DNA of 64,000 nt, taken from NCBI RefSeq assembly GCF_003732705.1, contig NZ_MOBR01000040.1, forward strand, positions 1 to 64,000. Direction: 5' to 3'. The notes below the pieces were generated by a model that was not told the origin of the DNA, ran no database searches, and saw only the letters and a program-made list of their open reading frames with translations. This DNA is from Pseudomonas frederiksbergensis (GTDB lineage: Bacteria > Pseudomonadota > Gammaproteobacteria > Pseudomonadales > Pseudomonadaceae). Shown here in pieces: positions 1 to 64,000 of this stretch. Made by a program: the position numbers and the translations under genes. Numbering within the stretch: the first letter of the stretch is position 1; the number at the start of each line of letters is the position of its first letter.

Positions 1-28
1 GTCAATGGCTCAAGACGATCAGGTTATG

Positions 29-58
29 AGCGTTTTTACACACTCTGGGCCAAAAGCA
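29..58. repeat. Copy 1 of a short repeat shared with 19334-19356
   Basis: The segment containing cgtttttacacactctggg is found again, identical over about 23 bases, at 19334-19356. There it lies inside a reading frame of a type I associate with dispersed sequences in Pseudomonas genomes. Here only the short segment is seen, with a similar downstream run, and no open frame of that family follows. It probably marks the scar of a dispersed element at the left edge of the window. Confidence 0.4.
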
Positions 59-106
59 GCCATTCAAATATGTGGAGACGAGCATTAGTGGTCGCCACAC
101 CAGGCC

Positions 107-343
107 TCAACTTGGTTGGTCGACGACCGTTATGTGTGTCAGCCCTACCAGCTTAGCCTGCTCTAAAATCTCCTCCGGCGTCGCGTCAGCAGTGGGCATG
201 ATCAAGCTGTTCTCACCGTCCCCAAAATGCAACTGTAGCAAGTGCATCGCGGCCTCATGAGCGGGCAACTGAGAATGCTTGAGTTCAAATTGATGTGTGT
301 GGGGCTCGCCGCCGTACAGATATTCAATTTTAAAGATGCGCAT
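107..343 (-). CDS. Small conserved hypothetical protein (possible DUF6555 relative)
   Basis: A 78-residue soluble protein with no signal peptide or membrane segment. A clear ribosome site (taggagaa) precedes the ATG at 343. The N-terminus reads IEYLYGGEP, which resembles IEYKLHGEP in the small protein at 11382-11633. Both have a similar layout, with a histidine-rich middle and a short C-terminal domain. I infer that the two are distant paralogues of a small Pseudomonas family. The function is unknown. Confidence 0.65.
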   Translation of the reverse strand: MRIFKIEYLYGGEPHTHQFELKHSQLPAHEAAMHLLQLHFGDGENSLIMPTADATPEEILEQAKLVGLTHITVVDQPS

Positions 344-575
344 GGTTTGATTCTCCTATTGGGTGCCACCAACAAACCTGACCAACAGGTCAGATTTTAG
401 TTCAGCTGCAGATCCAAAGTTGGTTATTGAGGAGCTTCATACTCCTTGAGACAGGGCCTGCCCTCGCCAGAAGCCGTCTGCCCTTGGCGTTGAACTCTTC
501 TGTCATGCCTACCCTCTAGCACATAGATGTGTATAGAAATTAAGCTTTAATCCCAGGCGTTAAAGGACATACCCC

Positions 576-833
576 ATGACCGACCGCGCACATTTGAATT
601 ACTTAAACGACACCCTTTTCGGCCCTATCGCCAAAGCTATTGATTGCGACGTAGTCATCACGCCCATCACGCCAGGTGCCTTTCAGGTGCAGGTGCTATC
701 CCCAGTACCTGATGATCTACAAAAAGCTCACTCCTTGACCATGATTCTCCCTTCGGGAGAACGCCTGAACGGTACGGTGACCCACGCCCGCAGACTGGAA
801 AATGCTGATTTGGAGTTGCAGATCGATATATGA
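576..833 (+). CDS. Hypothetical protein, 85 aa
   Basis: A small acidic soluble protein that I cannot assign to a family. An aggac ribosome site precedes the ATG at 576. It lies 37 bases upstream of the cupin gene at 871 in the same orientation, so the two may be co-transcribed. The middle of the protein (about residues 27-60) is rich in prolines and beta-prone residues. Confidence 0.55.
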   Translation: MTDRAHLNYLNDTLFGPIAKAIDCDVVITPITPGAFQVQVLSPVPDDLQKAHSLTMILPSGERLNGTVTHARRLENADLELQIDI

Positions 834-870
834 AATTCCATTGCCACATCAGGGTTTCGGAGATCCTTGA

Positions 871-1401
871 ATGAACAAACCGCGAGCTGAGACAGCTACC
901 GTTCAAACCCTGATGTTTGAACGCAACCAATGGGTTCCCAACAACCCGCGCCTGCCGGCACTCATTTACACCTGCGCGATTGCAATTCAGGGCGATGACC
1001 CGGCTGCGCTGTTCGAGCAAACCTTCATCGCCAATGGCTGGCCACCCCAATGGCGATATGGGATTTACAGCTACCACCACTACCATACCGAAGGTCATGA
1101 AGTGCTTGGCATCGCCAGCGGTCGAGCTCGGCTGATGCTGGGGGGCCCGGATGGTCATGTACTTGAAGTCAGTGCAGGCGACGTGTTGCTACTGCCTGCA
1201 GGCACCGGCCATTGCAATTTAGATTCAAGTGAAGATTTTCTGGTCGTCGGTGCCTATCCGCCGGGGCAGCGTGCAGATATCTGCCGCGAGGCCCCCACCT
1301 ATGCTCAACTGGCGAGCATCGACACGCTGTTGTTTCCCGACCAGGATCCGGTGCAAGGCTCGCAAGGCGCCGTACACCGGTATTGGGCTGGCCAAGGTTG
1401 A
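871..1401 (+). CDS. Cupin-fold protein, YjlB-like
   Basis: A 176-residue single-domain cupin. The metal-binding first cupin motif is visible at about residues 68-77 (YHHYHTEGHE). The second motif is a GTGH near residue 112, after the SAGDVLLLPAG turn. The length and the HYHTEGHE signature fit the YjlB/cupin-2 family of small metal-binding proteins, whose substrate is generally unknown. It converges with cioB, whose stop codon is only 11 bases beyond. Confidence 0.75.
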   Translation: MNKPRAETATVQTLMFERNQWVPNNPRLPALIYTCAIAIQGDDPAALFEQTFIANGWPPQWRYGIYSYHHYHTEGHEVLGIASGRARLMLGGPDGHVLEVSAGDVLLLPAGTGHCNLDSSEDFLVVGAYPPGQRADICREAPTYAQLASIDTLLFPDQDPVQGSQGAVHRYWAGQG

Positions 1402-1411
1402 GATATTGCAG

Positions 1412-2413
1412 TCAATCACGAATGGCGCGATCCTTTCCGCTGAACACTCTGAAGCCGTAGGTGTTGTAGATGAGCGTTACCGGGATAAGCACGGCGAACC
1501 CGACCAGCATAAAAATCTGACTGGTGGGACTTGAGGCTGCTTCTTGCAAGGTCAGGTTAGGCGGGACAATCAATGGAAAGAGCGCTGCGACCATCAATGC
1601 GAATGCCAAGATGAAAATTCCCAGTGCAGCGAATAGCGGCAGATATTGCCGGCGGCTTCGAAAGCTCAAGGCGAAACTGAACAGCAATGCAGTAAGCAGC
1701 ATTGCCGCCGGCAACCAGATAAGTCGATTGGAAAGCCGTTGCGCATATTGAGCATCCAGCGTCGCTGTCCAGGCCACCAGCACGGCCAAAAGCATTATGG
1801 TCACGATGGCCAACGCCCTTGCCTGTCGACCTGACCTACATTGCAGATCGTCGACAGTACGCCAATACAGCCAGCAGGCGCCCAACCACATATAACCCAC
1901 TACGAGCACAGCGCCGCAATACAGCGGAAATAGGCCCCACCACTCCCAGCCGTTCCCGCTGTACTGCCCATCCTGATTCGGCACCCCTTGTACAAGCGCT
2001 CCCAACACAATCCCCTGAGTTGCCCCGGCCAGCAGTGAACCTATCAGCAGCAAGCCATCGACCATGCGCTTCATACGATAGCTTTTCGAGTAATCGCGAA
2101 ATTCCAGCGCGACCGCGCGAAGAATTAATGCCAGGAACATCGCGATAAACGGCAAATAAAGCGCCGGCAGCAGGACAGCGTAAGCCAGCGGAAACAACGC
2201 CAGCAACCCGCCGCCGCCGAGCACAAGCCACGTTTCATTAGCGTCCCAAATCGGAAGGATCGTAACAGCCATGGTACGGCGGTGCCGTGGACTTCGGGTC
2301 AAGCCCAGAAGTACGCCGACACCCAGGTCAGTACCGTCCAGCAGAACGTAGTTCAATACAGAAAACCCCAGCGCCGCAGCGGACAGTAGTGTTATCCAGT
2401 CGGTGTTCATCAT
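1412..2413 (-). CDS. cioB: Cytochrome bd-type (CIO) quinol oxidase subunit II
   Basis: A 333-residue polytopic membrane protein (about eight to nine hydrophobic spans). The N-terminus carries the subunit II signature YVLLDGTDLGVG, and WDANETWLVLGGGGLLALFP follows at about residues 57-76. Subunit II forms the inner-membrane quinol oxidase with CioA and reduces oxygen to water without proton pumping. Its ATG overlaps the cioA stop codon as ATGA, so translation is coupled. Lack of a bd-specific long Q-loop in the partner favours the cyanide-insensitive (CIO) subfamily. Confidence 0.88.
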   Translation of the reverse strand: MMNTDWITLLSAAALGFSVLNYVLLDGTDLGVGVLLGLTRSPRHRRTMAVTILPIWDANETWLVLGGGGLLALFPLAYAVLLPALYLPFIAMFLALILRAVALEFRDYSKSYRMKRMVDGLLLIGSLLAGATQGIVLGALVQGVPNQDGQYSGNGWEWWGLFPLYCGAVLVVGYMWLGACWLYWRTVDDLQCRSGRQARALAIVTIMLLAVLVAWTATLDAQYAQRLSNRLIWLPAAMLLTALLFSFALSFRSRRQYLPLFAALGIFILAFALMVAALFPLIVPPNLTLQEAASSPTSQIFMLVGFAVLIPVTLIYNTYGFRVFSGKDRAIRD

Positions 2414-3801
2414 GAATGTTCGCCCTCAGGATTGCCCGTCTCCTCGGCCAAAGTGGATTGTGGCCCTGACTCATTTTCGTGAGGTGACTCCCGCAAAAGA
2501 CGCAGCAGCACCCAGAGCCCCACGCCGAAGATCACCAGATAAAACGACAGGATTGTCCACGTTGCCCCTACCACCTGCTGACGAGACACCGAAGACAAAC
2601 TGTTAGCGGTGCGCATCAACCCATAGATAGTGAAAGGCTGACGGCCAACCTCTGTCACAACCCACCCACTCAGCATCGCCAGAAATCCAGCAGGCGCCAT
2701 CAGCACACTCCCTCGGAACATCCAACGCGCTGAGTACAAGCGATGCCGCCAGCGTAATACCAGACTGGTTAACCCCTGCCCCATCATCAACAGCCCCAAT
2801 CCGACCATGACACGGAAAGCAAAGAACACGGGTGGCACAGGTGGTATGTCCTCAGGCGGGAATTCATCAAGCGCTTTAATAGTGCCGCTCAGGTCATGCC
2901 GCAAGTACAACGACGCTACGCGCGGAATCGCTACTTCCCAATGGTTGCGTCGCTCAGCCATATCTGGAATGGCGAATAAACGTAATGGTTCCCCCTCTCC
3001 TTCCGCCGGTCGTGTCCAGGAACCTTCGATGGCGGCAACCTTTTGCGGCTGAACTTTAAGGCTGTGCTCACCATGCAGATCGCCCACCAGTAGTTGCATA
3101 GGCGTCAGCAACGCAACCACCCACAACGCCATGGAGTAGGCAAGCCGGGCTCGCGGGTTCTGTGGCATACGCAACAACTGCCAAGCGCTAATACCGGCCA
3201 CCAGCGAGGCGCTGCCTATAATCGCGGCCAATGTCATATGCACAAGCCGGTAAGGGAACGAAGGATTGAAGATAATCGCCCACCAGTTTTCGGCAATAAA
3301 ACGCCCACCAGCTCCAATTGAATAGCCGGCGGGTGTTTGCATCCAGGAGTTGGCTGACAGGATCCAAAAGGCGCTGATCAAAGATCCAAGTGCGACGGCG
3401 CAGGTGGCGAAGAAATGCAGCCTAGGGCCCACCTTCTTCAACCCGAACAACATGATGCCGAGAAAACCCGCTTCCAGGAAAAATGCCGCCAATACCTCGT
3501 AGAACATCAACGGGCCAAGAATGTCTCCCGCCTGGGTCGAGAGGCGTGACCAATTCAATCCGAATTGGTACTCCAAAATCAGACCCGACGCTGTGCCTAC
3601 CGCAACGTTGAGCGCAAACACCTTTAGCCAGTAAAGGTAAACATCCAAGTAGATCCTTCGCCTGCGCCACAGCCACAGTGCCTCCAGCACCATGAGAAAG
3701 TTGGCCAAGCCAATGGTGAAAGCCGCCAGCACGATGTGAAAGCTTATGGCAATCGCGAACTGGGCACGCGCTGCCGCCAGAGCTGAGTCAATCGCGTCCA
3801 T
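2410..3801 (-). CDS. cioA: Cytochrome bd-type (CIO) quinol oxidase subunit I
   Basis: The haem-bearing subunit I, about 463 residues, with multiple membrane spans. It has the family-typical segment FYEVLAAFFLEAGFLGIMLFG and the GWVVTEVGRQP motif near the C-terminal third. The periplasmic quinol loop is short, as in CIO enzymes that keep working in the presence of cyanide. I prefer the ATG at 3801. A GTG three codons upstream (3810) would add three residues. It is the first gene of the cioAB pair and overlaps cioB by four bases. The 438-base gap upstream is shared with a divergent hemerythrin gene. Confidence 0.88.
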   Translation of the reverse strand: MDAIDSALAAARAQFAIAISFHIVLAAFTIGLANFLMVLEALWLWRRRRIYLDVYLYWLKVFALNVAVGTASGLILEYQFGLNWSRLSTQAGDILGPLMFYEVLAAFFLEAGFLGIMLFGLKKVGPRLHFFATCAVALGSLISAFWILSANSWMQTPAGYSIGAGGRFIAENWWAIIFNPSFPYRLVHMTLAAIIGSASLVAGISAWQLLRMPQNPRARLAYSMALWVVALLTPMQLLVGDLHGEHSLKVQPQKVAAIEGSWTRPAEGEGEPLRLFAIPDMAERRNHWEVAIPRVASLYLRHDLSGTIKALDEFPPEDIPPVPPVFFAFRVMVGLGLLMMGQGLTSLVLRWRHRLYSARWMFRGSVLMAPAGFLAMLSGWVVTEVGRQPFTIYGLMRTANSLSSVSRQQVVGATWTILSFYLVIFGVGLWVLLRLLRESPHENESGPQSTLAEETGNPEGEHS

Positions 3802-4151
3802 ACCACGCACCCACCGTTTGCAAAGACGTAAGCGAGTCGACCAAAGAACAACGACTGGGGAGGCAGCTAGACAGGTTCCCGGAGATAAGCATCACAGACG
3901 TCCAATGCAGTATTGGTCGGTTGACTCTCGCCATCCGCAATGATTCATAACGTCAAGAGAAAGCCAATGCCGCATATCATGCAACAGCTTTGAGGGTTTC
4001 TAAGGAGGCTGTTTATCTTGGAATAGCCACAACGCCGCATCCCGTAAACTGCAACCTTGCAAAAATATGAACCATGCAAAATACCCGGGAAAACAGATCA
4101 GAAAACATCTCAACCCATTGAATTAGCTGGCATTCAGCTAGTGATTGCTGT
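3802..4151. other. Divergent control region between cioA and the hemerythrin gene
   Basis: No convincing gene. The stretch must hold the promoter of cioAB on the minus strand. An ANR/FNR-type site was looked for by eye and no clear TTGAT-N4-ATCAA match was seen. Its right part leads into the sigma-54-like promoter at 4152. Confidence 0.4.
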
Positions 4152-4167
4152 TGGCACATCCTATGCA
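4152..4167 (+). promoter_or_regulatory. Sigma-54 (-24/-12) type promoter for the hemerythrin gene
   Basis: tggcacatcctatgca matches the RpoN consensus TGGCACG-N4-TTGCA at most positions. The GG and GC dinucleotides have exactly the required spacing. It lies about 73 bases before the hemerythrin start. I saw no clear enhancer-binding-protein site upstream. Confidence 0.5.
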
Positions 4168-4239
4168 AATTTTAGGTCTCGCGTAGCGTTGGCACATTGA
4201 TCGACGCGCGTCTAACCGTGATCACTGAAGGAATCCGAC

Positions 4240-4716
4240 ATGAACGCCATTGACCTTTTGAAAGCAGACCACCAGCGCGTTAAAGCCATCCTCACCCAGC
4301 TCAGTGAATCAACTGAGCGAGGCATCAAAAAACGCACAGAACTGCTGAACAAGCTGGAGATGGAAATCACTATCCATACCAAGCTAGAGGAGGAAATCCT
4401 CTACCCGGCATTCAAAGAAGCCGGGGGTAAAGAACAAGAAGTGATGTATTACGAAGCCAAGGAAGAACACCGAACAGTAGACTCCTTGGTGCTCCCAGAT
4501 CTGAAAGAGACCGATCCCGGCACACCAGAATTTTCTGGCCGTGTGAAAGTGGTCAAGGAACTCCTGGAGCATCACATCGAGGAAGAAGAAACAGAGATGT
4601 TTCCTCAAGCGAACAAGCTCCTTGGTAAGGCCAAGCTGAATGAACTCGGGCAACAAATGGAAGAAATGAAAGCGGCTTACAAAAAATCGCTTTCGAGCTC
4701 AAGTCTGGCGGCATAA
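4240..4716 (+). CDS. Hemerythrin HHE-domain protein
   Basis: A 158-residue soluble four-helix protein of the hemerythrin/HHE family, which binds a di-iron centre. Family members handle oxygen, NO or iron stress. Candidate metal ligands are His11 (ADHQR), His46 and Glu50 (IHTKLEEE), His77 (EEHR) and His111/His112 (HHIEEEE). The C-terminal 25 residues are a lysine/serine-rich tail. A sigma-54-like promoter precedes it, and a strong terminator follows within 20 bases, so it is monocistronic. It neighbours a terminal oxidase, consistent with a respiratory or nitrosative-stress role (inference). Confidence 0.85.
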   Translation: MNAIDLLKADHQRVKAILTQLSESTERGIKKRTELLNKLEMEITIHTKLEEEILYPAFKEAGGKEQEVMYYEAKEEHRTVDSLVLPDLKETDPGTPEFSGRVKVVKELLEHHIEEEETEMFPQANKLLGKAKLNELGQQMEEMKAAYKKSLSSSSLAA

Positions 4717-4728
4717 ATGAACTGAATC

Positions 4729-4755
4729 GGCCTGGCTTAATGCCGGGCCTTTTTG
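4729..4755 (+). terminator. Rho-independent terminator after the hemerythrin gene
   Basis: ggcctggc and gccgggcc form an eight-pair stem (one G-T pair) with a five-base loop, followed by a T run. Confidence 0.8.
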
Positions 4756-4760
4756 TGTCC

Positions 4761-4787
4761 AAAAAAAGCCCGCATTTTCTGCGGGCT
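4761..4787 (-). terminator. Second hairpin with a T-run on the minus strand
   Basis: agcccgca-ttttc-tgcgggct is a perfect eight-pair stem preceded by seven A's on the plus strand. It is therefore a terminator for transcription entering from the right. No minus-strand gene ends here, so it may only block read-through. Confidence 0.6.
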
Positions 4788-4986
4788 AATGAGGTCACTC
4801 ACGCGAGCAATCCTGCTCGTACATGTTTGATGTTTGTCCATCGCAGAACGTTTAATCGAGTAGAGATCAGGCAGACCAACGGCACGGCGCAGACCGCTAG
4901 TCATCTCCCCTTCTATTTCTCTGAACTAACCTTCCCCAGCACTCCTCTCCCATTTACCACAAAGTTATTGATAGGGGCAGGAAGTC

Positions 4987-6189
4987 ATGAGAGCACTCAC
5001 CTACCACGGCGCGCACAGCGTAAAAGTCGATACTGTTCCTGATCCAGTTATCGAGGATAGCGACGACATCATTCTTCGAGTAACAGCCACCGCGATTTGC
5101 GGATCCGACCTTCATCTTTACCGAGGGAAGATCCCAACCGTCGAACATGGCGATATCTTCGGCCACGAATTTATGGGCATCGTTGAGGAAACAGGCTCAA
5201 CTGTCACTGCTGTGCAGGCGGGTGACCGGGTGGTGATCCCTTTCGTGATCGCCTGCGGCAGCTGCTTTTTCTGTCAAATGGATTTGTTCGCCGCGTGTGA
5301 AACCACCAATACGGGGCGTGGGGCCATTCTGAACAAAAAGGCCATCCCACCGGGCGCCGCCCTTTTTGGCTTCAGCCACATGTATGGCGGCATACCTGGA
5401 GGGCAAGCCGAATACGTGCGAGTTCCCAAAGCCAACACCGGGCCTTTCAAGGTGCCCGGCACGTTGTCCGATGAGAAGGTGCTCTTCCTCTCGGATATTC
5501 TGCCTACCGCCTTTCAAGCCGTGACTAACACAGGGATTGGTACCGGATCGACTATCGCCATCTATGGCGCAGGGCCTGTCGGTTTGTTAAGTGCTGCTTG
5601 TGCCAGGATGCTCGGTGCCGAACAGATTTTCATGGTCGACCACCACCCCTATCGTTTGTCTTACGCGCAAGAGACCTACGGTGTCATTCCGATTAATTTC
5701 GATGAAGACGATGACCCTGCCGACACCATCATTCGCCAGACTAAAGGCATGCGCGGCGTTGACGGCGTAGTCGACGCCGTTGGCTTCGAGGCCAAAGGCA
5801 GCACCACCGAAACCGTGCTTGCCACGCTTAAGCTCGAAGGCAGCAGCGGCAAAGCGTTACGCCAATGTATTGCGGCAGTCCGACGCGGCGGTGTGGTGAG
5901 CGTGCCCGGTGTTTATTCAGGTTTTATCCATGGCTTCCTCTTCGGCGACGCGTTCGACAAGGGCCTGACCTTCAAGATGGGACAGACCCACGTTCAGCGT
6001 TATCTCCCTGAGCTTCTCGAACACATAGAGACTGGGCGCCTAGCCCCTGAGGTCATCATTAGTCACCGGATGTCGTTAGAGCAGGCAGCCGAGGGCTACA
6101 AGATCTTTGACAAGAAGGAAGAGGACTGCAGAAAGGTGATCCTGACGCCTGGCAACGTTCACACGGCTTCAGCTGAACGCATCGAATAG
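4987..6189 (+). CDS. Zinc-dependent alcohol/formaldehyde-type dehydrogenase
   Basis: A 400-residue medium-chain dehydrogenase. The catalytic zinc ligands are visible in AICGSDLH (Cys) and GHEF (His). A structural-zinc lobe follows with CGSCFFC and a fourth Cys seven residues on. The Rossmann motif is YGAGPVGLL, with VDHH at the end of beta-2. The extended middle region with TGRGAIL resembles glutathione-independent formaldehyde dehydrogenase relatives, but the substrate cannot be told from sequence. It is followed after 25 bases by a hydrolase gene and probably shares its transcript. Confidence 0.85.
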
Positions 6190-6214
6190 TTCGGTCGACC
6201 AAACAGGGACACTC

Positions 6215-7099
6215 ATGTTCGAGACTTTCAGGCTAGATATGATTGAGCTGCCAGAAGCGACGTTACGTGCTCGCTATGGTGGCTCAGGCCCACCTTTACT
6301 GTTGCTTCATGGTCACCCTCGTACCCATACGACATGGCACAAGGTTGCGCCTTTGCTTGCGCGGAATTTCACCGTGGTCTGCCCGGATTTAAGAGGCTTC
6401 GGTCAGTCCAGCAAACCTGTCGATCCTCATGACTATGAAGCTTCCTCAAAGAGGGCAAAAGCTCTCGATTGCGTCGCCTTGATGGAGCGCCTTGGCTTCA
6501 ATCAATTTTACCTGGCGGGCCATGACAGGGGGAGCTACACAGCCTTTCGCACCGCAATGGATCATCCTTCACGGGTTATAAAGCTTGCGGTACTCGACGG
6601 GGTGCCAATTCTGGAAGCGCTGGAACGGTGTAACGCACAATTTGCAGAACGTTGGTGGCACTGGTTTTTCTTTGCCCAGCGCGACATACCGGAGCGCGCG
6701 ATACTTGCAGATCCAAAAGTCTGGTACGGCGGATCAAGGGCGTCTCTTGGCGAGGAAAACTATGAAGATTTTCAAGCGGCCATCAATGATCCCGAAACGG
6801 TTAAAGGGATGCTCGGTGATTATCGAGCAGCCATTTACTTGGATCACCTACATGATCAAAAAGACAGAGAGGCGCAGCGCAAGCTTCAATGTCCAGTGCA
6901 TGTCGTTTGGTCAGAACGCGATGATCTGCAGGAGCTCTATGGCGACGTGCTAGCGGTGTGGCAGCCATGGGCGGCGCATACAGTTACTGGCGCAGGGATT
7001 GAAAGCGGCCACCACATGGCCGAAGACGCTCCGGACGAATTGGCGAAAGAATTACAGGCGTTCTTCACCAACCATTCCAACGTACAACCTGAAAGTTAA
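6215..7099 (+). CDS. Alpha/beta hydrolase, haloacetate-dehalogenase-like
   Basis: A 294-residue alpha/beta-hydrolase of the fluoroacetate/haloacetate dehalogenase and epoxide-hydrolase group. The oxyanion loop is HGHPRTH (residues 32-38). The nucleophile is Asp104 in GHDRG. The halide-pocket pair His149-Trp150 (WHW) is kept, and the general base is His266 or His267. One residue differs. Well-studied fluoroacetate dehalogenases, as I recall, have a second carboxylate-binding Arg three residues after DR, and here that position is Tyr108. True haloacid activity is therefore doubtful. It probably forms an operon with the upstream dehydrogenase. Confidence 0.75.
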   Translation: MFETFRLDMIELPEATLRARYGGSGPPLLLLHGHPRTHTTWHKVAPLLARNFTVVCPDLRGFGQSSKPVDPHDYEASSKRAKALDCVALMERLGFNQFYLAGHDRGSYTAFRTAMDHPSRVIKLAVLDGVPILEALERCNAQFAERWWHWFFFAQRDIPERAILADPKVWYGGSRASLGEENYEDFQAAINDPETVKGMLGDYRAAIYLDHLHDQKDREAQRKLQCPVHVVWSERDDLQELYGDVLAVWQPWAAHTVTGAGIESGHHMAEDAPDELAKELQAFFTNHSNVQPES

Positions 7100-7157
7100 T
7101 CGTGTAAAGCCCTTGGCCTTCCTGGGCTGGGACTAATGATTTCGGTCTCACAGAAAA

Positions 7158-7604
7158 TCAGGACTCAATCGGTATCACTGAGATTTTACCGTTGCGCTCC
7201 AAGATCGCAAACTTGATCTGGTCAATGGTTTCTATGCCTTGGCTTGAGCGGGCTGCCTCCATCACATCCGCTTCTACTAATCGCGCATGGCGTAAGCGCT
7301 CACGCAAAAGCCTTCCATTTTCAACGATGATGGTCGGCCCACCATCGATTAATTTTGAGAGCCATTCTGAACGCTGTTTCAGCAATGACAGACCCACATC
7401 GATGGCGATTAACGTAACGATCACCAAGACGGAGTTAGTGAGAGAGAAGTCATCTCCCAAAAGGGCTTGCTGCGTGGCCTCGCCAATAATCATCAACAAC
7501 ACAAAATCAAATGTCGTCAGTTCCGCCAATGAACGCCTACCGGCAATTTTGAATAGCACCATTAAGGCCAGGTACATCACGAAAGCACGCAACACCGAAT
7601 CCAT
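7158..7604 (-). CDS. DUF421 / YetF-family membrane protein
   Basis: A 148-residue protein with two or three N-terminal membrane helices. A small cytoplasmic C-terminal domain carries the family motif WLSKLIDGGPTIIVENGRL. Members such as YetF are linked to stress and spore envelopes in Bacillus, but the activity is unknown. It is the last gene of a tight minus-strand trio (cinA-like gene, 7613 gene, this gene) with eight- and nine-base gaps. The length is shorter than the 200-plus residue YetF proteins and matches the short proteobacterial form. Confidence 0.8.
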   Translation of the reverse strand: MDSVLRAFVMYLALMVLFKIAGRRSLAELTTFDFVLLMIIGEATQQALLGDDFSLTNSVLVIVTLIAIDVGLSLLKQRSEWLSKLIDGGPTIIVENGRLLRERLRHARLVEADVMEAARSSQGIETIDQIKFAILERNGKISVIPIES

Positions 7605-7612
7605 ATGTCACC

Positions 7613-8131
7613 TCAAGGGAGAATGAATTGATCCAAGGTGACGGGCGATGCTCCAGGTGATTTCACCTGAGTGCTAAACATTCCCAGTCCGTCACCACGC
7701 AAAGTCAGATAGAGATTTGCACGGCCTTGCGGATCCGCTTGCAGCCACAGCTTCATACCCTTCCCGGCACTACTGGAACGGACGGGCTCTGGCAGCATCA
7801 TTTCGACACTGAAGCCGTCGAGTAAACTTCCAGACAACTCGACCTCGACCAGGGAATCCGGTACACCGACTACGCTAATCACCATAGGATTGGTGGAGCC
7901 GTTACGGTGAAATACCTCGTACTGCACTCTGAGCTTTCCATCGCTTGCGTGCACATCACGGAAACTCAGTGGCCCGCGTGAAAATACTCCACACAACCCC
8001 AATACAACCAGCAGCACCAGGACATACCAGCCCCAACGCTCAAATTGCCAGACCTTGACTTGATAGGCCATGTCTTCGCGAACGGGATAATCTCGGCTCT
8101 GATAATCGTGTGGGCGGCTTTTGTCATTCAT
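7613..8131 (-). CDS. Membrane-anchored hypothetical protein
   Basis: A 172-residue protein with a charged N-terminus and one membrane helix at about residues 32-53 (WGWYVLVLLVVLGLCGVF). A presumably periplasmic beta-rich domain follows. No family is recognised. It sits between the CinA-like gene and the DUF421 gene with gaps under ten bases, so the three products are probably co-expressed. Its partner DUF421 protein is also membrane-bound, which makes an envelope-stress role plausible (inference). Confidence 0.7.
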   Translation of the reverse strand: MNDKSRPHDYQSRDYPVREDMAYQVKVWQFERWGWYVLVLLVVLGLCGVFSRGPLSFRDVHASDGKLRVQYEVFHRNGSTNPMVISVVGVPDSLVEVELSGSLLDGFSVEMMLPEPVRSSSAGKGMKLWLQADPQGRANLYLTLRGDGLGMFSTQVKSPGASPVTLDQFILP

Positions 8132-8140
8132 GAGATGTCC

Positions 8141-8641
8141 CTACCCGCGTTCACCATCCAGTGCACGGCGATGAAATTGCGGCAGCTGTTCTAACGCGAA
8201 CCGGGCGGCCTGAAGTTGTACTTCGCTACGTGTACCGAAGAAGCGATGTTCACGGCTGAACAAGTTACACCCTCGCTCGGTTTGGAAGGCCCAGGCGAAA
8301 CAAATGGTGCCTGCGGGAATACCGTCGACATCCTCGGGGCCGAGAATCCCGGTCGTCGCTACGGCAACATTCGCGGTGCTGTCATGCAACGCGCCCAACG
8401 CCATTTCCCGCGCAACTTCACAACTGGTCAAATTGAAGGTTTCGATGGTAGAGGCGCTAACTCTCAATAGGCGTTGTTTGGCCTCAGGGGAATAAACCAC
8501 GTAACCACTTTCTATTAGCTCTCCACTACCTTCGATCTCGGAGAGAAGCGTCACAATTTTTCCCGCCGTGCACGATTCTGCCGTCGTCAGTAAAAGGGCG
8601 TGCTCGCGTAGGTAATTAACCGTCTGAACGGGAATAGACAT
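8141..8641 (-). CDS. CinA C-terminal-domain protein (nicotinamide-nucleotide amidase-like)
   Basis: About 166 residues, matching the stand-alone CinA/PncC amidase domain with no N-terminal MoCF domain. The typical motifs TAESCTAGKI and ATTGILGPEDVDG are present. The family hydrolyses NMN to nicotinate mononucleotide in pyridine-nucleotide recycling. I choose the ATG at 8641 because a ggaac ribosome site lies just upstream. A TTG at 8689 would add 16 atypical residues. It is the first gene of the trio ending in DUF421. It is probably a second copy, since the housekeeping cinA of pseudomonads usually lies next to recA. Confidence 0.8.
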   Translation of the reverse strand: MSIPVQTVNYLREHALLLTTAESCTAGKIVTLLSEIEGSGELIESGYVVYSPEAKQRLLRVSASTIETFNLTSCEVAREMALGALHDSTANVAVATTGILGPEDVDGIPAGTICFAWAFQTERGCNLFSREHRFFGTRSEVQLQAARFALEQLPQFHRRALDGERG

Positions 8642-8785
8642 GGGACTGTTCCGCAAACGTGATGATCGGTTGACTGCCTTAACAAGCAATCATTCCAACT
8701 GAATTGATCCTTTTTCGTCGGCACTCCATTGAATGAAAAAAGGCCCTGATCACGGCTTGAATAAAGGTTTAACGGTAGCGGCCAG

Positions 8786-11185
8786 ATGAGCAACTCACCG
8801 TCCACCCATCCACTCGAACCTTTCACCCCACGCACTCGTCCCAGCTTTATAACTTCACGATCAAGCCTGTCGGAGCCGTCGATGCTCATTCATCCGAAAA
8901 CCCATTTTCACCCGTATACCCATGCAAGTGGCGGCTGGGGTTCCGCCAAGTCAGTGATGAAAATCTTGTGGCGCGAGCAGGCATTCGCCAAGGCTCCGGG
9001 CGCACTGCTGAAACAAAATAAGCCGGATGGTTTTGCATGTGTTAGCTGTGCCTGGGCCAAGCCCGGCCATCCCCATGCGCTAGAGTTTTGCGAGAACGGC
9101 GCCAAGGCCACAGCCTGGGAATTGACGTCGATGAAGACCAGTCCGGCCTTCTTCGCCGAGCACACCCTCAGTGAATTGCGCCAATGGCCGGATTATGACC
9201 TGGAGCAGCACGGGCGGCTGACCCATCCCCTGCGTTACGACTCGGCCAGCGACCGCTACCTCGAAACGACCTGGGAAGAGGCTTATCGCGAAATCGGCGC
9301 GCAATTGCAGGTGCTGGAGCCGGACAGCGTGGTGTTTTACGCCTCGGGGCGTGCGTCCCTGGAAACCTCATTCATGTATCAGTTGTTCGCCCGAGCCTAT
9401 GGCACCAACAACCTGCCGGACAGTTCGAACATGTGCCACGAAAGTACCTCCGTGGGTCTACAGGAAAGCATCGGCGTGCCGGTCGGGACGGTGACGCTGG
9501 AGGATTTCGACCACACCGATTGCCTGTTTTTCTTCGGCCAGAACGTCGGCAGCAATGCGCCGCGAATGCTTCATCAGTTGCAGGACGTGCGCAAACGCAA
9601 CGTGCCGATCATCACCTTCAACCCTTTGCGCGAGCGAGGGCTGGAGCGGTTCGTTAATCCGCAATCGCCGACCGAAATGCTCACGCCGGACTCGACGATC
9701 ATCAGCACCCAATACCACCAGGTCGCCATCGGCGGTGATTCGGCCGCCCTGCTCGGTCTCGCCAAAGTTTTGCTGGAAATGGACGATCAAGCGCAACGTG
9801 AAGGTCGTGCCGCCATCCTCGACTATGACTTTATTGCGCAGCACACCGAAGGTTTCGAGACCTTCGCCACGATGGTGCGCGGATGTCACTGGCAACACAT
9901 CGAGCGCCAATCCGGGTTGACCCGTGGCGCACTCGAAGCGGCCGCGTCGGTGTACGCCCGGAGCCAACGGGTGATGATTATTTACGGCATGGGCCTGACC
10001 CAGCATCGGCACGGCGTGCAGAATGTGCAGATGCTGGTGAACCTGCTGCTGATGCGCGGTAATTTCGGCAAACCGGGCGCCGGGATCTGCCCGGTTCGTG
10101 GCCACTCCAACGTTCAGGGCCAGCGCACCGTGGGAATTACCGAAGACCCGAAAAAAGTCCCGGTCGAGCTGATCGAGCAGCAGTTCGGCTTCAAGGTGCC
10201 GTCGCAAATGGGGCTGTGCACCGTGGACGCCTGTGAAGGCATTCTGGTAGGTCGGGTACGCGGATTCATTGGCCTGGGCGGCAATTTCCTGCGAGCCATT
10301 CCCGACACTTCGCGCATGGAGCCGGCCTGGCAAACGCTGCAACTGAACGTGCAGATCGCAACCAAGCTCAATCGCACGCACTTGCTCCCCGCACAGAACA
10401 TGTGGCTGTTGCCATGCCTGGGCCGTATCGAAATCGACCGACAGGACGGCGTCGCGCAAACCTGGGCCACCGAGGACAGCACAGGGTGCGTCCATGGCTG
10501 GCGCGGCAGTGCGGAACCGGTCAGCACCCACCTGCGTGCGGAAGCCAGCATTGTTGCCGGTCTGGCCATGGCCACCCTGCCATCCGGCTCCTCCATAGAC
10601 TGGGAGGGCTGGAGTAAGGACTACTCTCTAATCAGGACAGCCATCGGCACCATCTACCCGGACATCTTCCACGACATGGAGACCCGCATGACCGAACCGG
10701 GCGGCTTTCATCGCCCAATCGCCGTATCCCAACGCAAATGGCTAACCGATAGTGGCAAGGCGCAGTTCATCATGCTCTCGACACTCAACGAAGACGATGA
10801 TGTGAACCCAGGCGCCACACCGCGCGATGTGCTTCAACTGATGACGTTGCGTAGCAATGACCAGTTCAACACCACCATTTATGGCTACGAGGATCGCTTT
10901 CGCGGCATCAGCGGCACCCGAAAGGTGATTTTCATGCACTGCAACGATATCGTTCGGCTGGGGTTTGAGATCGGCGATCAGGTGTTGCTGACCACGGCCA
11001 TCGAGCCAGAGGTCAAGCGCCAAGTCGGGCCATTCGAAATCGTGGCCTATGACATTCCCGAAGGCTGCGCCGCTGCTTACTATCCAGAATGCAATCCGCT
11101 CGTGCCACTCTGGCACCATGCGGAACGCAGCAAAGTGCCGGCGGCCAAATCAGTGCCGGTGCGGTTGAGCCTTGTGGGTAGTTAA
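8786..11185 (+). CDS. FdhF/YdeP-family molybdopterin oxidoreductase
   Basis: A 799-residue bis-MGD-type oxidoreductase of the YdeP branch. HASGGWGSAKS (about 46-56) and the Cys pair CVSC (85-88) with a third Cys at 102 (FCENG) mark the N-terminal region. CHES near the active site takes the place of the selenocysteine or cysteine of formate dehydrogenases. No four-Cys iron-sulfur cluster is complete. E. coli YdeP is tied to acid resistance, but the substrate of the family is unsettled. The ATG at 8882 (Met33) would remove a poorly conserved extension and is a credible alternative start. No accessory fdhD lies in the window. Confidence 0.82.
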   Translation: MSNSPSTHPLEPFTPRTRPSFITSRSSLSEPSMLIHPKTHFHPYTHASGGWGSAKSVMKILWREQAFAKAPGALLKQNKPDGFACVSCAWAKPGHPHALEFCENGAKATAWELTSMKTSPAFFAEHTLSELRQWPDYDLEQHGRLTHPLRYDSASDRYLETTWEEAYREIGAQLQVLEPDSVVFYASGRASLETSFMYQLFARAYGTNNLPDSSNMCHESTSVGLQESIGVPVGTVTLEDFDHTDCLFFFGQNVGSNAPRMLHQLQDVRKRNVPIITFNPLRERGLERFVNPQSPTEMLTPDSTIISTQYHQVAIGGDSAALLGLAKVLLEMDDQAQREGRAAILDYDFIAQHTEGFETFATMVRGCHWQHIERQSGLTRGALEAAASVYARSQRVMIIYGMGLTQHRHGVQNVQMLVNLLLMRGNFGKPGAGICPVRGHSNVQGQRTVGITEDPKKVPVELIEQQFGFKVPSQMGLCTVDACEGILVGRVRGFIGLGGNFLRAIPDTSRMEPAWQTLQLNVQIATKLNRTHLLPAQNMWLLPCLGRIEIDRQDGVAQTWATEDSTGCVHGWRGSAEPVSTHLRAEASIVAGLAMATLPSGSSIDWEGWSKDYSLIRTAIGTIYPDIFHDMETRMTEPGGFHRPIAVSQRKWLTDSGKAQFIMLSTLNEDDDVNPGATPRDVLQLMTLRSNDQFNTTIYGYEDRFRGISGTRKVIFMHCNDIVRLGFEIGDQVLLTTAIEPEVKRQVGPFEIVAYDIPEGCAAAYYPECNPLVPLWHHAERSKVPAAKSVPVRLSLVGS

Positions 11186-11381
11186 CGAGCGACGTCGAAG
11201 GTGTTCATTCAAAAAATCTGCGTCGTGCTTTTTGTGGCTGTAGCTGCATTGCGGCTGGATGTTGGCTATCAAAACTGACTGAGCGCTCGTCGTAATCAAA
11301 GGGTTACTTAGACAGAAATTCTCTTTGAATTTTTTTCTAAAGGAGCCACTCCTTTATCTATGAGTAAACGGAGGGGATCTC

Positions 11382-11633
11382 ATGAACAACGACCTTTACA
11401 TCATTGAGTACAAGCTTCACGGAGAGCCCAAGACCTTTATTATTAGGACGAAAATCAGAAGCAATTCTGACGCATGGCATTGGGCAAGCTGTGATGCCGG
11501 AGTGGCCCCCATACCGAAGCCTGGGAGACCACCACTTAAGATTGTCACGAAGCCTCAAGCCGAAAAATACGGGCTCAGCGATGTTAAATGGCGTGAGACA
11601 GCAACCTTAGTTTGGACTGAGGTGGCACCGTGA
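11382..11633 (+). CDS. Small DUF6555-type protein
   Basis: An 83-residue soluble protein with a strong ribosome site (cggagggg) before the ATG. The opening (YIIEYKLHGEP), the central DAWHWA segment and the length match what I remember of the Pseudomonas DUF6555 family. The function is unknown. Its first 15 residues resemble those of the protein at 107-343. It is transcribed alone, about 200 bases after the YdeP-like gene. Confidence 0.65.
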   Translation: MNNDLYIIEYKLHGEPKTFIIRTKIRSNSDAWHWASCDAGVAPIPKPGRPPLKIVTKPQAEKYGLSDVKWRETATLVWTEVAP

Positions 11634-11764
11634 TGAATATCAGCAAGCGAACCGAAATCGCTCTGACAGTGCGGTAAAGCATCAGCCGACCAAAGGGTGA
11701 ATGTAACAAAGAATTTCAAGATTTCGCTGTGGTCTATGAGAAACCACAACACGAGCTCGCAATC

Positions 11765-12214
11765 ATGAAATTCTCTAAATTCTGCCAAGCCCTTTCTAAC
11801 TGGGCCGGTAGCTCCAAGACCTTTCTAACCGCTGTCGCCTTGATCGTTGTATGGGCGCTAACCGGGCCGTATTTTCACTACAACGATACGTGGCAATTAA
11901 TCATCAACACCTCGACGACTATCATCACGTTCCTGATGGTTTTTCTGATCCAGAACACGCAGAACCGGGATAACGACATTTTGCACTTGAAGATTGATGA
12001 GCTGATTCGGGCTACCAAGGAAGCACAAAACGCCACGTTGTCTTTGGACAAAATGGGCACCAGAGAATTGAGAAAACTACGCGAGCAGTACAGCTCGTTA
12101 GGTGAAGAAGGTCACATCAGTTTGGATTCAGCTGAGGAGCAAAATGTAAAACAAGATGAACTATCTCTACACACGTCGCCAGCTGTCACTGGTCAGAATG
12201 GGCTAACGAGCTGA
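11765..12214 (+). CDS. Low-affinity iron permease family protein
   Basis: About 149 residues with two membrane helices (VALIVVWALTGPYF at about 22-35 and the TIITFLMVFLIQNTQNRD segment). A soluble helix with the family's DILHLKIDELIRA follows. This is the small bacterial Fet4-like family. Iron transport by the bacterial members has not, as far as I know, been shown. The start at 11765 places the usual short N-terminus. A start at 11729 would add 12 residues. It resembles genes found in Pseudomonas stress clusters with hemerythrin, CinA and SDR genes. Confidence 0.75.
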   Translation: MKFSKFCQALSNWAGSSKTFLTAVALIVVWALTGPYFHYNDTWQLIINTSTTIITFLMVFLIQNTQNRDNDILHLKIDELIRATKEAQNATLSLDKMGTRELRKLREQYSSLGEEGHISLDSAEEQNVKQDELSLHTSPAVTGQNGLTS

Positions 12215-12275
12215 GTTCGAAAATGAAGCGTTCTGGCGCAGCAGCCCAAGTCACTGGCGCGTCAGATCGACAAAG

Positions 12276-12498
12276 CTACCCCTTTGACTTCCGGGGATCT
12301 GCCGCTCGAGGAAACGTCCTTTCTTCTTGGGTCGTTCCATCGTCCTGATGAATCTTAAGCGAAGCTGTTTTGCCTTGGAGAATTCGCTAGCTAGTGCGGT
12401 GATTTCCACCTAGTCGTCGTTGTCTTCGACGCGCGCTGCGCGCCCTCCTTTACCAATATCCAGAGTTTCTCGGATTTGGTGGTCTGGTAGTTATCCAT
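12276..12498 (-). pseudogene. Broken DUF2188 gene
   Basis: A perfect ribosome site (aaggagg) and ATG at 12498 open a frame reading MDNYQTTKSEKLWILVKEGA. This stops after about 35 codons. Further on, a second frame reads EITALASEFSKAK and a third reads KTASLKIHQDDGTTQEERTF, ending at a TAG at 12276. The pieces line up as the start, middle and end of a DUF2188-type small protein, so at least two frameshifts have broken the gene. Start signals are intact, which points to recent decay. Confidence 0.7.
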
Positions 12499-12685
12499 CG
12501 ATCCTCCTTGCGCAATCAGGCGCGCTTGCACTGTAGTGATTGGTTGGCCTTTAGCATTGCTACGAGATTGAAAAAGTCACTACCCGGCCCTTGCCGCTTT
12601 ATCTACGGGCGTTCTGTCATCTCGATGGAACATTGAAAGCAGCCCCATCCTCTATCGCAACACCAGCGAATCTGAGGATGTCACC

Positions 12686-14026
12686 ATGATCCACTCACTC
12701 ACCGGTATGAAGCCAGGCGAGCGTTACGCCGTCGAAAGCCTCGAACGTACTCGTAATTTTTCAGGCTTCTTTCTCGATGGAAAGTATTACCTGGAGCCCG
12801 AGTTAATGACCGCCGTCGGGTGGCTGGAAGGTCAACAATTTCTGTATGACGAGCTTGATCCTGCTGGTAAACCGGTGTTTCCAAACCGGGTTGCTGGCAC
12901 CATAGAAGACCTGACATTGACGTTGGCCGATGGTGCACGTCTGAAGTTGAACCAGGTGCGCTACAACGCCCCAGTGGATCGCCCTACACGAGAGATCGAC
13001 ACCTCCCAGGATCTTTACCGTCGCAAGGCGTCCGGGCAGCTCTTCGACAAATTGGTGGTCATCACCGGGGCATCAAGCGGCATAGGTCGTGCGGCGGCAC
13101 ATGCGTTCGCCAGTGAAGGCGCCCGTCTGGTGCTCGGTGCTCGAGATGAAATGGCACTTGCCGAAGTCGTCGAAGAATGTGCTGCACGCGGTGCCACAGC
13201 CCTACCCGTTCGAACTGATGTGACGAACAGCCAACAAATGCGAGCGCTGGCTGATCAAGCCGCCGCTTTTGGTGACGGTCGCATCGACATCTGGATCAAC
13301 AATGCAGGTGTCGGTGCGGTGGGCAATTTCGAGGAAACGCCACTTGAGGCTCATGAGCAGGTGTTGCAAACGGATCTGCTCGGTTACCTGCGCGGTGCCT
13401 ATGTGGCCTGGCCTTACTTCAAGGCGCAAAAACGCGGCATTTTGATCAATACCCTTTCACTCGGGAGTTGGGTTGCGCAACCCTATGCCGCTGCTTACTC
13501 GGCCAGCAAATACGGTCTGCGCGGTTTGAGTGAAGCGTTACGCGGGGAACTCAATGAATTTCCCGATATCCATGTCTGCGACATCTATCCAGCCGTCATG
13601 GACACACCGGGATTTCGTGACGGGGGTAATTTCACCGGTCATGCCCTTAAGCCACCTCCACCCATTTATGATCCGCATCTCGTCGCCAAAGCTATGGTTG
13701 CTTGCGCGTTACGTCCAAGGCCGAGTACCACAGTGGGTGGTGCCGCCACGATGGCGCGGCTAGCACATTTTTTAGTGCCTGGCTTCCCCCTTCTATATGG
13801 ATGGTTGACGCGCATGGGCCTGGAGAACAGTCCACAGTCGGCATCGTCATCGGGCAACCTTTTCGCGCCGCCAAGCGGTCAACGTCGCGTTGAAGGTGGC
13901 TGGCGCGCAGCCAGGCAGAGACCTTCGTTGCTATTGGCAGTCGGCGCAACGCTATTAATTGGCGGAGCTCTGTTTGCGCTCAATCGTCATGGAAGGCGAG
14001 AACGTGCACTCTACGAAAGAGAATGA
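12686..14026 (+). CDS. SDR oxidoreductase with an extra N-terminal domain and a C-terminal membrane helix
   Basis: A 446-residue protein. Residues 1-118 form an unassigned domain with a WLEGQQFLYDE segment. A classical SDR follows, with TGASSGIG at 127-134, an NNAG motif, and catalytic Tyr/Lys in YSASKYG. The C-terminus has a hydrophobic helix (LLLAVGATLLIGGALFAL) and a basic tail, so the enzyme is probably membrane-tethered. The TGASSGIG core and SALE-type C-terminus resemble stress-cluster SDRs of pseudomonads. The substrate is unknown. A gagg ribosome site supports the long start. Confidence 0.78.
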   Translation: MIHSLTGMKPGERYAVESLERTRNFSGFFLDGKYYLEPELMTAVGWLEGQQFLYDELDPAGKPVFPNRVAGTIEDLTLTLADGARLKLNQVRYNAPVDRPTREIDTSQDLYRRKASGQLFDKLVVITGASSGIGRAAAHAFASEGARLVLGARDEMALAEVVEECAARGATALPVRTDVTNSQQMRALADQAAAFGDGRIDIWINNAGVGAVGNFEETPLEAHEQVLQTDLLGYLRGAYVAWPYFKAQKRGILINTLSLGSWVAQPYAAAYSASKYGLRGLSEALRGELNEFPDIHVCDIYPAVMDTPGFRDGGNFTGHALKPPPPIYDPHLVAKAMVACALRPRPSTTVGGAATMARLAHFLVPGFPLLYGWLTRMGLENSPQSASSSGNLFAPPSGQRRVEGGWRAARQRPSLLLAVGATLLIGGALFALNRHGRRERALYERE

Positions 14027-14055
14027 TCAAGGTCATGGAACTGCGCGGCCGGCAA

Positions 14056-14084
14056 TGTCAGAGGCGCTGCAGGCGCCTCTGACA
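14056..14084. terminator. Hairpin between convergent genes
   Basis: tgtcagaggcgc and gcgcctctgaca form a perfect 12-pair stem with a five-base loop (tgcag). It lies between the SDR gene and the oppositely oriented TPP-enzyme gene. There is no long T-run, so it may act as a barrier or transcript-end stabiliser. Confidence 0.6.
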
Positions 14085-14097
14085 GTCGGGGCGCTGC

Positions 14098-15890
14098 TTA
14101 CTTTTTGGAACCTCCAGGCAATACAGCCCCAAGAATCTGCTTGGCGGTTTGCACAATGACGCCAGCTTCATCCGGATCACCTTGCAGCAGGGTCGAGGCA
14201 AATTTCTTCGCCTGCTCGAGTTTGATATGCGGCGGCAGCGGCGGAACGTTCGGGTCAGTCTTGAATTCGATCAGCACGGGAGTATCTGAAGCCAATGCTT
14301 TTTCCCAAGCATCGGCAACGTCTTCCTCGCGATCTACGAAAATGCCCTTCAGTCCGATGGAAATGGCGAACAGGTGATAAGGAACGTCAGGGATGTTCTG
14401 CGAGGCTTCGAACTTGGGATCGCCTTCCATGACTCGCTGCTCCCATGTGACCTGATTCAGGTCTTCATTATTGAAGACGGCGCAAATCCATTTTGGGCTT
14501 TCCCACTGCCGCCAGTATTTGGCAACGGTGATCAACTCGGCCATGTTGCTCATCTGCATTGCACCGTCACCCACCAAGGCGATTACAGCACGCTGCGGGT
14601 AGGCGAATTTTGCTGCAATCGCATAGGGAACAGCGGCGCCCATGGATGCCAGGCCACCGGAGAGCGAACACATCATGCCGCCCCGAATCTTCAAGTCGCG
14701 CGCGAACCAGTTGGCGCACGACCCTGAGTCACTGGTGATGATGGCGTGCTCGGGAAGGCGTGGTGAGAGTTCGTAAACCACCCGTTGCGGGTTGATCGGA
14801 TCAGCCTTGGCCAAGGCGCGTTTTTCCAACGTTTTCTCCCAAGTAGCGTGCCAGCCTTCGATCTTTTTACGCCACTTGCGTGAGGTTTTGTATTCCAGCA
14901 ATGGCAGCAGCGCCGCCAGCGTTTCGGCCGCATCGCCCACCAGATTCACCTCCATCGGATAGCGTAAGCTCAGCATGTCCGGTTGAAGATCAATTTGAAC
15001 CCCGCGCGCCTGGCCTTCTTTAGGCAGAAATTCGGAATAAGGGAAGCCTGACCCGATCATCAGCAAGATGTCGCACTCGGTCATCAACTTGTAGCTGGGC
15101 TCGGTACCGAGCAAGCCGATGCTGCCGGTGACCCACGGTAAATCGTCAGGCAGTACCGCTTTACCGAGCAAGGCCTTGGCTGCGCCGGCACCGAGCTTCT
15201 CGGCAATTGCAATGACTTGATCGGTCGCAGCCAACGCACCAGCGCCCACCAGGATGGCGACCTTCTCGCCGGCATTCAGCACATCAGCCGCCCGTCGTAG
15301 ATCCACTTCATACGGAACGACCCTCGGCTTGCTATAACCAACCCTGAATGAACGGTACCGTGCTCCCTGCCGGGCGCCTTGTATTCGGCTTCCTGCAAGT
15401 CATTGGGTAGGATCAGTGCAGTGACCCGACGCTCGCCTACTGCGGTGCGAACCGCACGGTCGACTAGATGTCGGACTTGCGACGGCGTCGAGGCTTGTTG
15501 CACGAACGCACCGGCGACATCCTTTAACATCGACAGCAAATCCATCTCTTGCTGATAGTGTCCGCCAAGCGCTGCACGCGCTTGCTGGCCAACGATGGCC
15601 AACACCGGCATATGATCCATTCGCGCATCGTAGAGACCGGTAATCAGATGCGAAGCACCGGGGCCAGAGGTCGCAATGCATACGCCCAGCTCTCCCGTGA
15701 ACTTGGCGTGAGCGGAGGCCATGAACGCTGCCATTTCTTCGTGTCGGGCCTGAACGAACTCGATCTTTCCTTGGGCACGACTTAGTGCACCAAAAACCCC
15801 GTTGATACCGTCACCCGGATAACCAAAAATCCGCGTTACGCCCTATTGGCTGAGTCGTTCAACCAGAAAATCGCTGACTGTTGTTGTCAT
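14098..15890 (-). pseudogene. Thiamine-pyrophosphate enzyme (pyruvate oxidase-like), two inactivating lesions
   Basis: The whole reads as an about 596-residue TPP enzyme of the PoxB/acetolactate-synthase superfamily. It has the N-terminal glutamate loop (RHEEMAAFMA), a central nucleotide domain and a C-terminal cofactor motif VGDGAMQMSN with NNEDLNQVTWE. Two lesions are visible. A TAG at 15843-15845 replaces what should be Trp16 (SQ-stop-GVTRIFGYPGDG). A one-base loss near 15336-15342 shifts the frame after HSGL, and translation resumes correctly as GYSKPRVVPYEVDL. The ribosome site (gagg) and start are intact. The downstream 402-residue part might still be made from an internal start. Confidence 0.8.
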
Positions 15891-15945
15891 TAAGATCCTC
15901 GTCTTTACCGATGCGTAGAGTTGCTGCTGGAATGGCCGTGGCAGC

Positions 15946-16203
15946 TCAACCGACTTTGTCGTTTTCCTGTTCAGGCGTTTCAATGCCAAGTTCTTCTTCA
16001 GGGGCTTCGTGCGGATAACCAGGTAACCCACGAGCGTCATTCGGCCCTTGGCGACGGCCCGACGGGTTCTTTTTCTTGTCCCAATCGGTGGTGGCATTCG
16101 GGTCTTCATTACGGCCAGCCGTACCTATCACGCAGCCGTCGTCATTGGGATTGCCCTGATCCTCGATGGGTTTGTCCGGGGCAGTAGATGGCTCGGTTTT
16201 CAT
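15946..16203 (-). CDS. Small acidic, probably disordered protein
   Basis: About 85 residues, rich in Pro, Glu, Asp, Asn and Gly, without hydrophobic core segments. It is probably intrinsically disordered. A ggagg ribosome site lies six bases before the ATG at 16203. The TTG at 16215 lies inside that site and is unlikely to be the start. It sits about 55 bases upstream of the decayed TPP-enzyme gene and may have been co-transcribed with it. The function is unknown. Confidence 0.6.
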   Translation of the reverse strand: MKTEPSTAPDKPIEDQGNPNDDGCVIGTAGRNEDPNATTDWDKKKNPSGRRQGPNDARGLPGYPHEAPEEELGIETPEQENDKVG

Positions 16204-16526
16204 AGATGCCTCCAACGCAAGGTCATGAGACTCTTTGGAGGCAGGGTCAACGCCAGAGTGCAGCTCAATTGACGAATGGTGAACGCGACTTTAACTACCG
16301 ATTTCACGGTCAGATTGACTAGATGAGTCGTCGCGCTCAAACGGCGCAGCCCACGAACCCAAGACCGAAAGGATCTAAAGCATCTGAAGGCACGGGGTAT
16401 ACACTCATTGGCGAGCTCCCTAGCCAATGAATTTAGGTTCAGCCCTATCAAGCGCGTACCTTCGCGGCGCTCCTCATTACTCTTTAGACAAAAGTCATTT
16501 GGCTGGCTCCCGTCGAGACAAGCCAT

Positions 16527-16805
16527 ATGCTATCAACTCTAGAGATCCGTCACTTGATAGAACAAAGTTTTCTGCCCACTCGTTGCGAATGCACAATCGA
16601 TTCAGGAACCGCTCTGACGGTACGATTTTTCCACGACACTTCGAATCGAGAAATTCTTGTTGTCACTGGTATCTCTTTAGCTCAACTGTGCAATGGGCTT
16701 GCCATCGCAGGTCTTGTTGAAGGACTACGACAGGATCTTGAACTCGTATCTTGTGCTCCTGGCTATACAGTAAGTGATCCAGGTTCTACGTTGCACCGTC
16801 GGTGA
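16527..16805 (+). CDS. DUF1652 protein
   Basis: A 92-residue Pseudomonas-type DUF1652 protein. It begins MLSTLEIRHLIEQSFLP, followed by TRCECTI, and has a central VTGISL and an AGLVEGLRQDLE helix. The family is small, soluble and restricted mainly to pseudomonads. No function is known. Promoter and terminator signals are not clear here. Confidence 0.75.
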   Translation: MLSTLEIRHLIEQSFLPTRCECTIDSGTALTVRFFHDTSNREILVVTGISLAQLCNGLAIAGLVEGLRQDLELVSCAPGYTVSDPGSTLHRR

Positions 16806-16910
16806 TATGACGTTGACTGCTCTCTAAACTGATGGCAATGCTAAGCTTTAATTTCTTCGAATGAGACGAAGTACCCCCTATCGACATCTCTCAAACATTC
16901 GAGAAAGATT

Positions 16911-17351
16911 ATGAAGCGGATCCTGATCGGTTCTCTCACCCTAGCAATCATCGGCACGATGACCTATGGACTGCTCCAATGGAGAGCCATCGACAAGCAG
17001 AATCAAGAATTTTCGTGCAGTGAAGCAAAGCAAACCTTAAAAGGAGTGGAGATTCGCGCGCGAGCGTTGGCTGCCGGGATGACCGTAGAGGCCTACGCTA
17101 ATGCTGAAGAGGAGGAAGTGGCGAAACTGATCAGTGCCCTCGAAGGTGCCACTAGCGCGACGGATATTGATTCGGTCATGGAAAGTCACGCTGCAGCCAT
17201 AAAAGCGGAGGACGCCGCTGTTGAGGCAGAGGTGGATGCTCGAGGAGATCAAGCATTCCTCGAACAACGATTAAAGAAGCAGCGGATACCCGTCGATGTT
17301 AAACAACAGCTCGAACGCGCCGCAAAGGCAGTCAGTCTTACTTGTAGCTAG
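16911..17351 (+). CDS. Exported or membrane-anchored helical protein
   Basis: A 146-residue protein. An N-terminal hydrophobic segment (residues 4-23) serves as an uncleaved anchor or signal. A largely alpha-helical Glu/Ala-rich region follows, likely a coiled coil. Cys36 and Cys145 could form a disulfide if the protein is exported. The ATG at 16911 has a gagaaag ribosome site. No family is recognised. It stands alone, downstream of the DUF1652 gene. Confidence 0.6.
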   Translation: MKRILIGSLTLAIIGTMTYGLLQWRAIDKQNQEFSCSEAKQTLKGVEIRARALAAGMTVEAYANAEEEEVAKLISALEGATSATDIDSVMESHAAAIKAEDAAVEAEVDARGDQAFLEQRLKKQRIPVDVKQQLERAAKAVSLTCS

Positions 17352-17409
17352 CGCCCTGTGATATATCGCCCCCTTCTAAAGCTGTCTCCCCAGACTAAGA
17401 GCCTACAAA

Positions 17410-17479
17410 AACAGGCCCTCGAAAGGCCCCTTTTGTACTCAAACCAGAATCACTTGGTCAGCCAGGACTCAACGATCGC
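17410..17479 (-). pseudogene. Remnant 3' end and terminator of a second mvaT-like gene
   Basis: On the minus strand, 17479 to 17450 reads AIVESWLTK followed by a stop. This matches the last codons of the mvaT gene at 18424-18789 (TVESWLTK, stop). The stem of its terminator and the gtactcaa spacing also match 18383-18424 at about 80 percent identity. Only this end is left. An SDR gene occupies the place of the missing 5' part. Confidence 0.65.
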
Positions 17480-17499
17480 AGAAGGGATTAAAAAAAGTC

Positions 17500-18279
17500 T
17501 TAATAAGCTTTGTTCTCAACCAAGCAATTGCCTCCATCCACCACTAGCAACTCACCTGTGATGTAACTCGCTTCAGGAGAAGCCAAGAATACAACGGCAG
17601 CGGCCACTTCATCTGGCCGACCCGCTCTTCCGAGAGGTGTAGAGCGTGCTGCTTTGACTTCATCAGGAGTGCTCGACCCTGTAGCTATCCAACCAGGGGC
17701 AACTGAATTCACAGTGATACCTAGATGAGCAACCTCAAGAGCAACACTCATGTTCATCCCTACCATTCCGGCCTTTGCTGCACTGTAAGCAGCCTCTCCT
17801 GGATTACTGGCTCGTGTGCCTGTGGTTGAGCTGATGTTCACTATGCGGCCATATCCTCTAGCCCGCATCCCAGGCAACACCCCTTGAGTTAACAGGAACG
17901 CAGTTGTCAGATTTCTAGCGATGGAAAGATTCCAGGTTTCAAGGCTCGTACTCGTGAACTCGGCGAACGGTTCTGGACTTCCTTGCATCGCCATACCGGC
18001 ATTATTTACAAGAATATCGATGTGGCCCCAGACGGCCTCAGCCCAAGCGACGAACTCACTAACCTGAGTTTCCTGAGTTAAGTCTACCGGTCGACCCTCC
18101 GCTTCGAAGCCGGCGGCGCGTAACTCCGCAACCCGCTCATTGATGCGTGCGCTGCTTGCCGTGACGATCAGTTTGGCCCCTTGAGCCCCAAGACGATGGG
18201 CAATAGCCATACCAATTCCAAGCTCACTGCCCGCTCCACTCACAAGCGCCACCTGATCCGCCCAGCTTGAATTCATCAT
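17500..18279 (-). CDS. SDR family oxidoreductase
   Basis: A 259-residue classical SDR. The cofactor motif is a variant, SGAGSELGIG (residues 14-23). NNAG is present, and the catalytic triad appears as Ser in NISSTTG, Tyr and Lys in YSAAKAG. It ends with a typical SDGG-like VVDGGN. FabG-like NAD(P)H-dependent reduction is likely, but the substrate is unknown. It lies between two homologous mvaT 3' ends, so it probably entered with or through recombination at mvaT sequences. Confidence 0.82.
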   Translation of the reverse strand: MMNSSWADQVALVSGAGSELGIGMAIAHRLGAQGAKLIVTASSARINERVAELRAAGFEAEGRPVDLTQETQVSEFVAWAEAVWGHIDILVNNAGMAMQGSPEPFAEFTSTSLETWNLSIARNLTTAFLLTQGVLPGMRARGYGRIVNISSTTGTRASNPGEAAYSAAKAGMVGMNMSVALEVAHLGITVNSVAPGWIATGSSTPDEVKAARSTPLGRAGRPDEVAAAVVFLASPEASYITGELLVVDGGNCLVENKAY

Positions 18280-18382
18280 CCTTGCCTCTGTTGAAGGTTT
18301 GCGAAGCCCACGAATGGAGGTGTAGCAGATAGCCGGAAACGCCGGTTGAGGATTTGGTCCCTGACTTCGATAAACTGCAAAT

Positions 18383-18408
18383 AAAAAGGGCCTTCGAAGG
18401 GCCCTGTT
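18383..18408 (-). terminator. Terminator of mvaT
   Basis: The minus strand has gggccc-ttcgaa-ggccc followed by five T's, directly after the mvaT stop codon. Confidence 0.7.
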
Positions 18409-18423
18409 GTACTCAATCCAAGA

Positions 18424-18789
18424 TCACTTGGTAAGCCAAGACTCGACTGTGTCGGATCCGTGCTCAGCTTTCCATTCTTTGATGCCCTTGTGGTTACCGC
18501 CTTTGGTTTCGATGACCTCGCCGGTATGCGGATTTTTGTAGACCTTTACCTGACGAGCCTTTCGGCTGCCGGCCTTCTGGGCGGTAGCAGGTGCGCGACG
18601 CCCAGCTTGCGGATCAAGTAAATTGACTATGTCCTTCAAGCTGTAGCCGTACTTGGCAAGCAGGGCGCGAAGCTTTGTTTCAAATTCGATTTCGACCTTC
18701 AGGCCAGCATCACCTTTGAGCGCTTCGAGCGCCTGAATCTGTTCGGCCAAGTGTTTTTCGAGTTGACGGAATTCTGCGAGCTTAGACAT
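18424..18789 (-). CDS. mvaT: MvaT-family H-NS-like nucleoid protein
   Basis: A 121-residue MvaT-type xenogeneic silencer, the functional H-NS analogue of pseudomonads. The N-terminal coiled coil (FRQLEKHLAEQIQALEALKG) dimerises. The C-terminal domain carries the DNA-binding segment with VKVYKNPHTGEVIETKGGNH, which inserts into the AT-rich minor groove. It is monocistronic with its own terminator. It could silence the surrounding accessory genes. Since pseudomonads often have several paralogues (MvaT/MvaU/MvaV), the symbol denotes the family. Confidence 0.88.
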   Translation of the reverse strand: MSKLAEFRQLEKHLAEQIQALEALKGDAGLKVEIEFETKLRALLAKYGYSLKDIVNLLDPQAGRRAPATAQKAGSRKARQVKVYKNPHTGEVIETKGGNHKGIKEWKAEHGSDTVESWLTK

Positions 18790-19003
18790 GGGAAATCTCT
18801 ACGTGATTAGTTTGCTAACGTTACACCAAAAACAGCAATGCGCATGATGTGGTGACTAAAAGTTTGAATAATCGAAAATAGAGAGTGGGACTGTGATAGC
18901 ACCTCCTCTGATTATTTTTTGGAACGGAACTGCGGCCCAGGATGTCGTTTGTATTAGGCACCTAGTAGGTGTCGAAATCGCGTACAGATATGGAGGTGGA
19001 ATT

Positions 19004-19078
19004 ATGAATAATATTATCTACATCGTCGGGGCGGTCGTGATCGCCCTCGTTATTCTGTCGTTTGTCGGCATTGTATAG
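19004..19078 (+). CDS. 24-residue hydrophobic peptide
   Basis: A ggaggtgg ribosome site six bases before an ATG opens a 24-codon frame encoding one membrane helix (IIYIVGAVVIALVILSFVGI). The first residues are MNN and the stop is TAG. It has the size and composition of small membrane peptides known in Pseudomonas genomes. An upstream in-frame ATG at 18893 is unlikely as it has no ribosome site. The function is unknown. Confidence 0.55.
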   Translation: MNNIIYIVGAVVIALVILSFVGIV

Positions 19079-19299
19079 ACTTAGCTGCTGAGTACCTCAT
19101 TGGCTCATTGGCTACGCTAACTGGGAACTTCCTTGGTGGCGCGGTTGCCTATGACTACTTGACCAGGTCGAGTTCGTCGACAAAGACAAAGACGTCGACT
19201 ACGCGCACCGGATTGGTATCGCTTGGCTCTCGGGAAGTAAGGTGCGTTGGCCTCGATATTCACCTTGGATAAAGCGCTTCATGGGTGATCCCTGCGATG

Positions 19300-19674
19300 A
19301 AATCCTCAGAAATCATAGCAAGGGTTCAAGAAAGCGTTTTTACACACTCTGGGCCGATTGCTGCCACCCACTCCAAGCCGGTTCGTGCGCATAACTCACG
19401 CGTGTCTCAGGGGGGCCTCCCTCCCCGCTGCTACGCTTTCGACTCCTTCATTGGGGTCGAAACAATGCCCACTGAATATTCACTAGTTGATGTCCTTGAG
19501 CGCCTGTACCAAAACCAACCCGTCTTAAAGGCGGCCGTAATTGAGTGGACCTTGAGGGCTGAATGCCAGGGTACGACAGACACCGGCGACAATGTCCGCG
19601 CTGCGCCGCAAACGATCGGGAAGACTGCCGGTCCAACAAGGCTGGGCCAAACTGAAGCCCCGAGTCCACATTAA
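19300..19674 (+). CDS. Dispersed-repeat-type hypothetical protein
   Basis: The frame from ATG 19300 covers 124 residues. It reads EVMPTEYSLVDVLERLY-like segments typical of a sequence type I associate with many copies in Pseudomonas genomes. It contains a 23-base repeat shared with 29-58. Whether a protein is made is doubtful. I treat it as a repeat-derived frame next to the decayed toxin-antitoxin genes. Confidence 0.35.
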   Translation, partial: KSSEIIARVQESVFTHSGPIAATHSKPVRAHNSRVSQGGLPPRCYAFDSFIGVETMPTEYSLVDVLERLYQNQPVLKAAVIEWTLRAECQGTTDTGDNVRAAPQTIGKTAGPTRLGQTEAPSPH

Positions 19675-19798
19675 TGTCTATGACGTCCTACTGTGACAGC
19701 CTTTTTTTCACTTTGTGCGCATGGAGCAAAGGATGCCCCCGTACGGCACAGCCGTCAGATCCAAACCTCAAACCATGTGCTCGCAGGGAAAATGATTG

Positions 19799-19961
19799 GA
19801 ACAGCGCATCGCTGAACACAACGCCAAAATTGAGGCCCTGCGTCAGGCCACGTCGATCGGCGGCACGGACGCTTCATGCAGCTGAACGAAGGAGATCTGA
19901 AGCACTACCTTGAGGGCTTGGGCCTGGAGGCCACCCTCCATGCGAGTGAGAAATACGGAGT
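19799..19961 (+). pseudogene. Degraded antitoxin fragment
   Basis: The frame reads EQRIAEHNAKIEALRQATSIG, similar to the end of ParD-type antitoxins, and stops. A second frame continues MQLNEGDLKHYLEGLGLEA up to the toxin gene. The first half of any antitoxin gene is missing and no start is clear. It directly precedes the parE-like toxin start at 19962, the usual position for an antitoxin gene. Confidence 0.4.
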
Positions 19962-20306
19962 ATGCCGCAGTATCGGATTACCAACGCGGCGCGCGCTGAC
20001 ATTGTCGACATTCTCAGATTCTATCGGACGCAGTTCGGCGATCAAGCCCAGGCGCTGATCCTCTCGACGCTGCAATCCATTGCCGGCACGCCTTATCGCA
20101 CTGGCTGCCACGACCGCGATGAGCTTGTACCAGACCTTCGCAGCTATCACCACGTCTACTCACGCCAGCAGGCCAAACACCCTCATGGAATGGTCAAAAG
20201 CCCACGCCATATCGTGTTCTATCGTGTGGCAAATGACGACGTGATCGAGGTCGTAAAACTCCTCCACGATGCCATGGAGGTGTCATCGCACCTGCCGACT
20301 GAATAA
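19962..20306 (+). CDS. ParE/RelE-family toxin
   Basis: A 114-residue toxin of the ParE/RelE superfamily. It begins MPQYRITNAARADIVDILRF, the family's first beta-strand and helix, and ends with the typical FYRVANDDVIEVVKLLHDAM strand-helix. Full length suggests it is intact. The upstream antitoxin-like fragment is degraded, and the next gene (20369) is a frameshifted ParD. No intact cognate antitoxin is therefore visible in the window. It is probably silent, detoxified or controlled by an antitoxin elsewhere. Confidence 0.7.
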   Translation: MPQYRITNAARADIVDILRFYRTQFGDQAQALILSTLQSIAGTPYRTGCHDRDELVPDLRSYHHVYSRQQAKHPHGMVKSPRHIVFYRVANDDVIEVVKLLHDAMEVSSHLPTE

Positions 20307-20368
20307 TCCAAATATCATTGACGCTCTACCTCTGCATTCCCCCATTACGTGTTTCTAGGGTATGTCCC

Positions 20369-20613
20369 ATGACTACTGTGCGGAAAGCGATCACCGTCAC
20401 CGACCAGCAGGATAGCTGGATGAAGGCACAGATCGAGGCAGGTCATTACGCCAATGACAGTGAGTTCGTTCGTGATTTAATTCGTCGCAATCAGGAGCGC
20501 ACTACGGAGGTTGATGCCATCCGTACCGCATTGCTGAGGGTGAGGCCAGTGGTAAACCTCGCCTGTTTAACCCCACATCGTTCAAACAGAGGATGCTGAA
20601 CGCCCATGCCTGA
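20369..20613 (+). pseudogene. ParD-type antitoxin with a frameshift
   Basis: The start MTTVRKAITVTDQQDSWMKA and the ribbon-helix-helix region through LIRRNQERTTEVDAIRTAL are a good ParD match. Then the frame shifts. The normal ending EGEASGKPRLFNPTSFKQRM is found in another frame and stops at 20613. A four-base or equivalent net loss near 20530 explains this. A truncated antitoxin could still bind its operator but would probably lack the toxin-binding tail. Confidence 0.7.
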
Positions 20614-20904
20614 ATGAGGGTGTTACGGCGTCGACGCAAGCGCCATTCGGGCAACGGCAGGCCCTGGGTTATGACTTCCGGTCCATGCTTCATACCGCAA
20701 TCAGTGGTTTTGCTCAGGAGGTGCAGACTGGTAAGTTTCTGGGGGCCGGAGTACGTTCTGACCCCCGGTACCCAGGCGTCCAGCGCTCAGCTTGAACGCC
20801 TGGGGTGCGTTCTCCGCCAGAGCCATTTTCAATGATCTACGCACCTTTGAAACAAAGCGCCAACTTGACGTTATGCCAAAGCCATAACTTCCTTTTTAAC
20901 GAGA
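20614..20904. other. Decayed remainder after the ParD pseudogene
   Basis: An ATG directly after the ParD stop would be the expected place of a second toxin gene. No toxin-like protein can be read. One frame gives RQALGYDFRSMLHTAISGFA, but it matches nothing I know. Confidence 0.35.
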
Positions 20905-22569
20905 TCAGCGAACCTCCTGCGTATTGCGCAAAAAACGGTCAAGCACATTTTTTGTGATCATCACGGTGTAAATGTCTGCTTGCATGAGCCCATGTACCCA
21001 TTCGCACGTGGCGGCGGTAAAGACCTCACCTTGACCTTTGTGGAAGTGCACCACCATGCCGGTCCCGCGGCTATGCAAATGGATGCTGGCGTCGCTAAGG
21101 TCGGGCGCCAGGATGGAAGCACGAAACCGGGCATCGCCATCGCCGAGCATGAATGAATAGGCCTCTTCGGACCGGCCATGCTCGGCATTGGTCGCCCAGC
21201 CCATTGCTAGGATTTGCAGTCCACCGGGCGCGCCGTCTGTGCCGAGCGGTTCTGGGAGGCCGTCGACGAACGTGTATTCCAGGCCATCCACCTCATAGCC
21301 GAAGATGTTGGCTTCGTCTCCGAACATGTCCGCGTAACCCAGGCCCGTCCCCATAAACGCCCAGTGCTTCGGCCTGAAGACTGTGTACCCGCGCGGGCTG
21401 CGCGGTGCCATCCCCCCAAAGCTGCCGTATATCCCGCGCAAAGCATTCACCCCGAACGTCCTTGCCCCGGGGTGATTTACCCTCGGATCTTCCCAGGCCC
21501 CTGTTAGCCGATGAGGCTCGGTAGCCGCCACAGGATCGAGCGCACCAGCGTCGTACTTGTAGGCCACCTGCCTCCGGCCTTCATCTTCCAAGCGGATCTG
21601 CCACATGAAATTGCCGGCGAAGCGCGCGACCTTGCCGCCGCCCTCGACAAAGGCGTCGACATGGTCGCGCATTTCCCGCGTCCAGTACTCGTCGTGCCCG
21701 GCGAAGACGGCGCAGCCGTAGCCCTCAAGCGCGTGCGGGTCGTGATGCAAATCGTCCTGGGTCACGATATGCACCCTATAACCTTGCTGTTCGGCCCAGA
21801 CCACAAAAGGTCTCTCGTAGGAAGCCCACCCCGCCAGCGCGTAGTACTTGGCGTAGCCGTTAAGGGAGGCCCATTCGATGAACTCATAGCGCGCCGGCCC
21901 TGGCTTGCGGGGCCGGGTCGCGTTGACGCAACGTGGTGCGTCCTCCGGCAGCCAGACCTGCCCTCGCGCCCAGGGGCGCTGCGCCGACAGCAACGGTGAG
22001 CGGCCACGCGGCGTGCCGGGGTGGAGGCCAAAGTAATGATTGGCACCGCCCCAGTCGTTATAAGCGGCCCAAGTCGATGTGGCCGCAATGAGCACCAAGG
22101 CATCGGCACGCTTGCGCAGCGCCTTGACGATGAACAGATGATGCCCGAGTACGCTGTCAGCACCATCGCGTACTTCCACGATATAGCCACCCTGCTCGGC
22201 ATCCGCTGGGATTGACCATTGCATGAAAACTGGCCATTGGCAGCCATGCTCATAAGCACGTTCGGGTATGGGGTGAAATAGAGCGTCAAGGCTGTCGGTG
22301 GTATGCAGCGTGCGGGCGATGGCGCCATCACGATAGATCCGGAGTCTCACTTGTGGCCGGTTCGACGACAGATACAGGCAAACCGAATCACCCGGGCTAT
22401 AGGCGCGGCGATCCGAGTAGCACCAGGCGGCCGCCGGGCCCGACTCGGAAGGGACTTCCACCCAGGTCTCGCGTGCGGCCTGACGGGGCCCCGAAGTCTG
22501 GCTGACGGTCACGTTGGCGCCCGGTCGTTCACCTCGTGCAGCGGCGTTTTTGAGGTCTGAGGAATTCAT
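20905..22569 (-). CDS. N,N-dimethylformamidase large-subunit-like protein
   Basis: A 554-residue protein of the DmfA2 (N,N-dimethylformamidase beta-subunit) domain family. It has the signature TSTWAAYNDWGGANHYFG (165-180, including Tyr170), followed by VFAGHDEYW (Tyr295) and VARFAGNFMWQIR. Known large subunits are about 760 residues and bind iron through two Tyr and one Glu. This one is shorter. The small subunit DmfA1 is not encoded nearby. It may thus be an amidase with another amide substrate. It overlaps the upstream MHS-family transporter by four bases (ATGA) and is in one operon with it. Confidence 0.75.
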   Translation of the reverse strand: MNSSDLKNAAARGERPGANVTVSQTSGPRQAARETWVEVPSESGPAAAWCYSDRRAYSPGDSVCLYLSSNRPQVRLRIYRDGAIARTLHTTDSLDALFHPIPERAYEHGCQWPVFMQWSIPADAEQGGYIVEVRDGADSVLGHHLFIVKALRKRADALVLIAATSTWAAYNDWGGANHYFGLHPGTPRGRSPLLSAQRPWARGQVWLPEDAPRCVNATRPRKPGPARYEFIEWASLNGYAKYYALAGWASYERPFVVWAEQQGYRVHIVTQDDLHHDPHALEGYGCAVFAGHDEYWTREMRDHVDAFVEGGGKVARFAGNFMWQIRLEDEGRRQVAYKYDAGALDPVAATEPHRLTGAWEDPRVNHPGARTFGVNALRGIYGSFGGMAPRSPRGYTVFRPKHWAFMGTGLGYADMFGDEANIFGYEVDGLEYTFVDGLPEPLGTDGAPGGLQILAMGWATNAEHGRSEEAYSFMLGDGDARFRASILAPDLSDASIHLHSRGTGMVVHFHKGQGEVFTAATCEWVHGLMQADIYTVMITKNVLDRFLRNTQEVR

Positions 22570-23915
22570 TGAATCGTACTCCTTTGATCGGCTGATTCTG
22601 CGGATCGACCAGCCAATGTATTTACGCTGACTCGAGCGCCAGGCGCCTCGATGTGCGCAAGGTCGATGCCCGCCGTTTCGTCGATAAGAAACCCTGCCAG
22701 GACAGTGACTACGCCCAACCCGATCACATAGCTGACGTACAAATAGCCAAGGTCAGCGCCGCTAAGATAGTTGTGTAGATAGGGGGCGGTGCCGCCAAAA
22801 ATCGCCACCGAAACCGACGAGACCAAGCCGACGCCCTGGGCCCGTGCCTGGGTGGGTACCTGCTCACACAGCACGGCAGGGAAAATCGCCGCGATCAACG
22901 ACCAGGCGCCTAGCCCCAGCACCTGGGCTAGGAACAGCGTGTAGGGCTCAGTGGTCACCATTATCGAGATGGGATAGGCCAGCACGATCACACCCAGGCC
23001 CCAGGCGATGACCATGGGCCGGCGCCCTACCCGATCGGACAACATCCCGCAGACCGGCAACCAGCACACACACAGGATCTGTGCCAGGAGACTGGCCACA
23101 TAGGCACCCGTGGCGTCCATACCCTGGGCAATCGCCGTCGAAGCGCCGAACGTGACCCAGGCGTAGTAAGTGACATTGGCGGCCGCTGCAAGCATGACGA
23201 TGTTACGCGCCACTCGTAGCATCTCCCCCGTGGACAGCTTGCGCGGCGGCCGCGCTTGCCCCTGCTGTTCTACGAACACATGAGATTCCTGCGCACCGCG
23301 GCGCAAAAACAGCGCGTAAATACCGAGCACTCCACCAATGGCGAAACCGATCCTCCAGCCGTAGTCACCCATGGCCTGCGCGCCCAGCAGCCAGGTCAGC
23401 GCTGCCGCCACAGCCGTCGCTGCCATCACTCCCAGCGTCACCCCCACATAGACCGAACTCGACCATAAGCCACGGTGCTTGCTTGGGGCTATCTCGGCGA
23501 CATAGGTGTAGGAAACCCCTGTCTCGCCACCATGGGCAAGCCCCTGCATAAGCCGGAAAAACAGCAGCGCGACCGAGGCATACAGGCCAATGCTCTGGTA
23601 ATCAGGGATAAGCGCGATCCCCAGGCTGCTGATCGCAAGTAGCAGCATGGTGAGCACCATGATGGTCCGGCGCCCCAGCCGATCGCTCAGTCGGCCAAAC
23701 AACCATCCGCCGACAGGGCGTGCGACAAAGCCAACCGCAAACACAGCAAGGGTCGCGAGCATCGCCGAACGCTCATCGGTCTTGTCGAACAGGTTGCTTG
23801 CCAGGTACACCGAAAAGGTTGCGTACAGAGTCCAGTCAAACCATTCAAGCGCATTGCCGATACCTGCTGCGCGCAACGATTTGAGGCGTCCTTGGTGAGA
23901 CGTCGTATTGTTCAT
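22566..23915 (-). CDS. MFS transporter, metabolite:H+ symporter (MHS) type
   Basis: About 449 residues with 12 predicted membrane spans. The MHS signatures GNALEWFDWTLYATF (N-terminus) and GLSDRLGRRTIMVL-like loop (GRLSDRLGRRT) are present. RGLMQ-like GLAHGGETG follows. MHS carriers import organic acids or osmolytes with protons. Being coupled to the DMFase-like gene, it may import the enzyme's substrate (inference). The ATG at 23915 has an aggag site; the upstream frame extension is not needed. Confidence 0.82.
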   Translation of the reverse strand: MNNTTSHQGRLKSLRAAGIGNALEWFDWTLYATFSVYLASNLFDKTDERSAMLATLAVFAVGFVARPVGGWLFGRLSDRLGRRTIMVLTMLLLAISSLGIALIPDYQSIGLYASVALLFFRLMQGLAHGGETGVSYTYVAEIAPSKHRGLWSSSVYVGVTLGVMAATAVAAALTWLLGAQAMGDYGWRIGFAIGGVLGIYALFLRRGAQESHVFVEQQGQARPPRKLSTGEMLRVARNIVMLAAAANVTYYAWVTFGASTAIAQGMDATGAYVASLLAQILCVCWLPVCGMLSDRVGRRPMVIAWGLGVIVLAYPISIMVTTEPYTLFLAQVLGLGAWSLIAAIFPAVLCEQVPTQARAQGVGLVSSVSVAIFGGTAPYLHNYLSGADLGYLYVSYVIGLGVVTVLAGFLIDETAGIDLAHIEAPGARVSVNTLAGRSAESADQRSTIQ

Positions 23916-23963
23916 GGGGTATCTCCTGGTTACGGACGGATCGAAGCGGTTTGGCAAACCGGA

Positions 23964-25214
23964 TCAAAGGTGCAACGCGGGTTTGGGCTGGCGAACGCCT
24001 TGGGCAGAAGGGACGCGAACACGCAGCGCAATCAGCAAAGCGGCCAGCAGCATCAGCACGGCCGCCGCGACGAATACGCCTGCGCTGCCACCGAGGCTGA
24101 ACACTGCACCGCCAGCGGCGGCGCCCGTTGCGATGGCTGACTGCACAGATGCCACCACCATGCCTCCGGCGCTTTCCGCCTGATCAGGTACCGCACTGGC
24201 AACCCAGTTCGACCACGCCACCGGTACACCACCAAAGGCCAAGCCCCAGATCGCCAGCAGTACCGCCTGCCCCGGCAACGAGGCCGGCAACAGCACCAAC
24301 GCCAGTGCTGCAACGCCGACCAGCGCGGGCATCAACACCAGAGTGGCCAGCGGGTGGCGCTCCAGCAGCTTCCCGGCCAACAGCGTGCCGGCGAAGTTCG
24401 CCACACCGAACCCCAGCAACATCAGTGACAGCCCTTGCGGGCCGATGCCGGTAGTACTTTCAAGGAATGGCCGAACATAGGTGAACATCGCAAAGTGGCC
24501 ACTGTGCACCAGCACACAACCGAACATCCCCATGGCGATGCCCGGACGCTGCAACACCTCGAGCACGGTACGCAGACGTGCCGGCCGGCGCGGCGCAAGG
24601 CGCGGCAGAGTGAACGACTGGAAAGCCAGGGTCACCATGCCTACCGCCGCCGCGGCAAAGAACGCGCTGCGCCAGCCATACAGCCCGCCCAGATAGCTGC
24701 CCAGCGGCACCGCCACTACCGTGCCGATGGCGATGCCGCTGAAAATGATCGACAGCGCCCGGGGCAACAGAGCACTCGGCACCAAGCGCATCGCTACCGC
24801 CGCCGCCATGCTCCAGAACCCGCCAAGGGCAATGCCCAGCAAGATGCGCATCAACAGCAACACCGCGAAGCTGGAGGATACGGCGACCAACAGATTGGAG
24901 GCGACCATCAACGTGGAAAAACCCAGCAAGACCCAACGTCGGTCGATGCCGCGGGTCAGGCCTGGCACCAACAAGCCAGCGAACAGCGCCACCACTGCGG
25001 TCACCGTTACCGCCTGGCCAGCCAACGCTTCGGACACTCCCAGGTCGGAAGCCATCAGCGTTAACAAACTGGCCGGAAGGTACTCAGCGGTCAGTAATCC
25101 GAACACACCCATTGCCAACGAGAAGACGGCCATCCACGCGGGCGTCGCAGGCTCTACGTCCGCGCCGACGCCGGGATGGCGGTCGGATACGGCATTACAT
25201 ACACAGTCAGTCAT
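23964..25214 (-). CDS. MFS transporter, DHA1 drug/sugar efflux type
   Basis: A 416-residue protein with 12 membrane spans. The N-terminal span reads FGLLTAEYLPASLLTLMASDLGVSEALAGQ (in part). The family resembles the AraJ/YdhP/PbuE-type arabinose-efflux and purine-exporter branch. The stop lies about 50 bases from the MHS-type gene start, so the three minus-strand genes may form one operon. The divergent AraC-type regulator at 25314 is the likely controller. Confidence 0.8.
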   Translation of the reverse strand: MTDCVCNAVSDRHPGVGADVEPATPAWMAVFSLAMGVFGLLTAEYLPASLLTLMASDLGVSEALAGQAVTVTAVVALFAGLLVPGLTRGIDRRWVLLGFSTLMVASNLLVAVSSSFAVLLLMRILLGIALGGFWSMAAAVAMRLVPSALLPRALSIIFSGIAIGTVVAVPLGSYLGGLYGWRSAFFAAAAVGMVTLAFQSFTLPRLAPRRPARLRTVLEVLQRPGIAMGMFGCVLVHSGHFAMFTYVRPFLESTTGIGPQGLSLMLLGFGVANFAGTLLAGKLLERHPLATLVLMPALVGVAALALVLLPASLPGQAVLLAIWGLAFGGVPVAWSNWVASAVPDQAESAGGMVVASVQSAIATGAAAGGAVFSLGGSAGVFVAAAVLMLLAALLIALRVRVPSAQGVRQPKPALHL

Positions 25215-25313
25215 TGCACGGATCTCCCAATCTTCATTGCGAGCCGAAGTCTAGGCGCGGGAAGCTGGATGATCTATGATCGAAAATCTCTACTTTTTGA
25301 CTAAAACACCTGA

Positions 25314-26285
25314 ATGATGCTTGCAGATCAGTTTGCTCTCTCCTCGGATCTCATCAACGAGCTGTTGCGCGGCATGCGCCTGCGTGGCGTCGAATACCGG
25401 CGTATCCAGGCGGGTCCAACCTTTGGATTGGGCTTCGCGGAAAAACCTGGTCATGCCTGGTTCCACTTCATGGCCGTCGGCAATGCGGTACTGCGAATGG
25501 AGGACGACAGCACCTACGCGCTGTCTGCCGGCAACGCCGTGTTCATCTCCCATGGCGCGGCCCATCAACTGTTTTCCCATTCGGGCGTGCCGGTTCAAGA
25601 CATCGACCATCTCGGCGGCGCGCCCCTCGGTGACACCGTCAGCGCGGTGGATACCGGAACCGATGCCAGCCCCACGCCGAGCACTATTTTGTTCAGTGGT
25701 TGTATGGAGTTTGAACTGGGCAGCATCCATGGTCTTGGTCGGCTGATGCCGGGTCTGATGCTGATTGATGCCGGCGGCCAGCGTTACCCCGGACTGGTGC
25801 CTATCCTGACCACCATGGAACGCGAGGTCAGCGCCGCCCGTGTCGGCTTCGCCGGTATCCTTGCGCGGTTGGCCGACGTAGTGGCTGCCATGGTCGTTCG
25901 CGGCTGGGTGGAGTGCGCCTGCGGCAATGCCTCTGGGCTGGTCGCCGCCTTGCGCGATCCACGCTTGGCCGGTGCACTGCTTGCGCTCCATCAACAACCG
26001 GGCCGCGAGTGGACCGTTGCGCAACTGGCCGAGCACTGCAATACCTCGCGTTCGGTGTTCGCGGAGCGCTTCCAGGTGACGATTGGCATGACCCCGCTGC
26101 GCTATGTCACCGAACTGCGAATGCGGCTGGCAAGCCAGTGGCTGACGCTGGAGAGGCTGCCGATTGAAGAGGTGGCGCAACGTCTGGGCTATACCTCCCA
26201 GGCCGCTTTCAGTCGTGCATTCAAGCGCATTACGGGCAAGACACCGGGTTTGAGTCGCAAGGTGAGGCAGCACGCTGTTACCTGA
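25314..26285 (+). CDS. AraC-family regulator with N-terminal cupin
   Basis: About 323 residues. The N-terminal half is a cupin effector domain of the AraC_binding_2 type, with FHFMAVGNAVLRM and a HGAAHQLFSHSG stretch. The C-terminal half has two helix-turn-helix motifs ending VAQRLGYTSQAAFSRAFKR. It is transcribed divergently from the MFS exporter with about 100 bases between, the usual layout for a local activator or repressor of an efflux pump. The ligand is unknown. Confidence 0.85.
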   Translation: MMLADQFALSSDLINELLRGMRLRGVEYRRIQAGPTFGLGFAEKPGHAWFHFMAVGNAVLRMEDDSTYALSAGNAVFISHGAAHQLFSHSGVPVQDIDHLGGAPLGDTVSAVDTGTDASPTPSTILFSGCMEFELGSIHGLGRLMPGLMLIDAGGQRYPGLVPILTTMEREVSAARVGFAGILARLADVVAAMVVRGWVECACGNASGLVAALRDPRLAGALLALHQQPGREWTVAQLAEHCNTSRSVFAERFQVTIGMTPLRYVTELRMRLASQWLTLERLPIEEVAQRLGYTSQAAFSRAFKRITGKTPGLSRKVRQHAVT

Positions 26286-26322
26286 AGCCGGGCGCAGGTA
26301 GCCAATGATCCGAGCCTTTGAC

Positions 26323-27084
26323 TCATTTACCGCCCGTTACGTCGAGGAATGTACCGGTAACGAATGATGCCTCCGCGCTCGCCAGCCATAGAATCGCGCG
26401 TGCGACCTCCTCCGGCTGACCACCCCGCCCCATGGGGATCGAGTCCTTGACACGATCGACCCGCCCCGGCTCACCGCCACTGGCATGCATTTCGGTATAG
26501 ATATGTCCGGGGCGAATGCAGTTAACGCGTATGCCTTCGCGAGCCACCTCCTTTGCAAAGCCAATGGTGAACGTCTCCAAGGCGCCTTTCGACGCCGCAT
26601 AGTCGACGTACTCATTGGGGCTGCCAAGGCGCGCCGAGGCCGATGAGACATTGATCACCACGCCGCCCGGGCCGTTGTGGCGGTAAGCCATGCGCTTCAC
26701 GGCCTGTTGGGCACAGAGTATTGGCCCAATGGCATTGACCGCAAAGATGCGCTGCATCCGCTCGAAGCCGAGGTCCTCCAGGCGTGATTGAGGCGCCAGC
26801 ATCCCGGCGTTATTGACCAGTATGTCGATGCGTCCGAAGGTGCGGTCGATGGCCGCGAACAAATCGGAGACTTGTTGGGGGTCCGCACTGTCCGCGCGCA
26901 TCGCCAACGCTTTGCGCCCGAATGCTTCTATATCCGCGGCCACGGCCAGCGCTGCGGACTCGTTGGCAACGTAGCTGATAGCGACGTCATAACCTCTTGC
27001 GGCGGCAAGCCGGGCGGTTGCTGCCCCCACTCCTCGACTTCCACCAGTGATTAGAATCAGCGATGCCTGCGAGACGTTGACCAT
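26323..27084 (-). CDS. SDR family oxidoreductase
   Basis: A 253-residue classical SDR with TGGSRGVGAATA (residues 14-25), NNAGM, and the catalytic Ser, Tyr and Lys in SSASARLGSPNEYVDYAASK. It ends with the usual FLDVTGG C-terminus. NADP+-type oxidoreduction is expected, with unknown substrate. It converges with the AraC gene, 37 bases apart. An EamA-family exporter gene lies 29 bases downstream on the same strand side (27114), so the two might be co-transcribed. Confidence 0.82.
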   Translation of the reverse strand: MVNVSQASLILITGGSRGVGAATARLAAARGYDVAISYVANESAALAVAADIEAFGRKALAMRADSADPQQVSDLFAAIDRTFGRIDILVNNAGMLAPQSRLEDLGFERMQRIFAVNAIGPILCAQQAVKRMAYRHNGPGGVVINVSSASARLGSPNEYVDYAASKGALETFTIGFAKEVAREGIRVNCIRPGHIYTEMHASGGEPGRVDRVKDSIPMGRGGQPEEVARAILWLASAEASFVTGTFLDVTGGK

Positions 27085-27113
27085 GAAACATAGCTCCTGA
27101 GCCGTTGGCTATA

Positions 27114-27941
27114 TCAGCCGATGATGAGTGTGCCGCTGGCGATCACTGCGCACGCCAGTATCCGGCGGGCGGTGAGCGTCTCGCCGAGAAACACATAGCC
27201 GATCAATGCCGCAAACAGCACGCTGGTTTCGCGCAATGCCGATACCGCGCCCAGGGGCGCTTCGTTCATGGCGTAGATGACCATTCCATACGCAAGCAAA
27301 GAGACCAGCCCGCCGACCAAAGCGGTCACGGTTCCAGGCCGGACGGAAAACAAGCTGCGGGTGTCACGTAGGCCGATGTAAACCACCGGCATCAGCACAC
27401 CCCACAGGGCGCACATCCACACCGTGTAGGCAAGCGACGCACCGGAGAGCCTGGCGCCGATGCCGTCGACCACGCTGTAGGCCGCGATAAAGCAGCCCGT
27501 TCCCAGCGCATAGGGCAGGCTGGGAACCGACAGAATGCGCCCTCTGAAAGCCAGCGAAATAATCCCGCCTGACACCAGCGCAATACCGAGTAACACGCCA
27601 GGCGTGATGCTTTCTCCGGCAAACACGGCGGCCCCCAAAGTGATCAGCACCGGCGACAATCCACGTGAAATCGGATAGATCTGCCCCAGGTCGCCGACGC
27701 GGTAACTGCGCACCAGAAACAGGTTGTAGCCCACATGCAGGAACCCCGAAAGCACCGCGTAGGCCCAGCTTTCAATCGCGGGGGACACCATGAACGTTGC
27801 GGCAACGACACTGGTGATGGCGATGGCAATGCACATCACCGTCATGGACCACAGCCGATCGGCGCCGCTGCGCAGCAGAGCGTTCCAGCTGGCATGCAGG
27901 AGCGCGGCGAAAAGCACGAGGAAGATGAGATGAATAGGCAT
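27114..27941 (-). CDS. EamA/DMT-superfamily transporter
   Basis: A 275-residue inner-membrane protein with ten hydrophobic spans in two EamA halves. It has RGLSPVLITLGAAVFAGE and ALRETSVLFAALIGYVFLGE, the duplicated motifs with the conserved final Glu. Such proteins export amino acids or other metabolites. Its start is 30 bases beyond the SDR gene, in the same orientation, so transcription runs from here into the SDR. Confidence 0.8.
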   Translation of the reverse strand: MPIHLIFLVLFAALLHASWNALLRSGADRLWSMTVMCIAIAITSVVAATFMVSPAIESWAYAVLSGFLHVGYNLFLVRSYRVGDLGQIYPISRGLSPVLITLGAAVFAGESITPGVLLGIALVSGGIISLAFRGRILSVPSLPYALGTGCFIAAYSVVDGIGARLSGASLAYTVWMCALWGVLMPVVYIGLRDTRSLFSVRPGTVTALVGGLVSLLAYGMVIYAMNEAPLGAVSALRETSVLFAALIGYVFLGETLTARRILACAVIASGTLIIG

Positions 27942-28015
27942 GCGCCACTTTAGGCAATCCGGCGCAGGGACTAAAGCGAAGTCTCCTCATCGAAGCATGA
28001 ACGTATTCTCATAAC

Positions 28016-28921
28016 TCACTCATCCGGTCGTTGGACTTTCAGTGCCTCGCTGACCAACCATTGGCGAAAGTTGGCGATGTGCGGTTGCGATTCAATGCCC
28101 TTGGGGCAGACGAAGTAGTAAGCCAATGGCGATGGAAGCGGCACATCAAACAGCCGCACCAAACGGCCATCGCTGATTTCGTTCTCGACATGCCCGCTGC
28201 GCACCAATGCAACGCCCTGGCCAAGCAAGGCCGCCTCGACCGTCATGTTGGTATCGGCAAATCTGACGCTCTCCTTAAGCGGCAAATAGGCCAGCCCGAC
28301 AGCTTGAAACCACACCTCCCACTTTGGCACCAACTCGGCGCCATCCCGCGTCAGCAGCGGGAAGTGCAACAAGTCTGCGGGGCTCTGCGGTGCTCCAACG
28401 CGTCGCAACAGTTCGGGACTGGCCACAGGAAATACCTGCTCCCCAAACAGGAACTCCGAATGCAGACCTGGGTAATTGCCCTTGCCGAGCCTGATCGCAA
28501 CATCAGCCTGGCCGTGAGAGAAGTGGATGATTTTATCCGTGGTGTCCAGCGAGACCAACAGCGCGGGGTGCTGACGAGAGAGACGCGGCAAGCGTGGCAG
28601 CAGCCATTTGAGCGCGAAGGAATAGGTGGTGCTGACGCTGAGTCGAACCCTGCCGTTTTGCTCGCGGAGATCACTCAAAGTCGCCTCCAAGCTGATGAAA
28701 AATTCACGCACGATGGGCGCCAGCGCAGCTCCCGCTGCCGTGAGGCGTAACGCCTTGCCACGTTCAAATAACTGCAGCCCCCAAAGCACCTCGAGATGCT
28801 TGAGCTGGTGACTGACCGCGCTTTGAGTAACATGCAGCTCCTGTGCGGCTGAAGTGAAGGTCAAGTGCCGGGTGGCAACTTCAAATGCGCGCAAGGTCGC
28901 GGTGGGCGGCAAGTCTCTCAT
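28016..28921 (-). CDS. LysR-family regulator, GcvA-like
   Basis: About 301 residues. The N-terminal helix-turn-helix (LRAFEVATRHLTFTSAAQELHVTQSAVSHQ in part) and the LFERGKALRLTAAG wing are those of GcvA/AmpR-like LysR regulators. The effector domain follows. The ATG at 28921 gives the usual MRDLPPTATLRAFE start. ATG 28957 would add 12 residues. It could control the EamA gene next to it, from which it is separated by only 75 bases in tandem. Confidence 0.82.
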   Translation of the reverse strand: MRDLPPTATLRAFEVATRHLTFTSAAQELHVTQSAVSHQLKHLEVLWGLQLFERGKALRLTAAGAALAPIVREFFISLEATLSDLREQNGRVRLSVSTTYSFALKWLLPRLPRLSRQHPALLVSLDTTDKIIHFSHGQADVAIRLGKGNYPGLHSEFLFGEQVFPVASPELLRRVGAPQSPADLLHFPLLTRDGAELVPKWEVWFQAVGLAYLPLKESVRFADTNMTVEAALLGQGVALVRSGHVENEISDGRLVRLFDVPLPSPLAYYFVCPKGIESQPHIANFRQWLVSEALKVQRPDE

Positions 28922-28957
28922 AAGGGCAGTATCCAGCGAGTTATCAGAAAAGCGCAT

Positions 28958-29384
28958 GCATGAACGCTAGCTCATGATAGAGCTAAACTCACTCGAAACG
29001 TCACTTGGGGACCATCACATCAGCGTAAGCGGCATCACCTGTTCTGCTCTGAGCGCAGGGGTTTTAACCAGCTACACATTTCAACGAATGTAGGGAAATC
29101 GAATTGGCTTGAGCGTCGTGCCATATGGCGGGCCATGAGGTGGGCCATGTTAATTTCAAATGTTTCGCAGTTGAATTCAATACTGCGGATGGGGGCACTG
29201 AAAAGAACTAAAACTGGTGCGCTAACGCGACTTGGTGAAGTAATCCTTCACTCTGTTTGGTGAACGTGGAGTTGTGTACAGCATCGACTGAACACTGTGC
29301 ATTTTGATCGTGCAGGAAGTTCTCTTTTGGTGATGACAAATGTATGGGAGATTGCCCAAACTGTCCCATGAGAGAATAATTGTA
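28958..29384. other. Gene-free stretch before the DUF4863 gene
   Basis: No convincing coding frame. AT-rich runs and several ttga sequences suggest a promoter region, but no clear -35/-10 pair can be named. Confidence 0.35.
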
Positions 29385-29915
29385 ATGAAACAGCGTGATG
29401 AACTGATTAGGCGGTGTGTTGAGTTTCTATCTGAAATCAAAGACAAGACTGCTGGCGCAAACATAGAACCCTGGCTTAATGACCATTACGGGCCTGACAC
29501 TGAAACTTACCAAAGAATCGCTGAACTGGTGAGAGAAGGTGTCGCGCAGGGATGGGTGGCTAACACTGAAATCAGTGGGTCGCATTATCGTCGCAGCCGT
29601 TTATGTGAACCGTCTGCGGAAACCTTTTACTTCAGCATCACCGCCGTCTATATGGACAGCAAAGGTCACGAACTGGATAACCCGCAGCACACATTTCGAG
29701 GGGATTATCACTGTCATCCCTACGGAGAACTCAACATGGTGATCCCGCTCGACGAGGACGCAGTCTTGGCCGGACCTCTTGGTTGGCAAGGCGCCGGCTG
29801 GACCGCCCCTGCACCTGGAAGCCATCACTATCCTGAAGTGAAGAACGGAGCATTGATTGCTTTCTTTTTTCTACCTGCGGGCCGAATTTCCTATGACGTT
29901 CAGGCAAATGGCTGA
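29385..29915 (+). CDS. DUF4863 protein, 4-hydroxylaminobenzoate lyase (PnbB)-like
   Basis: A 176-residue protein of the DUF4863 family. I recall this family to include PnbB, the 4-hydroxylaminobenzoate lyase that makes protocatechuate and ammonia. It has the conserved middle FRGDYHCHPYGELNMVIP and the end GSHHYPEVKNGALIAFFFLP, cupin-like. A gagagaa site precedes ATG 29385. The last codons overlap the chorismate-lyase gene (23 bases, or 8 if that starts at 29908), so translation is probably coupled. A PnbA-like nitroreductase lies 1.3 kb away, which supports the assignment. Enzyme activity is unproven. Confidence 0.65.
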   Translation: MKQRDELIRRCVEFLSEIKDKTAGANIEPWLNDHYGPDTETYQRIAELVREGVAQGWVANTEISGSHYRRSRLCEPSAETFYFSITAVYMDSKGHELDNPQHTFRGDYHCHPYGELNMVIPLDEDAVLAGPLGWQGAGWTAPAPGSHHYPEVKNGALIAFFFLPAGRISYDVQANG

Positions 29916-30480
29916 GTTGCAGGTGCGTGATCGTTTCTTGCAACCTGGGGCGCGCTGGCATATGGGTAGCGATTGTCATTCATTGATGAATCCAACCACC
30001 AGAAATTGGCTATTGGACCGAGGATCGCTGACCCGCCGCTTGAAACTTTTGTCCGGTAACGAATTTCAAGTCATTCCGTTGCGGAACGAGGCCGGGCCGC
30101 CCCAGCCAGCGGAGTGCAAGCTACTGGAACTGGAAACAGGCGCCATCGGCTGGACACGCGAGGTGTATCTGGCTGGGCTGGGGCGTCCTTGGGTTTTTGC
30201 ACGGTCTATCATTACTTCTCTTGATCGTGAGGCTGGTGATTCGCCTTTATTCGGATTAGGGGAAGTTCCCCTTGAAACTGTATTATTTGGCAACGCCCCT
30301 TATCAGAGAAGCGAGATTGAGGTGTGCCGGTATATGGAAAACGGGCAGGCAGGTCAACAGGACGCTGAACCGCTTTGGGCCAGACGACCAATATTCCGTC
30401 GGCAAAAAAATCGCATTCTTGTCCAGGAAATATTCCTGCCAGAACTTTGGGATGAACTGCGGAAGACAGAGTTTGTATAG
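29893..30480 (+). CDS. Chorismate lyase (UbiC-like) paralogue
   Basis: About 195 residues aligning along the whole length of UbiC, which splits chorismate into 4-hydroxybenzoate and pyruvate. It has WLLDRGSLTRRL (39-50), the active-site Arg89 in WTREVYL, PWVFARSII, the LGEVPLETVLF element and the catalytic Glu179 in QEIFLPELW. The ubiquinone ubiC of pseudomonads usually pairs with ubiA, so this looks like a second, specialised copy. It overlaps the DUF4863 gene, and a strong terminator follows. A shorter start at 29908 (MAELQVRD) is possible. Confidence 0.75.
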   Translation: MTFRQMAELQVRDRFLQPGARWHMGSDCHSLMNPTTRNWLLDRGSLTRRLKLLSGNEFQVIPLRNEAGPPQPAECKLLELETGAIGWTREVYLAGLGRPWVFARSIITSLDREAGDSPLFGLGEVPLETVLFGNAPYQRSEIEVCRYMENGQAGQQDAEPLWARRPIFRRQKNRILVQEIFLPELWDELRKTEFV

Positions 30481-30483
30481 TAG

Positions 30484-30528
30484 GAGGCGCGTATGGATTA
30501 TTACGCGCCTCTATACACCTTTTTTTAA
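30484..30528 (+). terminator. Terminator after the chorismate-lyase gene
   Basis: gaggcgcgta and tacgcgcctc form a ten-pair stem with an eight-base loop, followed eight bases later by seven T's. It ends the DUF4863-ubiC-like transcript before the convergent HD gene. Confidence 0.75.
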
Positions 30529-30551
30529 AACAGCGGGGCGAAGCAGTTTGC

Positions 30552-31199
30552 TTATCGATGTTCCCAATGTGAACAGAGGATGATGCTGCACAGATCTGTG
30601 CGCTTGAATTTAGGGTCCTTATAGGCAAGGAAGTCATCGTTGAAAGTGCCGAAGGTACTTTGGGGACGATGGTTCATTCCAAGGTAAAATTCGTCGATCA
30701 TCTTGTGAGCGAATCGGGCTTCCCGCGGATAGGCCGAAATCACCTCATCTCGTTGGTCGTCGGTAAATTCTTCAAAGCCACGTCCCGCGACGTCCATTCC
30801 TGCACCCGCCTGTAGAAGGGCGATCTCAGAATGCATGTGTTCCGGGATGCCCGGAGTGGTATGGAGCGCGATTGCGTTCCAGACCTTTTCCACATCCGTG
30901 GCGCAAATTCCATGACCGCGCAGAAAGTCACGTGCTGCGTTGGCGCCGTCTACCTCAAAGCGGAGCTGGCTGTTGTTGTACTTCGACGTCAGGCCGACAT
31001 CATGGAACATCGCCGCGGTATAGAGCAGTTCAGGGTCAAAAATCAGGTCCTTTCGTTTACCTGTCATCGCCCCCCAAAAGTAGACGCGTGTGGAGTGTGA
31101 AAACAGTAAATCACTTTCGGTGTCGCGAATGAGTTCAGTCACTTCCCGGGTCAGTTGGCTGTCGGGAATGCTTACTTTGAAACGTTCGGTCAGTGGCAT
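30552..31199 (-). CDS. HD-domain metal hydrolase, cyanamide-hydratase-like
   Basis: About 215 residues. Metal ligands of the HD fold are visible: His35 (FSHSTRVY), His66-Asp67 (MFHDVGL) and a later His in AIALHTTPGIPEH. The pattern resembles the small HD proteins annotated as cyanamide hydratase or phosphohydrolase-like. The substrate is unknown. The ATG at 31199 has a ggagag site. The stop codon of the nitroreductase gene lies 54 bases before it, so the two are likely co-transcribed, with this gene last. Confidence 0.7.
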   Translation of the reverse strand: MPLTERFKVSIPDSQLTREVTELIRDTESDLLFSHSTRVYFWGAMTGKRKDLIFDPELLYTAAMFHDVGLTSKYNNSQLRFEVDGANAARDFLRGHGICATDVEKVWNAIALHTTPGIPEHMHSEIALLQAGAGMDVAGRGFEEFTDDQRDEVISAYPREARFAHKMIDEFYLGMNHRPQSTFGTFNDDFLAYKDPKFKRTDLCSIILCSHWEHR

Positions 31200-31253
31200 G
31201 AGTGCGATCTCTCCAATACGCCAATACAGGTGTTGGTCGGGCTTCACAAACGT

Positions 31254-31958
31254 TTAGAAGCCGTGAAGCGAAGCAAACGCTTCGATTGAAGCCTTTGGCA
31301 TTTGCGGACGCCGCCGGGCCCATTGCGGATCACCAAACCCCATCGCCATGCCGCAGACCACCAACTCTTCAGAAGCCAGCGGCAAGCAGCTACGAAAAAC
31401 GGTGTGGTAACGAGCAAGGAACTCTTGCGTGCAGGTGTCCAGTCCTCGCGATTTGGCGGCGAGCATTATGTTCTGAATGAACATGCCCAGATCCAGCCAA
31501 CTGCCTTTTTCAAGCCGCCGATCAATGGTGAAAACCAACCCGACCGGTGCATCGAAGAAACGGCAGTTGCGTTCGGTCTGAGTCGCCCGTGAAGAAAGGT
31601 CATCATGAGCGATGCCCAATGAACCGTAGAAGATCGAACCGAACTCCCGGCGACGGGAAGCGTATGGCTCCGGCAATGGGTCCGGAAAGTAGCTGTATTC
31701 AGAAGAGGGTTGAGCCGGCTGTTTGTGCGCGGCGATGATGGCGCCTGTCAACGTGGCTTTGGCAGCCCCTGTGGTGACATAGACCTTCCACGGTTGCACA
31801 TTCGCTCCTGTGCCGGCATGACGCGCGGCATGGAGGATGGCTGTGATCACTTCAAGCTCGACTTCACGATTCAGGTAAAAGCGATTGGCAAATCGACTTA
31901 CCATGATCTGCTCGACTTCAGTCAGCTCAAGTATCGACTCGGTTTGGGCATCAGGCAT
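31254..31958 (-). CDS. Nitroreductase, PnbA-like
   Basis: A 234-residue FMN-dependent nitroreductase family protein. The flavin-site segments are SRFANRFYLNREVE, RHAGTGANVQPWKVYVTTG and, near the C-terminus, VCGMAMGFGD. The NANVQPW pattern and length suit the NfsB/4-nitrobenzoate reductase (PnbA) group, which reduces a nitro group to hydroxylamine. A DUF4863 (PnbB-like) gene lies nearby on the other strand. The LysR gene at 32092 lies upstream, in the same orientation. Substrate specificity is inferred. Confidence 0.7.
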   Translation of the reverse strand: MPDAQTESILELTEVEQIMVSRFANRFYLNREVELEVITAILHAARHAGTGANVQPWKVYVTTGAAKATLTGAIIAAHKQPAQPSSEYSYFPDPLPEPYASRRREFGSIFYGSLGIAHDDLSSRATQTERNCRFFDAPVGLVFTIDRRLEKGSWLDLGMFIQNIMLAAKSRGLDTCTQEFLARYHTVFRSCLPLASEELVVCGMAMGFGDPQWARRRPQMPKASIEAFASLHGF

Positions 31959-32091
31959 GATTCACGTCCAGTCATTTAACGTATTAAGGTCCTGACTACC
32001 CTACGTTGCAGATTTGCCGTCACTGAAGTGCAATTTTCATCACATGAAAATGCACACCGTGCATTCAGTTTACAATGACTGTCGGCGTAGG

Positions 32092-33054
32092 TTACGGTTC
32101 TACAATCTCCGCAGACGGTGCCGCATTGGATAGCATGCTGCGCAGCCAACTATGCCCTGGGTCGTGAGTATGTCGTTCATGCCAGACCATTTGCACGGCA
32201 CGTGGTGGGGCTTGCCAAGGCAGTTGCGAAGCGCACGCTACGCCTGATTGGTGGAACAGATTCGCCAGAGTGCTTGGAACGATCGCGGCCATTTCGGTGC
32301 CGGACAGCAGGCTTGGGACGGCAAGGAAATGCGGTTGCACCACCTTGATGTCGGGGTATTTTCCGATCGAAGCAAACGCGGCTGTCAGAGCGTCCCGGTC
32401 AAACATTTCAGTGCGCCGCGTCAAACCGCGTTCGGAGAATTCGCCATCTTCCGAGCTGCCTGTGGAGATGACCAAAAGCGGGAGGTTTGAAAGAGCGTCT
32501 AATCCTATCTTGCTGTCGGCGAGTGGGTGATTTTTGGCAATCACCATCATGTCGTGCTCCTTGAACAGCACTTGTTCGCGCAGCCGGTGAGGAATGCCAG
32601 AGAACGACCCAAGGGCAATGTCCACACGACCTACGTCAATCTGCGCGGTCAGGTCGATTCGGCTGGCGGGCAATACTGTGAAATTCGCGTAAGGCGCGAT
32701 GGTTGAAATCGTCCGTAAAAAGTTCGGCAGTATCACCGCTGTCATATGATCGGTCGCGGCAATACAGAACTGGCGATCGGTATGACTTGCATCAAACTCT
32801 CTGGGACCGACCGCACGCTCGATCGCTACCAAGGCATCTCGCACCAGCGGTGCCATTTCGAGTGCCCGAACGGTTGGCTCCATCCCGTTCGTCGTGCGCA
32901 CAAACAACTCATCGTTGAGCAGCGCCCGGAGTCGTGAAAGTGCATGACTGACCGCAGACGGGCTGAGACTGACGACTTCACTCGCCCGCAGGACATTTTT
33001 TTCCCGAATGATTGCGTCGAACACCCGTAGCAAATTCAAGTCCAGATTTCGCAT
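32092..33054 (-). CDS. LysR-family regulator (possible PnbR)
   Basis: About 320 residues. The N-terminal helix-turn-helix is MRNLDLNLLRVFDAI... with LRASEVVSLSPSAVSHALSRL, of the NodD/NahR-type LysR class. The NahR branch commonly senses aromatic acids. It lies 133 bases upstream of the nitroreductase in the same direction, so in a nitrobenzoate-type locus it is a candidate for the regulator PnbR (inference). The C-terminal domain is complete. Confidence 0.78.
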   Translation of the reverse strand: MRNLDLNLLRVFDAIIREKNVLRASEVVSLSPSAVSHALSRLRALLNDELFVRTTNGMEPTVRALEMAPLVRDALVAIERAVGPREFDASHTDRQFCIAATDHMTAVILPNFLRTISTIAPYANFTVLPASRIDLTAQIDVGRVDIALGSFSGIPHRLREQVLFKEHDMMVIAKNHPLADSKIGLDALSNLPLLVISTGSSEDGEFSERGLTRRTEMFDRDALTAAFASIGKYPDIKVVQPHFLAVPSLLSGTEMAAIVPSTLANLFHQSGVACASQLPWQAPPRAVQMVWHERHTHDPGHSWLRSMLSNAAPSAEIVEP

Positions 33055-33223
33055 TTCCAATTCACCACGTTTTCCGGCCTACCTACCTTTCATCCTGCCG
33101 TACCTGGGCATTTCGTTGGTACCAGCCCGATAAAAATTCTAGTCTGTTTCTCCGTCGCGCAAGCGGCACGGACGGGGTTTCGTCGAGGATGTGGGACGTA
33201 ATCCCCGCCATTGGCGTCAAGGT

Positions 33224-33644
33224 TTATGGCTTTGATTCGGTGGGTTGCACCAGTGTCTCCTTATCATTGGAAAGCAACCAGGCGACGAGGGAGGCGGGCT
33301 GGGAGGTGCTTGGATTGCGCGTTACCCCGATGCAACTGACCTGGCTCTTCATACCATGCTTGTCCGGCTTTGTAGAGCTGCGGTGGCTGGCCGTCGAGCG
33401 CCGACTCAATTTCACCGCTCAGCACAACGACAAATACATGCCCTGGATGTCGATGGGGAGTGGATGTGGCACCAGGCGCGAAATCGACACGAACGGCAGT
33501 GGCCTTCGCAAAAGCCTGTGGAGGCAACGCAGCTTGAGCGATCGGAGTAACGATTTCATCTCCCGCGCCACCGCCATGAGCCAGGGCAACTGTACTGAGC
33601 ATGCCTACGAACGTTGCACCGATTACTTTGACGAGCAAGTTCAT
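33224..33644 (-). pseudogene. Cupin gene with a frameshift
   Basis: An exported cupin protein (signal peptide LLVKVIGATFVGMLSTVALA, then HRHPGHVFVVVLSGEIESAL). Near 33329 the frame is shifted by an extra G in a four-G run. The normal ending TSQPASLVAWLLSNDKETLV is in another frame and stops at 33224. In frame, it ends abnormally at LPRRLVAFQ. The error may be real or a sequencing indel in the run. It follows the broken CMD-family gene by five bases. Confidence 0.7.
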
Positions 33645-33649
33645 GATGT

Positions 33650-34090
33650 TTACTCCGGCTGCATTGCGAAGCCAACGCCAAAGCGATTCCAGGCGTTGAT
33701 CGTGGCAATCACAAAGGTCAATTCCGCCAGCTCTTGGTCGTTGAAAGCGGCGGCGACTTCTTCGTAGATATCGTCTGGCGCATGAGTCGTTGCGACCAGC
33801 GTCAGCGTCTCGGTCCATAACAGGGCGGCGCGTTCTTGCTGATTGAAAAAAGGTGTTTCCTTTCAGGTACTCAAAGCTGCCAGGCGACGTAATGTTTCAC
33901 CTTGGTTAGCGGCATCCGTGGTATGCATATCAACGCAGTAGGCGCAGCCGTTGATTTGGGATGCCCGGATCCGTACCAACTCTCGTAATGAGAGTGGAAG
34001 CACCGATTCCGAAATGGCTTTTTCTAGCCCCATCATGGCCTTCATCGCCTGAGGAGCAGCGGCGTAATAGTTAAGGCGTTTTGAAGTCAT
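33650..34090 (-). pseudogene. Carboxymuconolactone decarboxylase/AhpD-family gene with an in-frame stop
   Basis: Reading through one stop gives about 146 residues of a CMD-domain protein. The redox-active CAYC with following His is in NGCAYCVDMHTTDA. A TGA after RRLAALST replaces the expected Trp (LST-stop-KETPFFNQQERAALLWTE). The rest of the frame is intact to the TAA at 33650. With the frameshifted cupin downstream it forms a once co-transcribed pair, divergent from the LysR gene at 34203. Such proteins handle peroxide or related stress. Confidence 0.75.
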
Positions 34091-34202
34091 TTCTTTTATC
34101 TCCAGTCAACCGAAGGTTTCGGCTCTGAAGCAACTGTATTGGCTGAAACTAACGAGATAAACTGGGGTAAATCGACTTCATTGTGCGAGAACTCGGATAA
34201 TA

Positions 34203-35123
34203 ATGGCTTTTGATCGATTGGAGGCGATGCGTGCGTTTTGCCGAATCGTCGAAACTGGAAATTTTACGCGCGCGGCGCACGCATTGAACGTGGCGAAAAC
34301 GACCATAACCGGCCAGATACAGGGCCTTGAGTCGCTGTTGTCGGTAAAGCTGTTGCACAGGACCACTCGAAGGGTAACTCCTACCACAGATGGTGCCGCA
34401 TACTATCCGCGTGCCCGCGCCGTACTCGATGATATCGACGAACTGGAAGTGTCCATTTCGCAGAGTCGTACCGAGGCGCGCGGGAGGGTGCGAGTGGAGA
34501 TGTCTTCTCCAGTCGGGACATGCCTCATCATTCCATCCCTACCTGACTTTTCGAAGTTGCATCCGAATATTCAACTGGACATCGGCTGTAGTGAACGCGT
34601 GGTCGATCTTGTGCAGGAGGGCATTGATTGTGCATTTCGAGGCGGGCCGATCACGGATGACGGACTGGTGTGCCGGCCGGTGGGACAGATGCGCTTCTGC
34701 TTGTGTGCATCATCCACGTACCTCAGGAATACTCCCCCAATATTGAAGCCAGAGGATTTAGTGCATCACCGGTACCTTGGTTTCACATTTCCAGGTTCGG
34801 GAAAACAGCTGACCCCAGTGCTGCGGAACGGGGGTAGAACGTTCGCGATTGATCAACTTCCGGCAATGCGTTTTAACCATGGGGACGCTTACATGACAGC
34901 CGGGCTGTCAGGACTTGGCATCATTTCCGTGCCTCTGGCGCAAGCAAACCCGTACTTTCAGTTGGGACAGTTGATACCGGTTCTACCTGACTGGAACTTA
35001 GGCGGCATGCCCATCAGTCTCGTCTATCCCTACTCGCGGCATTTATCAGCCAGGGTGAGGGTCTTTGCGGACTGGGCAGCAGCGTTGATGGCAAACGATC
35101 CTCATTGGAAGATAAACGCATGA
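34203..35123 (+). CDS. LysR-family regulator
   Basis: A 306-residue protein. The N-terminal HTH reads MAFDRLEAMRAFCRIVETGN and the RTTRRVTPTTDGAAYY wing follows. This is the common proteobacterial CrgA-like class. It is transcribed divergently from the CMD/cupin pair across 112 bases, so these broken genes were probably its target. The regulator itself appears intact. Confidence 0.82.
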   Translation: MAFDRLEAMRAFCRIVETGNFTRAAHALNVAKTTITGQIQGLESLLSVKLLHRTTRRVTPTTDGAAYYPRARAVLDDIDELEVSISQSRTEARGRVRVEMSSPVGTCLIIPSLPDFSKLHPNIQLDIGCSERVVDLVQEGIDCAFRGGPITDDGLVCRPVGQMRFCLCASSTYLRNTPPILKPEDLVHHRYLGFTFPGSGKQLTPVLRNGGRTFAIDQLPAMRFNHGDAYMTAGLSGLGIISVPLAQANPYFQLGQLIPVLPDWNLGGMPISLVYPYSRHLSARVRVFADWAAALMANDPHWKINA

Positions 35124-35393
35124 CCGCCCAGTAATTCGATGCAGCTCTAATTTGGCGCAAGCGTCGAGCAGATGAACTTGCGCGGTAACTTGTCTGTGAC
35201 ATGTCTGGGGTGTGCACTGGATACAGCAACGCAGCATCCAGCGATCCAACGTGTTTTTTAGCTGACAACGACCATGTATCGCGCCCTATGGCTCTATTTT
35301 GAACCTCTGCTCCTCGGTCCCGGTCATGTAGTTCACGTGACATCGATGCCTTTCCGCCGATGAGGTTCAGAAGGTAAGTATGTGGAGCGAACC

Positions 35394-35636
35394 ATGAACG
35401 AAGTCATCAATGATTTGCCCGAAGCCATCCGCGAGCAGGCTGAGAAAGTACTTGCTGAAATTGAAAGCGCTGGATCAATGATTTTGGCCATCAAGAGCGG
35501 CGCCCAGGCTTACGGATTCGTGCAGGGATTGGTCTGTGCAGGCGGTATCACAGCAGGCCAGGGAGAGGTACTTTCCGAGCTTTTTGACAAAACGGCCGAA
35601 AAAAGATTAAAAATTTTAACCCTCGGTTTGCCCTGA
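35394..35636 (+). CDS. Small conserved hypothetical protein
   Basis: An 80-residue soluble protein with no membrane segment. An ATG at 35394 has a ggagcga ribosome site. A GTG four codons upstream is inferior. It contains EAIREQAEKVLAEIESAG and an IKSGAQAYGFVQGL helix, so it is mainly alpha-helical. A weak hairpin (accctc-gagggt) around its stop may act as a terminator. Function unknown. It is followed after 31 bases by a lipoprotein gene. Confidence 0.55.
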   Translation: MNEVINDLPEAIREQAEKVLAEIESAGSMILAIKSGAQAYGFVQGLVCAGGITAGQGEVLSELFDKTAEKRLKILTLGLP

Positions 35637-35667
35637 GGGTATTGATGGAAATCAGTAAGGGGACAGG

Positions 35668-36063
35668 ATGAAAAAATTCATTTTCCTTATGGTGTTTGCC
35701 TCACTCTCCGCGTGCACCTCGACGTCGAAGTTGGCGGAAGACGGCGATCCGGTTCCAGCATCTCGCCTGTATGGCTACTTAAAAAAATCTGATGCTCAAC
35801 TGGTCGTCATACACGACTCAGTGCTGGATGGGGGCTGCATGATTCGTTTGTCCATTGATGGAAAGCCTGCGGCCGATATTTTCAACGGTGAGATTGCCCA
35901 CTTCGGCGTCACCATCGGAACACATAAACTCGTGGCTCGACCGCTCACAAAATGCAAGAAATCTGAGCTGAGCGAAGAGGCGATCAACGTGAAAGCAGGA
36001 GATGCTTTGCTTCGACGTATCGCCGGAACAGCCATCCAGTCAATTCCCCTCCCATCCCAGTGA
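35668..36063 (+). CDS. Lipoprotein, hypothetical
   Basis: A 131-residue exported lipoprotein. The lipobox LSAC ends at Cys16 after a hydrophobic signal (KKFIFLMVFASLSA). The mature part has a beta-rich domain with GGCMIRLSIDGKPAADIFNGE, resembling 3-domain carboxypeptidase-regulatory-like or DUF2846 folds. A gggg ribosome site precedes the ATG. The function is not known. Confidence 0.65.
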   Translation: MKKFIFLMVFASLSACTSTSKLAEDGDPVPASRLYGYLKKSDAQLVVIHDSVLDGGCMIRLSIDGKPAADIFNGEIAHFGVTIGTHKLVARPLTKCKKSELSEEAINVKAGDALLRRIAGTAIQSIPLPSQ

Positions 36064-36337
36064 CGACTGCTGGCAATATCTGCTACCCACTGCCTACAAA
36101 GCCCAAGTCCACTGGGGTAATAAAAACCATTTTTTGCAGTAGATCCTGCTTGAGTAAATCGTCCATAGCGAGGGTGGCATCGCCCCCCCCCCGATAATGC
36201 CGTTACCACTAAAATTGGATTGTGCTTAGCGTCGTTTCGCCGGTGGGTATAGAAGGATTTCAGGCCGCTGAAAAACGCTCGCAGGAAGCTGTACAAAAAT
36301 CTAATATTGTACAACTCTTGTTGAACTTGTGATCATC

Positions 36338-36550
36338 ATGACTCCTTCAGAACGACTCATCGTTTGGCACCATAACTGGAGCCTTTCACAGAAAGTCGTC
36401 ACTTGCAGGTCATGCAGCGCCTCGCAGTCGGAACTGGATAGGGGAAGCGATTTCCCTCACAACCCCAAGTGTCCGAGAGCGCTTCTTCAGTCACGTCCCT
36501 GGGACAAGCTTGATGAAATCCCACCTGCCAAGCCCCCTCGTCCATGCTGA
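36338..36550 (+). CDS. Small zinc-finger-like protein
   Basis: A 70-residue protein with CRSC (about 27-30) and a later HNPKC (about 48-52), a Cys2-His-Cys pattern that could bind zinc. The context WHHNWSLSQKVVTC and the segment ending PWDKLDEI look like a small Pseudomonas family I have seen before, but I have no name for it. The ATG at 36338 lacks a strong ribosome site. A GTG three codons upstream is the alternative. Confidence 0.5.
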   Translation: MTPSERLIVWHHNWSLSQKVVTCRSCSASQSELDRGSDFPHNPKCPRALLQSRPWDKLDEIPPAKPPRPC

Positions 36551-36785
36551 TACGACTTACCAACCTCCGACAAGAATCACCGGCTGCAGAGACGTTGTCC
36601 AATGCTGCAAAGTCCCCTGAGTGGGCTTGCGCTCATGCAGGGGGGGGGTTGTGACTTACCTTGAAAGTGAACAGGCCTCAATGCTGGCCATTCATGCCAA
36701 GTGACTTAATCGGTGCTCTAATTCAATCAAGTTGTTTCGCTCCCGTTTTCGACCTCGATTACGACTTCATACCAGGATCAACGGC

Positions 36786-37916
36786 ATGCGCCTGTCTGAC
36801 TTCATCATCAAAAATCTCGAACCGATTCTGCAAGCGTGGGAAGACTTCGCAAGAACCATTGAGATCCCTGGCGAAGCTCTGGACTCCAAGGCTCTGCGCG
36901 ATCACGCCGAACAGATGCTTCGTGCAATAGCGATAGACCTATGCACGTACCAGTCTGCGCAGGAGCAAATTGCCAAGGCCCAGGGTAACGCTCCTATCGA
37001 GGAGTTGGAAACCGCTGCCGAGACCCATGCGGTCACGCGTTTAATGGCAGGTTTCACGCTGGATCAGATGGTCTCTGAGTATCGTGCGTTGAGGACAAGC
37101 GTCCTCAGTCAATGGTTGGGTCAGATGAAGGCAGGGACCGTTCTGGAAGTGGACGATATGATTCGCTTCAACGAAGCCATTGATCAGGCTCTCGCCGAAT
37201 CGATTGCGAGCTACTCACGCGCGGTAGAGGCTTCACGCAACGTTTTTTTGGGCATCCTTGGCCATGATTTGCGCACGCCACTGGGCGCTATTTTGCTCGG
37301 TGCCGATGTGTTGCGGCGCGCGGTTGATATGGGGGCACGTAAGACTAAAATTGCATTGGGAATATATACCAGCGTCAGACGAGCCAGTCAGATCGTCGGC
37401 GACTTGCTGGATCTAACCCGCTGCCAAATGGGCCCTGGGATTCCCGTCAAAAAGGGAAATATTGACGTCGCGCCACTGTGCACACGCATCGTTGAAGAAA
37501 TCCAAACCGCTCATCCAAGCGCGGAAATCGTCTTTAAAGTGGAGGCATCGGCTCGCGGTGAATTCGATGGCGCCCGCATGGAGCAAGTATTTTCCAATCT
37601 ACTCAGCAATGCTGTGCAGCATGGCGATTTGCAGTTTCCTATTAAGGTTTCACTGGAAGTAAAAGACGGCAGCGTCATTTTCGTCGTCCACAATTTTGGG
37701 GAGCCGATCCCGAAGGATATTCTGCCCTTCATTTTCAACCCCGTGGGACGGTTCTCTCAACATGCTTCACTTGATCTAGGCCCTAGTACAGGACTGGGCT
37801 TGGGCCTATATATCGCCTCCGAGATCGTGGCTGCTCACTCAGGGACTATCGACGTAGACTCCGACACTGAGAGCGGAACTACATTCCTCGTAAAAGTGCC
37901 GACAGGGAAATACTAG
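36786..37916 (+). CDS. Sensor histidine kinase with RsbRD_N-type input domain
   Basis: A 376-residue kinase. Residues 1-145 form an alpha-helical input domain of the RsbRD_N type (FIIKNLEPILQAWEDFART). HisKA follows, with phospho-acceptor His160 in FLGILGHDLRTPLG. Then the ATPase has its N-box (NLLSNAVQH, 271-279) and G-box (GLGLGLYIASEI, about 336-347). There is no membrane segment, so it is cytosolic. No response regulator is encoded within the window, hence it is an orphan. ATG 36786 gives the domain its normal start. Confidence 0.82.
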   Translation: MRLSDFIIKNLEPILQAWEDFARTIEIPGEALDSKALRDHAEQMLRAIAIDLCTYQSAQEQIAKAQGNAPIEELETAAETHAVTRLMAGFTLDQMVSEYRALRTSVLSQWLGQMKAGTVLEVDDMIRFNEAIDQALAESIASYSRAVEASRNVFLGILGHDLRTPLGAILLGADVLRRAVDMGARKTKIALGIYTSVRRASQIVGDLLDLTRCQMGPGIPVKKGNIDVAPLCTRIVEEIQTAHPSAEIVFKVEASARGEFDGARMEQVFSNLLSNAVQHGDLQFPIKVSLEVKDGSVIFVVHNFGEPIPKDILPFIFNPVGRFSQHASLDLGPSTGLGLGLYIASEIVAAHSGTIDVDSDTESGTTFLVKVPTGKY

Positions 37917-38171
37917 GTCCAGCCACCGTCAATATTGCGTGGGACAGGAATGTAAATGATTGGTTGCGTTACCGCCGGCATTAACTGCGAGGGAGGGAAA
38001 GCCCGGTGCCAGTTCCGAAGCAACATCTGAAGAATACTCGTTACCTGATGTTCAAGACTAAAACATGAGAATTAAGTTTTCTTAGCACAGGTGCTCAAGA
38101 AATTATCCCTAAAGCGTAGGCGTTACGCGGAAAAGGTAAAAAGTGTCGCGATGATCCGGACGGTGGAGTAG

Positions 38172-38423
38172 ATGGCTGATCTAATAAAAGGGCTCGACGG
38201 ACCCAGAACCGCCCAGCAGGAGCTGTTTTATGGCCTTGAGGACTCTGCTGCAATCATCAGTTGGTCGGTGATTGAACTGACAGACATGGCTAGTAAGTCC
38301 AATGAAGGCCAATCTGCCTTTTTTATGAAAATTTGCAAGATGTTGAAAGCCGAGCAGGACAAGCTACGCGGCTATGCGGCAGAAGTGAAGACTGGAACTA
38401 TTGTGCGCGCCATACCCGAATAA
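38172..38423 (+). CDS. Small helical protein, copy A of a tandem pair
   Basis: An 83-residue helical soluble protein. A ggag site lies upstream. The C-terminus KLRGYAAEVKTGTIVRA is nearly the same as that of the next gene (KLKAYAAEVKAGRIVRA), so the two arose by duplication. The 31 bases between them imply one transcript. No function or family name is known. Confidence 0.6.
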   Translation: MADLIKGLDGPRTAQQELFYGLEDSAAIISWSVIELTDMASKSNEGQSAFFMKICKMLKAEQDKLRGYAAEVKTGTIVRAIPE

Positions 38424-38454
38424 GTGGCGTGGTAGGAATTTTTACGAGGTAATC

Positions 38455-38682
38455 ATGGGGCCAAGAAAGCCTGCGGTGGGACTGAAGCGTGACCTTAAGG
38501 ACATAGCTGATAATTTGGAGCTTGTCTCTGGTGAGCTGAGCATGCTGGCTGAGCGCATTGATGGAGTGGATATCACCGCCGTCCTCAATCTGATGTCGAT
38601 GCTGTACAGCGACGCAGACAAACTCAAGGCTTATGCGGCAGAGGTGAAAGCGGGGAGGATTGTGCGGGCCAAGACGGGGTGA
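38455..38682 (+). CDS. Small helical protein, copy B of a tandem pair
   Basis: A 75-residue protein with the start MGPRKPAVGLKRDLKDIADN. A gagg site lies seven bases before ATG 38455. It shares the last 17 residues with copy A but has diverged in its N-terminal half. The pair is probably one operon, ending in the terminator at 38784. The function is not known. Confidence 0.6.
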   Translation: MGPRKPAVGLKRDLKDIADNLELVSGELSMLAERIDGVDITAVLNLMSMLYSDADKLKAYAAEVKAGRIVRAKTG

Positions 38683-38783
38683 AAATCTATTCGCGGAGCC
38701 CTGACCGGCGTCTTTTTTTCTAACACCCTGGCAAGATGCAAGTGATGGTATAAACTTTTAGTTGATCCTCATGACTTTTTATA

Positions 38784-38811
38784 GCCCGTCTCCCCTTGAC
38801 GGGCTTTTTTT
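38784..38811 (+). terminator. Rho-independent terminator of the tandem pair
   Basis: gcccgtc and gacgggc form a seven-pair stem with a seven-base loop, followed by seven T's. Confidence 0.8.
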
Positions 38812-39270
38812 ATTTCTACCCTTTGCGCCCTTGCCTCAAGTCGCTCACTCCCTTGGGCAAAGACCGAGCCGGAGTGACTGTTCAGCACAAGCTATTTTGT
38901 TCCAGTGATCAGTTTTTCTTTATTGCAGCTACCATTTCCCAGCAGTTCGGCATGCTTTTCAGGATCTGGCAGACAGAGCATCAGATTATTCCAACCATGC
39001 CCCCGCTAGATTCAGTTAGATAAAGTCCTCTAATGTCCGTTTTCCGTCTGTCGCATTATGCGGCTCTTGACCCACACTCGCCTTTCAGGTCAGCGAAAGA
39101 TAAATAGTACCAATGGGGGGGCGGTCATCCGCCGCGCTGGTCGTGGCTCGAAGTCCATCGCTGATCGGGTACAGCCAACGCGCGCGACGTCTGCAATAAT
39201 GACGACGAAGTGGCGCGATGGCATATAGTGTGCTTGTGCCCGCATCCGGCATTCTGGTTTGGAGGACTCC
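38812..39270. other. Gene-free stretch upstream of the carbonic anhydrase
   Basis: No convincing coding frame. Base composition rises toward GC-rich near the carbonic anhydrase. A run of eight G's occurs near 39115. Confidence 0.35.
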
Positions 39271-39930
39271 ATGCGTGACATTATTGACGGCTTTCTGCGC
39301 TTTCAGCGCGAGGTTTATCCGCAACGCGTCGAGCTTTTCAGGCAGCTCGCGACTACACAAAATCCGAAGGCGTTATTCGTCACCTGCTCGGACAGTCGTG
39401 TTGTGCCCGAACTCCTTACACAGCGCGAACCGGGCGAGCTGTTCGTGATTCGCAACGCCGGCAACATTGTGCCGTCGTATGGTCCCGAACCCGGCGGCGT
39501 CTCGGCCACCGTCGAATATGCGGTCGCGGTGCTCGGCGTACAGGACATCGTGATCTGCGGCCACTCGGACTGCGGAGCGATGGGCGCGATTTCACGCTGC
39601 ACGTGTCTGGATCATCTTCCGGCGGTCGCTAACTGGCTACGTCACTCGGACGCCGCGAAAGCAATTAACGCGGCGCATGAGTTCGACACACCCCGCGCGA
39701 AGCTCGATGGCCTCGTGCGCGAAAACGTGATCGCGCAACTGGCGAATCTGCGTACCCATCCATCGGTGGCCCTCGCGCTCGAGCAGGGGCAGATGAATCT
39801 GCACGGCTGGGTCTACGACATCGAGGCGGGGTGCATCGATGCGCTTGATGGCGCGACACGACACTTCGTTTCACTTGCTGATTCGCCCACCACCGTTGCG
39901 ATCGCTGCGCGCAACGGCAGACAGGTGTAA
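39271..39930 (+). CDS. Beta-class carbonic anhydrase
   Basis: A 219-residue beta-carbonic anhydrase that hydrates CO2 to bicarbonate in the cytoplasm. Zinc ligands are Cys39, His98 and Cys101. Asp41-Arg43 complete the CSDSR dyad, and GHSDCGAM is intact. The region is markedly GC-rich with many GCG and CGC codons, unlike its neighbours, and the protein resembles Burkholderia-type enzymes. I infer horizontal transfer. It is monocistronic. A longer frame start at 39259 is less likely. Confidence 0.85.
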
Positions 39931-40188
39931 TGGCGACAGACACTTGAGGGTGGCCGCCGCATTACTTCCGAAATACTTTCGCCCAAGCTAAGGCTAGCGA
40001 AGTGGCATTGCCTCTATCGGGCAAGTTTCGGAGCGGACCAGCCGTTCGAATGATTGCTCGGTGGGACTGGCGAACGACCAGATCAGGCCGTTCACTGCAA
40101 GTCATGTTTGCTAAGGGGGCGAATCATATCCCGCGCAGATTGTTGGTTGGGTCGCATGCAAATGGGTGGTCAAGTCAGTGTAATTGCG

Positions 40189-40349
40189 CAGACTGTCGGC
40201 GCTGATGCGATTTTGAACCAGGTTGCTGATATTAACTGACCCAGTTGCTGCCTTTGATATATTCCGCAATACCACCACTTTTTGAGTATTCGGGTAGGTC
40301 AAAGAATTCCGGCAACCTGGTTCAAAATCGCAGTAGCGCCAACAGCTTG
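40189..40349. repeat. MITE-like inverted-repeat element
   Basis: gcgattttgaaccaggttgc (40207-40226) occurs as its exact reverse complement at 40312-40331. With a few mismatches the arms extend outward to about 36 bases each, giving an about 160-base unit with an internal spacer of 85 bases. No transposase is encoded within. Terminal repeats of this size fit a non-autonomous transposable element, or a decayed insertion sequence. Confidence 0.5.
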
Positions 40350-40640
40350 GGCTCATCATCAGTGCGATGAGCGGTCCAACGCGAGGCCACGCTCAAGCCC
40401 TTCGCGCCTCCATTAGGAATCGAGTAGCGCAATGCGACATCTCTATCCCGGTGGTGAGCATCTTTAACTTGTAGGTTGTATGAGCCCTCACCTTTGCTGT
40501 TCGAGTCTATTCTCCCGGGCTTGACTCACATACCACATTAGTGGATGAGGTTTTTGCCGCGCCGACGTCGGAGGCATACAAAGTCTGTTCAATTAATGAG
40601 CAGAGCATCGTAAGCCCCGTATCCCACAGTGCCTAGATCC

Positions 40641-40675
40641 TTATCCACAGATATACGCACGCCATTTGTGGATAG
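40641..40675. promoter_or_regulatory. Pair of inverted DnaA-box-like sites
   Basis: ttatccaca at 40641-40649 equals the DnaA-box consensus. On the other strand, ctatccaca (40667-40675) has one difference. They face each other 17 bases apart. They may bind DnaA in a non-coding segment, but no replication gene is near. Occurrence by chance cannot be ruled out for one such box in 64 kb, though the pair is less expected. Confidence 0.35.
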
Positions 40676-40996
40676 TTTTGACGCGCATCCGCACCCTCTC
40701 AAGAAAAAGCAGAGGCATTCTGCGACCTGCGCGGCTGCCAATGGCTATTCGATCCCGGCATCACTCAGCAGAACTACCGCTACGCGGGAAGACTTCCAGC
40801 CTGATGATTAAAGCTGATGGATAACCTGCAATGGCTCGTAAGAGACGAGCCCCTTATATTCAAAGTGCCAAGAAAGAGAGATTACGTCGCCCTGAAGATC
40901 ATGCTACAGAGCGCCATAATTGACTTCCGTGCCAGACGGAAACGGTGAGATTTCCATCAAGAGCCAGTCGTTTTGTAGGGGTAAAAACGTCAAAAA

Positions 40997-41036
40997 ATAA
41001 AAAGGGGTCGCGAGATAAAATCTCGCAACCCCTTGA
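40997..41036 (-). terminator. Terminator of tRNA-Pro
   Basis: On the minus strand, aaggggttgcgaga and tctcgcgacccctt form a 14-position stem with one mismatch, a four-to-six base loop and a following T-run. It lies directly after the CCA end of tRNA-Pro. Confidence 0.75.
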
Positions 41037-41042
41037 TTTATA

Positions 41043-41119
41043 TGGTCGGGACGGAGTGATTCGAACACTCGACCCCTAGCACCCCATGCTAGTGCGCTAC
41101 CGGACTGCGCTACGCCCCG
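41043..41119 (-). tRNA. tRNA-Pro (anticodon GGG)
   Basis: A 77-base cloverleaf on the minus strand. The acceptor stem is CGGGGCG/CGTCCCG with a G-T pair, the discriminator is A and CCA is encoded. The anticodon arm ctagc-atggggt-gctag gives GGG at positions 34-36. The T arm has TTCGAAT. A terminator follows 3' of the gene, and the MerR-type gene lies about 90 bases upstream. The 3' end faces the accessory half of the window, the side where integrative elements would insert. Confidence 0.95.
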
Positions 41120-41208
41120 ACTAGGCGTGAAACTCGTCCCTCATCTCGAGGAACGCTCAAGAATATATCGCAAGCTTTTGAAAACTGGAAGTATTCAAAC
41201 GCAGGAAT

Positions 41209-41565
41209 TTATTTCTTGAGCACAACCAATACATCTTCCAACTCGGCAATCATCTGCCGAATCATCTGTTTGTATTGAGTGGTGTCGTCTTTGGCTTCAT
41301 CACCGGACAAACGCAAGCGTGCGCCGCCGATGGTGAACCCCTGATCGTAAAGAAGCGCGCGGATCTGCCGGATCATCAGCACGTCTTGTCGCTGATAATA
41401 CCGGCGGTTTCCGCGGCGTTTGACGGGGTTGAGTTGAGGAAACTCCTGCTCCCAATAGCGCAGCACGTGCGGTTTTACCGCACACAGCTCGCTGACTTCA
41501 CCAATGGTGAAGTAGCGCTTGCCTGGGATGACGGGTAGCTCGTCGTTATGACTTGGTTCCAGCAT
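41209..41565 (-). CDS. MerR-family regulator downstream of ihfA
   Basis: A 118-residue MerR-type protein. The winged HTH reads [26 protein letters not shown] and then [16 protein letters not shown]. The C-terminal part is a short dimerising helix without metal-binding cysteines, so it is not a metal sensor like CueR. The gene follows ihfA with a 20-base overlap (start at 41565 lies within the ihfA end). Its linkage to ihfA is standard in pseudomonads. The ligand is unknown. Confidence 0.85.
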
Positions 41566-41848
41566 AAGCCTCAACTCGGGCCTTCAACTTCTGCCCTGGA
41601 CGAAAGGTGACCACACGGCGAGCCGTGATCGGGATTTCTTCACCCGTTTTCGGATTGCGGCCAGGCCGCTGGCGTTTGTCCCGAAGGTCGAAATTGCCGA
41701 AACCGGACAATTTGACTTGTTCGTTGTCTTCAAGAGCGTGCCTGATTTCTTCAAAAAACAGTTCGACCAATTCCTTGGCCTCCCGTTTATTCAAGCCCAG
41801 CTCTTCATACAGACGTTCCGCCATCTCAGCTTTCGTCAGAGCCCCCAT
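41546..41848 (-). CDS. ihfA: Integration host factor subunit alpha
   Basis: A 100-residue HU/IHF-family protein. The beginning [20 protein letters not shown] and the DNA-intercalating arm [20 protein letters not shown] are those of IhfA. With IhfB it bends DNA at specific sites, for example at sigma-54 promoters. It follows pheT by three bases, the standard pheST-ihfA layout. Confidence 0.95.
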
Positions 41849-41851
41849 ACG

Positions 41852-44233
41852 TCACTTCCTTAACGTGGCGTTCAACCTTTGTTCGAGCGAGGTGAGGATA
41901 TTTTGCGTCGTGTTATTCACCTCATCGTCATTAAGAGTGCGCGATGGATGCTGCCAGGTCAAGCCAACTGCGAGGCTTTTTCTATCAGGATCAATGCCTT
42001 TACCCTGATACACGTCAAATAGCCTGAGGTCCGTCAGCCATTCCCCTGCATTTTCACGGATTACGTCCAGTACGGCGCTGGCGGCGACGTCTTTTTCGGC
42101 GATCAGCGCAAGGTCACGACGCACTTCAGGAAAGCGCGACAACTCTTGGAATTTAGGCATTTTACCCAACGCCACTTCCGCCAGAACCAACTCGAAAACG
42201 AAGACCGGACGGTCGAGACCGAGGGTTTTCGACAGTTCCGGGTGAATCGCACCGACGTAACCCACCAGACGCCCTTCGCGTTCGATGCGCGCGGTCTGAC
42301 CTGGATGCAGCGCCGGGTGTTTGCCTGGAACGAACGTGAACGAATCCAGCGCACCGGCAAAGCCTAGTACCGCTTCCACATCAGCCTTGACGTCGAAGAA
42401 GTCCACGACATCGCGACCTTGTGCCCAACCTTCCGGCAGACGGCTACCGCACACAACACCGGCCAGCATCGGCTCTTGCTTCAAGCCTTCCAGCTGACCG
42501 ACAAAACGCAAGCCGCTTTCGAACAGACGGACACGATCCTGCTGACGATTCAGGTTGTGCTGAAGCGCCTTGACCAGACCTGGCCACAGGGACGAACGCA
42601 TCGCAGCCATGTCGTTGGAAATCGGATTGGCCAGCAACAGCGGTTCAACACCCGGATTAAACAGTTCGAATTGTTTCGGATCGATGAAGCTGTAAGTAAT
42701 CGCTTCCTGATAACCACGGGCCACCAGCAGACGGCGCAGTTCAGGCAGATCGCTACGGGCTTCAGCCTTGGCTTGTGGCGCCAGGCGAGCTTGCGGGTAG
42801 CGGACTGGCAGACGGTTGTAACCGTACAGGCGGGCCAGTTCTTCGATCAGGTCAACTTCCAGGCTGATGTCGAAGCGATGGCTTGGCACTTCTACGCGCC
42901 ACTGCCCTGCCCCATCGGCGGAAACGGTCAGGCCCAAGCCGTTGAGCAGACGCTCGACTTCGACAGGATCCATTTCCATGCCCAGCATCTGGGTGATGCG
43001 TTGCGCACGCAGGGTCACTGGCGCGATTTTCGGCAGGTGCTGCTCGCTGACGGTTTCGATGATCGGGCCGGCTTCGCCGCCGGTGATTTCCAGCAGCAGA
43101 CCAGTGGCACGCTCCATGGCTTCACGGGCCAGTTGCCAGTCCACGCCACGCTCGTAGCGGTGCGAAGCATCGGTGTGCAGGCCATAGGAACGCGCCTTGC
43201 CAGCGACGGCGATCTGATCGAAAAATGCGCTTTCGAGGAATACATCACGAGTGGTCGCGGTGTTGACGCCGCTGTGCTCGCCGCCCATTACGCCGGCGAT
43301 GGCCAGGGCGCGGGTGTGGTCGGCAATTACCAACGTATCGCTACGCAGGCTGACTTCCTGACCGTCGAGCAATACCAGCTTCTCGCCTTCTTCAGCCATG
43401 CGCACACGGATGCCGCCATTGATTTCGGCGAGGTCGAACGCGTGCAGCGGTTGACCCAATTCCAGCATCACATAGTTGGTGATGTCGACGGCTGCGTCGA
43501 TGCTGCGCACATCGCCACGACGAAGACGCTCGACCATCCACAACGGCGTTGGCTTGGACAAGTCGACGTTACGGATCACACGGCCCAGGTAACGCGGGCA
43601 AGCGGCCGGCGCCAACACTTCGATCGAACGCACTTCATCGTGCACGGCGGGTACAACTGGAACCACCGGGCGGGTGACTTCGGCGTTGTACAGCGCGCCG
43701 ACTTCACGGGCCAGACCGGCCAGGGACAGGCAGTCGCCGCGGTTCGGGGTCAGATCGACTTCGATGCTGGCGTCGTCCAGGCTCAGGTATTCACGAATGT
43801 CCTGACCGACCGGCGCATCGGCCGGCAATTCCATCAGGCCATCGTTGCCTTCGCCCACTTGCAGCTCGGCTTGCGAGCACAGCATGCCGTTGGACTCAAC
43901 GCCACGCAGCTTGGCTTTCTTGATTTTGAAGTCGCCCGGCAGTTCGGCGCCGATCATGGCGAACGGAATCTTCAGGCCCGGGCGCACGTTTGGTGCACCG
44001 CAGACAACCTGGAAGGTCTCCGAGCCATTGCTGACCTGGCAAACACGCAACTTGTCGGCGTCCGGGTGCTGTTCGGTGCTCAGCACCTCGCCCACCACCA
44101 CACCGGTGAATTCGCCGGCGGCCAGCGTAACGCTGTCGACCTCAAGACCGGCCATCGACAGACGAGCAACCAGCTCGTCACGACTTACCTGCGGGCTTAC
44201 CCAGCCACGCAGCCATTGTTCACTGAATTTCAT
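41852..44233 (-). CDS. pheT: Phenylalanyl-tRNA synthetase beta subunit
   Basis: A 793-residue beta chain of the tetrameric PheRS. An N-terminal tRNA-binding domain (MKFSEQWLRGWVSPQVSRDELVARLS in part) with VVCGAPNVRPGLKIPFA is followed by the B3/B4 editing region (TNYVMLELGQPLHAFD, where mischarged Tyr-tRNA is hydrolysed), B5 and the catalytic-like core. The C-terminal anticodon-binding FDX-ACB domain ends the protein. It follows pheS by 26 bases in one operon. Confidence 0.95.
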   Translation of the reverse strand: MKFSEQWLRGWVSPQVSRDELVARLSMAGLEVDSVTLAAGEFTGVVVGEVLSTEQHPDADKLRVCQVSNGSETFQVVCGAPNVRPGLKIPFAMIGAELPGDFKIKKAKLRGVESNGMLCSQAELQVGEGNDGLMELPADAPVGQDIREYLSLDDASIEVDLTPNRGDCLSLAGLAREVGALYNAEVTRPVVPVVPAVHDEVRSIEVLAPAACPRYLGRVIRNVDLSKPTPLWMVERLRRGDVRSIDAAVDITNYVMLELGQPLHAFDLAEINGGIRVRMAEEGEKLVLLDGQEVSLRSDTLVIADHTRALAIAGVMGGEHSGVNTATTRDVFLESAFFDQIAVAGKARSYGLHTDASHRYERGVDWQLAREAMERATGLLLEITGGEAGPIIETVSEQHLPKIAPVTLRAQRITQMLGMEMDPVEVERLLNGLGLTVSADGAGQWRVEVPSHRFDISLEVDLIEELARLYGYNRLPVRYPQARLAPQAKAEARSDLPELRRLLVARGYQEAITYSFIDPKQFELFNPGVEPLLLANPISNDMAAMRSSLWPGLVKALQHNLNRQQDRVRLFESGLRFVGQLEGLKQEPMLAGVVCGSRLPEGWAQGRDVVDFFDVKADVEAVLGFAGALDSFTFVPGKHPALHPGQTARIEREGRLVGYVGAIHPELSKTLGLDRPVFVFELVLAEVALGKMPKFQELSRFPEVRRDLALIAEKDVAASAVLDVIRENAGEWLTDLRLFDVYQGKGIDPDRKSLAVGLTWQHPSRTLNDDEVNNTTQNILTSLEQRLNATLRK

Positions 44234-44259
44234 CCTGCTCTCCTAAGAATTCGTTACGA

Positions 44260-45330
<1,071 letters not shown>

Positions 45331-45385
45331 ATGACGTTTAACACCTGGCCCCACAAAGGTGAAGCCGGGTGACTGTCGGGGGTAC

Positions 45386-45742
45386 TTAAGCCAAGGTGGC
45401 TTTAGCTTTCTCGACAATCGCAGCAAACGCCGCTTTTTCGTTCACTGCCAGATCAGCCAGAACCTTACGGTCGATCTCGATGGACGCTTTTTTCAGGCCG
45501 GCGATGAAACGGCTGTAGGACAGACCGTTGATACGTGCACCAGCGTTGATACGAGCGATCCACAGAGCGCGGAACTGACGTTTTTTCTGACGACGGTCAC
45601 GGTAGGCGTATTGGCCTGCCTTGATTACCGCTTGCTTGGCAACACGGAATACGCGCGAGCGAGCGCCGTAGTAGCCTTTAGCAAGTTTCAGAATTTTTTT
45701 GTGACGTTTACGGGCAATGACGCCACGCTTTACACGAGCCAT
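45386..45742 (-). CDS. rplT: 50S ribosomal protein L20
   Basis: A 118-residue L20, basic with a long helical N-terminus ([26 protein letters not shown]). It binds 23S rRNA and is needed early in 50S assembly. In E. coli it represses its own operon. Gene order infC-rpmI-rplT with gaps of 60 and 27 bases is the universal cluster. Confidence 0.97.
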
Positions 45743-45769
45743 GAGTTACTTCCTCTATTCTTGACTAAA

Positions 45770-45964
45770 TTAACGAAGGCGCAGCATGCGCTCGACTTTT
45801 GCCACGTCACACGGTGCCAGCAAGCTGCTACCGCGCAGTTGACGCTTACGCTTGGTCGACATTTTAGTCAGGATGTGGCTCTTGAAAGCGTGCTTGTGCT
45901 TGATACCGTTAGCAGTTTTCAGAAACCGCTTAGCAGCACCACTTTTAGTTTTCATTTTTGGCAT
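45770..45964 (-). CDS. rpmI: 50S ribosomal protein L35
   Basis: A 64-residue L35 with [20 protein letters not shown] and the C-terminal [14 protein letters not shown] region. It is a small basic protein of the large subunit. It lies between infC and rplT, in one transcript. Confidence 0.97.
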
Positions 45965-46024
45965 GTTCGGATACTCCGCATTCAGTTGATAAACATAATC
46001 AGAAGGCCTGCCGTGCCCTATTGA

Positions 46025-46576
46025 TTACTTCTTCTTTTTCGGGGCGATGACCATGATCAGCTGGCGTCCTTCCATCTTAGGATGCTGTTCGACCGAACCG
46101 TACTCGAGCAAGTCACCTTCAACTCGCTTGAGGAGTTCCATCCCCAGCTCCTGGTGGGCCATCTCACGGCCGCGGAATCGCAAGGATACCTTGGCCCTGT
46201 CCCCATCACTCAGGAAACGTACCAGGTTGCGCAGTTTTACCTGGTAATCCCCTTCCTCCGTCCCTGGACGAAACTTGATTTCTTTAACCTGGATCTGCTT
46301 CTGGTTTTTCTTGGCAGCGGCAATCTGCTTCTTCTTTTCGAAGATCGATTTGCCGTAGTCCATCAGTTTGCAAACAGGGGGTACTGCATCGGCGGAAATT
46401 TCCACCAGATCCAGCTTGGCCTCTTCAGCCTTAAGAAGCGCGTCTTCAATTGACACAATCCCAAGCTGTTCACCTTCAGCCCCAATTAACCGAACCTCGC
46501 GTGCCGAGATATTCTCGTTGATCGGGGCCTTCGGTGCAGCTCGTTTATCTTGTCTCATTTCACGCTTAATAGTAAT
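46025..46576 (-). CDS. infC: Translation initiation factor IF-3, ATT start
   Basis: The protein (183 or 181 residues) has the N-terminal IF3 domain ([20 protein letters not shown]) and C-terminal domain ([38 protein letters not shown] in part). IF-3 keeps 30S subunits free and checks start codons. The usual ATG at 46558 is six codons into the true protein. An ATT at 46576 (overlapping the thrS stop by one base) or at 46570 opens it as [12 protein letters not shown]. The ATT at 46570 has a ggag site with eight-base spacing. Rare AUU starts allow autoregulation by IF-3 itself. Confidence 0.92.
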
Positions 46577-48498
46577 TACTCCGAATCTGGGCGACCACGC
46601 CGGGAAACCGCTTGAGCGAGGAACTCAGCGAATTGGGCGACGGGCATCGAGCCCAGGTCAGCACCTTCACGAGTACGCACAGCGACAGTCTGCATCTCGA
46701 CTTCCCGATCTCCGATAACCAAGAGATAAGGAACCTTGAGCAAAGTATGCTCGCGGATTTTAAAGCCGATCTTTTCATTTCTCAAGTCAGACTTGGCACG
46801 AAATCCGCTTTCGTTGAGAGTTTTTTCAACCTCCGCAGCGAAATCAGCCTGTTTATCAGTGATGTTCATGATCACTGCCTGGGTCGGAGCCAGCCACGCA
46901 GGGAACGCACCCTCGTAGTGCTCGATCAGGATTCCGACAAAACGTTCGAAGGAGCCCAGGATCGCCCGGTGCAACATAACCGGGTGCTTGCGACTGTTGT
47001 CTTCAGAGACGTATTCGGCTCCAAGACGGACAGGCAGATTAAAATCGAGCTGAAGGGTACCACACTGCCAGACACGGCCGAGGCAATCTTTCAGCGAGAA
47101 TTCGATCTTCGGACCGTAGAACGCCCCCTCGCCCGGTTGCAAATCGTACGGCAGGCCAGCGCTATCAAGGGCTGCAGCCAAAGCCGCTTCGGCGCGATCC
47201 CACAGCTCGTCGGAACCGACGCGTTTTTCCGGACGAGTGGACAGCTTCATCTCGACGTCTTTAAAGCCGAAGTCGGCGTAAACGTCCATGGTCAGCTTGA
47301 TAAACGCAGCGGATTCGGCCTGCATCTGCTCTTCGGTGCAGAAGATGTGGGCATCGTCCTGGGTGAATGCACGCACACGCATGATGCCGTGCAACGCACC
47401 CGACGGCTCGTTACGGTGGCAAGCACCGAATTCGGCCAGGCGCATCGGCAGCTCGCGGTAGCTCTTCAGGCCTTGATTGAACACCTGCACGTGGCAAGGA
47501 CAGTTCATCGGCTTGATGGCGTAGTCGCGGTTTTCCGACTGGGTAGTGAACATGTTGTCGGCGTAGTTGGCCCAGTGCCCGGATTTCTCCCACAGGCTGC
47601 GGTCAACGACTTGCGGAGTCTTGATCTCCAGGTAGCCGTTGTCGCGCTGAACCTTGCGCATGTACTGCTCGAGCACCTGGTACAGGGTCCAGCCGTTCGG
47701 GTGCCAGAACACCATGCCCGGCGATTCTTCCTGGGTGTGGAACAGGCCCAGGCGCTTGCCGATCTTGCGGTGATCGCGCTTTTCAGCTTCTTCAATGCGC
47801 TGGATGTAAGCCGCCAGCTGCTTCTTGTCAGCCCAGGCGGTGCCATAAACGCGCTGCAATTGCTCGTTCTTGGCATCGCCGCGCCAGTAGGCGCCGGACA
47901 ACTTGGTCAGCTTGAAGGATTTCAGGAAGCGGGTGTTCGGCACGTGCGGACCGCGGCACATGTCGACGTATTCTTCGTGATAGTACAGGCCCATGGCCTG
48001 TTCGTTCGGCATGTCCTCGACCAGGCGCAACTTGTAGTCTTCGCCACGGGCCTTGAACACTTCGATCACTTCCGCGCGCGGAGTGACTTTCTTGATCACG
48101 TCGTAATCTTTCTCGATCAGCTGCTGCATGCGCTGTTCGATGGCGGCCAGGTCGTCCGGAGTGAAAGGACGCTCGAAGGCGATGTCGTAATAGAAGCCTT
48201 CGTCGATGACCGGACCGATGACCATCTTGGCCGTCGGGTACAGTTGCTTGACCGCGTGGCCAACCAGGTGGGCGCAAGAGTGGCGAATGATCTCCAGCCC
48301 CTCTTCATCCTTTGGCGTAATGATTTGCAGCGTGGAATCGCTGTCGATGATATCGCTGGCGTCGACCAGCTTGCCATTGACCTTGCCGGCCACGGTGGCT
48401 TTGGCCAGGCCAGCACCAATGGATGCGGCGACCTCGGCTACGGAAACCGGGTGATCGAATGAACGTTGACTGCCGTCGGGAAGAGTAATAGTTGGCAT
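46576..48498 (-). CDS. thrS: Threonyl-tRNA synthetase
   Basis: A 640-residue ThrRS starting at [17 protein letters not shown] and editing domains (N-terminal, with [16 protein letters not shown] of the editing site), the class II catalytic core ([21 protein letters not shown]) and the anticodon-binding domain ([19 protein letters not shown]) are present. It charges tRNA-Thr and removes Ser-tRNA-Thr. A ggagg site lies before ATG 48498. A longer frame start at 48531 is unnecessary. It is the first gene of the thrS-infC-rpmI-rplT-pheST-ihfA cluster. Confidence 0.96.
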
Positions 48499-48872
48499 GG
48501 CGCCTCCTCTCCTAGTGGTGACCCCTACCAAAGGTCACGTGGGTTGGGATGAGCCAGTACAAGATCCGATCCAGGCCATTCAATAACGAACGCCTGCCTT
48601 ACAGCGGCAGGAGCCTTGCGGCCAACCGGAAAACCGAACCAGAGTGACTGGGATTCAAATCAGGGTTATTCGCGCCTCTGCCGCCACCGGGACCAACGGT
48701 CATCCGGAGCCTGCAAAAGCCCGAGCGAGGCATGCTAGCACAGATGAACGGTCGTCGCGGTAGAGAGGTTTTCTGCTGGGGCAAATCAGCCGATTTTATG
48801 CCAGAGTGCTGAACTTGAACCCCGCTTTACCCCTCAGATAACAAGACATTGACCCACAAGGAGCATCCCAGC
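48499..48872. other. thrS leader and divergent promoter region
   Basis: No supported gene. The minus-strand leader of thrS is about 100-350 bases and may fold, as ThrRS operator structures do in E. coli, but I could not find an anticodon-like stem by eye. Confidence 0.35.
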
Positions 48873-49175
48873 ATGCGTCTGAATCGTTTGTTCGCTGTAG
48901 TCGCCCCCATCGTCCTGCTGCTGCCACTGGCCGCACACGCGGATTGGCCAAAGGGTGAGCGCGATAAATACATGGCTCAGTGCACTCAGGCAGCCATCCC
49001 GCAGATCGGCGCTGCGGCGGCCAAGGCTCACTGCGCTTGCGGTGCCGACGCGATCAAATCGTACCCGGCCAGTGACCTTCAGGCCCTGATGGACAACAAG
49101 GCCACTCCCGAACTGCAACAGAAGGCACTGGCTAAAATCGCGTCGTGCAGAGCCGATCCCAAGACGAAAAAGTAA
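48873..49175 (+). CDS. Exported hypothetical protein
   Basis: A 100-residue protein with a signal peptide (LFAVVAPIVLLLPLAAHA) cleaved after AHA. The mature part has four cysteines (CTQ, CACG and SCR segments), likely two disulfides in the periplasm. An aaggag site lies ten bases before ATG 48873. The C-terminal half is helical. It has no known function. Confidence 0.65.
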   Translation: MRLNRLFAVVAPIVLLLPLAAHADWPKGERDKYMAQCTQAAIPQIGAAAAKAHCACGADAIKSYPASDLQALMDNKATPELQQKALAKIASCRADPKTKK

Positions 49176-49467
49176 GCCCAAAAGGACGCTTTGAAGGCCC
49201 CTGCGGCCCATGAAAAGCCTCCGAAACGCGCTTTTTCGTACAATTTATGCAGGTTTTACAGCTTTTTTTATCGTCTTTACTTTTGTCTGAAACCCTTTTA
49301 AATCGGGGCTTTCAGCCAGATTTGGCAGCAAAGAAAGCACGGCTGGCGGGCAAACAGTCCCTCTGGGGGGCTCCCAAACCGTACATTTCGACTATGATAG
49401 TCCCGTGTGCCCAGTTGGCCTGAGCAGCACAGTACTACTGAAAATATATGTTTCTTGGAGATACACC
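49176..49467 (+). promoter_or_regulatory. Long leader region of the cold-shock gene
   Basis: The gap before the csp start holds no gene. The last part, with a cluster of T-rich and pyrimidine stretches, resembles the long 5' untranslated leaders of csp genes. The exact promoter is not clear. Confidence 0.4.
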
Positions 49468-49680
49468 ATGTCTAATCGCCAAACCGGCACCGTTAAATGG
49501 TTCAACGATGAAAAAGGCTTCGGCTTCATCACTCCTCAAGGTGGCGGTGACGACCTGTTCGTACACTTCAAAGCTATCGAAAGCGACGGTTTCAAAAGCC
49601 TGAAAGAAGGCCAGACCGTTTCCTTCGTGGCTGAGAAAGGCCAAAAGGGTATGCAAGCTGCACAAGTTCGCCCAGAGTAA
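49468..49680 (+). CDS. Cold-shock protein CspA-family
   Basis: A 70-residue single-domain OB-fold protein with RNP1 (GFGFITP) and RNP2 (LFVHFKAI) single-strand binding motifs. Cold-shock proteins melt RNA structures and act as chaperones for transcripts. The start at 49468 follows a tggag site. A terminator comes right after the stop. The long frame upstream to 49405 is the leader. Confidence 0.93.
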
Positions 49681-49695
49681 GTTTCTGGCGCACTA

Positions 49696-49726
49696 AAAAA
49701 ACCCCGTCCATGTGACGGGGTTTTTT
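49696..49726 (+). terminator. Terminator of the cold-shock gene
   Basis: aaaccccgtc and gacggggttt form a nine- to ten-pair stem with a five-base loop and T tail. The A-run on the left also makes it work for the minus-strand lipoprotein gene. Confidence 0.85.
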
Positions 49727-49753
49727 ATGGGCGAAACAAAAGCGGTGCAGCGA

Positions 49754-50074
49754 TCAGCCGCAGTTGACGCGCGTGATCACCAGATTGTCATCGGTGTTCA
49801 GGTTCAGGCGATCGGAGCGGTACTCCAGGGTCACCATATCATCGGGCTTGAGGATCCGGGCATTCTGCGCGCCTGCGCGAGTACGCGCCTGCTCCAGCAG
49901 TTCTGGCGAGGCCTTTTTACCGATGGTGAATTGCGCCGCTTCTGAATCACAACGGCTATGGCCGGTGTCGGTCACCACAGGTTCCTTTGTTGCCGACTCG
50001 GTGGAGGGAGTGCTGCAACCGGCCAGCATGGCAACGGCCAGCAAAGTACCCAATGACGCGAGCTTCCAAGGCAT
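49754..50074 (-). CDS. Lipoprotein, I78-type inhibitor-like
   Basis: A 106-residue lipoprotein with LAGC lipobox (LLAVAMLAGC) after the ATG at 50074, and an aaggagg site. The mature part has the segment GARILKPDDMVTLEYRSDRLNL and a final Cys, resembling peptidase inhibitor I78 family proteins (wedge-shaped periplasmic protease inhibitors). The function is inferred only. It shares the terminator with the cold-shock gene. Confidence 0.7.
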   Translation of the reverse strand: MPWKLASLGTLLAVAMLAGCSTPSTESATKEPVVTDTGHSRCDSEAAQFTIGKKASPELLEQARTRAGAQNARILKPDDMVTLEYRSDRLNLNTDDNLVITRVNCG

Positions 50075-50240
50075 GAAGCCTCCTTCTTTCAATAGTTAAG
50101 CTGAGTTCGTGCGACCGCCAATCCGGCCTTTGGTTTCACAGGCAACGCTATCACCCTGCCCCTCTATCTGAACAATCAGCGAGTTTGCCTGAGCGTCGCC
50201 CCGTCGTTCATCACTCAATCGTGACTGAATATGAACAGAC

Positions 50241-50546
50241 TCAATAGACGTCGATGTAGTCGTAAAGCGGATGCGGCCAGTTCTCTTTCAGCGCATTGAA
50301 AATCTGCATGACCCAGACCTCATCACTGGCCGCGACCATTCCCACATAACCCGAGCCCTTGGCCCACGTCTCCAGACGAAACAGCAGCCCACCGATGTCG
50401 GTGCCGCCCACAACGCCCGATGAAATGTAAGCGATGCCAGCCTTGGTAACCCGCAACTGGGTGTGCTCATCGTCGCTGGCCGAGGCCAACAGCAGGCGTA
50501 CGGTCTCAAGGGTCAAACCGTCAGGGGTGTTCAAATCAATCTGCAC
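50241..50546 (-). CDS. Conserved hypothetical protein, GTG start
   Basis: A 101-residue soluble protein beginning with GTG at 50546 preceded by aagga. It contains AGIAYISSGVVGGTDIGGLLF and ends YDYIDVY. It looks like a small family shared among pseudomonads. The function is not known. It is transcribed away from the 50679 gene with about 130 bases between. Confidence 0.6.
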   Translation of the reverse strand: MQIDLNTPDGLTLETVRLLLASASDDEHTQLRVTKAGIAYISSGVVGGTDIGGLLFRLETWAKGSGYVGMVAASDEVWVMQIFNALKENWPHPLYDYIDVY

Positions 50547-50678
50547 AGCGCGGTCCTTGAAAATCCATCAAAGACCAAGTGTCGCATAGCCCTCCCCTCA
50601 TGCCTAAGTCGGAGTGCCAAACGCCGCGCAAAATGGTTAACTCGACGTTCAGACTTTTCCGACTTCACGAGCGCCATC

Positions 50679-50891
50679 ATGACCACCGTAAGTATCGAAG
50701 CCGACATCAAAGCCAAGTGGGCACAGGGCCATAGCGCCTACAGCCCCGGTAGCCCGGAGGAGCTGGCAATTATAGGGATCGATCTGTTGGTCAAGGAACT
50801 GGGAACGCAAGCCGCGCAGTCATTCATCGCCCAGGTATTCGAGAAATACCCGGCTGACTATCCCGGCGTGGTTGACTCAGGCAGGGAGTAA
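50679..50891 (+). CDS. Small hypothetical protein, 70 aa
   Basis: A 70-residue protein starting MTTVSIEADIKAKWAQGHSA. It has a helical C-terminal part (AIIGIDLLVKELGTQAAQ). No family name is known. The earlier frame start at 50463 overlaps the opposite gene and is not real. It converges with the nucleoside-hydrolase gene and shares its terminator. Confidence 0.55.
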   Translation: MTTVSIEADIKAKWAQGHSAYSPGSPEELAIIGIDLLVKELGTQAAQSFIAQVFEKYPADYPGVVDSGRE

Positions 50892-50917
50892 AAACCCGCA
50901 GGCAGGCACCTGCGGGT
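50888..50917 (-). terminator. Terminator of the ribose operon
   Basis: acccgcagg and cctgcgggt form a nine-pair stem with a six-base loop. On the minus strand a five-T run follows. It ends the rbs transcript and lies next to the stop of the small plus-strand gene. Confidence 0.8.
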
Positions 50918-50924
50918 ATACGGC

Positions 50925-51953
50925 TTACTTCAGACGAGCCAGACGCTGGGTCAGCAGGTCGAAGAAGCCCTGGGCATCGCCATTCTCGACCCAGAAAGCA
51001 TTCTTCGGTGCTTTGAGGCCGTCATACCAGTCGACAACAGTCTGGCCAAAGGTGATGCCTTCGCGGCTGTCGATCGCCACGTTGACCGAACGACCGGTGA
51101 ACAGCTCCGGCTTCAGCAGGTAAGCGATGACGGTGGCGTCATGCACCGGGCCGCCCGGGATGCCGTAGTGTTCCATGTCGCCCTTGACGTACTCATTGAG
51201 AATATCGCCCACGATCTTGCCAGCATTGTTGTTGAGCGCAGCGATCTGCTTCAGGCGCGCGTCGCTGGTGAGGATTTTGTGGGTCACGTCCAGCGGCAGA
51301 TAGGTCAGCTTCACGCCGCTCTTGAGTACCACTTCCGCAGCCTGAGGGTCAGCGAACAGGTTGAATTCGGCCACCGGGGTGATGTTGCCACCATTGAAGT
51401 GCGCACCGCCCATGATCACCACTTCCTTGATGCCCTGAACGATTTCAGGTTCCTGGATCAGCGCCAGGGCCAGGTTGGTCTGTGGACCGAGCATGGCGAT
51501 GGTGATGCTGTGGGGTTTGGCTTTTTTCAAGGTATCGATCAGGTAATTGACCGCATTGCCCTCGGCCAGGCCTTTCTTCGGCTCGTGCACGGTGACACCC
51601 GACAGGCCTTCCTTGCCATGGATGTTCTCGGCGTAGATCGGTGTGCGCATCAACGGTTTCGGCGCACCCGCGTAGACCGGCACTTCTTCGCGCCCCGCCC
51701 ACTCACGGGCCAGCCGCGCATTACGCGAGGTCTTGTCCAGGCGCACGTTGCCAGCCACGGTGGTCAGCGCGCGAATGTTCAGTTCTTCCGGCGAGGCCAG
51801 GGCAAACAGCAAGGCCACTACGTCGTCGGCACCCGGGTCGGTGTCGATGATCAAGTCGATCTTTTCCGCCGCCTGGGCGCTTGTTGCGGTTATCAGGGAC
51901 AAAAGCAGCAGACTCCGGAGCAGATGATGCAATTTCTGAGCATAGCGGTGCAT
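50925..51953 (-). CDS. Periplasmic nucleoside hydrolase (IUNH family)
   Basis: A 342-residue inosine-uridine-preferring-type nucleoside hydrolase with a signal peptide (SLITATSAQA, residues 19-28) and the catalytic Asp/Ca2+ loop DTDPGADD at 37-44. It hydrolyses a ribonucleoside to base plus ribose. Being exported and last in the ribose operon, after rbsD, it should release ribose for RbsB to bind (inference). The ATG at 51953 has a ggag site. The frame start upstream at 52046 is not used. Confidence 0.85.
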   Translation of the reverse strand: MHRYAQKLHHLLRSLLLLSLITATSAQAAEKIDLIIDTDPGADDVVALLFALASPEELNIRALTTVAGNVRLDKTSRNARLAREWAGREEVPVYAGAPKPLMRTPIYAENIHGKEGLSGVTVHEPKKGLAEGNAVNYLIDTLKKAKPHSITIAMLGPQTNLALALIQEPEIVQGIKEVVIMGGAHFNGGNITPVAEFNLFADPQAAEVVLKSGVKLTYLPLDVTHKILTSDARLKQIAALNNNAGKIVGDILNEYVKGDMEHYGIPGGPVHDATVIAYLLKPELFTGRSVNVAIDSREGITFGQTVVDWYDGLKAPKNAFWVENGDAQGFFDLLTQRLARLK

Positions 51954-51997
51954 AGCGCACTCCTTGTGCGTGGGAAAGCAGAAAGGGATACAGCGAG

Positions 51998-52402
51998 TTA
52001 GAACGTCACTCCGGACACCAGCACGATGTTGCAGTACGGCGAACATTCGCCCGTACGAACAATCGCCCGCGCCTGTCGGCTGAGGATTTTGAATTGCTCA
52101 TGACTGAGCAGGTCACGCCGGCCCAGCGCGCCTTCGGCGTTCAGATCATCCAGCGTCGCCAGAGCCGCAGGTTGTTTGTCCAGGATCTCCTGGGCGAGCA
52201 CATGGCTTTCGACCTGCATTTCGCTGAGCACCACCTTCAAGGTGCTGACGAAATCCGGAATACCATGGGTCAGGGCCAGGTCGATCAGTTCGACGCCCGG
52301 CGGCACCGGCAGGCCAGCATCACCGATCACCACCATATCGCCATGGCCCAGGGACGCGATTAGCCGCGACAGTGCGACGTTGAGCAAAGGTGTCTTTTTC
52401 AT
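51998..52402 (-). CDS. rbsD: D-ribose pyranase
   Basis: A 134-residue RbsD. It interconverts beta-pyranose and beta-furanose forms of ribose so that RbsK can use it. The typical N-terminus [22 protein letters not shown] with the catalytic His is present. It overlaps the end of rbsK by four bases (ATGA), so translation is coupled. The nucleoside-hydrolase gene follows after about 45 bases. Confidence 0.92.
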
Positions 52403-53316
52403 GGGGTTTTAAAGGCCTGTACGTCGGACAAGGTAGGAATCGAAGGTTGAGCACCTGCGCGAGTGACCGACAGCGCCGCAGCGACCTGACCGAAACGGAT
52501 CGCCTCGGCCTCGCTTTCGCCAGACGCCAGCGCCGCAGCGAAACCGCCGACAAAGGTGTCACCCGCCGCCGTCGTGTCCACCGCTTTCACGGTCGGCGCA
52601 GGGAAATGCTCGAAGCCCGTGCCGTTGGCAAACAGCGATCCTTGAGCGCCAAGGGTGATGATCACCTTGCCAGCGCCCATACCGATCAATCGGGTCGCGG
52701 CGATTTCGGCGGTTTCCAGGGAATCCACCGGCAACCCGCTCAGGGCCGACGCTTCGCTTTCGTTAGGAATCAGGTAGTCAATCGACGAATACCAATCTGC
52801 CGGCAGCGGACGACTGGCCGGCGCCGGATTGAGAATCACGGTCTTGCCGAGTTCACGGCCGCGCTTGAGTGCATGTCCGACCGTGGCGTCCGGCACTTCC
52901 AATTGACAGATGATCACGTCCGCCGCCTGCAGCACTGCGTCGAAACGGTCGATCACTTCAGGCGTCAGCGCACCGTTGGCACCGGCGACAATCACAATCG
53001 CGTTTTGGCTGTTGTCATCGACCACGATCAAAGCCACGCCACTGGCGCCATCGACGATGCTGACCGCCTGACAATCGATCTGCTCGGCCAATAACGCCCC
53101 GCGCAGTTCCTGGCCATAGGCATCGGTACCGACGCAGCCGACCATCGACACCTGGGCACCCAGTCGCGCGGCGGCCACGGCCTGGTTCGCACCCTTGCCG
53201 CCGGAGACCGTGGCAAACGACTGACCGATCAGCGTTTCACCGCCACGGGGCAGCCGTGGCGCCCGGGTCACCAGGTCCATGTTCAGGCTGCCTATTACCA
53301 CTACTTTTGCTGGCAT
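52399..53316 (-). CDS. rbsK: Ribokinase
   Basis: A 305-residue PfkB-family kinase that makes D-ribose 5-phosphate. Signature 1 is [15 protein letters not shown] and signature 2 is [17 protein letters not shown] (catalytic Asp in the GAGD-like segment). The NPAPA motif is also present. It lies between rbsR and rbsD, with a 36-base gap after rbsR. Confidence 0.95.
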
Positions 53317-53352
53317 ACGTCACTACTCATTAATTCGGTTTCTGCGGTGCTT

Positions 53353-54372
53353 TCAGCGAAATTCAGAGAACACACCGGCCAGCGGCGCAGTCGATTCTCG
53401 CAAGACAATGCTGGGGGTCACGATCCGTTGATCAGTGGCCAGATCCGGCGTGGCGATCCGGCGCAACAGCACTTCAGCCGCCATCTCGCCCAGTTGCAGG
53501 ATCGACTGGCCCACAGTGGTCAGCGCCGGGTAGACATAACGGCTCATCTGGATGTCATCGAAGCCGATTACCGACAACTCGCTGGGCACACGAATATTGC
53601 GCTCGGCGGCCGCTCGCAGCACACCGATGCCGATCATGTCGTTGCCGGCAAAAATCGCGCTGGGCGGGTTCTTTTCCAGCAGGATCGCCGCCGCACTGTA
53701 ACCGCCGGTACTGGTGAAGTCGCTTTCCAGCATGCGCTCGCGCGGCACTTCGACACCCGCCTCTTTCAACGCCCGGCAGTAACCGGCCAGACGCATTTGC
53801 GCCACGCTGGTATCCGCCGGCCCGCCGATGGTGGCGATATCCCGATGGCCCAATTCCAGCAAATGCCGGGTCGCCAGGTAGGCGCCGTATTCGTGGTCGA
53901 TGCGCACCAGATCGGCATTCACCCCTTCCAGCCCACGGTCGACAATCACCATCGGCGTGCGCACGCCCGCCAGGCCTTCAGCGAGCACGGCATCACCACC
54001 GGCCGAAGCCACGATCAAGCCGTCGATGCGTTTTTCCAGCAGCACCCGCAAATAGCTGCGTTGCTTGTCCGGGTTGTCGTCGGAGTTGCAGAGGATCACG
54101 CAGTAGCCGTTACGCTCGCAGTAATCCTCGATGCCCCGGGCCAGTTCGGCGAAGTACGGGTTGAGGCTGTTGGGCACCAGCAAACCGATGGTCGCTGTGG
54201 TTTTCGCTTTCAACGAACGCGCGACGGCGCTGGGTACGTAGTCGAGGCTTTTGATTGCCGCCTCGACTTTCACCCGCACTTCTTCACTGACCGGCCGCGT
54301 CTTGTTCACCACGTGGGACACGGTGGTGTAGGAAATTCCTGCAAGTGCCGCCACATCCTTGATCGTTGCCAT
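53353..54372 (-). CDS. rbsR: LacI-family ribose regulator
   Basis: A 339-residue LacI/GalR-family regulator with the HTH MATIKDVAALAGISYTTVSH, the hinge helix VPSAVARSLK and the periplasmic-binding-like effector domain. It most likely represses the rbs operon without ribose, at the palindrome near 58009. It is within the operon, three bases after rbsC. Confidence 0.88.
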   Translation of the reverse strand: MATIKDVAALAGISYTTVSHVVNKTRPVSEEVRVKVEAAIKSLDYVPSAVARSLKAKTTATIGLLVPNSLNPYFAELARGIEDYCERNGYCVILCNSDDNPDKQRSYLRVLLEKRIDGLIVASAGGDAVLAEGLAGVRTPMVIVDRGLEGVNADLVRIDHEYGAYLATRHLLELGHRDIATIGGPADTSVAQMRLAGYCRALKEAGVEVPRERMLESDFTSTGGYSAAAILLEKNPPSAIFAGNDMIGIGVLRAAAERNIRVPSELSVIGFDDIQMSRYVYPALTTVGQSILQLGEMAAEVLLRRIATPDLATDQRIVTPSIVLRESTAPLAGVFSEFR

Positions 54373-54375
54373 GAA

Positions 54376-55353
54376 TCAGGTCCGCCGGCTTGCGCGCTGA
54401 CTGCGATAAGTATCCAGCACCACCGCTACCACGATAACTGCACCGGTGATGATGCGCTTGGTCGGTTCGGTCGCGCCGATCTGCGCCAGACCGGCCGCCA
54501 GTACAGAAATGATCAACACACCGAAGAACGTACTGATGACCGAACCACGGCCGCCCATCAGGCTGGTGCCGCCGATCACCACGGCGGCGATCACTTGCAG
54601 CTCCAGGCCGGAGCCGGCATTCGGGTCCGCGGCTTCCAGACGGGAAATCTGGAACAGCGCAGCGATACCGGCCAGCAGGCCCATCAGGCTGAACACCAGA
54701 ATCTTGTAGGGCTTTGGATTGATCCCTGCCAGACGCACCGCTTCTTCGTTGGTGCCAATACCGATCAGGTAACGGCCAAACACGGTACGGGTCAATACGG
54801 CCTGGGCGACGATGATGATCACAAAGGCAATGATGAACGACGGCGAAATACCGAAGGCAATCGGGTTGGAAAGCCAGGCGAAGGCGTCACCGATATAAGC
54901 CGTGCGCGAGCCGGTCATTTGGTACGCCAGGCCGCGGGCCATTTCCAGCACGCCGAGGGACACGATGAACGACGGGATCCGCCAGGCCACGGTGATCGAA
55001 CCAGTGATGGTCCCGGCCAGTGCCGCCACCGCCATGCCGAGCAACGCTGCCGGCAAGACACTCCAGCCCCAACCGAGAATCGCCACGCTGACCGCGGAAG
55101 CCGCGAGCGCCAGCACCGAACCGACCGACAGGTCGATGCCGCCGATGATCAGCACGAAGGTCATGCCGACCGCCAGCACCATCAAGTCCGGGATCTGGTT
55201 GGCCAGGGTACTGAAGGTGTCGTACGACAGGAAATGGCTGCTCAGCACCGAGAACAGCGCGACCATCGCCAGCAAGGCACCGGCCAGGCCCAGATAGGTG
55301 CCGAGGCCGTAAAAATTGCCACTACGTTTACCGGCAGACGTTGCAGTTTTCAT
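54376..55353 (-). CDS. rbsC: Ribose ABC transporter permease
   Basis: A 325-residue inner-membrane permease with eight to ten spans. It contains the EAA-like loop (GINPKPYKILVFSLMGLLAG) of the carbohydrate-uptake 2 class. It pairs with RbsA and RbsB to import ribose. It overlaps the end of rbsA by four bases (ATGA). Confidence 0.92.
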   Translation of the reverse strand: MKTATSAGKRSGNFYGLGTYLGLAGALLAMVALFSVLSSHFLSYDTFSTLANQIPDLMVLAVGMTFVLIIGGIDLSVGSVLALAASAVSVAILGWGWSVLPAALLGMAVAALAGTITGSITVAWRIPSFIVSLGVLEMARGLAYQMTGSRTAYIGDAFAWLSNPIAFGISPSFIIAFVIIIVAQAVLTRTVFGRYLIGIGTNEEAVRLAGINPKPYKILVFSLMGLLAGIAALFQISRLEAADPNAGSGLELQVIAAVVIGGTSLMGGRGSVISTFFGVLIISVLAAGLAQIGATEPTKRIITGAVIVVAVVLDTYRSQRASRRT

Positions 55354-56903
55354 GGAAGATCCCTAGGCGCTGCTTCGTTGAGCAACGCATCACGTTTTTG
55401 GTAGCCGGCAAAAGCGGCGGCAAGCAAATCATCCTGGGTCCAGCTGTCGCGCTCGAACGTGTCGATCAGACGCCCCGCCGACAACACGCCGATCCGGTCG
55501 CAAATCAGCATCAGTTCCCGCAGGTCACTGGACACCACCACCAGCGCTTTACCCTGGCGCGTCAATTCGCCGAGCAAGGCATAGATGTCGAACTTGGCGC
55601 CGACGTCGATGCCACGGGTCGGCTCGTCGAACAACATCACCGAACAATCGCGCTCCAGCCAACGGCCGATCACGACTTTCTGCTGGTTGCCGCCGGACAG
55701 CTCGGACACCAGTTGCGTCGGGCTGGAACTGCGGATGCGCATGGCGTTGATCTGACGCTGGGCCAGAGCCATCTCGTCACCGTTGTTGACGACGCCCGCA
55801 TTGGAAATCACTGGCATGTTACCCAAGGCAATATTGGCGCTGATCGACTGGGTCAGCAGCAGGCCTTCGCCCTTGCGATCCTCGGTGATCAGGGCAATGC
55901 CATGGGCGACCGCGTCAGCCGGGGAGCGAATGTTGACGACTTGAGCCGGCGAACCCAGGGCCACGGTGCCGCTGTCGGCCGTATCCGCGCCGAAGATCAG
56001 CCGCAGAAGCTCGGTGCGCCCTGCCCCGATCAACCCGGAAATACCGTAGATCTCACCGGCGCGCACTTCGAAAGACACGTCGCGAACTTTGTCGGAACGG
56101 GTCAGCCCTTTGACCGTCAAGGCCGGCGCGCCAATGTTGCGCGGCCCCATGTCCATGTGTTCGCCCAGCTCGCGACCCACCATCAGGGTGACCAGTTGCT
56201 CGCTGTTGTAATTGGCCATCGGCTCGACGCAGACCAGGTTGCCGTCGCGCAATACCGCAATGCGCTGGGCCACCCGCGCCAGTTCTTCGAGGCGGTGGGA
56301 AATGTAGATGATCGACACGCCGCGAGCTTGCAGGCGCGTGATCTGCTCGAACAGCATCTCGACTTCCCGCGCCGTCAACATCGCGGTCGGCTCATCGAGG
56401 ATCAGCACATGGCAATCGCCGATCAGGTTGCGGGCGATCTCGACCATTTGCTGATGACCGATGCCCAGTTCGCCGACCAGGGTGTCCGGGTCAATCGCAT
56501 CGAGGCCGACCTGGGCCATCGCCTCGATCGCCGCCTTACGCAGTTGCTTGCGGCTGATCCAGCCACCGCTGCTCGGAAGGTTGTCGAGAAACAGGTTTTC
56601 CGCGACCGACAGGGTCGGCAACAGATTGAGTTCTTGCATGACCATGCGGATGCCCAGGTCTTCGGCCTGGGTGCGGCTGCCGGGGCGATATTCCTGACCC
56701 TGGAATTGCATCTGGCCGGTGGTCGGCGTGACCAGCCCGCCGATGATTTTCGACAGGGTGCTTTTGCCGGCGCCGTTCTCACCGGTCAGCGCCAGCACTT
56801 CACCGCGCATCAGCGTCAGGTCGATGCCGGTCAGGACTGGTTGGGCATAGGTCTTACCGATACCGCTGACCGAGAGGACAGCGTTCGGGGCGGAAACTGA
56901 CAT
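55350..56903 (-). CDS. rbsA: Ribose ABC transporter ATP-binding protein
   Basis: A 517-residue ATPase with two nucleotide-binding domains. The first has the Walker A GENGAGKST and a Walker B LDEPTAML. The second is degenerate in Walker A and has LSGGNQQKVV and FDEPTRGIDVG. This is the CUT2 sugar importer ATPase. It lies after a hairpin downstream of rbsB. Confidence 0.93.
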   Translation of the reverse strand: MSVSAPNAVLSVSGIGKTYAQPVLTGIDLTLMRGEVLALTGENGAGKSTLSKIIGGLVTPTTGQMQFQGQEYRPGSRTQAEDLGIRMVMQELNLLPTLSVAENLFLDNLPSSGGWISRKQLRKAAIEAMAQVGLDAIDPDTLVGELGIGHQQMVEIARNLIGDCHVLILDEPTAMLTAREVEMLFEQITRLQARGVSIIYISHRLEELARVAQRIAVLRDGNLVCVEPMANYNSEQLVTLMVGRELGEHMDMGPRNIGAPALTVKGLTRSDKVRDVSFEVRAGEIYGISGLIGAGRTELLRLIFGADTADSGTVALGSPAQVVNIRSPADAVAHGIALITEDRKGEGLLLTQSISANIALGNMPVISNAGVVNNGDEMALAQRQINAMRIRSSSPTQLVSELSGGNQQKVVIGRWLERDCSVMLFDEPTRGIDVGAKFDIYALLGELTRQGKALVVVSSDLRELMLICDRIGVLSAGRLIDTFERDSWTQDDLLAAAFAGYQKRDALLNEAAPRDLP

Positions 56904-56919
56904 AAAAAACTCTCCATGC

Positions 56920-56939
56920 GCTCGCCCGGACGGGCGAGC
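56920..56939 (-). promoter_or_regulatory. Hairpin between rbsB and rbsA
   Basis: gctcgcccg and cgggcgagc are a perfect nine-pair stem with a two-base loop in the rbsB-rbsA gap. It lacks a T-run. It probably protects the upstream rbsB message, so that binding protein is made in excess over the ATPase. Confidence 0.65.
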
Positions 56940-56960
56940 ACCGTTGTGTCGCCAGAAGGA

Positions 56961-57914
56961 CTACTTGGTAACCAGCTCTACCGGAGTTTCGATCACGCCG
57001 TTGGGACCGCTGTCGACTTTCTCGCCCTTGATGATTTTCAGCGCAGTCTCGATACCGAACACGGCTTGCTTGGCGGCAAACTGGTCAGCGGTGGCCAGGA
57101 CACGGCCATCCTTGAGCATTGGCTTGATGGCGTTGATGTTGTCGTAGCCGACCACTTGCACTTTGCCAGCCTTGCCCGCGGCGCGGACGGCGGATACAGC
57201 GCCGAGGGCCATGTTGTCGTTACCGGCCAGCAGGGCTTTGATTTCCGGATATTCGCTGAGCATTGCGGCGGCGACTTTGTTACCACCGTCCATTTCCCAC
57301 TGACCGGATTGCAATGAAACAACCTTGATATTGGCCGCTTCCATCGCATCCTTGAAGCCTGCGGTGCGGGCCTGAGCGTTGGTGGTGGTGGACACACCCT
57401 CGATGATGCCGACTTCGTCACCGGCCTTCAGTTGCTTGGCCAAATACTCGCCCACCAGACGCGCGCCTTTGCGGTTGTCCGGGCCTACGAACGGTATGGT
57501 GATGTTTTTGCTTTTGACGATATCAGGGTCAAGTTGGTTATCGATGTTGATCACTGTGATTTTGGCATCGACAGCTTTCTTGAGTACCGGAACCATGGCT
57601 TTGGAGTCAGCCGGGGCAATGACCAATGCATCGACTTTTTGTACGATCATCTGTTCGACGATACGAATCTGATTAGCCGTGTCCGTTTCGTCCTTGATGC
57701 CGTTGGAGATCAGGTCGAAATCGGCGGTGTGGTCTTTCTGATAAGCCTTGGCGCCGTCTTCCATGGTCAGGAAGAATTCGTTGGCCAGGGATTTCATGAC
57801 CAGGGCGACTTTAGGTTTTTCAGTGTCGGCGAAAGCCGAAGAGAGGGGCAAAGCAGCGGATGCGGCAGCCAGCATAGCGACAGCGAGAAGACGTCCAGCG
57901 AATGGCAGCTTCAT
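56961..57914 (-). CDS. rbsB: Ribose-binding periplasmic protein
   Basis: A 317-residue type I substrate-binding protein with a signal peptide (LLAVAMLAAASAALPLSSAFA). The mature part has the sugar-binding segments NIDNQLDPD and LAGNDNMALGAVSAVRAAGK. It delivers ribose to RbsCA. It is the first gene of the operon, so it sits next to the operator. Confidence 0.92.
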   Translation of the reverse strand: MKLPFAGRLLAVAMLAAASAALPLSSAFADTEKPKVALVMKSLANEFFLTMEDGAKAYQKDHTADFDLISNGIKDETDTANQIRIVEQMIVQKVDALVIAPADSKAMVPVLKKAVDAKITVINIDNQLDPDIVKSKNITIPFVGPDNRKGARLVGEYLAKQLKAGDEVGIIEGVSTTTNAQARTAGFKDAMEAANIKVVSLQSGQWEMDGGNKVAAAMLSEYPEIKALLAGNDNMALGAVSAVRAAGKAGKVQVVGYDNINAIKPMLKDGRVLATADQFAAKQAVFGIETALKIIKGEKVDSGPNGVIETPVELVTK

Positions 57915-58008
57915 GGGTTCACTCCGATCTTATGATTATTGTGAGCAACGCTTGCGCTGGCGTAGGCTACAGGGCGTCCGTCGATGGAACGAGCCTTCGA
58001 GGACGCCG

Positions 58009-58022
58009 CGCAAACGTTTGCG
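58009..58022 (-). promoter_or_regulatory. LacI-type operator upstream of rbsB
   Basis: cgcaaacgtttgcg is a perfect 14-base palindrome, about 95 bases before rbsB, with the usual central CG step of LacI/GalR operators. A weaker related half-site (gcaacgcttgcg) is at 57944-57955. RbsR is the natural ligand. Confidence 0.75.
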
Positions 58023-58100
58023 TAGACCGAACTATGCGAACCCTGCCGAGATTTGTCAACGAGCAGAATCGACCATTTTGTACACGGGCTGGCAAAAGCC

Positions 58101-58553
58101 TCAGGCCGTGGTATTGACTACCGAGCCGGTGCTTGCTCCCTTGGACAATTCCTTGACCAGCGCGGCGGACACTTCCAGCAAGGCGCCGTTAGTCTGGGCG
58201 ATCTGTCCTTGAATCGCCATCAGCGCGGCAGCCTTGATTTCCGGTGTCGGATAAGAAGCCGCTTGAGCTGCGGCCAATTGCTGTTGTTGCTCGCGCAGTT
58301 GCTGTTGCAGCTCCTGCATACGCTTGAGCAGCGTTTTCACCGCCACGCTCTGGTTGCTGGGTGCGGCTGGCGCTTCGGTGCTTTTATCCAACCCCACCGG
58401 ACCGGTCTTGACCACCTTGCCATCGTCTTCTTTAGTGCCCAGCGCCTTGTCTGCCTCGGCCTGCGCGGCATCGCTCAGCGCGCGAATCGTCGCAGCGGAT
58501 TTACCGCCAATGGTGACGCCCGCCGCATTAGGAAGACCGACTGATAACGACAT
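58101..58553 (-). CDS. FlxA-like family protein
   Basis: A 150-residue helical protein with a Gln-rich coiled coil (LLKRMQELQQQLREQQQQLA at about 75-94). The N-terminal part is flexible. Its layout resembles the FlxA-like family, which is sigma-F/flagella-associated in E. coli. A role here is not established. The start at 58553 is the only reasonable one. It lies next to the rbs promoter, in the same orientation as rbsB. Confidence 0.55.
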   Translation of the reverse strand: MSLSVGLPNAAGVTIGGKSAATIRALSDAAQAEADKALGTKEDDGKVVKTGPVGLDKSTEAPAAPSNQSVAVKTLLKRMQELQQQLREQQQQLAAAQAASYPTPEIKAAALMAIQGQIAQTNGALLEVSAALVKELSKGASTGSVVNTTA

Positions 58554-58796
58554 GTGAACTCCTGAAAAAAAGATTCCTTTGAAGAGCCATCGACCAGTGC
58601 AGGATTTTCTTTAGCACTGATTCAGATTTCGGCAAGGTCACTAATTCAACAAGGATCGTAGGTCTTTTCGGAGAACCGAACGCAAATACCCAACGTATTC
58701 GGAAACCCGGACAACAGGTTGTGTAACTTCATTGCAGCCGACATAAATACTGATATAAATCATCAGCTTAAAGTTTTCTCTCGTTCAAAGTATGGC
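58554..58796. other. Divergent region upstream of the asparaginase gene
   Basis: No gene. It carries an AT-rich segment (aaatactgatataaatcat) that could bind activators or IHF. The sigma-54-like promoter follows at 58797. Confidence 0.4.
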
Positions 58797-58812
58797 TGGT
58801 ACAGATCCTGCT
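58797..58812 (+). promoter_or_regulatory. Sigma-54 (-24/-12) type promoter of ansB
   Basis: tggtacagatcctgct keeps GG and GC at the exact -24/-12 spacing and the TGG-N-AC and TGCT cores. It starts 103 bases before the ansB ATG. An earlier study of P. fluorescens ansB, as I recall, described sigma-54 control with induction by acidic amino acids. Confidence 0.55.
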
Positions 58813-58863
58813 CTTTCTTGTGCACCCCAGGCGTTCAGATCGGCCGGGGGCGTATCTAGATGA

Positions 58864-59988
<1,125 letters not shown>

Positions 59989-59997
59989 TCCGCCCTC

Positions 59998-60019
59998 GCC
60001 CGACCGGCTCCGGTCGGGC
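59998..60019 (+). terminator. Hairpin downstream of ansB
   Basis: gcccgaccgg and ccggtcgggc form a perfect ten-pair stem with a two-base loop, ten bases after the ansB stop. There is no T-run, so it may stabilise the transcript end or act with Rho. Confidence 0.6.
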
Positions 60020-60194
60020 ACCGCTTGCGCCACTTGTCCGTTATGGGCGGGTGGCGTTTCCTACAAAAAGACTCCAGCCGTCTTACACCAAACGGAAAAA
60101 AGAGCTGTCAGAGGATTTTCTTGAATTTTAAGCAGTTGCGAAAATGCTTACAGTTAAATACTGTATGCCCGTACAGCTTAATAAGGATAATTCC

Positions 60195-60434
60195 GTGGCC
60201 ACTACCGCTGCCTCTCCTGGCTCCTTTGAACGCATGGGTTTGCGCGTTCAAAAAATCATCAATTCCCCTACCGCACAAAAATCCAAAGCAGCACTGATTT
60301 TCCGCCTGCCGGACGAACCGGTGGACGAATGGGAACAGCTGCTCGAAGAAATCGACGAGAACGATAACGTCACCCTCGCCTACCGCGACGATGGCGGCGT
60401 GCAGATTTTCTGGGTTGTGCCGAAGGAAGATTGA
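60195..60434 (+). CDS. Conserved hypothetical protein, GTG start
   Basis: A 79-residue soluble acidic protein, from GTG 60195 preceded by aagga. An in-frame ATG at 60144 has no such site. It contains KIINSPTAQKSKAALIFRLP and ends FWVVPKED. It overlaps nothing but lies four bases from endA, so both may be co-translated. Function unknown. Confidence 0.6.
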   Translation: MATTAASPGSFERMGLRVQKIINSPTAQKSKAALIFRLPDEPVDEWEQLLEEIDENDNVTLAYRDDGGVQIFWVVPKED

Positions 60435-60438
60435 GTCA

Positions 60439-61128
60439 ATGAGTGTCCGTTGGTTTGCTTTACTGTTTCTCTTCATTGCCATGGGCGCCCAGGCTGGCGC
60501 CCCACGTACCTTCAACGAAGCCAAGAAAGTCGCCTGGAAGCTCTACGCCCCGCAATCCACCGAGTTTTATTGCGGCTGCAAATACACCGGCAACAAGGTC
60601 GACCTCGCTGCCTGCGGTTATGTGCCACGCAAAAGCGCCAAGCGTGCCGCCCGCATTGAGTGGGAACACATCGTCCCGGCCTGGCAGATCGGCCATCAAC
60701 GGCAGTGCTGGCAAACAGGCGGACGCAAGAACTGCACGCGCTACGACCCGACTTATCAAAAAGCCGAGGCTGATCTGCACAACCTGGTGCCGAGCATTGG
60801 TGAGGTGAACGGTGATCGCAGCAACTTCAGTTTTGGCTGGCTGCCGGTGCAATCGGGTCAATACGGTTCGTGCCTGACCCAGGTCGACTTCAAGGCCAAG
60901 AAGGTCATGCCCCGCCCGTCGATTCGCGGGATGATCGCCCGGACCTATTTCTACATGAGCAAGCAGTACGGATTGAAGCTGTCCAGACAGGATCGCCAAC
61001 TGTATGAAGCCTGGAACAAGACTTATCCGGTGCAAACCTGGGAGCGCCAGCGCAACCAGAGCGTGGCGTGTGTGATGGGGCGCGGCAACGAGTTTGTCGG
61101 CCCGGTGGACATGAAAGCCTGCGGCTGA
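60439..61128 (+). CDS. endA: Endonuclease I (EndA/NucM family)
   Basis: A 229-residue secreted or periplasmic nuclease with a signal peptide (ALLFLFIAMGAQA). The catalytic motif RIEWEHIVPAW (His) and Mg-binding segment LHNLVPSIGEVNGDRSNFSF are conserved, plus several cysteines (CGCKY). It cuts double-stranded DNA nonspecifically, giving nutrients or protecting from foreign DNA. The ATG at 60439 is four bases after the previous gene. Confidence 0.9.
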   Translation: MSVRWFALLFLFIAMGAQAGAPRTFNEAKKVAWKLYAPQSTEFYCGCKYTGNKVDLAACGYVPRKSAKRAARIEWEHIVPAWQIGHQRQCWQTGGRKNCTRYDPTYQKAEADLHNLVPSIGEVNGDRSNFSFGWLPVQSGQYGSCLTQVDFKAKKVMPRPSIRGMIARTYFYMSKQYGLKLSRQDRQLYEAWNKTYPVQTWERQRNQSVACVMGRGNEFVGPVDMKACG

Positions 61129-61143
61129 ACAACCGCTGAAAAC

Positions 61144-61187
61144 ACAAAGGCCTTGGGCATTAAAACCCGAGGCCTTTGTTTGTTTTT
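61144..61187. terminator. Bidirectional terminator between endA and the SIP gene
   Basis: acaaaggcctTggg and cccGaggcctttgt form a 14-position stem with one G-T pair and an eight-base loop, followed by a T-rich tail. It serves both convergent genes. Confidence 0.8.
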
Positions 61188-62088
61188 AACCGCCGACTTT
61201 GTTGTAGCGCCAGTAGCCCATCAGGTTGAGCGACTCCCGTGGAATGCCGCGCTCCTTGATCAGGTACTTGCGCAGGCTCATCACTGCGACCGTCTCACCA
61301 GCGATCCAGCCGTAGAAACCATCGCTGGCTGACTCGGAGGTTTCCCAGAGGATCTCTTCGTCGACGTTTACTTCCGCCAGTTCCACCAATTCGGATGCCT
61401 TCGAAGCGTATAACGGCAGGTTCGCCCGCTGGACCGCTTCGACCATCAGCGATCCTGCGCTGGCGTGGTCGCGAATCAGCCATTCAACTGAAAGCCCCGG
61501 CCAATCGGGTACCGGCAAGGCATCTTCCCGGCTGTCGACTTCAAAAAAAGCCTGGGTCACCGGCGGCTCATCCATGGCCGCCAGCTCATCGAGAATGCCG
61601 AGCGCTGCGGGCAACGCCGTTCCATCAGCGACCAGCAACAATTGCTTGAGCGCTTGCGGCGGCTTCCATTCAAAACCGCCTGCATCCTGCGCCGTGAAGT
61701 GCCGATCCGGCGCCCGGATCTGGATCGATTCGCCCGGCACCGCACGAATGGCCCAACGGGAGGCCGGCCCTGTTTCACCGTGCAACACAAAGTCGATGTC
61801 GACTTCGCCCTGCTCGGCGCGCAAATGGCGGATGGTGTAAGTGCGCATCGCAGGGCGCTGGACGACCGGCATTGAACGATAGCGGGCGAGCCAGTCATCC
61901 TCATGGGCAAGCCTGGCGGGTGATCCATCCTCGGCGGGAAAGAACAGTTTCACCCGTTGATCCGGCGCCCAGGTGGCCATCTCGGTGACCATCGGCCCGG
62001 CCAGGGTGACGCGCATCATATGCGGGCTCAAGGTCTGCTTGCGCCGCAACACGGCATCGAACATTTTGTAAGGATTGGCGGAGGCCAT
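61186..62088 (-). CDS. Siderophore-interacting protein, NAD(P)H-dependent ferric reductase
   Basis: A 300-residue ferredoxin-reductase-type flavoprotein of the ViuB/YqjH (SIP) family. It has the flavin-binding RTYTIRHLR segment, the substrate-binding DGTALPAAL region, and the SIP C-terminus GESVAVMSLRKYLIKERGIP-like stretch. It reduces ferric siderophores in the cytoplasm to release iron. It is probably a Fur target, but no clear Fur box was seen. Confidence 0.85.
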   Translation of the reverse strand: MASANPYKMFDAVLRRKQTLSPHMMRVTLAGPMVTEMATWAPDQRVKLFFPAEDGSPARLAHEDDWLARYRSMPVVQRPAMRTYTIRHLRAEQGEVDIDFVLHGETGPASRWAIRAVPGESIQIRAPDRHFTAQDAGGFEWKPPQALKQLLLVADGTALPAALGILDELAAMDEPPVTQAFFEVDSREDALPVPDWPGLSVEWLIRDHASAGSLMVEAVQRANLPLYASKASELVELAEVNVDEEILWETSESASDGFYGWIAGETVAVMSLRKYLIKERGIPRESLNLMGYWRYNKVGG

Positions 62089-62192
62089 GGGGGGAACTCC
62101 TTCTGGGAATCGACAGTGACTACGTATAAATACGAGTCAGCGCAGACACCCTTTAGGATTCCCCGCTGAACGGCGCCTGAACCGTTGCGTGA

Positions 62193-62570
62193 TTACTGAG
62201 CCGCCGGACGCTCGATGATCAGCGATTCGATGTTCATCTTTTTCGCCCGGTTCAGCGCTGCGTTCAAGTCAGCCTGCCTGGCTTCGGCCTCGGCTTTGGA
62301 AGCGAACGGCCCGAGCAGGATCCGGTCCTTGCCGTTTTCCCGGACCACGTTGGAAACGAAGCTATGCTCGATCAACCAGCCGCTCAAATCGCTGACTGCC
62401 TGGGTTGTTTCGCCGCGCACTTCGAGATCCCATTGCGGACCCGTTGCAACAGCGGGCGCTGTTGCCGGTGCGGAAACAGTCGCAGCAGGCGTCTTTTGAG
62501 CGCTCGCATCCTTCCCTTCACCACATCCTGCCAACGCCAATACTGCGATTACCAAGGCCATTTTGCGCAC
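62193..62570 (-). CDS. SPOR-domain lipoprotein
   Basis: A 125-residue lipoprotein with LAGC lipobox (ALAGC). A short Ala/Thr/Pro linker is followed by a SPOR domain at about residues 48-120 (DLEVRGETTQAVSDLSGWLI..DRILLGPFASKAEAEARQADL in part). SPOR domains bind denuded peptidoglycan at division sites. Function inferred from the domain. Confidence 0.8.
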   Translation of the reverse strand: MRKMALVIAVLALAGCGEGKDASAQKTPAATVSAPATAPAVATGPQWDLEVRGETTQAVSDLSGWLIEHSFVSNVVRENGKDRILLGPFASKAEAEARQADLNAALNRAKKMNIESLIIERPAAQ

Positions 62571-62818
62571 AACGCTTCCCTCTGAATGCTGAAAGCGCGA
62601 ATTTTACCATTCATGAATACTTCCCGAGTGCCGCAAAATGGGCTTAAAACAACGAGAATGATGGATGCGGCCTCTGTATAGTTACGCCTTGGGAATTAAT
62701 GCAGCATCTGCGCGTCAGAAAGAGGCACCCAAACCGTGAGACTTCGCACTAATCTATAACTACACCGACCTCTGCACTGTCTGAATCAGGTGCCCTACAC
62801 GCAATCAAGGAGAAGACC

Positions 62819-63010
62819 ATGCTGATACTCACCCGCAAAGTCGGTGAAAGCATAAACATCGGTGATGACATCACTATTACCATTCTGGGCGTTAGCGGCC
62901 AGCAAGTCAGGATCGGCATCAACGCCCCGAAGGACGTCGCCGTGCATCGCGAAGAAATCTATCAGCGCATTCAGGCTGGGCTGACCGCTCCAGACAAGCC
63001 ACAACCCTGA
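62819..63010 (+). CDS. rsmE: RsmE/CsrA-family RNA-binding regulator
   Basis: A 63-residue CsrA-type post-transcriptional regulator. The RNA-binding core is [18 protein letters not shown] and [12 protein letters not shown]. The variant [14 protein letters not shown] and C-terminal tail LTAPDKPQP fit RsmE rather than the housekeeping RsmA. It binds ANGGA motifs in leader RNAs and is titrated by RsmX/Y/Z in the Gac system. The leader contains gga motifs, including aaggagaag at the ribosome site, consistent with autoregulation. Confidence 0.92.
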
Positions 63011-63192
63011 ATCCTGCTGCAGTCAGTAGCCAGCCCGTTCGCTTCAGCGCAATGGCTGGCTAAAGATTCATGCTCGGTATTTCGCTGAGCACCCGCCTTT
63101 CCCTTCCCCCGTTACATGAAGCCGATACTACCGGCTTCGGCCAAGCCCTGGCTGTCAGACCATTCGCTTTAACCCCGACGAATACATCACCG

Positions 63193-63648
63193 CTATCCGA
63201 AGGCCACTCCGCGCGCCATGCCCGTCGCCGCAATCACCATCAGCATCATCAACAGCGCTTCAATATGGCTGATTCGTGCAAACAACTTCGCCCGGCCCAG
63301 ATCAACCGAAGCGCCGCGCCCCAAGGCAATCCGCCACTTGATCAAGGTGATCATCGGCGCCAGCTCCAGCAGCAGAATGATCACGAACAACGTCATCTTC
63401 AGATGAAACAGCGGCTGATGAAGGTAATAGTCGGTGCCTTTTTCGTACCCGCCGAAAGCGCGCATCAGACCGGTGATCAGCAAAATCCCCGCAGAAATCC
63501 CCCACACGTTATCGGCGACCAGCACGCTTCGGACCTGCGCCGTGCCTGCGGCCAAGCGGCTTAATGCTGTGCCCCGAGTCAGCACGCCCCAAAGACCCAT
63601 GGCAAACGCCAAGAGATGGATCGCCGCAAGAAACCAGTGAAACAGCAT
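63193..63648 (-). CDS. DUF2214-family membrane protein
   Basis: A 151-residue protein with four predicted membrane helices (FLAAIHLLAFAMGLWGVLT; SAGILLITGLM; LKMTLFVIILLLEL; EALLMMLMVIAATG). It matches the DUF2214/CopD-like small membrane protein type. The function is not known. The ATG at 63648 is far from other genes on either side, so it is monocistronic. Confidence 0.75.
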   Translation of the reverse strand: MLFHWFLAAIHLLAFAMGLWGVLTRGTALSRLAAGTAQVRSVLVADNVWGISAGILLITGLMRAFGGYEKGTDYYLHQPLFHLKMTLFVIILLLELAPMITLIKWRIALGRGASVDLGRAKLFARISHIEALLMMLMVIAATGMARGVAFG

Positions 63649-63862
63649 AGGAACGCTCCTGACAGGGAAATGGAAAAGGGCTTGTCAGTAGTAGTCCAAA
63701 ACCTGGAAATCTGCCCGCCATTAAACCTCTGCCGCACCGTAACGCATTACAGCTTTGTCATTGAGTTGTCAGCGTAGGTCGCACCCTCAATTCATACAGT
63801 GTCGTCGTCAGCCACCCAACCGGGCGGCTCGCCTTCCACTGATGAAGAAAAGGGTCGACACC

Positions 63863-64000
63863 ATGAAACCAATGAACAAACTTTGCCTGATCGCCGCCAG
63901 CCTGTTGATGCTCGGCACCGGCTCCGCGATGGCCGCCAATATTGCGCCGGTGAAGGCCGACAACGTTGTGCTGGTGCACGGTTCCTGGGCTGATGGTTCG
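63863..64000 (+). CDS. Alpha/beta hydrolase with signal peptide, cut by the window end
   Basis: A frame opens at ATG 63863 with a signal peptide (LCLIAASLLMLGTGSAMA). The first strand follows, VVLVHGSWADGS, the oxyanion loop of alpha/beta hydrolases. The remaining sequence lies outside the window, so the nucleophile is not seen. It is probably exported. Confidence 0.7.
   Translation, partial: MKPMNKLCLIAASLLMLGTGSAMAANIAPVKADNVVLVHGSWADGS

Follow-up and report, generated by a model that had tools for sequence, protein, structure and literature searches.

Organization of the locus

Five genes occupy the locus, encoding a PnbB-like protein, a UbiC paralogue, an HD hydrolase, a nitroreductase and a LysR regulator; all were found at the positions claimed in the initial annotation, and the Pfam matches agree. 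The features of this part of the window (the whole stretch of DNA analysed, 64 kb) are as follows:

28016..28957, minus strand: GcvA-type LysR gene, divergent from the PnbB gene (NF008352, 305 bits, cut-off 288)
29289..29323, plus strand: putative PnbR-type operator (15/15 core positions)
29385..29915, plus strand: PnbB-family protein of 176 aa (PF16155, 4-hydroxylaminobenzoate lyase family)
29893..30480, plus strand: UbiC2, chorismate-lyase paralogue (other starts ATG 29908 and TTG 29917)
30552..31247, minus strand: HD-domain hydrolase with a distant likeness to cyanamide hydratase (PF01966)
31254..31958, minus strand: PnbA-like nitroreductase (PF00881, 91 bits)
32029..32063, minus strand: degenerate operator before the nitroreductase gene (11/15 core positions; perfect dyad AATGCACGGTGTGCATT)
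32092..33060, minus strand: LysR-family regulator of the PnbR-like subfamily (LysR HTH and substrate domains, tree)

PnbB matches PF16155 (DUF4863), a family that now carries the Pfam name '4-hydroxylaminobenzoate lyase', over positions 2-153 of 153 at 213 bits (cut-off 26.9), and an in-frame ATG at 29340 provides an alternative start that is conserved less. The nitroreductase, whose PF00881 cut-off is 23.5 bits, is 57% identical to the nitroreductase adjoining DUF4863 on a Methylobacterium nodulans plasmid. The HD gene starts 6 bp after it; the HD protein matches PF01966 at 34.4 bits (cut-off 22) and falls under the cut-off of TIGR03401, the cyanamide hydratase family (60.9 vs 109.85 bits). 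At locus L009, an HD homologue and a nitroreductase share one divergent promoter bearing the operator. PnbB is accompanied by a nitroreductase and a LysR regulator, the membership of a pnb cluster, and the claim of a pnb-type locus is borne out by the Pfam matches and the LysR tree placement. The GcvA-type LysR neighbour, a distant row in a LysR tree in which the L107 row was out of frame, probably lies outside the system.

UbiC2 as a second chorismate lyase homologue

UbiC2 matches PF04345 (Chor_lyase) over positions 5-167 of 168 at 114 bits (cut-off 23.6). Its gene is indeed the 'second' of this family, as had been proposed, with one other Chor_lyase gene in the genome, the canonical ubiC at C45:275099 (170 bits), directly followed by UbiA. 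The active Arg and Glu noted earlier are present: when UbiC2 is aligned with structures of the E. coli chorismate lyase, R76, R91 and E155, which we take to be the catalytic residues of that enzyme, stand opposite UbiC2 R89, R104 and E179, and all are invariant across an alignment of 16 UbiC proteins. UbiC2 retains the residues that do not vary in canonical UbiC, the catalytic residues included.

The PnbB stop was read from the DNA at 29913-29915, and UbiC2 can start at ATG 29893 (23-nt overlap), ATG 29908 (8-nt overlap) or TTG 29917 (1-nt gap). The TTG is favoured because relatives fit it, such as L007, where an in-frame stop lies immediately upstream of the UbiC2 ATG. The reported overlap of the two genes thus holds as tight coupling, while its exact extent varies with the start chosen.

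UbiC2 shares 38% identity with the canonical UbiC of the same genome (41% within the BLAST alignment) and only 44-60% with the UbiC2 proteins of L007-L010 and L014. On the chorismate lyase equivalog model NF008656 (cut-off 191), UbiC2 scores 63.7 bits and UbiC3, a further paralogue at L097, 80.2 bits, no canonical Pseudomonas UbiC having been run as a yardstick. UbiC2 dN/dS is 0.12-0.33 in 11 of 15 pairs, those where it is computable, and judged by these values UbiC2 is under purifying selection. PnbB changes more slowly (dN/dS 0.04-0.17; many dS values in this comparison are saturated), and the faster change of UbiC2 could reflect a shifted function. One explanation, which we consider improbable, is that UbiC2 has changed substrate, for example to amino-deoxychorismate, or clears a side product of nitrobenzoate reduction; its faster evolution, its low identity among the Pseudomonas loci and its score below the equivalog cut-off all favour this, whereas the retained invariant and catalytic positions speak against it, and the UbiA paralogues found under the same operator (see below) indicate ubiquinone rather than folate.

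Distribution of the PnbB-UbiC2 pair

In seven of the 11 Pseudomonas loci whose PnbB is close (at least 61% identity), UbiC2 follows PnbB; these are the window and six others, among them L014, where an assembly gap interrupts PnbB. The pair is thus conserved, and the coupled chorismate lyase, noted as an unexpected addition to a pnb-type locus, recurs in six further Pseudomonas loci. Within the flanks examined, UbiC2 is absent behind PnbB in the other 4/11 loci, and none of the 18 named loci from other genera has a UbiC near PnbB; in 14 of those 18 genomes PF04345 is missing altogether. UbiC2 is therefore an optional part. Distant PF16155 genes of G329 and G469 (31-34% identity), left out of the 11 loci, likewise have no UbiC nearby. 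In Burkholderiales, PF16155 occurs in 8/300 genomes, with no UbiC within ~1.5 kb of the 11 matches. Searched against plasmids, PnbB gave 26 records, with no UbiC near it in the four examined (L036 included); a plasmid search with UbiC2 gave 10 records, none above 43.6% identity, the best match (the one of the 10 that was examined) being a ubiC adjoining ubiA on a P. aeruginosa plasmid.

Across 398 Pseudomonas genomes, PF16155 is present in eight and a clear UbiC2 in four, all within those eight and all behind PnbB (hypergeometric 6.8e-8, or 3.4e-6 without the window, kinship ignored). Four weak UbiC2 matches also appeared, three of them canonical ubiC-ubiA and the fourth leading to the UbiC3 locus. 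Canonical UbiC is retained in 11/11 PnbB-bearing Pseudomonas genomes, followed by UbiA in 11/11, and in 7/7 genomes with ubiC3 or ubiA2, so the UbiC and UbiA paralogues are additions.

In the tree, UbiC2 forms one clade, seen in one genus, and none was found beside PnbB elsewhere. This pattern would suit a lineage accident, in which a single Pseudomonas ancestor gained a ubiC duplicate behind pnbB that its descendants have simply kept. Such an origin appears very unlikely, given the purifying selection on UbiC2, the position of all four clear UbiC2 genes behind PnbB and the separate joining of a second UbiC clade and UbiA paralogues to the same regulator subfamily and operator.

A putative 35-bp operator

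The putative operator, TGAA-CACTG-TGCA-TTTTGATCG-TGCA-GGAAG-TTC, spans 35 bp, consists of two LysR-type T-N11-A dyads separated by 9 bp, and ends 61 bp before the PnbB ATG. It is the sole match of at least 13/15 within the window. Elsewhere the motif also lies upstream of pnbB, pnbA-like, ubiC3 and ubiA2 genes. A total of 33 sites reach at least 14/15 across the 653,902 bp of 38 chosen loci, compared with a mean of 0.44 and a maximum of 7 for 41 other spacings, for a motif derived from some of the loci that it describes. One of the 33 stands before an additional UbiA paralogue in G401, a gene with no PnbR-like LysR closer than 15 kb. At this threshold the operator is absent from 11 of the 38 loci, and it was not found at the canonical ubiCA of the window genome (L056). 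A three-half-site pattern alone proved unspecific to these loci, with 12-23 matches per genome in 12 genomes (backward control 0-4), the matches listed covering nine of the 12.

PnbR-like regulators and their neighbours

In the LysR tree, which used nearer outgroups and omitted the partial sequence L151, the window LysR clusters with the LysR proteins of three other PnbB loci (support 99/99), the UbiC3-linked LysR is the sister of the Pseudomonas PnbR-like proteins (100/100), and the UbiA2-linked LysR falls inside the PnbR-like group with a mostly Burkholderiales set (94/92). A search of the 398 genomes, in which five candidates were scored per genome under a strict limit (E <= 1e-90, which the window's own LysR misses at 7.9e-72), places PnbR-like LysR genes at no fewer than 12 places in at least 11 genomes, a lower bound. 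Their neighbours are pnbB at four places, two of which carry UbiC2 behind pnbB, a UbiC paralogue at two, a UbiA paralogue at five and an oxidoreductase-like gene at one.

The UbiC paralogue in question, UbiC3, stands beside a PnbR-like regulator in two genomes without any PF16155 match. UbiA2 is divergent from the PnbR-like LysR gene and passes the TIGR01474 equivalog cut-off (290-310 bits, cut-off 275.45) in 5/5 genomes, four of the five sites being one syntenic site; canonical UbiA (332-338 bits) is retained in all five, and G401 has a third UbiA (283.9 bits). UbiA2 is 31-40% identical to UbiA1, and with so low an identity it might prenylate something else.

The arrangement bears on the earlier suggestion that PnbB and UbiC together make up a new route to 4-hydroxybenzoate or protocatechuate. 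A joint pathway was rejected as the main reading, since each gene is found without the other near related regulators: PnbB without UbiC in the 4/11 and 18/18 loci, and a UbiC paralogue without PF16155 in two genomes. As far as gene content indicates, what these loci have in common is the regulator with its operator rather than a reaction carried out jointly by PnbB and UbiC, and shared regulation of the pnbB, ubiC and ubiA paralogues by a PnbR-like LysR and the operator is a well-supported prediction.

A variant close to that suggestion gives UbiC2 genuine chorismate lyase activity but no protective role: its product would enter 4-hydroxybenzoate or protocatechuate metabolism, or serve as a co-inducer. 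The intact catalytic residues fit this, as does the fact that protocatechuate, the expected product of PnbB, is also the usual product from 4-hydroxybenzoate. We regard it as unlikely, because nothing would be gained by making a growth substrate out of chorismate, and because it leaves unexplained the UbiA paralogues and the UbiC paralogue without PF16155 beside the same regulator subfamily.

Proposed co-induced protection of ubiquinone synthesis

With somewhat better than even confidence, we favour reading the locus as a regulon for 4-nitrobenzoate-type (pnb) catabolism that includes its own protection gene, UbiC2. The PnbR-like LysR would sense 4-nitrobenzoate or a similar 4-substituted benzoate, bind the four-half-site operator, and turn on the nitroreductase (in the PnbA role) and PnbB, which would convert the compound to protocatechuate and ammonia. 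It would also turn on UbiC2, translated in step with PnbB, to make extra 4-hydroxybenzoate from chorismate; this could outcompete the nitro compound at UbiA, so that ubiquinone synthesis would run until the toxin has been consumed. In other Pseudomonas genomes, the regulator subfamily and operator go with a UbiC paralogue alone or with a spare divergent UbiA, which would be other answers to the same problem. If the cell has a 4-hydroxybenzoate hydroxylase, however, that enzyme would consume what UbiC2 makes. The protective role of UbiC2, like the inducer, the DNA binding and the enzyme activities, is inferred.

UbiC2 is read as a co-induced protection gene because 4-nitrobenzoate is reported to inhibit Coq2/UbiA, an effect that 4-hydroxybenzoate relieves in part. 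In the accessible text of the sources, which concern other organisms, 4-nitrobenzoate is named among inhibitors of Coq2/UbiA (PMC5479927), and growth under 4-nitrobenzoate is partly rescued by 1 mM 4-hydroxybenzoate (PMC12834005). Vanillic acid is reported, in an excerpt, to inhibit E. coli UbiC (PMC6561319), so an extra UbiC might be useful on that account as well. Counting against protection, CoQ in fission yeast is not lowered by 4-nitrobenzoate, according to the portion of that report available (PMC7685456). Primary data on inhibition of proteobacterial UbiA were not found in the papers examined, and the paper extending inhibition to 'bacteria' rests on a review, two animal-cell studies and one cyanobacterial study. 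PF16155 need not mean nitrobenzoate, as its genes occur in benzoate (box) operons too, and its members are said to be homologous to PnbB as well as to 2-hydroxylaminobenzoate mutase (PMC6449761, partial text). A link of UbiC or UbiA to nitrobenzoate degradation or PnbR was not found in the literature, mostly that outside subscription journals.

More broadly, the chances seem about even that the PnbR-like LysR subfamily controls, through one common 35-bp operator, a regulon with modular outputs directed at mimics of 4-hydroxybenzoate, both natural and man-made; this would be a dedicated resistance system for ubiquinone synthesis in bacteria. PnbA/PnbB, perhaps with HD, would remove the mimic itself, UbiC paralogues would supply an excess of the true substrate, and UbiA paralogues would replace the target. 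The spare genes for the first two ubiquinone enzymes near PnbR-like regulators suggest a means of continued respiration while a blocker of ubiquinone synthesis is being degraded. If this is true, nitrobenzoate catabolism can go hand in hand with safeguarding the respiratory quinone, and the substrate tolerance of some degraders would be easier to understand; it would also provide a resistance mechanism for inhibitors of UbiA, a target studied in parasites, and yield an operator, a regulator subfamily and spare enzymes (UbiC2, UbiC3 and UbiA2) testable in laboratory Pseudomonas.

Comparison with known systems

The pnb pathway, which degrades 4-nitrobenzoate in P. putida TW3 and Ralstonia pickettii YH105, has a PnbB-family protein, a nitroreductase and a LysR regulator in common with the window locus. 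L007 resembles it further through aromatic-acid-transporter-like, flavin-reductase-like and porin-like genes, the last two judged by eye. The window differs in the chorismate-lyase paralogue coupled to PnbB and in the HD hydrolase after the nitroreductase. For Paraburkholderia terrae KU-15, pnbA, pnbB and pnbR are listed in the available part of one report (PMC9302171).

UbiC2 shares the PF04345 family and catalytic residues with the UbiC of ubiquinone synthesis but stands in a catabolic operon, not beside ubiA. Similarly, the UbiA2 of other genomes passes the same TIGR01474 model as UbiA, the 4-hydroxybenzoate octaprenyltransferase, yet it differs from canonical UbiA in being supernumerary, in its divergent placement next to a PnbR-like LysR gene and in sharing only 31-40% identity with the canonical protein. 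Resistance to antimetabolites by more substrate or a spare target is known, for example, for p-aminobenzoate and sulfonamides. The proposed protection would work alike, the inhibitor being outcompeted or the target replaced; unlike in that example, the target here would be ubiquinone synthesis, and the gene would lie within the regulon that degrades the presumed inhibitor.

The PnbB-UbiC2 locus

The initial annotation had placed five genes in this region, and gene calls and family matches bear out the existence and position of each:

29385-29915, plus strand: PnbB, 4-hydroxylaminobenzoate lyase family (PF16155, 213 bits)
29893, 29908 or 29917 (alternative starts) to 30480, plus strand: UbiC2, a chorismate-lyase paralogue (PF04345, 114 bits)
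30552-31247, strand opposite to PnbB-UbiC2: HD protein
31254-31958, strand opposite to PnbB-UbiC2: nitroreductase
32092-33060, strand opposite to PnbB-UbiC2: LysR regulator

The last three follow one another on their strand in the order LysR, nitroreductase, HD protein. The overlap described between PnbB and UbiC2 holds if UbiC2 starts at 29893 or 29908, but not with the start at 29917, one base past the PnbB stop; relatives favour this third start, because at L007, another Pseudomonas PnbB locus, a stop interrupts the reading frame ahead of the equivalent ATG. The LysR gene is adjoined by a small gene, judged by eye to be cupin-like (33264-33818); P. arsenicoxydans has its counterpart in the same position (L006:11836-12255). 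The HD-domain protein bears a distant likeness to cyanamide hydratase, and its homologues recur at most about 8 kb from PnbB at 5 of 26 named loci (L006, L009, L012, L019 and L031) and also at L052. Elsewhere in the window genome (7,135,144 bases, 46 contigs) lies one further Chor_lyase gene (contig C45:275099, 170 bits) with UbiA directly after it; UbiC2 is 38% identical to this canonical UbiC.

The named-genome search with PnbB as query yielded those 26 loci, eight from Pseudomonas, taken in the broad sense as a genus, and 18 from other genera (Burkholderia, Paraburkholderia, Bradyrhizobium, Roseomonas and actinobacteria). UbiC2 stands behind PnbB at six of the eight (L006-L010 and L014) and is missing from L011 and L012. 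No UbiC was present within the fetched flanks of PnbB at any of the 18 other loci; in 14 of these genomes a PF04345 gene is absent altogether, and in four it lies elsewhere. Whole-genome searching added two Pseudomonas PnbB loci lacking UbiC2 (G339 and G552). The pairing first noticed in the window recurs, with UbiC2 behind PnbB at 7 of 11 Pseudomonas loci, the window counted. Among 398 Pseudomonas genomes, eight match PF16155, and eight match UbiC2 at E <= 1e-36, a limit that would overlook the most divergent UbiC2 (L009 type); the latter comprise four clear UbiC2 genes, three canonical ubiC-ubiA pairs and one new locus (G336). All four clear UbiC2 genes lie behind PnbB, and the chance that their genomes would all fall among the eight with PF16155 is 6.8e-8, or 3.4e-6 with the window excluded, species being treated as independent.

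Apparent competence and ancestry of UbiC2

Alignments set UbiC2 against E. coli chorismate lyase on the one hand and 15 further UbiC proteins on the other. The active-site Arg and Glu originally reported are indeed retained, as R76, R91 and E155 (E. coli numbering), the catalytic residues of the E. coli enzyme, and to judge by them UbiC2 looks enzymatically competent. In the tree, UbiC2 forms one clade (99/99) separate from canonical UbiC, while UbiC3, a paralogue found beside PnbR-like LysR genes, forms another (99/99). In all 11 genomes examined that carry PnbB (10 from Pseudomonas, the other from a different genus of the family), canonical UbiC is kept, with UbiA as the next gene; on gene content, UbiC2 is an addition to it. 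Computable for 11 of 15 pairs, and rough given that many dS values exceed 1, dN/dS is 0.12-0.33 for UbiC2 against 0.04-0.17 for PnbB; UbiC2 is therefore under purifying selection, yet faster-changing.

PnbR-like regulators and their neighbours

The genes at L007 run nitroreductase, flavin-reductase-like gene, reversed LysR, PnbB, UbiC2, porin-like gene and finally an aromatic-acid-type MFS gene, which at 335.6 bits falls short of the TIGR00895 cut-off of 418.55; the flavin-reductase-like and porin-like names were assigned by eye. L009 and L010 are arranged likewise, with the MFS gene reversed in the former and past the contig end in the latter. With the L007 LysR protein as query (E <= 1e-90), PnbR-like genes were found at 12 or more places in at least 11 of the 398 Pseudomonas genomes. 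The adjoining gene is PnbB at 4 of 12 places (UbiC2 following in two), UbiC3 at two (G336 and G580, divergent from LysR in both), UbiA2, a UbiA paralogue, at five (G574, G352, G545, G401 and G598), and an oxidoreductase-like gene (by eye) at one. The PF16155 matches of the 398-genome search fall in none of the seven genomes with UbiC3 or UbiA2. In both UbiC3 genomes an efflux-type MFS gene converges with the LysR gene (L097:6312-7841, 223.8 bits on TIGR00711, narrowly below the cut-off of 230.2; L115:6735-8189).

The subfamily boundary is clear in three genomes, with members at E <= 8e-72 and the next LysR at 2e-38 or weaker. Rooted on six of the seven LysR paralogues that come next in similarity, the tree puts the window LysR in a group (99/99) with the regulators of three further PnbB loci and makes UbiC3-linked regulators sister to Pseudomonas PnbR-like proteins (100/100). 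UbiA2-linked regulators and the second LysR of G401 (L155:2332-3345, without an adjoining ubi or pnb gene) make up a single clade (100/99), which joins PnbR-like proteins of mostly Burkholderiales origin (94/92, narrowly below the starred level).

UbiA2 scores 290-310 bits on TIGR01474, above the cut-off of 275.45, in five genomes, all of which also carry canonical UbiA (332-338 bits). G401 has a third UbiA (283.9 bits; L155 18140-19156), with no PnbR-like gene closer than 15 kb. These paralogues share 31-40% identity with canonical UbiA. In four of the five genomes UbiA2 occupies one and the same site near trpBA (by eye), G401 representing a second; a DoxX-like gene (by eye) follows UbiA2 near trpBA in four genomes (L110, L111, L112 and L114).

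A shared operator

TGCA half-sites are common to the intergenic regions of these loci. Spaced by 5 or 9, TGCA was the best among all four-letter half-sites and pairs of spacings, occurring in 6/6 representative promoters against a best of 4 in 40 shuffled sets. The aligned promoters give TGMA-N5-TGCA-N9-TGYR-N5-TKC, containing two T-N11-A dyads, which are typical LysR protein binding sites; the motif, like the protective reading set out below, was built after the data had been seen. Scans scored 15 core positions, with the third half-site as TGCA. Across the 64 kb of the window, the sole place at 13/15 or better is 29289-29323 (score 15), directly upstream of PnbB-UbiC2; the nitroreductase promoter holds a degenerate copy (11/15). 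In 38 chosen loci (653,902 bp), 33 distinct sites reached at least 14/15, in 27 loci; 41 control spacing pairs averaged 0.44 and never exceeded 7.

Positions of the 33 operator sites
Before pnbB: 16 of 33
Before ubiC3: 2 of 33
Before ubiA2: 5 of 33
Before the third UbiA of G401: 1 of 33 (L155 18041-18075)
Before the nitroreductase at the pnbA place: 4 of 33 (L007, L009, L010, L116)
Between a divergent HD/nitroreductase pair: 2 of 33 (L009, in the common promoter)
Before the PnbR-like LysR gene: 2 of 33 (loci L024, L030)
Without obvious target: 1 of 33 (L155:3801)

Motif discovery did not use the pnbA-like, HD/nitroreductase or third-UbiA sites. No site at this level occurs in 11 of the 38 loci. 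These are the window genome's canonical ubiCA (L056), the five PnbB loci from actinobacteria L018, L019 and L021-L023, and L013, L025, L031, L033 and L052; L052 is a Pseudomonas PnbB locus that lacks UbiC2.

G329 carries a second PnbR-like cluster (L116, contig C39) comprising, by eye, the operator-bearing nitroreductase, a flavin-reductase-like gene, the LysR gene, a GMC-oxidoreductase-like gene and a FadL-like porin gene, the last preceded by a match to the three-half-site form, which lacks specificity at genome-wide scale. Possible substrates of this cluster are nitrobenzyl or chloramphenicol-like compounds.

A possible link to ubiquinone synthesis

The product of UbiC, 4-hydroxybenzoate, is the substrate of UbiA. 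If the inducers of PnbR-like regulators were mimics of 4-hydroxybenzoate, this would be why the family stands next to a gene for nitrobenzoate degradation in some places and next to a paralogue of UbiC or UbiA in others: the UbiC paralogue would supply 4-hydroxybenzoate as competing substrate, and the divergent UbiA paralogue would serve as a spare target. A 4-hydroxybenzoate hydroxylase, if the strains carry one, would deplete that substrate. Searches of an open-licence library turned up no earlier report of such a link. In PMC5479927, 4-nitrobenzoate is said to inhibit Coq2 competitively and is listed as a Coq2/UbiA inhibitor. According to PMC12834005, growth of yeast with the malaria enzyme was partly restored by 1 mM 4-hydroxybenzoate; the same paper claims 4-nitrobenzoate action in bacteria, citing there one review, two studies on animal cells and one on cyanobacteria, and the literature consulted yielded no primary data for a proteobacterial UbiA. 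Other papers point the other way: in fission yeast, CoQ was not lowered by 4-nitrobenzoate (PMC7685456), and the benzoate (box) operons of Betaproteobacteria can likewise contain PF16155 genes (PMC6449761). On gene content, inducers that mimic 4-hydroxybenzoate would offer a simple explanation for the varied neighbours of the regulator.
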